Notes under the pieces: model-generated
Databases searched by the model: none
Seen by the model: only the letters and a program-made list of their open reading frames with translations
What the model was told of the DNA's origin: nothing
Program-made: the position numbers and the translations under genes
Part shown: positions 1 to 40,144 of the stretch, piece after piece
Layout: every line of letters begins with the position of its first letter
Position numbering within the stretch: position 1 is the stretch's first letter
Virus record (IMG/VR): IMGVR_UViG_3300020465_000038
Coordinates: 1-40,144 of that record
Source: a virus
DNA length: 40,144 bases
Direction: 5' to 3' (one strand)

Positions 1-2
1 CT

Positions 3-257
3 CATGAAGTCCAAGCAATCGTACCATATGCTGTGACTGGTGATAAGGATGCTGTTAAAACTGTTAAGGATGGGGATGAGAGTGATGATGGAAATGCGAC
101 TGATGGTGCTAGAATTGCTGCACTTCCAACGAAGGAGGTTGCAGATCTTCAACAATTGGATAATTCTAAATTGATTTCATTATTAACTGCAGCAGTTCAG
201 GAACTATCTGCAAAGAATGATGCACTTGAAGCGAGGATAGCAGCCTTAGAATCTTAA
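3..257 (+). CDS. Tail fibre C-terminus with S74-type intramolecular chaperone (5' partial)
   Basis: The frame is open from the left edge, so this is the last ~85 codons of a longer gene; the in-frame GTG at 33 is unlikely to be the true start. The residues read HEVQAIVPYAVTGDKDAV, then a short acidic linker, then LISLLTAAVQELSAKNDALE up to the stop. This is the usual end of the peptidase S74 / endosialidase chaperone domain: the 'GFIAQEVQ...VP.AV.G' strand followed by a trimeric coiled coil. In that family the domain trimerises and folds beta-helical tail fibres, then cuts itself off at a serine further upstream, which lies outside the window here. The stop overlaps the next ATG by one base (TAATG), suggesting translational coupling. 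The family assignment is firm; the fibre's identity and host receptor cannot be seen. Confidence 0.85.
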   Translation, partial: HEVQAIVPYAVTGDKDAVKTVKDGDESDDGNATDGARIAALPTKEVADLQQLDNSKLISLLTAAVQELSAKNDALEARIAALES

Positions 258-808
258 TGATTAGAAACCACTTTAGTAATGATATAAATGATCGGATTCT
301 TAATATTGTTGGAGACATTATTCCAACAATAAAGGGTGATTACAAGTGTTCTAATAAAAGTGGTCGTGATTGGCAGTATAATTTATCCAAAGAGTATCTT
401 GATGGGATTCAGAATCCACTTAATGTTAGTGCGAACCAATGTTTTTTTAAATTTGATAAGGTATTGGTTAGAGATAATTTAGTTCCTTTGATTCGGGAAC
501 TGTATCCTGATAAGAAGATAAAAACCAGTGGGCATTTTCATTATCCAGATAAAGGTTACATGGGTTGGCATACAAATTGTAAGAGACCATGTAGAAGAAT
601 GTATATTACATATGCATCTGAAGATAAGAAATCATTCTTTAGATATCTTAAGAATGGAGAAGTGATTACTGATTATGATGATAAAGGAATTACTATTCGT
701 GAATTTGATATACCTAAACCCCCAGATTATTTCTGGCATTGTGTGGGTAGTGAATGTGATAGATATAGTTTTGGATTTAGGATAAAGGATATTCCAGAAA
801 CTAAATAG
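257..808 (+). CDS. 2OG-Fe(II) oxygenase-like protein (phage P4H-type)
   Basis: A 183-aa protein whose second half resembles the double-stranded beta-helix of 2-oxoglutarate/Fe(II) dioxygenases seen in marine phages. The block SGHFHYPDKGYMGWHTN gives a proximal His105-x-Asn107. FWHCVG supplies a distal His161, and CDRYSFGFRI an Arg169 in the place that normally holds the 2OG carboxylate. The usual metal triad is His-x-Asp/Glu...His, so Asn at the second position is a departure. I recall the same HTN in related cyanophage proteins, which suggests a subfamily trait. The start overlaps the stop of the fibre gene upstream and has no clear Shine-Dalgarno sequence, fitting coupled translation. Next to fibre genes, it could hydroxylate a virion protein, but the substrate is unknown and catalysis is inferred only. 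A conserved RNA-like element and a terminator follow. Confidence 0.6.
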   Translation: MIRNHFSNDINDRILNIVGDIIPTIKGDYKCSNKSGRDWQYNLSKEYLDGIQNPLNVSANQCFFKFDKVLVRDNLVPLIRELYPDKKIKTSGHFHYPDKGYMGWHTNCKRPCRRMYITYASEDKKSFFRYLKNGEVITDYDDKGITIREFDIPKPPDYFWHCVGSECDRYSFGFRIKDIPETK

Positions 809-823
809 AATTTAATATGATTT

Positions 824-888
824 ACTGAAACCAAAATCGACTTTTTATTCCAAAAATCGGGCAAAAAAAACTCAGGGTATTTTTTGGT
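824..888 (+). ncRNA. Structured 3' element, copy A
   Basis: An intergenic segment starting 16 bases after the oxygenase-like gene, about four-fifths identical by eye to a second segment at 23470-23535. An outer stem pairs 830-836 (ACCAAAA) with 882-888 (TTTTGGT). An inner hairpin pairs CGA (838-840) plus TTTTT (842-846) with AAAAATCG (852-859), leaving C841 bulged and ATTCC in the loop. In the other copy the C-G pair 831/887 becomes T-A and the bulge is repaired by an inserted G, so base pairing is kept while sequence changes. Both copies lie just downstream of plus-strand genes, so a role in 3' end formation or mRNA stability is the simplest reading. The function is inferred. Confidence 0.5.
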
Positions 889-901
889 GAAATACCCTTT
901 T
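875..901 (+). terminator. Intrinsic terminator after the oxygenase-like gene
   Basis: A perfect 8-bp stem, GGGTATTT (875-882) with AAATACCC (890-897), a 7-base loop (TTTGGTG) and a run of four T. This is a standard rho-independent terminator and separates the genes upstream from the large structural operon. Its loop contains most of the right arm of the upstream 830-888 stem, so the two structures either compete or form a pseudoknot. Confidence 0.75.
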
Positions 902-912
902 CGATTAACTTT

Positions 913-920
913 GATAAATA
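913..920 (+). promoter_or_regulatory. Late promoter (GATAAATA) for the giant structural operon
   Basis: GATAAATA fits the NATAAATA late-promoter box of T4-like cyanophages (T4: TATAAATA), read by host polymerase with the gp55/gp33/gp45 type of late apparatus. It lies between a terminator and the ATG at 951. Initiation roughly six bases past the box would leave a leader of about 25 bases. No strong Shine-Dalgarno sequence is visible in that leader. Confidence 0.65.
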
Positions 921-950
921 AATCAGAAGAAAAATTAGTGTGCTAATACA

Positions 951-3900
951 ATGCCTCTTTCTAGGTTAGAAAACTTTCTGATTAATACGGATGGAAATAT
1001 TCTTTATGTTAATCCATCTGACTTGGATGCGACAGATAGTTTTGATAATAAAGGTAATTCGTTAACCAGACCTTTTAAAACAATCCAAAGGGCATTGTTA
1101 GAGGCTGCAAGATTTGCTTATCAGTCAGGTCAAAATAATGATAGGTTCGATAGGACGACTATCTTACTATATCCTGGTGAGCATATCATTGATAATAGAC
1201 CAGGACTTTCCATTGCAGAAGATAGTGGAGTAAAGTATTATGATGTCACAGGGTCAGTAGAAAGCACGAGTGCAACATATTTAGATTTAAGTAATTCAAC
1301 AATTTTTGATTTAAATAACTCTGATAATATTCTTGCTAAGTTTAACTCAGTACATGGTGGAGTTATTGTACCTAAAGGTACATCGATTGTTGGTTTTGAT
1401 TTAAGAAAGACAAAGGTAAGACCACTTTATGTTCCAAATCCTGATGTAGATGATAGTAATGTAGCAAGATCAGCAATATTTCGTGTAACTGGTGGTTGTT
1501 ATTTCTGGCAATTCAGTATTTTTGATGCAAATCAAGCAGTATATTACAGTAAGAACTTTAATGAGAAGAGAAATCCTGCAATATCTCATCATAAATTAAC
1601 TGCATTTGAGTATGCGGATGGATTAAACAAAGAAGATTTAACTGGAACTAGTGATCTTCAACAGTATTACTATAAGTTGATGAATGCTTATGGTGCAAAT
1701 ACTGGTAATAGAACTATACCTAATTTCCCAACGTTCAAAGATTTTGAACCAAATACTTCTGAATTTAAAATTGTTGGTGATCTTAGATCTGATGATAATA
1801 GTATTCAATCATTGACATCTAGTGGAACAGTTGCAACTGTTACTACAATAAATGCACATGGTTTGACAGTTGATGATCCTGTTCGTATTGCTGGTATTAG
1901 TTCTACTCTTTATGAAGGAAGTTATAGAGTATCTGGAATTAGTAGTGAGAGACAATTCAGTTATGTTTTACTTGATGATGCAAATGATGATGTAATTAAT
2001 CCTACCTCTACTTCCAAAGTTGTTATAGAAGCTGATAATGTTACAGGTGCATCACCATATATCTTTAACTGTTCATTGAGATCTGTCTATGGTATGTGTG
2101 GAATGCATTGTGATGGATCGAAAGCAACTGGATTTAAATCTATGGTTGTTGCCCAGTTTACTGGTATTGGTCTACAGAAAGATGATAATGCATTTGTAAT
2201 TTATAATAAGACAACTGGTGACTATGATACAAGTGCCACTGTTGGTTCTGGTGTCAAGAAACCACTTTATATAAATCAGGATGCAATTTATAGAACTAGG
2301 TATAAGAACTACCATATTAAAGCAACTAATGATGCTGTAATTCAGGCAGTTTCAACATTTGCTATTGGATTTGCTAATCATTTTGTATCAGAGTCTGGTG
2401 GTGAGCAGTCTATTACAAACTCTAACTCAAACTTTGGTGCTAAAGCTTTAATTTCTCATGGATTTAGAAAGAATTCATTTGATCGTGATGATACAGGTTA
2501 CATTACTCATATTGTTCCCCCAAAAGACATACAGAATACGGAAATTAATGTCATTTGGAGACTTTTGGATCCTTCATTGATGGCAGAAAATATTGGTGCT
2601 GGAGGAACATCTAAATTGTATATTGATGGTGCAACAGATAAAGATAATCCACCAAATAATATTACTAATGGATTTAGAGTCGGTTCTAAGAAAGATGAAA
2701 AGGTTTATATTGATACTCTTGCTGGTGGTGCAAACGTCACCTATGAAAGTCCTATCGTAATGACAGCACCTTCTGGTGAAGGTCCAAGTTCGGAGAAGAG
2801 ATTCAATGTTGCAAGAACAGCAACACAAACTAATGATATTACATCTAATGAATTAACATTAGTTGGTACTCATAACTTCTTTAGTGGAGAATCAGTAAGG
2901 GTTTATAGTGATGATGGTAGAGTTCCAGATGGTTTAGAGAATGGAAGTTTATATTATGTTGTTAGTACTGGTACAAGCACCATTAAATTAGCAACTACAT
3001 TCAATAATGCTCTTGCTGGAACACCTGTGGTTACCATTAGTAATCAGAAAGGTGGTGTTGTAAGTCTAGTAAGTAGAGTAACTGATAAGTTGCCTGGTGA
3101 GTTCGGTCATCCAATTCAATGGGATACTGGCAAATCTAATTGGTATATTACTGGTACAGATACAACAAATACTAATTCAATCTATGAAGGAATTGTTGGA
3201 TTTTCTACAGATATTGCAGCAAATAACTCCTCATTATATGTAAGAAGAGTACCAGAGACTCGTGCTTTATCTGATCGTATTTACAAATTACGTTATGTTA
3301 TTCCTAGCAGTTATACTAGTACTATTGCTAAGAAACCAGAAAAGAATTATATTCTTCAAGAATCAAAAACTGTTGGAGAGGAATCTACAATTCAGAATGT
3401 AATTTCTAATCGTAACCCAAGAATTATTTCAGGTATCACTACTGATAGTGCTAATGCTTATCAGGCTAATGTGGTTTCTGAAACTCCACATGGACTTAGT
3501 ATTGGAGATAAAGTACGCATTAAGAATGTAAAGAGTACTACTAATACAACTGGATTACATGATGAAGGTTATAATGGATATTATTCAGTAACAAAAGTAA
3601 CCTCAACAAGAGGTTTTAGTTATATAAGTTCAAATCTTGGTGGAACATTTGATAATACTCTTCGTAATTTACGTATTACTGGTGGTCAGGGAGCATCTTT
3701 ACCAGCATTTGAAAGAAATGAATATGATACAACATATACTATTCAGGAAGTAGAAACACTTCAAGATTATGTTTCTGGTAGTCAGGATGGAATCTATTAT
3801 CTAACTTGCTTACTTGGTAATGTTAGACCAACAGTATCTGAGTATTCTAATCTTAAATTTAAGCAAAATATTACTCAACTTTATCCTACAGTTGATAAGG

Positions 3901-6900
3901 ATAATGCGACTAATGATCCTCAACAATCAGTAACTGCTGCTTCTAACAGTCTTATTGGTAAGGTTATTGTAAATGATCCTTTGAATAGTATTACAAAAGA
4001 AACAGCAATTAATTATCTAAGGGATAATAGAGTTGGATATGCAGTTACTTTTGCAGAGAGTAAGCATTCTGGTATAACAACTGTATTCTCTGATACTAAT
4101 CATAGTTTAAACAGTGTTACCAATGTGTCAATCACTACACAAGGTGTTGGATATTCACCTTCAGCTGGTGTTGCAACTGAATACTATAATGCAAATTTAG
4201 TTGGTACTAATATTGTTGGTGATTCAGCAACTGCAAATGTTGTAGTAAGTACTGCTGGAGCAATTACTGCGGTTCAGATTGTAGACGGTGGTTCTGCATA
4301 TGGTATTGGTAATACAATGGTTGTTTCTGTACCTAGTTTGACTGGTGGTGTTACAACAAATGCTATTGTTGAAGTAACAGGTATTAGTAATAATATTGGT
4401 GATGTTGTTCAAGTTATAGGTGTTGGTACTCTCGATGATCGTAATAATGGATATGATGGTGCGTATAAGATAACAGATATACCAAGTGCTAAGTCAGTTA
4501 CTTATACAAATGTTTCAGTAGGACAAACTATAGGATCTAATGTTGGTATCTACACTGGACCTGTAGGTGTAACAACTGGTATTTTCTTTGTTACTGATGA
4601 AGCAGTTGGATTCTCAGAAATAGTTGGTGTTGCCAATACTTCAGTTTCTGGTATTGTTACCGTTACGACTAATAAGGCTCACGGTTTATCTGTAGGTAAT
4701 AGGATTCAGATTGCTGGTCTTGTGGGAACTGCAGCAACCGTTTATAATGGATATAGTTTTATTGTTAAGGAAAAGGTTGGACTAACTAAATTTACATTTA
4801 ATTCTACCATCGGTATTCCTACAACTGGAGAAACTGGTGCAGAAGTTTATAAATTAGGTCTTGAATCATATGGACAAAGTGATTCACTAGAAATGGAAAA
4901 TATTTCTGAGAATTTAATACCTCTAACTGCAGGTATTAGTACTACAATGACTGCTGGTATTAATACTGCTAATACTAATACTACTTTAACACTAAGCAGT
5001 TATGTTGGAATGAGTACTGGTGATTTCTTACAGGTTGATAATGAAGTAATGAGAATTAAGAGTAAGTCTCTTGCGAATGGTAATGATGTAACTGTTATTC
5101 GAGGTGTATTGGGAACCAAGTCTGTTGCTCATGATGATGGATCAGTTGTTAGGAATATTAAAGTAGTTCCATCAGAGACTCATAGATTCTCTAGTGTCCG
5201 TGCTTCTGGTCATACATTTGAGTATGTTGGTTATGGGCCAGGGAACTACTCAACTGCACTACCAGTTAAACAAACAAGAGCATTAACTGCTGAAGAAGAA
5301 ATACTATCTAATTCCAAGGAAGAGAATGGTGGTGTTGTATTCTACTCTGGTATGAATGATCGTGGAGATTTCTTCACTGGAGAAAGAGCAACTGCAAGAG
5401 AGAATTTCCTTGGAGAACTTACAGATGATTCAGCAACAGCAACATTTGATGATGTTTATATAAGAAATACATTACGTGTTGGTGGTGGTCCTAATCGTAA
5501 CTTGCCATCTGAGTTCAGTGGTCCTGTTAACTTCACTAATAAGTTGACATCTACTTCATTAGAAGGTATTGAAGCACTTAAGATAGCAATTAAAGGAACT
5601 GCACTTAATAATCCATACTTTGTAGTTGGTCCAGAAGCAAATCCTTCATTTGTTATTAACAAAGCAAGTCAGTTTGTTGGTATTAAGAATGCATCACCTG
5701 CATACGAGTTGGATGTTAATGGATCAATTCGTGCTAACGTTTATGAGAACTTTAAGTTAAGTGATTTGCCTATAGGTGTTGATGAAGAAGTTACTTTCGG
5801 TAGAAATAAAGTTCTTAAAGTTAACAATGCTGGAACAGGTTATGAACTAGTTGACCCACATGAATTAGATGCATATAGATTAAGAAGTTATAATATTAGT
5901 AATGACGGTTCTGTTTATTCAGGTATGGGAGCAATTGTTGATAGTAAATTAGTAATCAGTGGTATATCAACTGCTAAATTTAATATTGGTGAAAGAGTTA
6001 AGATGTTTGGTGTTACCAAATCATCTGATACCGTAACTGTTGATGATCCTGTACTTGGAAGTACTGTTAATATTGCATCAGTTCCGACAACTGGTGCTGA
6101 TACCACAATGACATATTATTACTGGAAAACACAGTATCATATGAGAAATGGTAAGGTTGGTATTTCTTCTCAGATTTCTCCAACAGGAACTTATGTAGGA
6201 ACTGGTGCAAGACCAGGAATTGCTAACACCACTTTGGATAATTTCAATGATTTAGAACATAATGTTCTAAGTCTAAGTAGAACGGATGCTAATCATGGTC
6301 TTTTAATCTATCGTCAAAACTACACTGGTTCAGGAACTGAAGTAAATGCAGATCGTGGCCAAGCAAAATTGATTGCTGTTTTGGGACAAAAGGAATTGGG
6401 TTCTGATACTGCTAATATTACATGGAAAGATTATGGAGTTTATGAGCAAACAGAATGGTCTGCTAAAGGAACTGTTAATGAATTTATTGGATTCCATACC
6501 AGTACTGTTGCAACTAATCAAATTCACTTCCCATGTATTGGTACAGAAGGACAAAGAAGGGGATGGGATATTGATTCAGTTACTGCAATAGGATCTAATT
6601 CTATTACTGTAAGTGGTAATTATCTACTTAATGATGAACCAGTTGGATTTGGAACTACTGCAGTTGTTAAAGTGGTTCATGAGAATACTAAAGCACTTGC
6701 TGAAGCAATTGCTGATACTGTTGCATCAGGTGGTAATTATCTAGATCTTCCTAGTGGAACATACTTATCAAATCAGATTGTGATTCCTACAAACTTTACT
6801 CTTACTGGTGAAGGTAAAAATACATTCTTAAAGCAACAGTATTATGCAACTGATCAGACTGATCTAGGTAGTTCTGGTGGAACGACATTACCTTTTGATG

Positions 6901-8138
6901 GAACCTTTATTGGTATTGGTTCTACAATTGCTAAGGATGTTACAATATCCAATTTAACGATTGATGGTAACGGTAGTAATAACCTTACATTTGTACAAGA
7001 TGTAGATAATTATCTTGTTTATATGAGACATATTGACTCAGCACTATTCAAAGATATTGAAATTAGAAATACTCCAGCTAGTGGATTATTCCTTAGAGAT
7101 TCCAATAGAGTTTCAGTAGAAAATTCTACTTTTGTTGATGGTGGTCAAACAGATAGATTCCCATTCCAACCATTAGATGCTCAGAATTCTAGTGTTATTA
7201 GAGTTAATGATAACCTCTTTGAGAATTATCCTGGTCCAGTTGATCTTTCAGTAACTACTGTTGTTTCTACTGGTGGTAACATTATTAGAAATTGTGGTAG
7301 TGGTCTAGAGGCTTATGCAACTGGTAAGATTACTACACAGAATAATATTATTCTTGGACCATCTGATGAATGGATTCCATCTCCAGATATCTATGATAGT
7401 GATTGGGATTCAATCAATGTCACTATTGAAGTTGGTAAGAATTTTGAAGGACCAAAACTATTGTATCTTGAGGATGGAGAACCCAAAAATATTAGTGACC
7501 CTAAAGTTTCAATCGTTGCTGGAATCGGTACAATGATTGGATTGTATAGTACAACTACTACAACAACTCTTGGAGAAAAATTCCTCGACTTCGATATCTT
7601 AACTCAAGATACTGAAGCAGATGGAACAGGTAGAGATAATGGTTATATCCAACTTCATATGCCACCAAGAACAGAGGGTGTACTTCGTGGAGTCAATGCA
7701 GGAACATATGCTCTTGCTGGATCTGGATCTTCTGCTTTAGGATATGAGATTGTTGGTACTGGTTTCTTAGATCAACCATCAGGATTCGGAACTTACGTTG
7801 GTATTAAGACTGGATTCTGGGCAAATAATGATATAGAACCTGCAGTTGGTACTGGTTGTACTCAGTATATTGTTACCTTAACTACTCCTGGACAGATTAG
7901 TGGAATTTGCACAGGAGACATCGTTAAATTACCAGGACATCAAATGAGTCCAAACATAAGTTCCACAGAACTAACGGTTCAGAAAAAATGGGATGTAAAT
8001 CCAACTGATCAGAGAGTAGTATTGACCACACCTAACCCACCAACTTCCTATACTTCTATAAGTAACGGAGTAGAGAAGGGATATATATCTATAAGGAAAG
8101 TATTCACCATCGCCAAAGGAAGAGTCGGAGTCGAGTAA
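951..8138 (+). CDS. Giant virion structural protein, beta-helix containing (2395 aa)
   Basis: I recognise this as a large conserved cyanomyovirus structural protein. The N-terminus (RPFKTIQRALLEAARF, then ILLYPGEH, residues ~40-85) is the typical opening of a pectin-lyase-like right-handed beta-helix. Three 'AHGL..GD.VRI.G...YNG.Y.V' modules follow at about residues 288-340, 837-897 and 1234-1284, with a related one near 635-690. A second beta-helix, with LPSGTYL and GEGKNTFL followed by short N/G-rich rungs, spans about 1895-2140. Near 1580-1640 there is a fibre-type segment containing ASPAYELDVNGSIRANV. No signal peptide or membrane segment is seen. It starts a late operon; the next ATG follows two bases after its stop. 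A role in a baseplate-attached fibre or adhesin is inferred; whether either beta-helix cleaves polysaccharide cannot be told. Confidence 0.8.
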   Translation: MPLSRLENFLINTDGNILYVNPSDLDATDSFDNKGNSLTRPFKTIQRALLEAARFAYQSGQNNDRFDRTTILLYPGEHIIDNRPGLSIAEDSGVKYYDVTGSVESTSATYLDLSNSTIFDLNNSDNILAKFNSVHGGVIVPKGTSIVGFDLRKTKVRPLYVPNPDVDDSNVARSAIFRVTGGCYFWQFSIFDANQAVYYSKNFNEKRNPAISHHKLTAFEYADGLNKEDLTGTSDLQQYYYKLMNAYGANTGNRTIPNFPTFKDFEPNTSEFKIVGDLRSDDNSIQSLTSSGTVATVTTINAHGLTVDDPVRIAGISSTLYEGSYRVSGISSERQFSYVLLDDANDDVINPTSTSKVVIEADNVTGASPYIFNCSLRSVYGMCGMHCDGSKATGFKSMVVAQFTGIGLQKDDNAFVIYNKTTGDYDTSATVGSGVKKPLYINQDAIYRTRYKNYHIKATNDAVIQAVSTFAIGFANHFVSESGGEQSITNSNSNFGAKALISHGFRKNSFDRDDTGYITHIVPPKDIQNTEINVIWRLLDPSLMAENIGAGGTSKLYIDGATDKDNPPNNITNGFRVGSKKDEKVYIDTLAGGANVTYESPIVMTAPSGEGPSSEKRFNVARTATQTNDITSNELTLVGTHNFFSGESVRVYSDDGRVPDGLENGSLYYVVSTGTSTIKLATTFNNALAGTPVVTISNQKGGVVSLVSRVTDKLPGEFGHPIQWDTGKSNWYITGTDTTNTNSIYEGIVGFSTDIAANNSSLYVRRVPETRALSDRIYKLRYVIPSSYTSTIAKKPEKNYILQESKTVGEESTIQNVISNRNPRIISGITTDSANAYQANVVSETPHGLSIGDKVRIKNVKSTTNTTGLHDEGYNGYYSVTKVTSTRGFSYISSNLGGTFDNTLRNLRITGGQGASLPAFERNEYDTTYTIQEVETLQDYVSGSQDGIYYLTCLLGNVRPTVSEYSNLKFKQNITQLYPTVDKDNATNDPQQSVTAASNSLIGKVIVNDPLNSITKETAINYLRDNRVGYAVTFAESKHSGITTVFSDTNHSLNSVTNVSITTQGVGYSPSAGVATEYYNANLVGTNIVGDSATANVVVSTAGAITAVQIVDGGSAYGIGNTMVVSVPSLTGGVTTNAIVEVTGISNNIGDVVQVIGVGTLDDRNNGYDGAYKITDIPSAKSVTYTNVSVGQTIGSNVGIYTGPVGVTTGIFFVTDEAVGFSEIVGVANTSVSGIVTVTTNKAHGLSVGNRIQIAGLVGTAATVYNGYSFIVKEKVGLTKFTFNSTIGIPTTGETGAEVYKLGLESYGQSDSLEMENISENLIPLTAGISTTMTAGINTANTNTTLTLSSYVGMSTGDFLQVDNEVMRIKSKSLANGNDVTVIRGVLGTKSVAHDDGSVVRNIKVVPSETHRFSSVRASGHTFEYVGYGPGNYSTALPVKQTRALTAEEEILSNSKEENGGVVFYSGMNDRGDFFTGERATARENFLGELTDDSATATFDDVYIRNTLRVGGGPNRNLPSEFSGPVNFTNKLTSTSLEGIEALKIAIKGTALNNPYFVVGPEANPSFVINKASQFVGIKNASPAYELDVNGSIRANVYENFKLSDLPIGVDEEVTFGRNKVLKVNNAGTGYELVDPHELDAYRLRSYNISNDGSVYSGMGAIVDSKLVISGISTAKFNIGERVKMFGVTKSSDTVTVDDPVLGSTVNIASVPTTGADTTMTYYYWKTQYHMRNGKVGISSQISPTGTYVGTGARPGIANTTLDNFNDLEHNVLSLSRTDANHGLLIYRQNYTGSGTEVNADRGQAKLIAVLGQKELGSDTANITWKDYGVYEQTEWSAKGTVNEFIGFHTSTVATNQIHFPCIGTEGQRRGWDIDSVTAIGSNSITVSGNYLLNDEPVGFGTTAVVKVVHENTKALAEAIADTVASGGNYLDLPSGTYLSNQIVIPTNFTLTGEGKNTFLKQQYYATDQTDLGSSGGTTLPFDGTFIGIGSTIAKDVTISNLTIDGNGSNNLTFVQDVDNYLVYMRHIDSALFKDIEIRNTPASGLFLRDSNRVSVENSTFVDGGQTDRFPFQPLDAQNSSVIRVNDNLFENYPGPVDLSVTTVVSTGGNIIRNCGSGLEAYATGKITTQNNIILGPSDEWIPSPDIYDSDWDSINVTIEVGKNFEGPKLLYLEDGEPKNISDPKVSIVAGIGTMIGLYSTTTTTTLGEKFLDFDILTQDTEADGTGRDNGYIQLHMPPRTEGVLRGVNAGTYALAGSGSSALGYEIVGTGFLDQPSGFGTYVGIKTGFWANNDIEPAVGTGCTQYIVTLTTPGQISGICTGDIVKLPGHQMSPNISSTELTVQKKWDVNPTDQRVVLTTPNPPTSYTSISNGVEKGYISIRKVFTIAKGRVGVE

Positions 8139-8140
8139 AC

Positions 8141-11100
8141 ATGGCAGACAACACTAATGTTAATAATAATGCGGCTGTCACAGTCGTAGGTAGAACTGCT
8201 CCAGTTCCTCCTGGTCAACAGAAAGCGGAGAAATCCATTCCTGTTGTTATTGCTAGTGACCAGTCAACTATACCAGTTGCGGAACAAAATAAAGTTGCAT
8301 CTGAAGTTGCACTATCACTTCTAGGTATACCAAGATCTGAAGTTGCTCTTGGTATCTTTGCAGACGTTAACACTTATGATGTTAACCCTTCAGAATGGAC
8401 CGCAGAACCTGAACAGTTTGCAACAGTTGATACTTCTACTGGTAAGTATGCTGGTATTACTCAAGATATGGGATGGGGTCTGACTCACGTTCCTGAAGAG
8501 TCTGGTGCGCTTTTAGAAGCACCTTCCGATGAACATGCTGTCCTAACTTCAAAACGTTTTTTCAGGTATCAGCCTGGTCGTGTTTCTGCTGCTACATTTG
8601 GTGTTAAAACTACTATACAGAATGTTCAATCTACTGATAGTAACGTTGTAGATACTTCAGATATTGGATCTGCAATTAAAAATCCATGTGTTCGTAAGTA
8701 TGGTATATTCGATAACTATGATGGATATTATTGGGAAACAAGAAATAATGGGCAAGGAGATAATTTCAGTGTAGTAAGAAGAACACAATCAGTTTTATTC
8801 AATAATCCAGTTGATTTTTCAAATACTAAAACTCCTGGACAAACAGCAGACTATGGAGCAACTAATCCATTAGATTTATTAGCACCAAGAGGAAACGAAA
8901 CTCCTGATGATAGGGAAGGTCAACCTAATGCAACAGGTGGTACATATCCAAGCGGATTCGATTCAACTCCTGCAGGATATGAAAACGTAAAACTTGGAGA
9001 TCTCTGCATTTACAGAGACAACTTAATGCTTACTCATGCTGGTTGTTATGATACCTCACTTTTACAAGAGAAAGTAGAAGTAAGTATTACATCAACTCTT
9101 GATAATGTACTTTATTCTAGTGTTGGTCTTGGTGTAAGTGTTCATAGTACTAATTATGACATTGATAGTGGATTGATGACAGTATATACTCATGGTACTC
9201 ATGGGTTTGGTGAAGGTAAGTACTTAACCTTGGGCGGTATTGGTATGACTTGCCAATACAGTTATACTAATACTGGTGATGCTAATCCTAAAGCAGGTGG
9301 TGTTAAAACATATGCAAACAGAACATATGGATATAATGTTCAGACTGTAGGTACAACAACTTCATTCATTGTTAATGTTGGTGTTTCAACTGTTCCTACT
9401 TTCTATTATTCTGGTGGTCATGCTATTGGACTTTCTACTAACCAGTATGTAAGTTACTCTAAGAAGAGTAATGATAATCCTCTTACTGGATTGGCTGATG
9501 ATAACATCTATAAAGTTTCTGCAGTTACTTATGATTATCCAACTGGTATTACTTCAGTAATGTTGAGGACATTGGATACTGGTTCTGGTGAAAATGCTCT
9601 TACTGTATCAGATGTAAATGCTGCTTCAATGGCAACGGGACATGTATTGGTTACTCCCGTTCCATTCATACAACCAACTGCTAATGATGTGTTAGGAAAC
9701 AGTACCAATATGTATAGTACCGTTAAACCATCTGGTATGTTCCCATACATGTATGAATCTTCGGATGGAACACAGGAAGGTTATGTTGATACAAGTTTAC
9801 CTGTTGGATCCACTGGAACAATTGAAGCACAAATTAATGCACTTAATACTTTCTACAGGGATTGGGTCAATCAGAATGTTAAGAAAGAATATTGGAATGT
9901 TTATGAGTATCGTGTACCACGTTCAAGATTTAGTGGTGATAGATTAGACGGATCAACTGCTGAATTACTTTATAGTGATGTTTCTGCTGATAAGAGAGCA
10001 GGTTCAACTGTTATTGATGAAGCAACTGGTGAGGAGAAGGAAGATACCAGTTTATGGAACCTTGAATTCGACAAGGTTACCATGTACAAGATCGAATTCT
10101 CATGGTATGGTGCTGTTGGTGCTCTATTCCTTGCGTATGTCCCTGTAAGCAGTGGAGAAGCACGTTGGATACGTGTACACCATTTGAGAGCATCTAACCA
10201 GTTAAAGGCATCTTCACTGGGTAATGCTACTCTTCCAATTACATACATGATTTATGGTGGAGGTAATTCAAATAAATTTGGTTATGCAGATACAAAGAGA
10301 ACACCAACTGCATTTGGATATGGTTCTAGTTCAGAGCATATTATCAAGTATGGTGCTTCATACTACATTGATGGTGGTGACCGTGGTACTGTTAAACTAT
10401 TCAGTTACGGAACACCAACTGATATAGAAGTATTTGGTTCAAAGAGGAACTTTGAAACTAGTACCAACTTAGGAAGTGATACTGGTAAAGTTAACTTAAC
10501 TAATTCTGTTTCCTCTGTTGCTGATCCTTATATTGAAGTTGGATCTGCAACTGGACTTTCAACTTCATTCTATGTTGGTGCAAAGGTTATCACTGGTAAT
10601 GTAATGGATCAGAATATTGAAGTTACTTATGTTGATATTGCAAATAAGAAATTACATATAAACACTCCAATTAGTACTGCTGGTTCTGTTGTTGCGAATG
10701 TTGATATTATTGTTAATCGTCCTACTCCTGTTATTGGTCTTAAGTGTAGAGACTTTATTCAAAGTAGTACAGGTAAGAGTGTAAGAAATAGAACTCAGGT
10801 ATATCCAACCAGACTTTCGACTGGTTCGACTGCAATGATCAAACTTGATCTTCTTAAGTCTCCCAAGTTCCAAACAGAGGCTAAAGTAACATCATCTACT
10901 CCTCCTTCATTGGTTAATAATCCTGATGCAACAACAGGAACTCATACAAACCATTGGAACATTGGTAAGAGAGGAAAACCAACAAAGATTAGTATTACTC
11001 AGGTAAGTTATACTGGAGCACATACTACTGTTCTTGCTGAATCTAGTCTGACTGATATGGTTTATGTTGAAACTGCTAGTGGTAGTGCTTCTCAAGGAGA

Positions 11101-11995
11101 TACACCTGATGTTAGTAACGTAACATATAACTCATCCAATGGTCAGTTAACATTTACATTTGGTTCAGCTCATAATATAGGTGCTGGAACCATTAGATTG
11201 AAGAAAGAATCTATTGCATTGACATGTAAATTAGATGCTACTGCTGCAAGTCCTAATGGTGTTAGTATCAAGAGATATCCTCGTACAATTGACCCATGTT
11301 TTGATGGTAAGGGTTGTGATGGTAGTACATTCTCTGGAACTATTTCAGGTGATGGAAATTATAGTAGACCTTTAACTATTGCTAACGTAACTGCAAGTGG
11401 ATTTACTGTTAATATAACAAGTTCTTCTAATACATCAACAGCATCTCTTGCTGAGTATATTAGATCGGATGATCCTATTAAGGGAGTCTATGGATACTTT
11501 AGAGGGTATTATGAGAATGATCCATCTAAGAAGAGGATTTCTGTTTTAGGATATCTTGAGAATCGTGATCTTGATAGAACTAGAGAAATTACTGATGGTG
11601 GTTTCTATTTCTCTGCTTTAGATGCTACTAATGATAATATTGTATTAGAGTCAGGTAGTCAGTTCTTATATGAATCACATAGCACTCCTCAAGGTGCTGG
11701 AGTCGATCCTACGACATCTGAATTCACTTTAGATCAATTATCATCTATCAAGGTAAATCCACAGAATAGAGCACCGATTCCAAAGACTGGAACAATCGTT
11801 GCAAGTCTATACATTCCTGCATCAGGAGAAGAATTTGATTTATCATCTTATTTCGATTATAATAAGGAATATCTATCATTCCCATTAACGGATTTAGTTG
11901 AAAGTTTATATCTATGTGGTTCAACTCAATCAGAATATTCTGCTGGAACAGCACATGCTTCAGTATCTGCAAGTCTCACTTGGGAGGAGCAGTGA
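8141..11995 (+). CDS. Large structural protein, paralogue of the next gene (1284 aa)
   Basis: Starts MADNTNVNNNAAVTVVG, then SIPVVIASDQSTIPV (about residues 31-45), a motif common at the N-termini of phage tail proteins. Three blocks are shared with the next gene: RFFRYQPGRVSAATFG (~140-155), TMYKIEFSWYGAVGALF (~647-663) and YGASYYIDGGD (737-747). In this protein about 500 residues separate the first two blocks, against about 130 in the paralogue, so roughly 380 residues are inserted here; they include a YTHGTHGFGEGKYLTLGG module (~350). A C-terminal module with YNSSNGQLTFTFGSAHNIGA and KRYPRTIDPCF (~990-1055) belongs to a repeat type I know from cyanophage tail proteins. The gap to the previous stop is two bases. 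It is probably a virion surface protein; the exact position is unknown. Confidence 0.75.
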   Translation: MADNTNVNNNAAVTVVGRTAPVPPGQQKAEKSIPVVIASDQSTIPVAEQNKVASEVALSLLGIPRSEVALGIFADVNTYDVNPSEWTAEPEQFATVDTSTGKYAGITQDMGWGLTHVPEESGALLEAPSDEHAVLTSKRFFRYQPGRVSAATFGVKTTIQNVQSTDSNVVDTSDIGSAIKNPCVRKYGIFDNYDGYYWETRNNGQGDNFSVVRRTQSVLFNNPVDFSNTKTPGQTADYGATNPLDLLAPRGNETPDDREGQPNATGGTYPSGFDSTPAGYENVKLGDLCIYRDNLMLTHAGCYDTSLLQEKVEVSITSTLDNVLYSSVGLGVSVHSTNYDIDSGLMTVYTHGTHGFGEGKYLTLGGIGMTCQYSYTNTGDANPKAGGVKTYANRTYGYNVQTVGTTTSFIVNVGVSTVPTFYYSGGHAIGLSTNQYVSYSKKSNDNPLTGLADDNIYKVSAVTYDYPTGITSVMLRTLDTGSGENALTVSDVNAASMATGHVLVTPVPFIQPTANDVLGNSTNMYSTVKPSGMFPYMYESSDGTQEGYVDTSLPVGSTGTIEAQINALNTFYRDWVNQNVKKEYWNVYEYRVPRSRFSGDRLDGSTAELLYSDVSADKRAGSTVIDEATGEEKEDTSLWNLEFDKVTMYKIEFSWYGAVGALFLAYVPVSSGEARWIRVHHLRASNQLKASSLGNATLPITYMIYGGGNSNKFGYADTKRTPTAFGYGSSSEHIIKYGASYYIDGGDRGTVKLFSYGTPTDIEVFGSKRNFETSTNLGSDTGKVNLTNSVSSVADPYIEVGSATGLSTSFYVGAKVITGNVMDQNIEVTYVDIANKKLHINTPISTAGSVVANVDIIVNRPTPVIGLKCRDFIQSSTGKSVRNRTQVYPTRLSTGSTAMIKLDLLKSPKFQTEAKVTSSTPPSLVNNPDATTGTHTNHWNIGKRGKPTKISITQVSYTGAHTTVLAESSLTDMVYVETASGSASQGDTPDVSNVTYNSSNGQLTFTFGSAHNIGAGTIRLKKESIALTCKLDATAASPNGVSIKRYPRTIDPCFDGKGCDGSTFSGTISGDGNYSRPLTIANVTASGFTVNITSSSNTSTASLAEYIRSDDPIKGVYGYFRGYYENDPSKKRISVLGYLENRDLDRTREITDGGFYFSALDATNDNIVLESGSQFLYESHSTPQGAGVDPTTSEFTLDQLSSIKVNPQNRAPIPKTGTIVASLYIPASGEEFDLSSYFDYNKEYLSFPLTDLVESLYLCGSTQSEYSAGTAHASVSASLTWEEQ

Positions 11996-11998
11996 TAA

Positions 11999-14900
11999 AT
12001 GAATGGAGGAAAAGATGTTAAGATTGGCCACGATAAACGTCCCGTTGCCATCATACCGAAGAATGAGGTAAATCTTTATAATATTGCTAATGGTGAAATT
12101 TTAACTGATGAATTTGGTAATCCTCTTATTGTTAATGTAGATCAGTTTTTTCTTAATGATGCAACTGCTGCTAGATCTACCTCAGTTGGATTTCCCGATA
12201 CACCAACAGAAGGATATAGTCGTAGAGACTATAAGATAGTAGGAATATATCATACAGCACAGTATGGTACAATTGATAATGAAATATATGCTCAAGTAGG
12301 AGTTGCGGATACTGCTGGTACTACTATTAATCCAGTATCAAAAATAAAAGTTGATGATATAACAGTAGATAATGTTGGAACCTTTACTGGTGATATAGAA
12401 GCTAATGGAAATACTATTACTAATATTAATAGTATGTCCAGTATTGTTGTTGGACATACCATTACGTTAACTAGTAGTGGTTCTGGAGTAACATTGGGTA
12501 GTGGTGCAAAAGTTGAAAGTATAGGTACATCACAGGTTGCACTTGATAAAAATTTTGAGGGTACTGGAGGTTCTACTGGTCAGTCTTTTAAAGTTGGTCT
12601 TTCTACTAGTAGATTACCTATTATTAACTGGCCTTATCTTGAAGTTGTTCCTGCTACTGGAGCACCACATGCTTCTGTTAATCCAGCAGCTCTTGTAGAC
12701 AGTCACAGAGTGTATGGGCATAATATTGGTATAGGAGTTAGTGTAGGAGATTTAGTCGAAGGAAATCATATTCCAAATGGAACATTTGTAACAGAAGTTA
12801 GTACTGATAATAATAGACTGACTATTTCTGAAGATATTAATGGTGGTTCTTTTACGGATAAACTTAGATTTAGAAGTGAACGTAAAACAAGTAGGAAAGC
12901 AGATAATGTTTGGAAGATAGCAGAAGTATTTGCAGAGAGTAGTGAAGTTAGTACTACTTTGCTTGGTGTAAACAGAGCAGAAACTCAACTGAGTTTATTT
13001 TCTAATGTATCTTCTTATGGATTGGATAGTAATGAATTTGAATATTACACCTGGAATACTGGACATGGATATAGATCATGGAATGAGAGAGCAAATAAAA
13101 CATATGGTAAACGTTACTTAGCAAAGATAACAGAAGAGACTCAAGAATCTGCTATACAATTGGCAGCTTTCCCACCACCATATTCTTTTCCTTTTGGTCC
13201 AAAATTTGCAAGGATTGGTCTTTACAATCCAACTCTATTTAATCAATACATATCTTTTATTCAATTGGGTAATGATCTTTATGATTATTATGATACTGGT
13301 GCTGGAGCATCGCAGGGTTATCCAGCAAGTTGGAAAGCTAAATTCTTAAGTAAATCATTTGTTAGAGTTATTGCTGGTGATGTATTTTATGACAAGAATG
13401 AAGATTCAGTAAATCAATTTACTGAAGCATTCGGTAGAATTGATATATGGACAGATACGTGGAGAGAGATTTCGGAAGGTAGTACTATAACTGATCCAGT
13501 TACGGGTCAATATTTTGATTTTGCGACGGTAAGTACTACTCTTGGTACACCATATGATTCAAGTAATACTAGACCAGGATATTCTAATTCTGATCGAAGA
13601 TTTGGAGCATTACAATCAAGACGAGTTTTTAGATATCAACCAGGTAGAATTTCTGGATTTACTTTTGGTTTAAAATCATCAGTAGAACCAGTTCCTGGTC
13701 TCACATTGGAGTGGGGGATAGCGAATCCAACAGACCAATATATGTTCAGGATATATGCAGGACAACTTTCTATTATTCGTAGAAGTAGTATTCCATTGGA
13801 ACCTTCTGTGTTAAGAAGAAATGGATTTGATACTACTCAAACTACAACTATAATAGCAGGATCAACATATAATACTATTCAACCTTATATTGGAACTAAT
13901 GATCCATATGATAGCGAATCCTATTATACTCTTGAAATACCACGAGATCAATTCAATGGTGACCCATTAAATGGTAATGGTCCTTCTGGATATTTTATTA
14001 AACCAGAAAATGTTACCATGTGGAAGATTGAATTTGGTTGGTATGGTGCTATTGGTGTACGTTTCTATGCATATATTCCTGCTGGTGTTGGAGAAGCAAG
14101 ATGGGTTGTAGTTCACACTTTGGTTATTGAGAACTCTCTTGGTCAACCATGTTTACGTGATTCATACTTTAGATTGAAGTATCAACTAGATATTTACAAC
14201 ACACAAAATATTAAAACACCACAATACCTATACAAATATGGTGCTTCATACTACATTGATGGTGGTGACGAAGGAACATCTCAAATCTATTCAGTTTCTA
14301 CGGGTGAGACAGCTAACTCTGGAGAAAAACAAATTAATATTGCTAATGATACTCCTTTGATTGGTATTACCCCAAAGACTTTCATAACAAATAGCACTGG
14401 AGTTGATATTGTAAATAAAAAACTTATTATACCTACAAGTTTAAACATCACTAGTGATTCCTTAACAAGAACTAAGATTGTTAATTGTAAAGGGTGTCCT
14501 GGATTTGGACATATCTATACTCCTGGAGTTCGTGCAACAACCACTGGAAGGGATATTACAGTTGAGTTTACAGGAACAAATAATATATCAGCAACTTCTG
14601 GTGCTGTTTCTACTTTTTCACATGATGGTACTGCTAATGGATCTAGAACTACAGGAACATATACAGTAACTACTACAAGTTCGGATAGTTCTGCATCTGG
14701 TCAAGATGCTGTATTCACAGTGTCTGTTGCTGCTGATGGTACACCAACTGTTACTATAATTGGTCTCGGTAAAGGTTATGCTGTTAATGAGACAATTACA
14801 ATTGCTGATTCCTCATTAGGTGGGGGTGGTGCTTCTGATGTTGTTGTAACAGTAACTGCTATTAAACCTTCTACCTATTTCTTGAAGAGTGATGAAGGGG

Positions 14901-16396
14901 CTAAATTAATTGCTCCTTCCATTTATAATGCATATATTGAGAAGGTTGAGGGAACTGAAACTGTTATTACTGGTGCTCCGAATCAATTTGACAGTGCAGT
15001 TATTAAAGGATTCGGACCAGGTTTGGATGGATATCCTAATTTGGATGGTAATAGATCAATTGGTGGAGCAGAAGTATACGATCATGTAACAGATAAAAAC
15101 ACTACAATTAATGCTGTAGGTACATACCCACATACAATTCGTTTGAGTAATTATGATGTTAATGCTGCTGCAGATTATGAAATCACAGGATCAGAAATTG
15201 ATGTTCAATTTATGAATCCGCAGATTGGAGATGATTATGCTCATTATGCTGATTTCTTAATTGGATTAACTGACAATAAACCATCAGTTGATGGATCAAA
15301 AACACAATTAAATGGGTGGAATATATCATGGACTGATGCAGCAACAGGAAATGTTGGTACAGGATTGACAAGTGTATTACCAAATACTAATATTTTATAT
15401 GGTGAACATACTCATGCTTATGGTGGAATGAATGAAGATGGAGTAGAAGTAAATGATGCGTGGTCTCATACTAGAGAAAGAGTTAGAATGGGAATTGATT
15501 CTAGAATACCTAGTGTTTCTGATAATGGCGGCCGTTGTTCTGTAATTAACTATAAAGTTATGGATCCATTAGCGATTACACCAATTAATCAGATTTTTGA
15601 TGTTAATCCAGAAGATGAGAGTCAGACAGGTGGAATACATGCTAACAAATATTATTTAAAAAAAGAAGGAACATTTCCTGCAGCAGCAGAAATTGGTGAT
15701 TTTGATGGTGGTCAAATTGCTTTATTGGAAGCAGATGGATTTACTGTTACAGAAAAGAATGTTTATTTTGTAGGAAAATCAACAACATTCATTTCGGGTT
15801 CTACTCAATATTCATATATTGAGATAAGTGCTAGTCTTGGAAGTGTAGGTGAAACTATAAATGGAATGACCGTTTATGTCAGACCTATCCAATTGAATGC
15901 AAGACGGATCCCAATTAAGCAAAAATTATATAACTATACTCCATGGCCATTATATTTGGTGATGAAATTAAAAGATAAATCGGCAATTAATAATATAACT
16001 ATTAAAGAAATTAGTGGTGACAATCAAAAAACAGTGACTCCTATACTTGCTGTTCCACCTGATACAAATATATCTGTAACTAATGCTGGTGGTAAAGCAG
16101 ATGTTACTGGCGCACCACCACCAAATTATATTTCAAAGGATAGATTATCTTCTGCAACTGTTGATACTCAAGACCAACAGAGATTGAGGTCTGCTGTTGT
16201 TAGGGATATTGTATATTCTGGTGCAAATGAGAGTAAAACTATTGACTTAAGTAAAACTTTTGGTGCTGATAGAAATGTCATTACTCCAGACAATCTAAAT
16301 ATAGAAGCAACATTTTTAATTGCACAAAAGATGGATGGTGGTGGTACTGATACTACAGGAACTGTTCAAGCAACATTGAACTACAAAGAACAATAA
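11999..16396 (+). CDS. Large structural protein, paralogue of the previous gene (1465 aa)
   Basis: Placed three bases after the previous stop, with a strong GGGAGGAG Shine-Dalgarno (11982-11989) inside the end of the upstream gene. It carries the same three blocks: RVFRYQPGRISGFTFGL (~542-558), TMWKIEFGWYGAIGVRF (~673-689) and YGASYYIDGGD (747-757), and both genes continue with a 'IG...F...STG' strand. About 400 more residues precede the first block than in the neighbour. The C-terminal third is distinct, with a His-rich stretch GEHTHAYGG and SHTRERVRMGIDSRIP around 1137-1170. No membrane segment or catalytic motif is seen. It ends overlapping a late-promoter box. It is inferred to arise from duplication of a tail or adhesin gene followed by divergence. 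Confidence 0.75.
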   Translation: MNGGKDVKIGHDKRPVAIIPKNEVNLYNIANGEILTDEFGNPLIVNVDQFFLNDATAARSTSVGFPDTPTEGYSRRDYKIVGIYHTAQYGTIDNEIYAQVGVADTAGTTINPVSKIKVDDITVDNVGTFTGDIEANGNTITNINSMSSIVVGHTITLTSSGSGVTLGSGAKVESIGTSQVALDKNFEGTGGSTGQSFKVGLSTSRLPIINWPYLEVVPATGAPHASVNPAALVDSHRVYGHNIGIGVSVGDLVEGNHIPNGTFVTEVSTDNNRLTISEDINGGSFTDKLRFRSERKTSRKADNVWKIAEVFAESSEVSTTLLGVNRAETQLSLFSNVSSYGLDSNEFEYYTWNTGHGYRSWNERANKTYGKRYLAKITEETQESAIQLAAFPPPYSFPFGPKFARIGLYNPTLFNQYISFIQLGNDLYDYYDTGAGASQGYPASWKAKFLSKSFVRVIAGDVFYDKNEDSVNQFTEAFGRIDIWTDTWREISEGSTITDPVTGQYFDFATVSTTLGTPYDSSNTRPGYSNSDRRFGALQSRRVFRYQPGRISGFTFGLKSSVEPVPGLTLEWGIANPTDQYMFRIYAGQLSIIRRSSIPLEPSVLRRNGFDTTQTTTIIAGSTYNTIQPYIGTNDPYDSESYYTLEIPRDQFNGDPLNGNGPSGYFIKPENVTMWKIEFGWYGAIGVRFYAYIPAGVGEARWVVVHTLVIENSLGQPCLRDSYFRLKYQLDIYNTQNIKTPQYLYKYGASYYIDGGDEGTSQIYSVSTGETANSGEKQINIANDTPLIGITPKTFITNSTGVDIVNKKLIIPTSLNITSDSLTRTKIVNCKGCPGFGHIYTPGVRATTTGRDITVEFTGTNNISATSGAVSTFSHDGTANGSRTTGTYTVTTTSSDSSASGQDAVFTVSVAADGTPTVTIIGLGKGYAVNETITIADSSLGGGGASDVVVTVTAIKPSTYFLKSDEGAKLIAPSIYNAYIEKVEGTETVITGAPNQFDSAVIKGFGPGLDGYPNLDGNRSIGGAEVYDHVTDKNTTINAVGTYPHTIRLSNYDVNAAADYEITGSEIDVQFMNPQIGDDYAHYADFLIGLTDNKPSVDGSKTQLNGWNISWTDAATGNVGTGLTSVLPNTNILYGEHTHAYGGMNEDGVEVNDAWSHTRERVRMGIDSRIPSVSDNGGRCSVINYKVMDPLAITPINQIFDVNPEDESQTGGIHANKYYLKKEGTFPAAAEIGDFDGGQIALLEADGFTVTEKNVYFVGKSTTFISGSTQYSYIEISASLGSVGETINGMTVYVRPIQLNARRIPIKQKLYNYTPWPLYLVMKLKDKSAINNITIKEISGDNQKTVTPILAVPPDTNISVTNAGGKADVTGAPPPNYISKDRLSSATVDTQDQQRLRSAVVRDIVYSGANESKTIDLSKTFGADRNVITPDNLNIEATFLIAQKMDGGGTDTTGTVQATLNYKEQ

Positions 16397-16402
16397 TAAA
16401 TA
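16395..16402 (+). promoter_or_regulatory. Late promoter (AATAAATA)
   Basis: The box overlaps the TAA stop of the upstream gene and lies 19 bases before the ATG at 16421. The expected start near 16408 would give a leader of about a dozen bases, A-rich and without a good Shine-Dalgarno. It would let the fibre/protease/LRR block be transcribed independently of the giant genes. Confidence 0.55.
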
Positions 16403-16420
16403 AAGAAAAGTATTTGATAA

Positions 16421-17542
16421 ATGGCTAATAAAAGACCGCTAGTTATTAACACCGCTACCAATCAGATTGAAGAGATCGGTACTTCTGATACTCTTACGTG
16501 TGATGGTGGTGGTTTAACAGGAATTACTGGAACAGGTTCTGGTGTTAACGTACAAGATAGTGGAACAGCAAGAGGAACACCAGGTACACTTAATTTCGGA
16601 ACTGGATTAACTGTAGCAGCTCCTGTTGGTGGTGTATCATTAATTGAGTCATCTTTTGATATTGTAAGTGATACTACTCCACAACTTGGTGGTAATTTAG
16701 ATACGAACTCGAAGAATATTGTATTAGGTGATAGTAGTGGTGCAAGTGTTAATAGACTTACACTGGGTGCTGCTCCAGATATGTCCTTATATCATGATGG
16801 TACTAGTGGTAGTATAGATCTTACTAATGGTTCATTAACAGTTCGTGTTCATAATTCAAATGGTAAAGGATTTTATATAGAAGATCCTAATGGAACAGCA
16901 ACCATTGCTAAGTTTGAGAAGGATGCAACTAGTGGCAAAGGTCGTTGCGAATTGATGTTTGATGGAGCCAAAACATTTGAAACTGTTGATGGTGGTGTAG
17001 ATATAACTGGAACATTGGAAGTAACTGGTGTTCTGACTGCTGGTGGTCTGACATATCCAAATACAAATGGAACAAGTGGCCAACAATTGACTAGCGATGG
17101 AGCTGGTAATGTAACATGGGGAGCAGCAGGTAGTGGTGGAGGAGGAACATCACTTGGTAGTAGAACAACCAAGGCAGGAACTACTAGTACTCTTGCAGCA
17201 GCTGCATCTGCTGATTTGAATATCACTGGTGCATTTAAAGCATATGCATTATTGAAGATAGCAATCGATCATCCTGCATGGGTGGTTTTATATACGAATG
17301 ATACAACAAGAACTGCTGATGATGCTAGAGCAGAAGGAACAGACCCAACTCCAGGTTCAGGTGTTCTTGCAGAAGTTCTTACAACTACTGCTGGTGCAAG
17401 TACATTTGTTATGACTCCTGGTTTGCTTGGATGGAATGATGATGGTACTCCAGCAACAACAATTTATGCAAAGGTAAAGAATAAAGATACATCATCTCGT
17501 GCGATCACAGTAACACTAACAGTTATTCAACTGGAGGCTTAA
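16421..17542 (+). CDS. Tail fibre with C-terminal adsorption-type domain
   Basis: A 373-aa fibre. Residues 1-25 (KRPLVINTATNQIEEIGTSD) are a typical attachment end. Then comes the shaft, with the repeat TPQLGGNLDTNSKNI (~87-101) and fibre repeats such as VDITGTLEVTGVLTAGGLT. A glycine-rich hinge (GSGGGG, ~237-242) leads to a compact C-terminal domain (~262-373) containing LLKIAIDHPAWVVLYTND, TADDARAEGTDPTPGSGV and VTLTVIQLEA. I recognise this C-terminal module from tail proteins of many phages; it probably forms the trimeric tip. It is the first gene after a late promoter, and its stop lies one base before the protease ATG. The host receptor is not predictable. Confidence 0.75.
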   Translation: MANKRPLVINTATNQIEEIGTSDTLTCDGGGLTGITGTGSGVNVQDSGTARGTPGTLNFGTGLTVAAPVGGVSLIESSFDIVSDTTPQLGGNLDTNSKNIVLGDSSGASVNRLTLGAAPDMSLYHDGTSGSIDLTNGSLTVRVHNSNGKGFYIEDPNGTATIAKFEKDATSGKGRCELMFDGAKTFETVDGGVDITGTLEVTGVLTAGGLTYPNTNGTSGQQLTSDGAGNVTWGAAGSGGGGTSLGSRTTKAGTTSTLAAAASADLNITGAFKAYALLKIAIDHPAWVVLYTNDTTRTADDARAEGTDPTPGSGVLAEVLTTTAGASTFVMTPGLLGWNDDGTPATTIYAKVKNKDTSSRAITVTLTVIQLEA

Positions 17543-17543
17543 A

Positions 17544-19610
17544 ATGGAGAAGGAGTATATTGTTACTCTTAAGAATCGTAGTGATCTAGATGATTTCTAC
17601 ACAGATATGGAAGCGTCTACTGGTAGTGGACATATTCCAGATCATTCATGTGATTGTAAACTTCGTAGAGAGATTAGTAGAAACACACATTACCATTTAA
17701 CGGAAGCAGAAGTAATAGAATTAAGAAAAGACTCAAGGGTATTGGCAGTTGAAGAACCAGAAGAGAATAGAGGTATAGTACCAACCCCACTTTGGACTTA
17801 CCCTCAAAGTGGACTGTGGGATAGATCTCCTGATAGTCCTAATGATAAAAATTGGGCCCTAAAAAGATGTATGGATGATGCCAATACTATAGCTTGGGGA
17901 AGTGAATCTCAAAGTCTTAGTCAACAGGGAGGGACTTATAATACAACAAGTTCTGGTAGAAATGTTGATGTTGTAATTTTTGATAGACATTTGGAGTTTA
18001 ATCATCCAGAGTTTGCAGTTAATCCTGATGGGAGTGGTGGTAGTAGGGCAATTGCATTAGATTGGTTTGGTTCTGACTTTGCCAGTGTAAAGTCTAGTAC
18101 TGGTATTACAGCATCGTCTTATACTTACGGGGGTCTTAATAGTCATGGTACTCATGTAGCAGGAACTGTTGCTGGTAATACGCAAGGTTGGGCAAGAGAT
18201 GCAAACATTTATAATATAGAGTTTAGTAAAAGTAATATCGCAACAGAACCTTCTAATTGGGCTACTGTAATGTGGGATTATGTAAGATACTGGCACAATT
18301 ATATCAAACCAATTAACTCTGCAACAGGAAGAAAAAATCCTACAGTAACCAATCATAGTTGGGGGTATAGTTGGACTACCAATCCATTCGTTGATAATAT
18401 TACTAGTGTAACTCATCAAGGAACAACTATAGATTTAAGTAGCGAATCTCGTGCAACTAAAGTAAGGATATTGGAAGAATGTCAACTACCATCTGATAGT
18501 GATGGTTTAGCTTATTTGTCTTATCAACAACCATCAAGATATACTCCTCATGATGCAGATATTGCAGATGCAATTGCTGATGGTATAATAGTTGTTGCTG
18601 CTGGTGGTAATAGTGCATGGCCAGTGACTGTTTCTAGTGATAGTACTAATTACAGTAATTCAATTGTTCATTCTGGTGGTACAAGATATACGTGGACGGG
18701 AATGTCACCTGGTGCTGCTGATGATGTTATATGTGTTGGAGCATTTGGAGCAAAGGGAACAGGTGGAAAAGAATATAGAACAGGATTTAGTAATCATGGT
18801 AAGAGAATTGATATTTGGGCTCCTGGCCAGAATATTATGTCTTCTGGGAAGAGTGGACCTTATTCTGACCCAAGAAATTCCGTTTATAGATTATACTCGG
18901 AAAGTGGAACAAGTATGGCATCTCCTCAAGTATGTGGAGTGCTTGCTTGTTTAGCGGAACAGGAACCAAACCTAACACAAGCAGAAGCATTGCAGCATCT
19001 AGTTGAATATTCAAAGGCATCACAAATTAGTGATTATACAATTGCTTCTGAAACTAAGGGTTTTAGTATTGATGTTTATACTTCTGGTAGTTATACTTAC
19101 TATACAGTTGTTGGTGCTTGTAGAAAAGAAAGTAATTCTAGTTCTTTTAATTCAGATCTTTACATGTATGTTGGAGATACTCTTCAATTCACTGTTAATG
19201 CCAGTGGACATCCATTTTATATTAAAACAGCAGCATCTACAGGAACTGGAGATCAAGTAACTACAGGAACAATTACGGGTACACAAGGAACAACTAGTGG
19301 TACATTAAGTTGGAATACTACAGGAGTATCTGCTGGAACATATTACTATCAGTGTGGTAATCATGCTAGTATGGGTGGGGAGATTCAAATCATTAGTCCC
19401 ACTACTGCATCTGTAACAAATGGAGCAGATCAATATAAAGATTTTGAAAGATTAGATTTATCTAATGAGAATAATAGATTCTTACATTGTCCCAAAAAGA
19501 GACCAGATAGTGGTTCTATGTTTCCACATTCAAATCATAAAAATCGTAATGAATCTACTACTGGTGTTAAATACCCTAGATCGAATGTTACTTTCACAAA
19601 AGCGAGTTAA
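17544..19610 (+). CDS. Subtilisin-like (S8) protease fused to a cupredoxin domain
   Basis: A GGAGG Shine-Dalgarno sits at 17533-17537. Residues ~1-75 (YIVTLKNRSDLDDFY ... THYHLTEAEVIELRKDSRV) look like an I9-type propeptide. The S8 core follows with all key residues: Asp147 (VDVVIFDRH), His201 (NSHGTHVAG), oxyanion Asn356 (VVAAGGN) and Ser457 (SGTSMASPQ). Asp147 is followed by Arg-His, not the usual Thr/Ser-Gly. Residues ~510-620 form a blue-copper-like domain (DLYMYVGDTLQFTVN, GHPFYIKT, YYYQCGNHASMGGEIQI) with His556, Cys604, His607 and Met610, matching type-1 copper ligands; the C-x2-H-x2-M spacing is that of amicyanin. A ~65-residue polar tail ends the protein. There is no signal peptide, so it is presumably assembled into the virion. 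It may process structural proteins or digest host surface proteins. The protease call is strong, the copper call good; the combined function is unknown. Confidence 0.85.
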   Translation: MEKEYIVTLKNRSDLDDFYTDMEASTGSGHIPDHSCDCKLRREISRNTHYHLTEAEVIELRKDSRVLAVEEPEENRGIVPTPLWTYPQSGLWDRSPDSPNDKNWALKRCMDDANTIAWGSESQSLSQQGGTYNTTSSGRNVDVVIFDRHLEFNHPEFAVNPDGSGGSRAIALDWFGSDFASVKSSTGITASSYTYGGLNSHGTHVAGTVAGNTQGWARDANIYNIEFSKSNIATEPSNWATVMWDYVRYWHNYIKPINSATGRKNPTVTNHSWGYSWTTNPFVDNITSVTHQGTTIDLSSESRATKVRILEECQLPSDSDGLAYLSYQQPSRYTPHDADIADAIADGIIVVAAGGNSAWPVTVSSDSTNYSNSIVHSGGTRYTWTGMSPGAADDVICVGAFGAKGTGGKEYRTGFSNHGKRIDIWAPGQNIMSSGKSGPYSDPRNSVYRLYSESGTSMASPQVCGVLACLAEQEPNLTQAEALQHLVEYSKASQISDYTIASETKGFSIDVYTSGSYTYYTVVGACRKESNSSSFNSDLYMYVGDTLQFTVNASGHPFYIKTAASTGTGDQVTTGTITGTQGTTSGTLSWNTTGVSAGTYYYQCGNHASMGGEIQIISPTTASVTNGADQYKDFERLDLSNENNRFLHCPKKRPDSGSMFPHSNHKNRNESTTGVKYPRSNVTFTKAS

Positions 19611-19615
19611 ATAAT

Positions 19616-22117
19616 ATGGCAATTAGAAATCCTAAAATATTTGGTCTAAATGTTAGGACTCATTTAGCAGATGTTCTGAATAAAACTCAGTCATTAAGAA
19701 ATATTGGTTTACCACCTTTTGATCTTGAGATTATTCGTGGGTCTGCTAATGCAGGTATGACTCGACATGATTGGATTAGTTTTTCTAGATTAAAACAACC
19801 AGTATATGAGATATTAGATAGTTATCAGCATGAATCTAGAATTTATCAAGATATTTTACGTTTAAGGGCAGGAACAGATCAGACTTTATTTGGCAACTTA
19901 GCAATCAATGGATCTTTAAGTGGTAATGCAATCAGATATAGGTATTATGATTGGGATAATGCTACTTTTAGTGTAGCAGATATATCTACTTCAAGAGTGA
20001 GTGCATGGAGTTCGACTGTTCCAGAACCAATACCAGTAACTGCTCCCATTTCATATGGTGCAAGAGTTGGAATTGCGACTGCTACAGGAGGAGGAAGACT
20101 TGATTTTGGACCATCAACTACAACTGGGCCACGATTACAAACAAGTATAGTTCCTGAAGCAAAGGAATTTGATTCGGAATTTCCTACTTCAAGAATACAA
20201 ACGAAGATTGGTACTGAAACAGTATATCTTTATGCAATGAAAGGAATTCCATTTGTATTGAAGGGATTCTTTAGAAATATAAATGCTACTATTAAACTGA
20301 CCAGTTTAATTAATGGTACTCCTGCCAGTTGGAAGTTTGTGGAGACTGCAAATTCAAATAGATATGTAAATTTTACTAATATAGGTGGAACAACTTCTAC
20401 AGTTTATTTTAGATCTTCTTCATCAAGAGAAAGGTTTATTAAATTTTATTATAATCCAGATAATATATCTGCAATTAGTATTACATCAGCAAATATTAGA
20501 GAGTTACCACCAGTTCAATTAATTAGTTGCACTGATCTTAATTTTGCATATAATGATTTTAAATTATTTCCTAACTTTGCATTTGTTGCTCCACAATTAC
20601 AGCAATTGCAAGTTCAGAGAAATCCTTTTTACTTGAGTGATATTGAATCTGAAAGATTTTTTAATGGTTTAATATTGGATAAAATTCCTAGTAATTTAAG
20701 GCATTTATATATTGAAGGGACTTTTTATGGATCTATTCGAGGTGATGGTGGATCAATTAGTGGAACTGATATTATTCCAAATAAACTGCCTAATCTAAAT
20801 ACCTTCCATTGTGGAAGAGGTGGTGGTGCATATTTCCATCCAGATGATTTAGATAGTAGTTGTAAGTTACCTAATATACCAAGTACTGTTACTAGTTATC
20901 AAACATATTCTAATAATTTCCAAGCAATTGGAACATCAGATTCTAGTAATGGAAATAATCAGCAACATACAAATCCTAATTTTCCAAATGGAAGTTACAA
21001 TGTAGTAGATGCTCCAAATCTTACTTATATTCATATAGGTAATAATTATTATCTTCAAGATAATACTAATGCTCGATTTATTAATTTGGCAAGTAAAACT
21101 AAACTAACTCATCTTTATACTCATAGTACAGATTTGCAGATTCCTAATATGAGTAATAGTGCATCTATTCAAATTGCTTACCATTATTATATGCGTTCAG
21201 CTGGTGGTTTATTTGAGGTTAGTACATATAAGTATGACGGATGTGGTTCATTAAGTTACTTGCATTGTTATGGATCAAGACTTGATAATGATAGATTACC
21301 TAAGTTTACCAATCCAAGTTTATATTATCTTGATTTACGTTATACTAGAATTAAAGGTGGTAATCCAAATGGTGATGAATCTAACGTAATTCATTCTGAT
21401 ACTTTTCAAGATTGTACAGAAATGGGTTACTGTATGATAGATTCTGGAAATCTTTTATCTAGTCCTATACATCCAAATGCTTTTATAAATTGTACTAATC
21501 TTTATTATTGGTGGTACCGTTCTTATGGAGCAACAGGTGGATCGCTTCCTACCCTTACTACATGTTCTAATTTGAGGTATATTTGGGCCCAACAAAATAA
21601 TTTTAGTGGTGGAGTTCCTTACTTCACAACTAATACTAATCTTTATTATATGAGATTATCGCATAATGCTTTTACTGGTCAGATTCCTGGATTTAAAAAT
21701 CTTAATAATCTTCGATACATTTACTTGTATAATAATCAGTTTACTTCGATGCAAGAATTGGGATCTCTTCCTTCGTTATATACATTTGAAGTACATAATA
21801 ATCAAATAGCAGGTGAGATTCCTGACTTTAGTGCATGTCCTAATCTTTATTATTTGATTATGTTTAATAATCAGTTTGATAGTTATAAACCAGGAGCATT
21901 TGCTAAAAATTATAGAATACGATATATAGATTTATCAAATAATAATTTAAACCAAACAGCAGTGGATCAACTTCTTTCTGATCTATTTGATAATTGGTCT
22001 GATTATAATCGTGGAGGAGTTACTATTAATTTACGTGGAAATGATACTCCAAGTGAAGAGGGATTGGAGAATGTAACAATTTTAAGATCCAAAGGATGGT
22101 CAATTACGATTAATTAA
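19616..22117 (+). CDS. Leucine-rich-repeat virion protein (833 aa)
   Basis: The N-terminal half (~1-300: NPKIFGLNVRTHLADVL, GSANAGMTRHDWISFSRL, GTDQTLFGNLAINGSLSG) matches a structural-protein family I know from T4-like cyanophages. From ~300 onward it becomes irregular leucine-rich repeats. The clearest lie at ~545-785, for example LRYIWAQQNNFSGGVP, LYYMRLSHNAFTGQIPGF, LRYIYLYNNQFTSM and IRYIDLSNNNLNQ. The 'N.FTG.IP.F' form resembles plant-type LRRs, with many Tyr in place of Leu. The end (GVTINLRGND, TILRSKGWSITIN) is the usual cap of phage LRR proteins. It lies five bases after the protease gene and one base before the next. LRR solenoids bind proteins or glycans, so receptor recognition is likely, but the partner is unknown. 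Confidence 0.85.
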   Translation: MAIRNPKIFGLNVRTHLADVLNKTQSLRNIGLPPFDLEIIRGSANAGMTRHDWISFSRLKQPVYEILDSYQHESRIYQDILRLRAGTDQTLFGNLAINGSLSGNAIRYRYYDWDNATFSVADISTSRVSAWSSTVPEPIPVTAPISYGARVGIATATGGGRLDFGPSTTTGPRLQTSIVPEAKEFDSEFPTSRIQTKIGTETVYLYAMKGIPFVLKGFFRNINATIKLTSLINGTPASWKFVETANSNRYVNFTNIGGTTSTVYFRSSSSRERFIKFYYNPDNISAISITSANIRELPPVQLISCTDLNFAYNDFKLFPNFAFVAPQLQQLQVQRNPFYLSDIESERFFNGLILDKIPSNLRHLYIEGTFYGSIRGDGGSISGTDIIPNKLPNLNTFHCGRGGGAYFHPDDLDSSCKLPNIPSTVTSYQTYSNNFQAIGTSDSSNGNNQQHTNPNFPNGSYNVVDAPNLTYIHIGNNYYLQDNTNARFINLASKTKLTHLYTHSTDLQIPNMSNSASIQIAYHYYMRSAGGLFEVSTYKYDGCGSLSYLHCYGSRLDNDRLPKFTNPSLYYLDLRYTRIKGGNPNGDESNVIHSDTFQDCTEMGYCMIDSGNLLSSPIHPNAFINCTNLYYWWYRSYGATGGSLPTLTTCSNLRYIWAQQNNFSGGVPYFTTNTNLYYMRLSHNAFTGQIPGFKNLNNLRYIYLYNNQFTSMQELGSLPSLYTFEVHNNQIAGEIPDFSACPNLYYLIMFNNQFDSYKPGAFAKNYRIRYIDLSNNNLNQTAVDQLLSDLFDNWSDYNRGGVTINLRGNDTPSEEGLENVTILRSKGWSITIN

Positions 22118-22118
22118 A

Positions 22119-23474
22119 ATGGCAATTGCAAACCAAGGCTATAGAGTCGATTTAAATTTAAAAGAAACTCCAACTGATATTCTAGCATTAGATAACCTTG
22201 CTGGTGCAGGTATTGCTGATGACTTAAGGAGACTTCAAAATAATTTAAGAAATACATCAAAGATTGGTTTTAATACTGTAGATGGTGCTGGATTTTATAA
22301 TTCTTCATACGATAGACCATTAGAAATAACATCATTAGAATCAAATGGAACAGAGGAATTTTTGAGTGAAAGATTATATAGTAACACAACAATAACATTA
22401 GAAACAAATCCAACATATTTAATTAATTTTGGTGATTTAGTAGTAATACAAAATGTTACTGGTGGTGATATAGAAGGTTCAGGTACTACTGGTACGGGTC
22501 ATACTATTTTTAATGGAGAGTATAGTGTTACTGCAGTCGGAGTAGGGAATACTTTTATTAGATGTGTTAATGCAGGAGTTGCAGGTACAATAACAAATCC
22601 AAATATTTCATCAGCACAGTTAATTGTGCGAGGATTGGATACGTTTACATATACGGATGATGATGTTGTTACTGTGAGTACAGACGTTGATATTAATGTT
22701 AAAAATGATGCTGGTACATCAATTGCATCAACTACTTTAACAGCAGGTACAGATTATTATGTATGCCAATCTGATGGATTAAGTAAATTTAAACTTTCTA
22801 CTACAGGGTCAACAGCAACACAAGGTGTAAGTTTAATTAATATTACAGGTGCAGGAGCTGCTTCTACTTCTGTTACTCCAAATAATTTTCAATTCATTCG
22901 CAGAGATCCAGTAAATCAGGGAAATTTAATTAATTATATTGAACCTGATATAATGGATACTGAGAGTTTTAGTTGGTTAGGTGGAAGTAGTATTAATGAT
23001 GCGATGAGTGAGACTCAATCAAATAATGAGAATTCTCAATATTTTATGGGTAAGAAATATAAAGGTAATGCAAGTACAACTACTGGTGAGAATATAAAAT
23101 TTGAAGGTGATATAAAACTTCGTGATCCTCAACAATATAATAGTACTGCTGCTAATACTTTGAATACTGGTGGTGGATCAGCAGCACCAGGAATGTACAT
23201 TGGAGAGACTCGTGCATTCTCTACTGATAATAATCCTTGGGAAAAGGATGCTATAGCAGTTGCATTAAAAACAGAGAGTCATGAGGTATCAGTAGGAGAA
23301 TTAGCATTTCTGGATCATGCTAGTGGTCCAATAACAATAACAGGTATTAGTGACGATGTTAATACAATAAGTCCAGCAATAGATGTGGAAACTTTCACTC
23401 ATAAAATACCAGTTAAGATTGCAGATACTAATGGTAATGTTGAAACGTATTACTTATTGTTATCATCTAACTGA
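22119..23474 (+). CDS. Virion structural protein of unknown role (451 aa)
   Basis: Starts one base after the LRR gene stop. The N-terminus (MAIANQGYRVDLNLKE, DILALDNLAGAGIADDLRRL) resembles a family I associate with cyanomyovirus structural regions. The middle holds two modules of the 'H..F.G.Y.V..VG...F' and 'TLTAGTDYYVCQS..SKFKLSTT' type also found in the giant genes and the fibres (~100-260). The C-terminus (HEVSVGELAFLDHASGPITITGI ... KIPVKIADTNGNVETYYLLL, split here by a spacer) looks like a beta-sandwich. There is no catalytic motif or membrane segment. The TGA stop lies inside the conserved ACTGAAA that begins 3' element copy B. It is the last plus-strand gene before the convergent PA14 gene, and a component of the same adhesin assembly is likely. 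Confidence 0.65.
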   Translation: MAIANQGYRVDLNLKETPTDILALDNLAGAGIADDLRRLQNNLRNTSKIGFNTVDGAGFYNSSYDRPLEITSLESNGTEEFLSERLYSNTTITLETNPTYLINFGDLVVIQNVTGGDIEGSGTTGTGHTIFNGEYSVTAVGVGNTFIRCVNAGVAGTITNPNISSAQLIVRGLDTFTYTDDDVVTVSTDVDINVKNDAGTSIASTTLTAGTDYYVCQSDGLSKFKLSTTGSTATQGVSLINITGAGAASTSVTPNNFQFIRRDPVNQGNLINYIEPDIMDTESFSWLGGSSINDAMSETQSNNENSQYFMGKKYKGNASTTTGENIKFEGDIKLRDPQQYNSTAANTLNTGGGSAAPGMYIGETRAFSTDNNPWEKDAIAVALKTESHEVSVGELAFLDHASGPITITGISDDVNTISPAIDVETFTHKIPVKIADTNGNVETYYLLLSSN

Positions 23475-23535
23475 AATCAAAATCAACTGTTAATTCCATA
23501 AAAGTCGGAAAAAAAACTCTGCTATTTTTTTGATT
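23470..23535 (+). ncRNA. Structured 3' element, copy B
   Basis: This fills almost the whole 62-base gap between convergent genes and is about four-fifths identical by eye to 824-888. The outer stem pairs 23475-23482 (AATCAAAA) with 23528-23535 (TTTTGATT). The inner hairpin pairs 23486-23488 (ACT) and 23490-23492 (TTA) with 23499-23501 (TAA) and 23503-23505 (AGT), with ATTCCA in the loop. Unlike copy A it has no downstream GC-rich hairpin; the run of eight A followed by seven T could help end transcription on either strand. It may serve as the terminator for both converging genes. Confidence 0.5.
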
Positions 23536-23536
23536 G

Positions 23537-26299
23537 TCAGGTCGAAGCTAATATTTTAAATGTTCCTGATGGTGTTCCTATATCTATTTTTGTTGTGACA
23601 TCATCTGAACTGGCGTTATAATTGGTAATTGATGCACCAGAACCAAATTCTGCATATAATTCATCAAATTTAATATTTCCATTAGCAATATAAAGATGTG
23701 GAAAAGCAGGAAGTGTATTTAATCCTTCTTCTGTTGCACTGAATGGAGGAGAAGTATCTGTTGGTGGACAGCATAACTGTCTATCATCTGCGTGAGTCGT
23801 TGCAGTGAATTGACTTCCACTGTTCATATTTGAAGTTAGACCAGGACTAAAATCAATCCTATCTGGTTGACCAGAAGTAACTATGACACCACTAATATTT
23901 GTACTAGTTGCAAAATTAAATCCTTGAAGACCCCAATTAGTATTTAAAGAAGATGCGGTTCCTTCTGCTACGAAAATAGTCTGATCTCCTGTTGAAGCGT
24001 TTGCAACAGTTATAAGGCATTTACGTTGACCATCAACACAATATGCTTGTAGTGATTTGTCAATAAGACCTTTTGATTCGTAGATATAAACTGATTGTTC
24101 ACCTAAAGTTGAAGTTGGAGCAGGATCTACCGTAATGGATCCTGGATCATCAGCATTGGCAGGAGGTGTAACATCTGTAATTCGAGTATATGATGATAGA
24201 TTATCTCCAATTGCAATTTGGTTTTTCATGATACTACCAATACCAAGAGTTCCATCTCCAGAAACAGTTGATTGTGATGCATGTGTAACCTTACTTAATG
24301 GATAGTTTATAACTGTTGTCGTATCACCATCATCATCGTCATCATCATCACCATCAACATTATAATCAGCAACATTTACACCATCTACATAGCAATTATC
24401 AAAGTGATTGCCAGATATACTATCATTATCGTTATAAACATACCTAATACTAACGGTTCCTGGCCCATCTGCTAATAGACCGTATCCATCCTCACTCCAT
24501 CGTGGATTATCTGCTGTACTAGAACCAGTTTGAATTGTCAAACTAGCATTAGTATCAGTACCATCACCATCATAAAAATTCATTGTTGTCGCATTTGGTT
24601 TGTTTCCATATGCAGTCCCACCAGCAGCAGTATCAGGATGCAAGTTATCATAAGTTACTGTCATACCCATTCTTGGTGTAATTACACTTCCATTTGAGTT
24701 TTTGGTGAGAATTCTTTTTACGTATCCACGATGATTGATGAAATCGTATGTTGATGATCCAGTTCCAGTTGCTAATTTATCGAGAACAACAAATCTGTTA
24801 ATGGCAATTTCTGTAACTCTTGTGTTATTTGGAATATTATCTCCAACAACATAATTACCAATTTCAATTCCTGTTGTAGTGACTGGAATACCTTGCATAT
24901 TCATTATAGGACTTCCACTTGTCACAGATGCTTGTTTACCTGCAGGAACTCTTTTAATTGCAGATATTGAATCTTTTGCTCTATAGGTAATATCAACTTT
25001 TTTGGTGGATTTTACCTTTACGTAATTATCGGCAAGTGTTGTACTACCGATTCCCATTTGACTACTACCACCAAATAATACAGAAGTATCAAAATAATCA
25101 TTAAAATCTCCTTTTGCTGAATCACTAAAATCATAATCTAGAGAGTATAGATTTTCTCTTCGTAAATGAACTCCACTACTATGTACTGGAGCTGAGTAGT
25201 CAATACCAAATCTTCTATCATAATCTCTAGAGTCAATATTTCTGGGGAAGAAGTATCTAAGTCTTATTCTATATTTACGGAAAGCAGTTAAAACATGTGT
25301 TGAAAATGTAGTACTAACACCTTCTCCTAAATTTCTAAAAAATGTATAATCTTGATTAGTTTGAGCAGAAGAAATGGAAGCGGTTTGTCCATCTACTGGT
25401 GTTAATGTAATTACACCACCAGATTGATCCATACTTTCTACTATAGGCCATCGTATTACACCACTAACTTCACCACTTTGAATGCCATTACCTTGAACTG
25501 ACATTCCAACACCAACAGTTCTTACTCTATTTGCTGTAATAGTGACTACGTTATCATTTGCAGTTGGATCACAACTTCCAGTAATTACTGTTGTAAGACC
25601 AACTCTTGCACTTGCAACATATGTGTCTCCTGCTCCAACTATATAACCTTGTTTTTCAAAATCCATAGTATAATATCCAGTAGAGTCAGGGTAAAAAGTA
25701 TGCACTCCAGTTTCAGTTGGTATGAAATATCCTTCCCATTTTACTCCACCGTCTGTAAAAACTGATCGTGGGTGAATTTTACCACTATAGTCAAAGTTTC
25801 CTGCTTCCCAAAAAGTATCATCTGGAATTTCACCTAAAGATGTAGTACCTAGAAAAATACTCGAATCGTTATTATTTGTATCAATTGGATCTCCATTTGA
25901 TTGGTTATAAACAAAGTCAGCATCAACTACAGGTATAATTTGGTCTTTTTGAAAATATTTTGCTGTTAATCCTCCTCCACCATTAAAACGTGGTACTCCA
26001 GTAAATATTTTAAATTGATCTAGACGATTCTGATATGTTATTCTTGGTCTAAATGCAACATTAATACCATTTGTTGTTGAAAATTGTGTAGCACTACCAA
26101 TAATTTTTTGATATCCCTCAGACGTTAATCCTCTTGTGAATATATTTCTAATTGCGTTTAAGTCTGAATAGATGAATGATGTATTTACTTCATCAATAAG
26201 GGTATTCAATAGATTATTTAATCCATCAGTTGTACTAGACATATCTGATAGATTATTATCTCTTCTAAGACCAAGCCTTTTATATACTTTTAATGGCAT
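23537..26299 (-). CDS. PA14-domain virion structural protein (920 aa), opposite strand
   Basis: The only minus-strand gene. The N-terminus (MPLKVYKRLGLRRDNNL, SDLNAIRNIFTRGLTSEGY) is a conserved cyanomyovirus structural family. From ~110 a PA14-like lectin fold is visible: GGLTAKYFQKDQI, FWEAGNFDYSGKI, GGVKWEGYFIPTETGVHTFY and GYYTMDFEKQGY, resuming at FRKYRIRLRYFFPRN (~340-360) after an insertion of ~110 residues. PA14 folds bind carbohydrates or act as adhesion modules. The middle contains 'GNYVVGDNIPNNTRVTEI' modules and an aspartate run (~648-658, encoded at 24325-24357). The C-terminus is Ser/Thr/Gly-rich without a known motif. It converges on the upstream operon through element B and diverges from the next gene by a 41-base region. 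Base use looks like the neighbouring genes, with no sign of foreign origin. Confidence 0.8.
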   Translation of the reverse strand: MPLKVYKRLGLRRDNNLSDMSSTTDGLNNLLNTLIDEVNTSFIYSDLNAIRNIFTRGLTSEGYQKIIGSATQFSTTNGINVAFRPRITYQNRLDQFKIFTGVPRFNGGGGLTAKYFQKDQIIPVVDADFVYNQSNGDPIDTNNNDSSIFLGTTSLGEIPDDTFWEAGNFDYSGKIHPRSVFTDGGVKWEGYFIPTETGVHTFYPDSTGYYTMDFEKQGYIVGAGDTYVASARVGLTTVITGSCDPTANDNVVTITANRVRTVGVGMSVQGNGIQSGEVSGVIRWPIVESMDQSGGVITLTPVDGQTASISSAQTNQDYTFFRNLGEGVSTTFSTHVLTAFRKYRIRLRYFFPRNIDSRDYDRRFGIDYSAPVHSSGVHLRRENLYSLDYDFSDSAKGDFNDYFDTSVLFGGSSQMGIGSTTLADNYVKVKSTKKVDITYRAKDSISAIKRVPAGKQASVTSGSPIMNMQGIPVTTTGIEIGNYVVGDNIPNNTRVTEIAINRFVVLDKLATGTGSSTYDFINHRGYVKRILTKNSNGSVITPRMGMTVTYDNLHPDTAAGGTAYGNKPNATTMNFYDGDGTDTNASLTIQTGSSTADNPRWSEDGYGLLADGPGTVSIRYVYNDNDSISGNHFDNCYVDGVNVADYNVDGDDDDDDDGDTTTVINYPLSKVTHASQSTVSGDGTLGIGSIMKNQIAIGDNLSSYTRITDVTPPANADDPGSITVDPAPTSTLGEQSVYIYESKGLIDKSLQAYCVDGQRKCLITVANASTGDQTIFVAEGTASSLNTNWGLQGFNFATSTNISGVIVTSGQPDRIDFSPGLTSNMNSGSQFTATTHADDRQLCCPPTDTSPPFSATEEGLNTLPAFPHLYIANGNIKFDELYAEFGSGASITNYNASSDDVTTKIDIGTPSGTFKILAST

Positions 26300-26340
26300 T
26301 TTGACTTTTTTTACTATTTAGTGTATGATAAATAAGATGC
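26300..26340. promoter_or_regulatory. Divergent promoter region
   Basis: A 41-base gap between the minus-strand PA14 gene and the plus-strand small gene. On plus it has GATAAATA (26327-26334), an exact late box. On minus it has ACTAAATA (complement of 26314-26321), one mismatch from the late consensus and 15 bases upstream of that gene's ATG. Both genes could thus be late-expressed from one short region. Confidence 0.5.
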
Positions 26341-26358
26341 ATGTATTATTTAATCAAA

Positions 26359-26553
26359 ATGGAACCAGAAACAATGTTAGATGAGTTGAAAACTAAAGAA
26401 GAAACTCTTAGAAATGAATTAATCACATTAGAATCTCAGTTTAATGTAAAAAAAGAACAATATTTAAAGGTTCAAGGTGCAATAGAAGCATTAACAATGG
26501 TTGATCCACAAAAACCTCTTATAAATTCTGATCCAGAAACTACAGGAGCATAA
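26359..26553 (+). CDS. Small coiled-coil protein (about 64 aa)
   Basis: The frame is open from an ATG at 26341, but I prefer the ATG at 26359 (MEPETMLDELKTKEETLRNE). The late box ends at 26334, so the transcript should start near 26340, leaving no leader for the first ATG and about 18 bases for the second. Most of the protein is a charged heptad-like helix (LDELKTKEETLRNELITLES, then FNVKKEQYLKVQGAIEAL), followed by a polar tail. I recall similar short coiled-coil proteins beside fibre genes in cyanophages; their role is unknown. It might be an assembly helper or a connector, but this is a guess. A late promoter and a terminator-like hairpin follow its stop directly. Confidence 0.65.
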   Translation: MEPETMLDELKTKEETLRNELITLESQFNVKKEQYLKVQGAIEALTMVDPQKPLINSDPETTGA

Positions 26554-26557
26554 GAGT

Positions 26558-26565
26558 GATAAATA
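26558..26565 (+). promoter_or_regulatory. Late promoter (GATAAATA) abutting a hairpin
   Basis: An exact NATAAATA box five bases after the small gene. Its last base is the first base of the hairpin at 26565-26592, so transcription should begin around 26571, inside the left arm. It is the likely promoter for the fibre gene at 26615. Confidence 0.6.
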
Positions 26566-26592
26566 AAAGGAGACTTACATAAGTCTTCTTTT
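26565..26592 (+). terminator. Terminator hairpin overlapping a late promoter
   Basis: A 12-bp stem, AAAAGGAGACTT (26565-26576) with AAGTCTTCTTTT (26581-26592), containing one G-T wobble, an ACAT tetraloop and a T run through 26593. It is symmetric enough (A tract on the left, T tract on the right) to work as a bidirectional terminator. Readthrough from the small gene makes the full stem. A transcript started at the overlapping late promoter would keep only the inner 6 bp at its 5' end. Confidence 0.7.
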
Positions 26593-26614
26593 TGGTAAAT
26601 ACCGAATATCATAA

Positions 26615-28552
26615 ATGGCAACCCCCTTTAGGTTAAAGAGATCTTCTGTTACTGGTAAAAGACCAGGATTGACAGATCTTGAAATAGGAGAATTAGCACT
26701 TAATTTCTACGATGGGCATCTTTTTGCAGAAAGAGATACTGCTGGTGTGGGAATAGGAACAACTGTAGCACTTCTTACTCCTTGGATAGAAGATTTTGGT
26801 GGGGGAACTATTAGATATACGGGTGTTGTTACTGCAGTAACTTATCATGGTGATCAGATCGTTGGAACTCCTACAGTAGGAAGTTTTAGAACAGGAGCAA
26901 TGGCTTCACCTGGTGTTGCTGATAAAACAAAGGATCAAGTGGAAGAAATAAATTATATTTTAGGAAAATTGGTTCCTGCTCAACCAGATACCATTAATGG
27001 TGTTGATGTTAATATGGACACTGGTGCTTTAGCAGAAAGCACAAAGAGAGCATTGTGTGCAGGGTTTACGCCAACAAACAATACTCCAGCAGCAACTGCA
27101 CCAGTTGCAGGAACAGAATACTATAGAAACGCTAATAATGTTGTAAGAACGCAATATTTAACTGAGTATGGGCCAGGTGATTCTGGAACACTTAAAGCAT
27201 ATATTAATGCTGTTGGAGTAGGTACTACAGCATTAAATAAAACATTTGGGTTAGATGCAGTAAAATCTGATAATGGAACATATGATAAATTGCAGATTGT
27301 AAATGATAAGGATGCATCTGGTTCTACTAGAAATACAGGAATAAGTTCATTATTCTATGAAGTTCTTGATATGCGTATATTGGACGCAGCAGCACCGAAT
27401 GGATTTAACTCTTGTTTCTTTACTCATGGAACAGCAGTTACGAATGGTAATACAAATAGTTTTTGGTATGAAGATCCTAGCACAGTAGGTTCTCCAGTAA
27501 TATCATTTGGTACTGTTCAAACTCCAGATATAAGTACTGATGTAGTTAATTTTTCTTCTGGGGTTCCACATTATACACAATCTACAAATAATAATTTTAG
27601 TTATGTCGTAACAGTCACTAATGCAACTGGTGATATGTATTATCGTTCTACTGGAACTAGTACTAATAAATTGTTGTGGTCTGAATCACAAACAACTGGA
27701 TTTACTGCAGGTGGAACCAAGTTGTTCAATCAATTTGCAGGAGGTGCTCATCCACCAACAAGAAACTTTGGTGTTGGTGCAGGAACAACAGTTCTAGTAT
27801 CACATACTCCAAGAAATATTCATGCAACTATAACATCAAATCATTTTAATAGATGGGATTGTTGGACACCATATGGAAATCATCAGAATGTAAGAGTATC
27901 TGACCCAGTTCCAGTAAATATTATGGGTACCAGTGAAGATTATACTAATAATGTTGATGAAGATAAGATTGAATGTACAGTAGGTGCTCTAAGTGGTGGT
28001 AGTGCTACAAGAGTGAATGCAGGTGCTGCTTCTGATGTTGGTGCAGGAACTTCAATATTCACTACATTTGATGCTACTGTGACCCCTGCTGTATATGAAG
28101 CAATTGTAAGAGGTGGAGATTTACGTCATGATCAAACTAATTATTCTACTGGTTATTTGCCAGTAGGCCCAGATTTATCTTCAGGAAGATCTGGAACACA
28201 ATATTTCCAAATGAAGTTTGTTCAATCTGCAATTTCTGGATTTAATATTTCTTATACTGGATCACTAGCAGGTTGTTGGGTGTGTATGCCAAATAATCAG
28301 ACTTGGATGGATGGATTGGATAATTATGGTGGTTGGGGAAATATGTTTGCAGCAGCACCGAATTCAGGTGCTCCACGAAATGCATTTCCTGGATGTTCTT
28401 CTGGTGGTGTTATGGATACCAATGGTGGAACATTTACCTGCACGTTTGGAACAGAAACATCATCCAATTCAACTGGTGATGAAGTGATTTTGGTTAGGTT
28501 TAAATTGACTTCTGGAAATTCAGTCAGCGATATCTCGTTCTCAGATACATAA
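26615..28552 (+). CDS. Tail fibre / adhesin with tropism-determinant-like N-terminus (645 aa)
   Basis: The N-terminus FRLKRSSVTGKRPGLTDLEIGELALNFYDGHLF (split here: residues ~5-20 and 21-37) is the common phage fibre attachment module, similar to the major tropism determinant N-terminal domain, ending in a KDT-like 'ERDTAGVG' turn. The rest (~90-645) is a beta-rich globular adhesin that I cannot assign to a domain family. It has Trp- and Cys-containing stretches near the C-terminus (GCWVCMPNNQTWMDGLDNYG, ~570-590; GGTFTCTFGTETSSN). No Shine-Dalgarno is clear. The leader carries the remains of the 26565-26592 hairpin. It is followed 20 bases later by the next fibre gene. Receptor binding is the likely role. 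Confidence 0.7.
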   Translation: MATPFRLKRSSVTGKRPGLTDLEIGELALNFYDGHLFAERDTAGVGIGTTVALLTPWIEDFGGGTIRYTGVVTAVTYHGDQIVGTPTVGSFRTGAMASPGVADKTKDQVEEINYILGKLVPAQPDTINGVDVNMDTGALAESTKRALCAGFTPTNNTPAATAPVAGTEYYRNANNVVRTQYLTEYGPGDSGTLKAYINAVGVGTTALNKTFGLDAVKSDNGTYDKLQIVNDKDASGSTRNTGISSLFYEVLDMRILDAAAPNGFNSCFFTHGTAVTNGNTNSFWYEDPSTVGSPVISFGTVQTPDISTDVVNFSSGVPHYTQSTNNNFSYVVTVTNATGDMYYRSTGTSTNKLLWSESQTTGFTAGGTKLFNQFAGGAHPPTRNFGVGAGTTVLVSHTPRNIHATITSNHFNRWDCWTPYGNHQNVRVSDPVPVNIMGTSEDYTNNVDEDKIECTVGALSGGSATRVNAGAASDVGAGTSIFTTFDATVTPAVYEAIVRGGDLRHDQTNYSTGYLPVGPDLSSGRSGTQYFQMKFVQSAISGFNISYTGSLAGCWVCMPNNQTWMDGLDNYGGWGNMFAAAPNSGAPRNAFPGCSSGGVMDTNGGTFTCTFGTETSSNSTGDEVILVRFKLTSGNSVSDISFSDT

Positions 28553-28572
28553 GATAAGGAGAGGAAAAGTAA

Positions 28573-31215
28573 GTGCCAGCATCAACCGAACAAAAGGTAG
28601 ATTTTCTATTAAAGAAAATTGGTTATAGTGCATCTAAAACGGGTGGAGTGGAAGGATCTTCTGGTACTGTTGATGGTACTAAAAAGAAACCATCTGAAGA
28701 GGCTATTCCATCCCCGTTAATTGTACCTTCTACAAGTTTATGGTCTGATAGTGTTAGTATACCTGCTACTCCTCCAGGATCGGATACATTTCCTGTTAAA
28801 GTTTATGCAACTGCTAGTGCTTATAGATTAACTGTTGATAATTCAGTTTCTGAAAGTCGTTCTTTTATTGCAAGATCTACTTATGGAAATCATACATCAT
28901 CTATCGATGGTAATTGGATAGATTCCCAATTTGGTGCAGATTATGCAGTCAGAGTTTTTAAGGGTGATCCAAATAGTAGTGGAGTAGAATTATCTCAGGC
29001 TGGTGCAACTGGAAATGATACATGGTTTTTTGATTATTCTTCAGGTATTCTGAATTTCACTGGAACCGATAATCATGCTAGTCTTGGTGTAACAGATACT
29101 AATATTTACATTTTAGGATATCGATATACTGGTGGTGTAGGTGCAAAACCTCCTTCTGGTATTGGAACATTTTCAAGTCTTTATGTAACAGGTATATCTA
29201 CTTTTGTAGGAGTAGTTGATATTAATGGTGGTGGTCAGGCAAATACATTCAAGGTAGAAGATTTAACTGCTGGTAGAGTTGTTCTTGCTGGCACAGGTGG
29301 AGAGATTGAAGATAGTGGTAATTTAACTTTTGATGCCAATTCAAATCTTACTGTAACTGGTGGGGTAAAGGTTACTGGTATTACTACATTAGGTTCTGTT
29401 GGTATCAGTACAGGACTAATTAGTGGTCCTGCAACCATGTATATCGATCCTGCAACTGTAGGTGACGATACTGGATTACTTGTTGTTAAAGGAAATCTTC
29501 AAGTCGATGGAACCCAGACTACGGTAAATTCCAGCACTATGACAGTGACAGACAAGAATATTGTCGTTGCTCAAGGTTCTGCGAATGATGCTGCTTCAGA
29601 TGGTGCAGGTATTACTGTTGATGCTGGTAGTGACACTGATAAGACATGGAATTGGGTAGATGCCACAGATGCATGGACATCTTCTGAGAACATTCAGATT
29701 GCTGCTGGTAAGCAATTAGGTTTTGCGGATGATACGGATACTTATATTGATAGACCTGCTGCTGATACTATAAAATTTACTACTGGTGGAAGTGAGAGAT
29801 TAAGAATTAATACTGATGGTAATACTAAGATTACAGGTGCATTAAATGTAACTGGACTCTCTACATTTACAGGTGCTATAGACGCTAATGGAGATTTAGA
29901 TGTAGATGGTCATACAAATTTAGATAACTTAAGTGTTGTAGGTGTATCAACATTTACTACGCCAAATGGTACAGTTAGAATTGGTACTGCTGCCACTACA
30001 TTAATTGTTGAAGGTGATACTAGAATAACAGGTATTCTTTCTGTTGGTCAGGGAACCATTACTCTGGATTCATCTACCAATAATGGTACAATGACCCTTG
30101 GTTCATTGACTCTCCACAGAGATAGTAGTAGTGGTGATGCTATCCTGATGAACACTGGTGGAGTATATAATCCATTTAGAGCATCTACTTATTTGATTGA
30201 TGCAGTTAATGTAATTGATAATAGTAGGAACTTTAATGGTGCTATTGCTACATTTACTAGATTAAATGTTACTGGTATTACTACAGTTGCAACTTTTAAT
30301 GTTGGTGTTAGTGGTCAAACATTAGTTGGTATTAATACCATACTTGATGAAGATAATATGGCATCAGACAGTGCAACAGCACTGGCCACACAACAATCCA
30401 TCAAAGCATATGTTGATACTCAAGTAACAGCACAAGATCTTGATATTACTGATGGTTCTACAACAATTGCTATTGATCTTGATAGTGAAACTCTATCAAT
30501 TTTAGGAACTGCGAATGAAGTTACCAGTGCTGCATCTGGAAATCAGGTTCAACTTGGATTGCCAGATGATGTAACTATTGCAAATGATCTCACTGTTGCT
30601 TCAAATGCTGGTATCGGAAGTCTTTCTGTAACGGGTATATCTACATTTAATGGTGATACTGGTTTCATTGGTGGTGGTGCTGGTATTACTTCTGCTTATT
30701 GGGATCAGTCTGCTGCTTCATTGAAGTTTAAAGATAATGTAAAGGCACAATTCGGTGATAATCAAAATTTATCAATTTACTTTGATGGAGACGATTCTTA
30801 TATAAAAGATGATGGAATAGGACAATTATATATTCAAGGCGATGCTGCAATACACTTAACAAATTCAGCTGGAACTAAAAAATATTTCAGAGGAGTAAGT
30901 AACGGAGCTGCAGAATTATATTTTAATGGAACAGAAAGATTAAAAACTACTGGAACTGGTGTTGAGATAAGTGATGATCTTAATGTTGCTGGTGTATCAA
31001 CATTCGTTGGTGAAACAAATATTGGTACTGGTGGAACAGTCTTTACTGCACTGGTTGGTGCAGCAGCATCTGTTGGTATCGGAACTGCAAATCCTGCTTA
31101 TATGCTTGATGTAGCAGGTGCGATAAATAGTTCAACTGATGTTAAAATCAATGGAACTAGTGTTCTTAATTCCGCACTTGATGAAGCAGTCGCAATGGCA
31201 ATCGCTCTAGGATAA
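28573..31215 (+). CDS. Long tail fibre (880 aa), GTG start
   Basis: The GTG start is supported by AAGGAGAGG (28556-28564) eight bases upstream and by the family N-terminus (PASTEQKVDFLLKKIGYSAS). Residues ~1-195 are a conserved cyanophage attachment region (ESRSFIARSTYGNHTSS, DTWFFDYSSGILNFTGTD). From ~195 the shaft repeats 'VTGISTF' and 'LTVTG' motifs many times. A module SATALATQQSIKAYVDTQV (~600-620) is typical of these fibres. Near the end, VGIGTANPAYMLDVAGAI leads to a short Ala-rich tip (LDEAVAMAIALG). No S74 chaperone is seen here, unlike the fibre at the left edge. It is followed after three bases by the 111-aa gene. A side-fibre shaft or whisker is likely; the receptor is unknown. 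Confidence 0.8.
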   Translation: MPASTEQKVDFLLKKIGYSASKTGGVEGSSGTVDGTKKKPSEEAIPSPLIVPSTSLWSDSVSIPATPPGSDTFPVKVYATASAYRLTVDNSVSESRSFIARSTYGNHTSSIDGNWIDSQFGADYAVRVFKGDPNSSGVELSQAGATGNDTWFFDYSSGILNFTGTDNHASLGVTDTNIYILGYRYTGGVGAKPPSGIGTFSSLYVTGISTFVGVVDINGGGQANTFKVEDLTAGRVVLAGTGGEIEDSGNLTFDANSNLTVTGGVKVTGITTLGSVGISTGLISGPATMYIDPATVGDDTGLLVVKGNLQVDGTQTTVNSSTMTVTDKNIVVAQGSANDAASDGAGITVDAGSDTDKTWNWVDATDAWTSSENIQIAAGKQLGFADDTDTYIDRPAADTIKFTTGGSERLRINTDGNTKITGALNVTGLSTFTGAIDANGDLDVDGHTNLDNLSVVGVSTFTTPNGTVRIGTAATTLIVEGDTRITGILSVGQGTITLDSSTNNGTMTLGSLTLHRDSSSGDAILMNTGGVYNPFRASTYLIDAVNVIDNSRNFNGAIATFTRLNVTGITTVATFNVGVSGQTLVGINTILDEDNMASDSATALATQQSIKAYVDTQVTAQDLDITDGSTTIAIDLDSETLSILGTANEVTSAASGNQVQLGLPDDVTIANDLTVASNAGIGSLSVTGISTFNGDTGFIGGGAGITSAYWDQSAASLKFKDNVKAQFGDNQNLSIYFDGDDSYIKDDGIGQLYIQGDAAIHLTNSAGTKKYFRGVSNGAAELYFNGTERLKTTGTGVEISDDLNVAGVSTFVGETNIGTGGTVFTALVGAAASVGIGTANPAYMLDVAGAINSSTDVKINGTSVLNSALDEAVAMAIALG

Positions 31216-31218
31216 AAC

Positions 31219-31554
31219 ATGGCAAATACCTTTAAATTAAAAACGAAAGCAAATGTAGGTGTAACAACAGTCGGTATTTACACTGCAACTTCTCCTGTCA
31301 CTGCAACTGTTGTTATTGGTGTAACGATGGCAAATGTTTCTGGATCAAGTATTAATGTTGGACTTGGAATTACAAGACCTTCTGCATCTGGTGAAGATGT
31401 GAATCTTATGAAGAATATACCAATTCCTCAAGGATCTGCATTTGAATTTATGGGAGGCAATAAAGTCGTACTACAAACAAATGATACGTTAACCGCAGAG
31501 AGTGATGTTAATAGTAGTCTTGATGTTGCTTTGACAATAATGGAAATCACTTAA
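31219..31554 (+). CDS. Small beta-rich structural protein (111 aa)
   Basis: Begins MANTFKLKTKANVGVTTVG and runs as alternating beta strands (ATVVIGVTMANVSGSSINVG, then VVLQTNDTLTAESDVNSSLD and a final ALTIMEIT). I recognise the general type, a small single-domain protein repeatedly found between fibre genes in T4-like cyanophages, but not a named function. A weak AGGA (31209-31212) precedes the ATG, which lies three bases after the upstream stop. It could be a fibre-tip, collar or connector subunit. There is no membrane segment or catalytic motif. Confidence 0.7.
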   Translation: MANTFKLKTKANVGVTTVGIYTATSPVTATVVIGVTMANVSGSSINVGLGITRPSASGEDVNLMKNIPIPQGSAFEFMGGNKVVLQTNDTLTAESDVNSSLDVALTIMEIT

Positions 31555-31567
31555 GAGGTAACAGAGT

Positions 31568-34402
31568 ATGGCACTAACAAAGGTAGCTGGTGATATTCTG
31601 GATCCTGGTATAGTAGTTGCAGGTATAGTAACAGCAACTGGATTTTCTGGACCTTTTAGTAATGGAACGACAGGTACATTTAGTGGAGATGTTACCGTTG
31701 GTGGTAATTTAACTGTAAATGGAGATTATACAACATTAAACACAACTCTAAGAGAAGTAGAGATATTAAGAGTTGATACAAATAGTAGTACAGCAGCAGG
31801 TATAATTACACAGACAGGTGCAGGAGATATACTAAACTTATTTGATGGAACTACAGAAGTCTTTAAGGTTGCTGATGGTGGTCAAACAACGATTGCAACA
31901 ACAGGTTATCCACAGTTAATTCTAAAAGATTCTGACTCAAATAGTCCTAGTGATACAAATGGTATTTCTTTAAGATCAGCAAATAATACAGAATATGGAT
32001 TTATTGGACAAACAGAAAGTGGTGGTCATTCTCTTTTCATAAAGACTGTAGCTACAACAAATCCAATAAGATTACAGGTTAATAGTACAACACGATTTGA
32101 GGTTGGAAATACTGGTGGTTATGTAACAGGGCTTTTAGATGTCACGGGAAATGTTAATGTAGGTGATACTCTTTATGTTCCAGATAAAATAATTCATAAG
32201 GGTGGAGATGATGATACATCTATTAGATTCCCTGCTGCTGATACAATTCAGTTTGAAACTGGTGGAACTCAAAGAGTAACGGTTAATAATACAACTGGTG
32301 TTAATACATTAGATGTTTTGGGTGGTGCCAGAGCAGATTACTTTGTTGGAAGAAGTAATCAATCAGCTCCTACTGCTGATGCTGCAATGTATAGGGCAGC
32401 AGATAATACACTTGCATTCTCAACTGCAAATACAGAAAGACTTCGCATTTCATCAGCAGGTAATGTCGGTATCGGAACTGATAATCCTCATCAGAAATTA
32501 CATATTTCTGCTACAAATCCAATAATTAAATTTACAGATACAGATGTTGATGAATCATCATTTATAAGAGGAGCTAGTGGTAACTTATATTTTGATACTG
32601 ATAACACTAATCGTGATATTATTTTCAGATCAGGTAACAGTTCAGCAGCTGAAGTTGCAAGAATAACTGGTGACGGTAAAGTTGGTATCGCAACTCCAAC
32701 TCCAGCAACGACTCTGGATGTTCAAGGTGATATGGCAGTTGCCTATAATGCAACTCATGCACTTCGTTTTTATACTCAACCAAGAAATAACTGGTCATCT
32801 ATAAGCAATACTGCTACAGATGGTAATGCGAATTTATCATTTAAATCCTCACAAGGTGAGGCAATGTTTATTACTTATAGTAGGTTGGTGGGTATCGGAA
32901 CTGATGATCCAGGATATGAATTACATGTATGGCCTGACGGAGCAACTAGTAGTGGTCAGATATGTGCTCAATCAAATGGAAATGATACCTTTGCAGAGTT
33001 AGTTTTAAAGACTGATGGTGGAACTGGTAGTATTTGGAGAAACTCTAGTGCCAAAACAACTTATGGTGGAGCAAATTCACTAAACATTTATCAGAGTGCT
33101 GCTGCTCCTATAGTATTCTTTACTGATGGAAATAATGAAAGACTTCGTATAACTTCTGATGGAATCACAGTAACAGGAGAAGTAGCAGCATCACAAGACT
33201 ATCCAAACTATCGACCAACATTAGATCTTAACTTTACAGCAGTCAAGAAATTAGATCCAAGAATTACATATACTAGAATTGGTCCTGCATCATACATTGA
33301 TGAGTTTGGTAAAGTGGTATTGGTTGGTGCTAATACTCCAAGATTTGATCACGATCCAGCAACAGGAGAGTCTAAAGGATTATTGATTGAAGAGACTAGG
33401 ATTAATCTAATTCCGTGGAGTTTTGATGGTGGAAATTGGTCTACAGGTAGTGGTGGAAATACAGTTACTAGAAATGCAGGTACTGCTCCAGATGGAACAG
33501 AAACTGCTACAAAAGTATTATCTGCAAATAATGATATAGATGTTAACACACAACTTGGTAATGCTGGTCCAGGTCTTACTGGTCAGATAGCAATATCAGG
33601 ATCTACTGCATATACTCTTTCTATATGGGCTAAAGCAAGTACAACAGCACAAGTTGGTAATAACTTTAAGGTAAGATGGAAACGTGTTCAAGGAGATTCA
33701 ACTTTTGCTGAAACTACTTTTGCTCTTACAGCAGATTGGAGACGTTATAGTACCACTGCAACAACTGCAGCTAATAATACTACGGTTGCGTGTTATATTG
33801 GAGGAGTTAGTGGTAGTGAAGCATTAATTTGGGGTGCTCAATTTGAAGCAGGTGCTTACTCAACTTCAAATATTTCAACTCGTGGAGCATCAGCAACTCG
33901 TGGAGCAGAAACTGTAACTATAGAAGGAGAAGAGTTTTCTGATTTTTATAATCCCGTTGAATCGACCATAGTAGTCAACTATACTCATCCAAATGGTGTA
34001 ACCAGCAGCAATCTTGGAGGTGTTGCCAGATTATACAGATTTCGTGCAGTTGGTGGAAATGATACTCGTATTGACTACGTATCTAATTCAGGAAATGAAC
34101 CATACATCGCAAAAGATGCTGTTGCTGTCGCAAATATAAATAACGGACAATCAACTGTGTTTGATGGTGGTGTGAATAGAACCGCAGTTAGAGTTAAAGA
34201 AAATTCATTTGCGTCATCCTTTAATGGTTCATCAGCTGTGGAAGACACAAGTGGAGCATGGAATCCAACTAATGCTATCACAGAGGTGGTTTTAGGAAGT
34301 CAAGATTCATCTGGAGGAAATCCACTTAATGGACATATACAAAGGTTTATGTATTACCCTGTAGGACTTCCAAATTCACAGTTAGTCACTCTGACATCAT
34401 AA
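31568..34402 (+). CDS. Tail fibre with CBM-like and LamG-like lectin tip (944 aa)
   Basis: AAGAGG (31553-31558) precedes the ATG by nine bases. Residues ~1-540 are shaft, with repeats such as FSGDVTVGGNLTVNGDYTTL, TERLRISSAGNVGIGTDNP and VGIATPTPATTLDVQGD. Residues ~545-613 (RPTLDLNFTAVKKLDPRITY, FDHDPATGESKGLLIEETR) are a linker I know from phage lectin fibres. Residues ~614-785 form a carbohydrate-binding-type sandwich (NLIPWSFDGGNWSTG, YTLSIWAKASTTAQ, IWGAQFEAGAYSTSN). The last ~160 residues look like a concanavalin/LamG fold, ending NPLNGHIQRFMYYPVGLPNS. The stop overlaps a late-promoter box. This is a strong candidate for a polysaccharide-binding fibre. Confidence 0.8.
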   Translation: MALTKVAGDILDPGIVVAGIVTATGFSGPFSNGTTGTFSGDVTVGGNLTVNGDYTTLNTTLREVEILRVDTNSSTAAGIITQTGAGDILNLFDGTTEVFKVADGGQTTIATTGYPQLILKDSDSNSPSDTNGISLRSANNTEYGFIGQTESGGHSLFIKTVATTNPIRLQVNSTTRFEVGNTGGYVTGLLDVTGNVNVGDTLYVPDKIIHKGGDDDTSIRFPAADTIQFETGGTQRVTVNNTTGVNTLDVLGGARADYFVGRSNQSAPTADAAMYRAADNTLAFSTANTERLRISSAGNVGIGTDNPHQKLHISATNPIIKFTDTDVDESSFIRGASGNLYFDTDNTNRDIIFRSGNSSAAEVARITGDGKVGIATPTPATTLDVQGDMAVAYNATHALRFYTQPRNNWSSISNTATDGNANLSFKSSQGEAMFITYSRLVGIGTDDPGYELHVWPDGATSSGQICAQSNGNDTFAELVLKTDGGTGSIWRNSSAKTTYGGANSLNIYQSAAAPIVFFTDGNNERLRITSDGITVTGEVAASQDYPNYRPTLDLNFTAVKKLDPRITYTRIGPASYIDEFGKVVLVGANTPRFDHDPATGESKGLLIEETRINLIPWSFDGGNWSTGSGGNTVTRNAGTAPDGTETATKVLSANNDIDVNTQLGNAGPGLTGQIAISGSTAYTLSIWAKASTTAQVGNNFKVRWKRVQGDSTFAETTFALTADWRRYSTTATTAANNTTVACYIGGVSGSEALIWGAQFEAGAYSTSNISTRGASATRGAETVTIEGEEFSDFYNPVESTIVVNYTHPNGVTSSNLGGVARLYRFRAVGGNDTRIDYVSNSGNEPYIAKDAVAVANINNGQSTVFDGGVNRTAVRVKENSFASSFNGSSAVEDTSGAWNPTNAITEVVLGSQDSSGGNPLNGHIQRFMYYPVGLPNSQLVTLTS

Positions 34403-34408
34403 TAAATA
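34401..34408 (+). promoter_or_regulatory. Late promoter (AATAAATA)
   Basis: The box overlaps the double stop (TAATAA) of the upstream fibre. AGGAGAG (34413-34419) and the ATG at 34429 follow. A start near 34414 would fall inside that Shine-Dalgarno, so either initiation is slightly earlier or the ribosome site mainly serves readthrough transcripts. It is a plausible but weaker promoter call. Confidence 0.45.
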
Positions 34409-34428
34409 TCACAGGAGAGAAATAACTA

Positions 34429-36813
34429 ATGCCTAATCTAGTCGGAATCGGAAATAGTCAAGTACCAACCAACGCAATGTTGGGTGGATTGGCGTACCAA
34501 GATTCTGTTGGTGAAATTAATATTGATGAAATAAAAGCAAAGACTGCTGATACTGCAGTAGATGTGTTTGTATATGATACTCGTAAGGATTCTGATGGTG
34601 GTGCATGGAGAAAAAGAACAAGTCATACTTCTTGGTATAATGAAGGTGTAAGTCAACAAAGAGGAGCAAGAAAAGAATTTCCTGCAGTTGCAATACTTGT
34701 TGCTTATAATAATGGATTAATAATATATGATGGTGATGACCCCAATCTACCTATGTGGATGGAGATTTGGCAGTATCAGAATAATTCTAGTGGTAACACC
34801 AATTGGTGGGGTGGAAGTGGTAATGCCACTTCTGTTGCTGCGATAAATGGAACAGTCGTTTTGGGTGGATCGGGAACAAGAAATCTTCATTTTATCAACG
34901 ACAGAATGAGTTTATTTTATACTGCAGCAAGTGGTAATTATACTCAATTTGGAGGAATATCAGATAGAAATATTGCATATACTTCTTGGTCTGCGTCTGA
35001 CGAGTATTATGCTCAACTTCTCAATGCTGGCGTGAATGATGTCGCAATGACTATATTACCAAACGCACCGATTGATGCTAATACTGGACTTCCAATACCT
35101 ACAATTGCTGTTGCGACTGATGGTGGTTTATCAATTATTAATCATTCCGTTGAAGTATTTCATTATACAAGAAGTGGTGGTACTGAATTTACTGGGTCAG
35201 TTGCTTTTGATGAAAATAATGATTTGATTGTTTCTTGGGGAACTGTTGCTGCTGGATGGAGACATATATCAAGATTTACAGAACCATTTGCAACTGATAC
35301 TTCTTTTGATACTGGTCAAGGATATCTTGCCACTGATTTGGGACTTGGTGGATCTGCTGCTGGCGGTAGTTCAGGTGCTGTAAAAATCTCTAATAATGGA
35401 AGAGCTTTTGCAATTGATTATGACGGTAAGGTAAGTGATAGATTGGGACTATTAGATTTAGTTGATGGTTCTACATCAAAAAGTTTAGGTGCTTTTATTG
35501 ATAGTAGTGCCAATAGTGGATGGTGTGTTGGTGATATTACTCGTGCATGGCTTTGTAGCACTGATACAACTAATGTAACTGGATCTCAAAAAATTACGAA
35601 TGGAACTTTTGATTCTAATGTAAATAATTGGACTAATGCTAGTAATGGTACTAAATCTCATGTTAGTGGACAATTAAGAGTTACATCAGGTGCTGGTGGA
35701 TATGCAAGTGTTTATCAAGCAGTGACACTTGTAGTTGGAACAAGATATACAGTGGAAGGATATGTACATGCTGGTACTGCTTTGAATGGAGCAGAGATGT
35801 TTATTTCAACAAGCACTGCTGTTAATAGTGGTAGTGCTTCTGGTGCTAGTGAGCTTGTTCCATATGGTAATTGGAAATCAATTCATATAACATTTACTGC
35901 TACTGCTACAACAATGTATGTGCATTGTCAGCCACGGGCATATAATGCAAATGAATACTCATCTTTTGATAATGTTTCACTTAGGGAAGCAGAAGATGAT
36001 ATGTCTATTAATAAAAAAGGAATTTGTGTATATGGAACAGTACCAAAACAAGTTGTTGCTAGTGGTGCTGAATTAGTATCTTACGGTCCTTTCAGTAACA
36101 GTAATTATCTCGATCAATTATTTGATGAAGATTTTGAGTATGGAACAGGTGATTTTAGTGTATCATTATGGTTTAAAACTACTGGAACTGGTATTGAAAC
36201 ATTCCTGCGTAAAGGTATTGGTGGTAGTGATTATGGGGCTTTTGAAGCATATATGCATACTGATGGTGGTGCAGGTAGAATTAGATTTGTACTTAAAGAT
36301 AATGACGGGAGTAGTTATACCATATGCCAATCTGCCCAATCAGGATGGAATGATGGATATTGGCATCATTATGTTGGTGTAAGACAAGGTGCTTTACTTA
36401 GACTTTATCTTGATGGTAGATTAAATAATTCTGCTGAGACTGATGTAACACATAGTGTGGCTTGGGCTAGTATGAGTAGTCATTTAACAGTTGGACGTTC
36501 TAGTTCTGCTGCTAATCCAGCAACAAATACTTATTTGACACTTGTGAAAATAGCAGGAGATGCACCAACAGATGACCAGGTTAAAAAGATTTATAATGAT
36601 GAGAAAAGTTTATTTGAACCGAATGCTAAGTGTACATTATATGGATCTTCAAATACAATAACTGCGGTAGCATATGATGATTCAACTGACACTGTATATG
36701 CTGGAACATCTGCAGGACGTAGTGATTTCTCTGGTCTAACTAGAATAAATAATACAACAACAGCAGTTACGACTGCTATAGCGGTATCCAATGAACTTGT
36801 AGCAGAGCAATAG
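34429..36813 (+). CDS. Beta-propeller-like adhesin with inserted CBM-like and LamG domains (794 aa)
   Basis: Strong Shine-Dalgarno AGGAGAG nine bases before the ATG. Residues ~35-385 read as propeller-type blades (AVAILVAYNNGLIIYDGDD, TIAVATDGGLSIINHSVEVF, VAFDENNDLIVSWG, AVKISNNGRAFAIDYDGKV). A galactose-binding/CBM-like sandwich follows (ITNGTFDSNVNNWTNA ... FDNVSLREAE, ~389-523). Next is a LamG/concanavalin domain (DFSVSLWFKTTGTGIETF, WHHYVGVRQGALLRLYLDG, ~575-695). The final ~60 residues return to propeller form (ITAVAYDDSTDTVYAGTSAG), so both sandwiches seem inserted before the closing blade. No catalytic residues are evident, so glycan recognition is the likely role. The stop is one base before the next ATG, so the pair is probably co-translated. 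Confidence 0.75.
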   Translation: MPNLVGIGNSQVPTNAMLGGLAYQDSVGEINIDEIKAKTADTAVDVFVYDTRKDSDGGAWRKRTSHTSWYNEGVSQQRGARKEFPAVAILVAYNNGLIIYDGDDPNLPMWMEIWQYQNNSSGNTNWWGGSGNATSVAAINGTVVLGGSGTRNLHFINDRMSLFYTAASGNYTQFGGISDRNIAYTSWSASDEYYAQLLNAGVNDVAMTILPNAPIDANTGLPIPTIAVATDGGLSIINHSVEVFHYTRSGGTEFTGSVAFDENNDLIVSWGTVAAGWRHISRFTEPFATDTSFDTGQGYLATDLGLGGSAAGGSSGAVKISNNGRAFAIDYDGKVSDRLGLLDLVDGSTSKSLGAFIDSSANSGWCVGDITRAWLCSTDTTNVTGSQKITNGTFDSNVNNWTNASNGTKSHVSGQLRVTSGAGGYASVYQAVTLVVGTRYTVEGYVHAGTALNGAEMFISTSTAVNSGSASGASELVPYGNWKSIHITFTATATTMYVHCQPRAYNANEYSSFDNVSLREAEDDMSINKKGICVYGTVPKQVVASGAELVSYGPFSNSNYLDQLFDEDFEYGTGDFSVSLWFKTTGTGIETFLRKGIGGSDYGAFEAYMHTDGGAGRIRFVLKDNDGSSYTICQSAQSGWNDGYWHHYVGVRQGALLRLYLDGRLNNSAETDVTHSVAWASMSSHLTVGRSSSAANPATNTYLTLVKIAGDAPTDDQVKKIYNDEKSLFEPNAKCTLYGSSNTITAVAYDDSTDTVYAGTSAGRSDFSGLTRINNTTTAVTTAIAVSNELVAEQ

Positions 36814-36814
36814 T

Positions 36815-38047
36815 ATGACAGTAAGAGTATCAAAACCAGCAATTAATTTAAGAGAGAAGGTATCAGAACTTGATAAACCTGTTGGTGTAAAAGGATCTGA
36901 ATTAATGAAATCAGAGACTTCTCAAGAAGCAAGAGATCTTATCGGTACTAACCATAAGAACTTATTCATTAATGGTGATATGAGAATAGATCAAAGAGCT
37001 TATGGTGCTGTATCTACTCCTTCTGGCACTGGTTTTACATCTGTAGATAGATGGAAAGCAGTTATAAATCCAGGATCTAAATTTTCAATGCAGAGAAAAT
37101 CTGATGGAACTGTTCCTGGTTTTCCTTATTATATGAGACTAACTTCATTAGCTGCTACTACTCTTGGATCTAGTCAATATCAATTATTTTGGCAATCAAT
37201 TGAATGTAGAAATATATTTGATCGAGCTGGATTTGGTTATGCTGATGCAAAACATTTATCCCTATCTTTTTGGGTTAGATCAAGTGTTCCTGGACCATTC
37301 TCAGGTGCTTTGGAAAATTGGGGTCAAAGTCGTGCTTATGTTTGGCAAGTTGATATTAATAATGCAAATGTTTGGGAATATAAGACAGTACATATTCCAC
37401 CATGTACTGATGGTGATTGGCAAGTAACTTCAACTAATGCAGCATATTTTATGTTCAGTCTGGGAACCACTCTTAGTGGAACACCAAATTCTGGGTGGGT
37501 AAGTGCTCAGAAGTTAGGATCAAATAGTGATATTAGAAGAATTGGAATAAATGGTGCAACGGTAGATTTGACTGGATGTCAATTAGAAATTGGAAGAGTA
37601 GCTACTGAATTTGAACATCGTCTGTTTACTGAAGAACTTCTATTATGCCAAAGATATTATGAGAAATGGGGAGAGAGTCAGTACTCTCATCTTACTACTG
37701 GTACTGGTACTGGTAGAGGAATGTTGATAGGATGTTACAGTCCTGGTACTTCTGGTGTCGCAAATGCTGGTAGATTTTTTGGATGGTTACCAATGGCAAC
37801 ACCCAAAAGGACGAGCAGTCCAACAGTTACTGAAAATTCCATTTTGGTTGAACATACTAGTTTAGGTAATAGTTCTCATGTTACTCAAATTGGACCTTAT
37901 ATGCCAAATAATGGTCCTGGATTAACTATAGAGGTAAATACTCTTGGTGGATATGGTGTTTCTGGTGATCCATACCACTTAAGTTTTTATAAACCTAATA
38001 CTAGTGCTGGTAATATTCCATACATAGCAATAGATTCGGAACTATAA
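36815..38047 (+). CDS. Tail fibre / receptor-binding protein (410 aa)
   Basis: After a short N-terminus (VRVSKPAINLREKVSELDKP) the protein has a motif set very common in marine phages. This runs NLFINGDMRIDQRAYGA (~48-64), FTSVDRWKA, LSLSFWVRSSVPGPFSGAL (~149-167), NVWEYKTVHIPP, GATVDLTGCQLEIGRVATEF (~249-268) and ELLLCQRYYEKWG (~276-288). The C-terminal ~120 residues vary widely in this family and are probably the specificity tip. The ORF is complete, with no truncation. It begins one base after the propeller gene and ends three bases before the next ORF's start. It is a structural, carbohydrate-binding-type tail protein; the host receptor is unknown. Confidence 0.85.
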   Translation: MTVRVSKPAINLREKVSELDKPVGVKGSELMKSETSQEARDLIGTNHKNLFINGDMRIDQRAYGAVSTPSGTGFTSVDRWKAVINPGSKFSMQRKSDGTVPGFPYYMRLTSLAATTLGSSQYQLFWQSIECRNIFDRAGFGYADAKHLSLSFWVRSSVPGPFSGALENWGQSRAYVWQVDINNANVWEYKTVHIPPCTDGDWQVTSTNAAYFMFSLGTTLSGTPNSGWVSAQKLGSNSDIRRIGINGATVDLTGCQLEIGRVATEFEHRLFTEELLLCQRYYEKWGESQYSHLTTGTGTGRGMLIGCYSPGTSGVANAGRFFGWLPMATPKRTSSPTVTENSILVEHTSLGNSSHVTQIGPYMPNNGPGLTIEVNTLGGYGVSGDPYHLSFYKPNTSAGNIPYIAIDSEL

Positions 38048-38049
38048 AT

Positions 38050-38661
38050 ATGGCAAAATATAAAATTACTGGAGAGAATTCCGATCAAGTAAGACTAGTT
38101 AATGACGATGGGTCTGTAACTGTTTTTAGTAAAGGAAGTTGGCAATATGTGGAATTCGTTAATGAAGTTAAGGGAAAAGGTTATTCTATTGTAGAAGGAC
38201 CAACTGTTGGCGTTACTACTGCATATAATATATCACGTCAGGCAGAGTATCCATCTATTGTGGATCAATTAGATAAGATTTATCATGATGGTGTTGATGC
38301 ATGGAAAACAGACATCAAAATAATTAAGGACAAGTATCCTAAATCTCAAGTAGGTGTTACTACAGTAGCAGAAGTTCCTGATTGGGTTCAGACTGAAGTG
38401 AATGTATTAATAAAGAATGACTATCTTCAGGCTGTTGAAAGACTTAAGCAACCAAGAGTTGCTCTTGGTAAAAAAGTATTAGTTGCTGATAATTATTGGG
38501 ATCCAAATCAGAATAAAGTAATAGAAGGTAGCAAGTATACCTATATAAATGTTCCTTCTACCAATGATTCTCTTGTTGTGAGTGATGAAGCAGAAAGAGA
38601 TTCTGCACAAGCAACTATTGACAAGACTCCTCAGTCTATTATTGATTCAATAAATACTTAG
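38050..38661 (+). CDS. Probable tail fibre assembly / tail protein (203 aa)
   Basis: A basic N-terminal part (MAKYKITGENSDQVRLVNDD, VTVFSKGSWQYVEFVNEVKG) is followed at ~67-100 by AEYPSIVDQLDKIYHDGVDA and IKIIKDKYPKS. 'YPSI.DQLD.IY..G......I..IK.KYPK' is the signature of a family of phage tail and tail-fibre assembly (XkdW-like) proteins. Unlike its larger fibre neighbours, it looks soluble and partly helical (~120-150). It ends with a polar, disordered-looking tail. It lies between two fibre genes, where fibre chaperones are typically encoded. A role as assembly factor rather than virion component is inferred. Confidence 0.6.
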   Translation: MAKYKITGENSDQVRLVNDDGSVTVFSKGSWQYVEFVNEVKGKGYSIVEGPTVGVTTAYNISRQAEYPSIVDQLDKIYHDGVDAWKTDIKIIKDKYPKSQVGVTTVAEVPDWVQTEVNVLIKNDYLQAVERLKQPRVALGKKVLVADNYWDPNQNKVIEGSKYTYINVPSTNDSLVVSDEAERDSAQATIDKTPQSIIDSINT

Positions 38662-38675
38662 AAAAGTAGGGTACT

Positions 38676-40144
38676 ATGCCATATCTTGGTCATCCTCCAT
38701 CTACAGGGGAAGAAAATAACTTTAAGATACTCGATGATATCTCATCATATACTTTAACATTTGATGGGTCAAGTTCTAGTGTAGTTTCTACTTCAGATGA
38801 GACAATATATTCATATAACCATAGATTTGTACAAGGACAGAGAGTAACATATAATAACGGTGGTGGTGGAAATATTGCTGGATTGACTAGTGGTACAGTT
38901 TATTATATTATTAAGCAAGATCATAATAATATTCAATTAGCAACGAGTGCTGCTAATGCTGCATCTGGAACCGCAGTTAATATAACAGCAGTTGGAACAG
39001 GAGCATCTCATACATTAAATGTTGCTTTTGATGGAACAAATACAAAATTCAAAGCAACTCATACAACTGGACAAAAAGCAAGAATAACAAGAGGTGCTCA
39101 ATTAGTTCTTTCTATTAATGGTGTTATTCAACAACCACATGATAGTTCAACTCCTTCAACTGGATTTGGATTTGATGTAGACGGAACAATTATATTTTCA
39201 GAAGCACCAGCATCAACAGATGCATTCTGGGGTCATATACTAACAAATAATAATGTTACCTTTGATATATCAGATAACAAGATAGATCATTTTACTGGTG
39301 ATGGATCAACTTTAGCTTTTACACTTTCAAAGTCACCACCAAATAATGAAAATATACTGGTAACTATTGATGGTGTTGTTCAATATCCTAATGATAGTGC
39401 TGGAAATATAAGATCATATTCTACTGCTGCAAATGTTATAAGTTTTACAAGTGCTCCTGGTAGTGGAACAGCAATAGAAGTAAGACATATTGGATTTGCT
39501 GGTGCTACATCTGGTGGTGGAGGTGGAGTAACTGGTTTCTACGGAAGAACTGGTAATGCTGTATTAAAATCAACAGATCATATTACCACAGGTAATATTG
39601 TTGCTGGAGTTGTGACTGCAACTAATGCTGTTATTACTGGAGATTTGACAGTTAATGGAACCACTACAACATTAGATACCAATTTAATTGGAGTTGATAG
39701 ATTAGAGGTAGATGCCAATAATACAACAGTAGCTGTTGCAGTTACACAGAGTGGTGCAGGAGATTTAGTAAGATTATTTGATTCCACTACAGAGAAATTA
39801 AGAATTACTGATGATGGTTTAGTTGGTATCGGAACTAATAATCCACAAAAGACTTTAAATGTTTTTGCTGGTGTAGGAACCACTGAGTTAATTCGCCTCT
39901 CTCAACCAGTTGATGCTAGTGTTCAACAAGAATTTGGAATAGGGTGGTGTTCAAATAATAACCACACACATCCAGGAGCACAAATAACTTCTCTGGAATA
40001 TGATGTTTCAGATCCAAGAAGAGATTTACTTTTTTATACAAGAGGAGTAAATAGTGATTCTGCTCCGACAGAAAGACTTCGCATCACATCAGCAGGTAAT
40101 CTAAAACTACCTGACAGTGCAAAGATTGAATTGGGTGGAGTACA
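38676..40144 (+). CDS. Tail fibre, 3' partial (at least 489 aa)
   Basis: The frame is open from ATG 38676 to the right edge, with a weak AGTAGGG eight-base-type Shine-Dalgarno just upstream (38665-38671). Residues ~47-120 carry the 'H.F..GQ.V.Y' module (YNHRFVQGQRVTYNNGGG, GTVYYIIKQDHNNIQLATSA), also seen in the giant gene. Two 'F.GDGST..FTLS..P......VTIDGV.QYP' beta modules follow (~105-270). A glycine hinge and a collagen-like fibre start (TGFYGRTGNAVLKSTD, ~288-303) come next, then shaft repeats (TGDLTVNGTTTTLDTN, VGIGTNNPQKTLNVFAG, TERLRITSAGNLKL). Such fibres often end in an S74 chaperone, like the partial gene at the left edge, but that end is not in the window. Confidence 0.8.
   Translation, partial: MPYLGHPPSTGEENNFKILDDISSYTLTFDGSSSSVVSTSDETIYSYNHRFVQGQRVTYNNGGGGNIAGLTSGTVYYIIKQDHNNIQLATSAANAASGTAVNITAVGTGASHTLNVAFDGTNTKFKATHTTGQKARITRGAQLVLSINGVIQQPHDSSTPSTGFGFDVDGTIIFSEAPASTDAFWGHILTNNNVTFDISDNKIDHFTGDGSTLAFTLSKSPPNNENILVTIDGVVQYPNDSAGNIRSYSTAANVISFTSAPGSGTAIEVRHIGFAGATSGGGGGVTGFYGRTGNAVLKSTDHITTGNIVAGVVTATNAVITGDLTVNGTTTTLDTNLIGVDRLEVDANNTTVAVAVTQSGAGDLVRLFDSTTEKLRITDDGLVGIGTNNPQKTLNVFAGVGTTELIRLSQPVDASVQQEFGIGWCSNNNHTHPGAQITSLEYDVSDPRRDLLFYTRGVNSDSAPTERLRITSAGNLKLPDSAKIELGGV

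Follow-up and report, generated by a model that had tools for sequence, protein, structure and literature searches.

The window, a 40,144-nt stretch of an uncultured virus record (IMG/VR record IMGVR_UViG_3300020465_000038), contains a gene for a 688-aa protease, in a stop-free frame that starts with an ATG 2 nt past the stop of the upstream gene and is preceded by a GGAGG motif (Table 1). The genes around it belong to tail fibre, tail and virion structural families. The syntenic partner of the upstream gene is annotated "baseplate wedge subunit and tail pin" in phages S-H38 and S-CREM1, and the pair formed by this gene and the protease gene is syntenic with S-H38, S-CREM1, ACG-2014j and S-H9-1. 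The region is a tail/baseplate cluster of a T4-like cyanophage (Kyanoviridae); the neighboring families and the synteny thus confirm the phage tail setting proposed in a preliminary description of this sequence. Immediately 3' of the protease gene, a plus-strand gene (19616–22117) encodes an 833-aa protein with leucine-rich repeats near its C-terminus (LRR_4, E 6.3e-14, residues 675–781), which are unusual in phage tail proteins. Further along, a 794-aa tail-cluster protein (34429–36813, plus strand) carries a Laminin_G_3/concanavalin-like lectin domain (1.9e-14), and a 920-aa gene with a weak PA14 match (23537–26299, minus strand) lies on the opposite strand within the otherwise plus-strand tail cluster.

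Table 1. Features of the protease locus; coordinates are positions in the window.
Feature	Coordinates	Strand	Evidence
Upstream neighbor, 373 aa	16421..17542	+	phrog_15343/9627
Subtilase with C-terminal cupredoxin domain, whole gene, 688 aa	17544..19610	+	phrog_9158, E 4e-114, residues 1–492
Probable subtilase propeptide, residues 1–80	17544..17783	+	Predicted structure
Peptidase S8 catalytic domain, residues 135–495	17946..19028	+	Pfam PF00082, 1.5e-25; Asp147, His201, Asn356, Ser457; structure matches
Cupredoxin domain, residues ~500–618; ligands His556, Cys604, His607, Met610	19041..19397	+	Profile, model, ligand conservation
Conserved C-terminal tail of the protease family, residues ~635–688, R..[ST]G..[FY]PR motif	19446..19607	+	

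Peptidase_S8 (PF00082) matched residues 139–489 of the 688-aa protein (E 1.5e-25), and Asp147, His201, Asn356 and Ser457 were kept in 14/14 aligned members of the protease family, which bears out the subtilase and the four residues named in the preliminary description. The protease part and the cupredoxin domain were folded separately, because a joint full-length alignment put both the catalytic Ser and the C-terminal domain in wrong places; their relative orientation is not defined by these models. The protease model, built from 14 sequences, had a pLDDT of 67.7, with lower values in loops and values below 50 in residues 82–133. It aligned with PCSK9 including its prodomain (Z 28.0, residues 3–493, 293 residues aligned, rmsd 3.6) and with unprocessed pro-subtilisin E (Z 26.4, residues 1–492). 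Both alignments start at model residues 1–3, and residues 1–80 were modeled as a beta-alpha-beta-beta-alpha-beta unit, mostly with pLDDT 80–89. Given these alignments with the PCSK9 prodomain and pro-subtilisin E, residues 1–80 most likely constitute the propeptide of a subtilase, and the protein may mature as a zymogen through self-cleavage; the subtilisin fold with an inhibitory N-terminal propeptide was found at the level of predicted structure.

The protein resembles members of peptidase family S8 (proteinase K/PCSK9-type) in its catalytic Asp, His and Ser, its oxyanion Asn, its propeptide fold and the structures matched over residues 3–493. Unlike S8 subtilases, it is encoded in a phage tail cluster and belongs to a family with its own C-terminal tail and swappable inserted modules. 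The tail follows the pattern N-x-Y/F-L ... R ... [ST]G-x2-[YF]PR, its motif was specific to the family among the loci tested (9 matches vs 0.05 expected), and it may anchor the protease in the virion. Four tandem head-to-tail paralogues of the tail protease occur at L006:877-7855 (also in L007), the last one ended by the contig end; each complete paralogue has an insertion of 133–145 aa near residue 439 that is not a cupredoxin.

When the C-terminal domain was searched alone, it scored a marginal 12.5 bits against Pfam, and amicyanin was reached in the PDB only at E 0.6–1, with an antibody chain nominally ahead. Since single-sequence searches gave only marginal cupredoxin matches, a profile was needed. 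The profile of 53 viral relatives matched plastocyanin (2.2e-8) and amicyanin (3e-7) in the PDB, and also rusticyanin and nitrite reductases; in the search alignment, its H, C, H and M fell on the four ligands of plastocyanin. Pfam Copper-bind was matched by 48/53 profile members (E up to 1). The AlphaFold2 model of the domain (pLDDT 88.0, pTM 0.83) had the Greek-key beta-sandwich of cupredoxins, and the best 50 Foldseek matches in the PDB were all cupredoxins or cupredoxin-domain-containing proteins. The top structural alignment was with the extra N-terminal domain of the Hyphomicrobium copper nitrite reductase (2dv6; Z 10.6, 98 residues, rmsd 2.8). The cupredoxin fold proposed earlier is therefore supported by model, structure search and profile alike, and the C-x2-H-x2-M spacing, which had been likened to that of amicyanin, matches amicyanin in the single-sequence PDB alignment. 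With plastocyanin, amicyanin, rusticyanin and the N-terminal domain of three-domain nitrite reductase, the phage domain shares the fold and the order and identity of the four type-1 ligands, its C-x2-H-x2-M loop being as in amicyanin. It differs from these cupredoxins in being a module of virion proteins and not a soluble electron carrier, in its low identity to them and in having no known redox partner.

The copper ligands were well kept among homologues. In the 90% non-redundant set, H556 was retained in 59/63 sequences, C604 in 62/63, and H607 and M610 in 61/63 each. The 53-row alignment, with a mean column identity of 37%, had four invariant columns, namely the Cys, His and Met ligands and one Tyr, and His556 was conserved at >=90%. 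Because the IMG/VR set had been gathered partly via the peptide pattern YYYQCGNH, which itself includes two ligands, the ligands were recounted in copies from phage records found by tblastn independently of the motif; H-C-H-M was intact in 21/21 of them, in keeping with the full ligand set (His556, Cys604, His607, Met610) of the preliminary description. This conservation indicates that the H-C-H-M site is under selection, and the site probably holds copper. Some viral copies are short of a ligand, so an incomplete site is compatible with the fold. The domain might hold no copper in vivo and be an ordinary beta-sandwich in which H-C-H-M is kept for folding or binds a different metal, zinc for instance; copper-free cupredoxin folds are known, other shuffled modules of phage tails do without a metal, and a few copies have lost ligands. 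We consider this reading unlikely, because the complete type-1 set is conserved and the ligands are the most conserved columns among otherwise highly diverged copies.

The position of the cupredoxin domain varied within the protease family. It lies ahead of the catalytic Asp in L001/L002, beside the catalytic His in L008, in a loop near residue 325 in L016, between the catalytic domain and the conserved C-terminal tail in the window protease, and past the C-terminal tail in the proteases of L005, ACG-2014j, ACG-2014e and S-H9-1. The proteases of S-CREM1, S-H38, S-WAM2, S-RSM4 and Sf-FR1 keep the catalytic part and the tail, and the cupredoxin is absent. Occurrence at five positions, with absence in at least five relatives, is the behavior of a promiscuous tail module. 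In a 72-row tree, the protease-borne cupredoxins formed one group in 0/200 bootstrap trees, and a single origin is possible when the well-supported branches alone are considered. A copper lock or switch governing the maturation of the protease, one of the functions raised in the preliminary description, would have the metal in the C-terminal domain control self-cleavage of the zymogen, a notion encouraged by the presence of a propeptide-bearing zymogen-type protease and a metal-site domain in one chain. It is very improbable, because the module is mobile and dispensable: it occupies five different positions in the family, sister proteases lacking the cupredoxin share the domain order and retain the catalytic residues, and many carriers of the module have no protease.

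Matches at E 0.001 or better were found in 19/25 whole phage records searched, a few of them weak or possibly petE; among these 25 records, the module was absent from T4, KVP40, Aeh1, HTVC008M, S-PM2 and S-CREM1. P-SSM2 carries it in proteins of the tail fibre and tail spike, P-HM1 and S-CAM1 carry it in giant structural proteins, and S-SSM5, P-RSM4, Syn9, S-IOM18, P-TIM40 and S-SZBM1 have it in gp9, the baseplate fibre connector (T4-GC 398 in S-SSM5 and P-RSM4). In S-SM1, it was found in a 409-aa frame at a similar position in the genome, and in L050 a relative of the gene upstream of the window protease bears the domain, which the window copy does not. Independently, a structure search of predicted viral proteins pointed to proximal tail fibres, S8 peptidases and tail fibre connectors of the baseplate wedge in cyanophages. 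Judged from this distribution, the copper domain is a mobile module that is not specific to the protease, and its recurrence in many tail and baseplate proteins of ocean cyanophages, nearly always with the four ligands intact, suggests that the particles of these phages carry copper.

Several further copies were observed. Giant structural proteins in L053, L054, L056 and L057 contain degenerate cupredoxin copies (E-C-H-M, with Glu for the first His) beside intact ones. The baseplate gene after gp9 encodes a second, highly diverged H-C-H-M copy in S-IOM18 (L111:2719-5208, E 6e-4) and in Syn9 (L109:2681-5167, E 0.6). In the lake phage Actinomycetia phage DSL-LC01 (L070), which has a non-cyanobacterial host, a module with intact ligands lies beside collagen-like fibre genes. 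In BFVD, marseillevirus/pithovirus "beta-sandwich proteins" (A0A481YVH3, A0A481Z6J5 and others) match the cupredoxin model at E ~4e-7 to 5e-6. Genome contigs were scanned with a 14-row alignment, the 53-row set being too diverse. The cellular relatives found were mainly from marine Bacteroidota, one of them adjoining a bacterial surface Ig-like domain. Origin of the module from phage or host plastocyanin (petE) is disfavored: possible petE short frames match only at ~1e-4, plastocyanin has a longer loop, and the cellular relatives found to be closer are mainly those of marine Bacteroidota.

Ig-like domains in structural proteins of tailed phages are promiscuous and are inserted variably in tail and fibre proteins. 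The cupredoxin module behaves like them, being a beta-sandwich with varying insertion sites that is present or absent in close relatives; this likeness is one of behavior and not of membership, and unlike Ig-like domains the module belongs to the cupredoxin family and has a conserved metal site.

Evidence from virions is available for one gp9-type relative. S-SZBM1_206 (498 aa, baseplate wedge) was detected by mass spectrometry in CsCl-purified virions with 9 peptides and 24.9% coverage (PMC9146016). Protein lengths, both its own and those of the adjacent genes (532, 498, 615 and 511 aa), assign it to L112:1178-2674, and the cupredoxin occupies residues 391–499 of this open frame, so a module-bearing protein is present in virions of a cultured cyanophage. 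The detection concerns the S-SZBM1 relative; the window protease may likewise belong to the virion. The presence of the module on gp9, which in T4 carries the annotation of a sheath-contraction trigger, also bears on a redox function, in which the copper centre would pass or sense electrons at the host envelope, for example to trigger tail contraction via gp9. In line with this idea, all the type-1 ligands are kept, the axial Met among them, beyond what a structural metal site needs. We nevertheless give it little credence, because no partner redox domain is visible, which speaks against electron transfer and leaves redox sensing conceivable; in addition, the carriers are very diverse (fibres, protease, spikes), and T4, KVP40 and S-PM2 manage without the module.

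Copper mimicry, in which a copper-uptake or copper-binding protein on the host surface would recognize the metal-loaded domain as its ligand, would fit the conservation of the ligands in tail-tip proteins of ocean phages. Its chances appear slim, since the metal is mostly buried in the type-1 cupredoxin fold, no host receptor is known, and the domain also occurs at baseplate and protease positions that need no receptor contact. The idea would be the copper counterpart of the "Trojan/Ferrojan horse" hypothesis, the closest published idea, which was proposed for marine phages from iron in HxH tail fibres (PMC11705849) and provides the precedent. The present proteins resemble the iron-binding HxH fibres (T4 gp37; PMC11705849) in having a transition metal in phage tail proteins, copper being the probable metal here. 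They differ in that HxH fibres are trimers whose paired histidines hold iron in octahedral geometry, whereas here the site is of type 1 and lies in a folded domain.

Collectively, we favor, with somewhat better than even confidence, a protease that carries a swappable, copper-loaded beta-sandwich on the tail tip for adhesion or as a rigid spacer, the copper being deduced from the ligands. The gene product would be a subtilisin-type protease associated with the baseplate or tail. It would be synthesized as a zymogen bearing a propeptide at its N-terminus, and the conserved C-terminal tail probably fixes it in the virion. The cupredoxin would be a mobile, surface-exposed beta-sandwich that T4-like marine cyanophages shuffle among tail proteins. 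Its complete type-1 site most likely binds one copper ion, probably loaded after the particle exits the reducing, copper-poor cytoplasm. The bound copper would rigidify the domain and perhaps shape a docking face, and the rigidified module may serve at the tail tip as an adhesion unit or as a sturdy spacer, the adhesion role being suggested by its location. The protease would trim host-surface (or baseplate) proteins during adsorption. Among the readings in the preliminary description, copper binding at the host surface, a possible function, comes nearest to this explanation.

A bolder proposal, which is doubtful but deserves statement, is that particles of T4-like marine cyanophages are copper proteins, the type-1 centres of their baseplates, fibres and tail proteases acquiring the metal outside the cytoplasm and being required for host attachment or tail triggering, such that copper availability would tune infection in the ocean. 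Both folds are already known; new with respect to the open-access literature searched are their union in one phage tail protein and the broader occurrence of a mobile type-1 copper module in the baseplates and fibres of cyanophages. No paper on cupredoxins in phage virions was found in that literature, subscription papers being mostly outside its scope. The analysis identifies a mobile tail module that Pfam recognizes marginally, and the cultured phages Syn9, S-SM1, S-SZBM1 and P-RSM4, with the domain on gp9-type proteins, make the copper idea directly testable. Were the domain to hold copper, the tails of many ocean cyanophages, cultured and uncultured, would bear protein-bound copper. After the iron reported from tail fibres, this would be a second metal of virions, and it would matter for adsorption, for the stability of the particles and for trace-metal chemistry.
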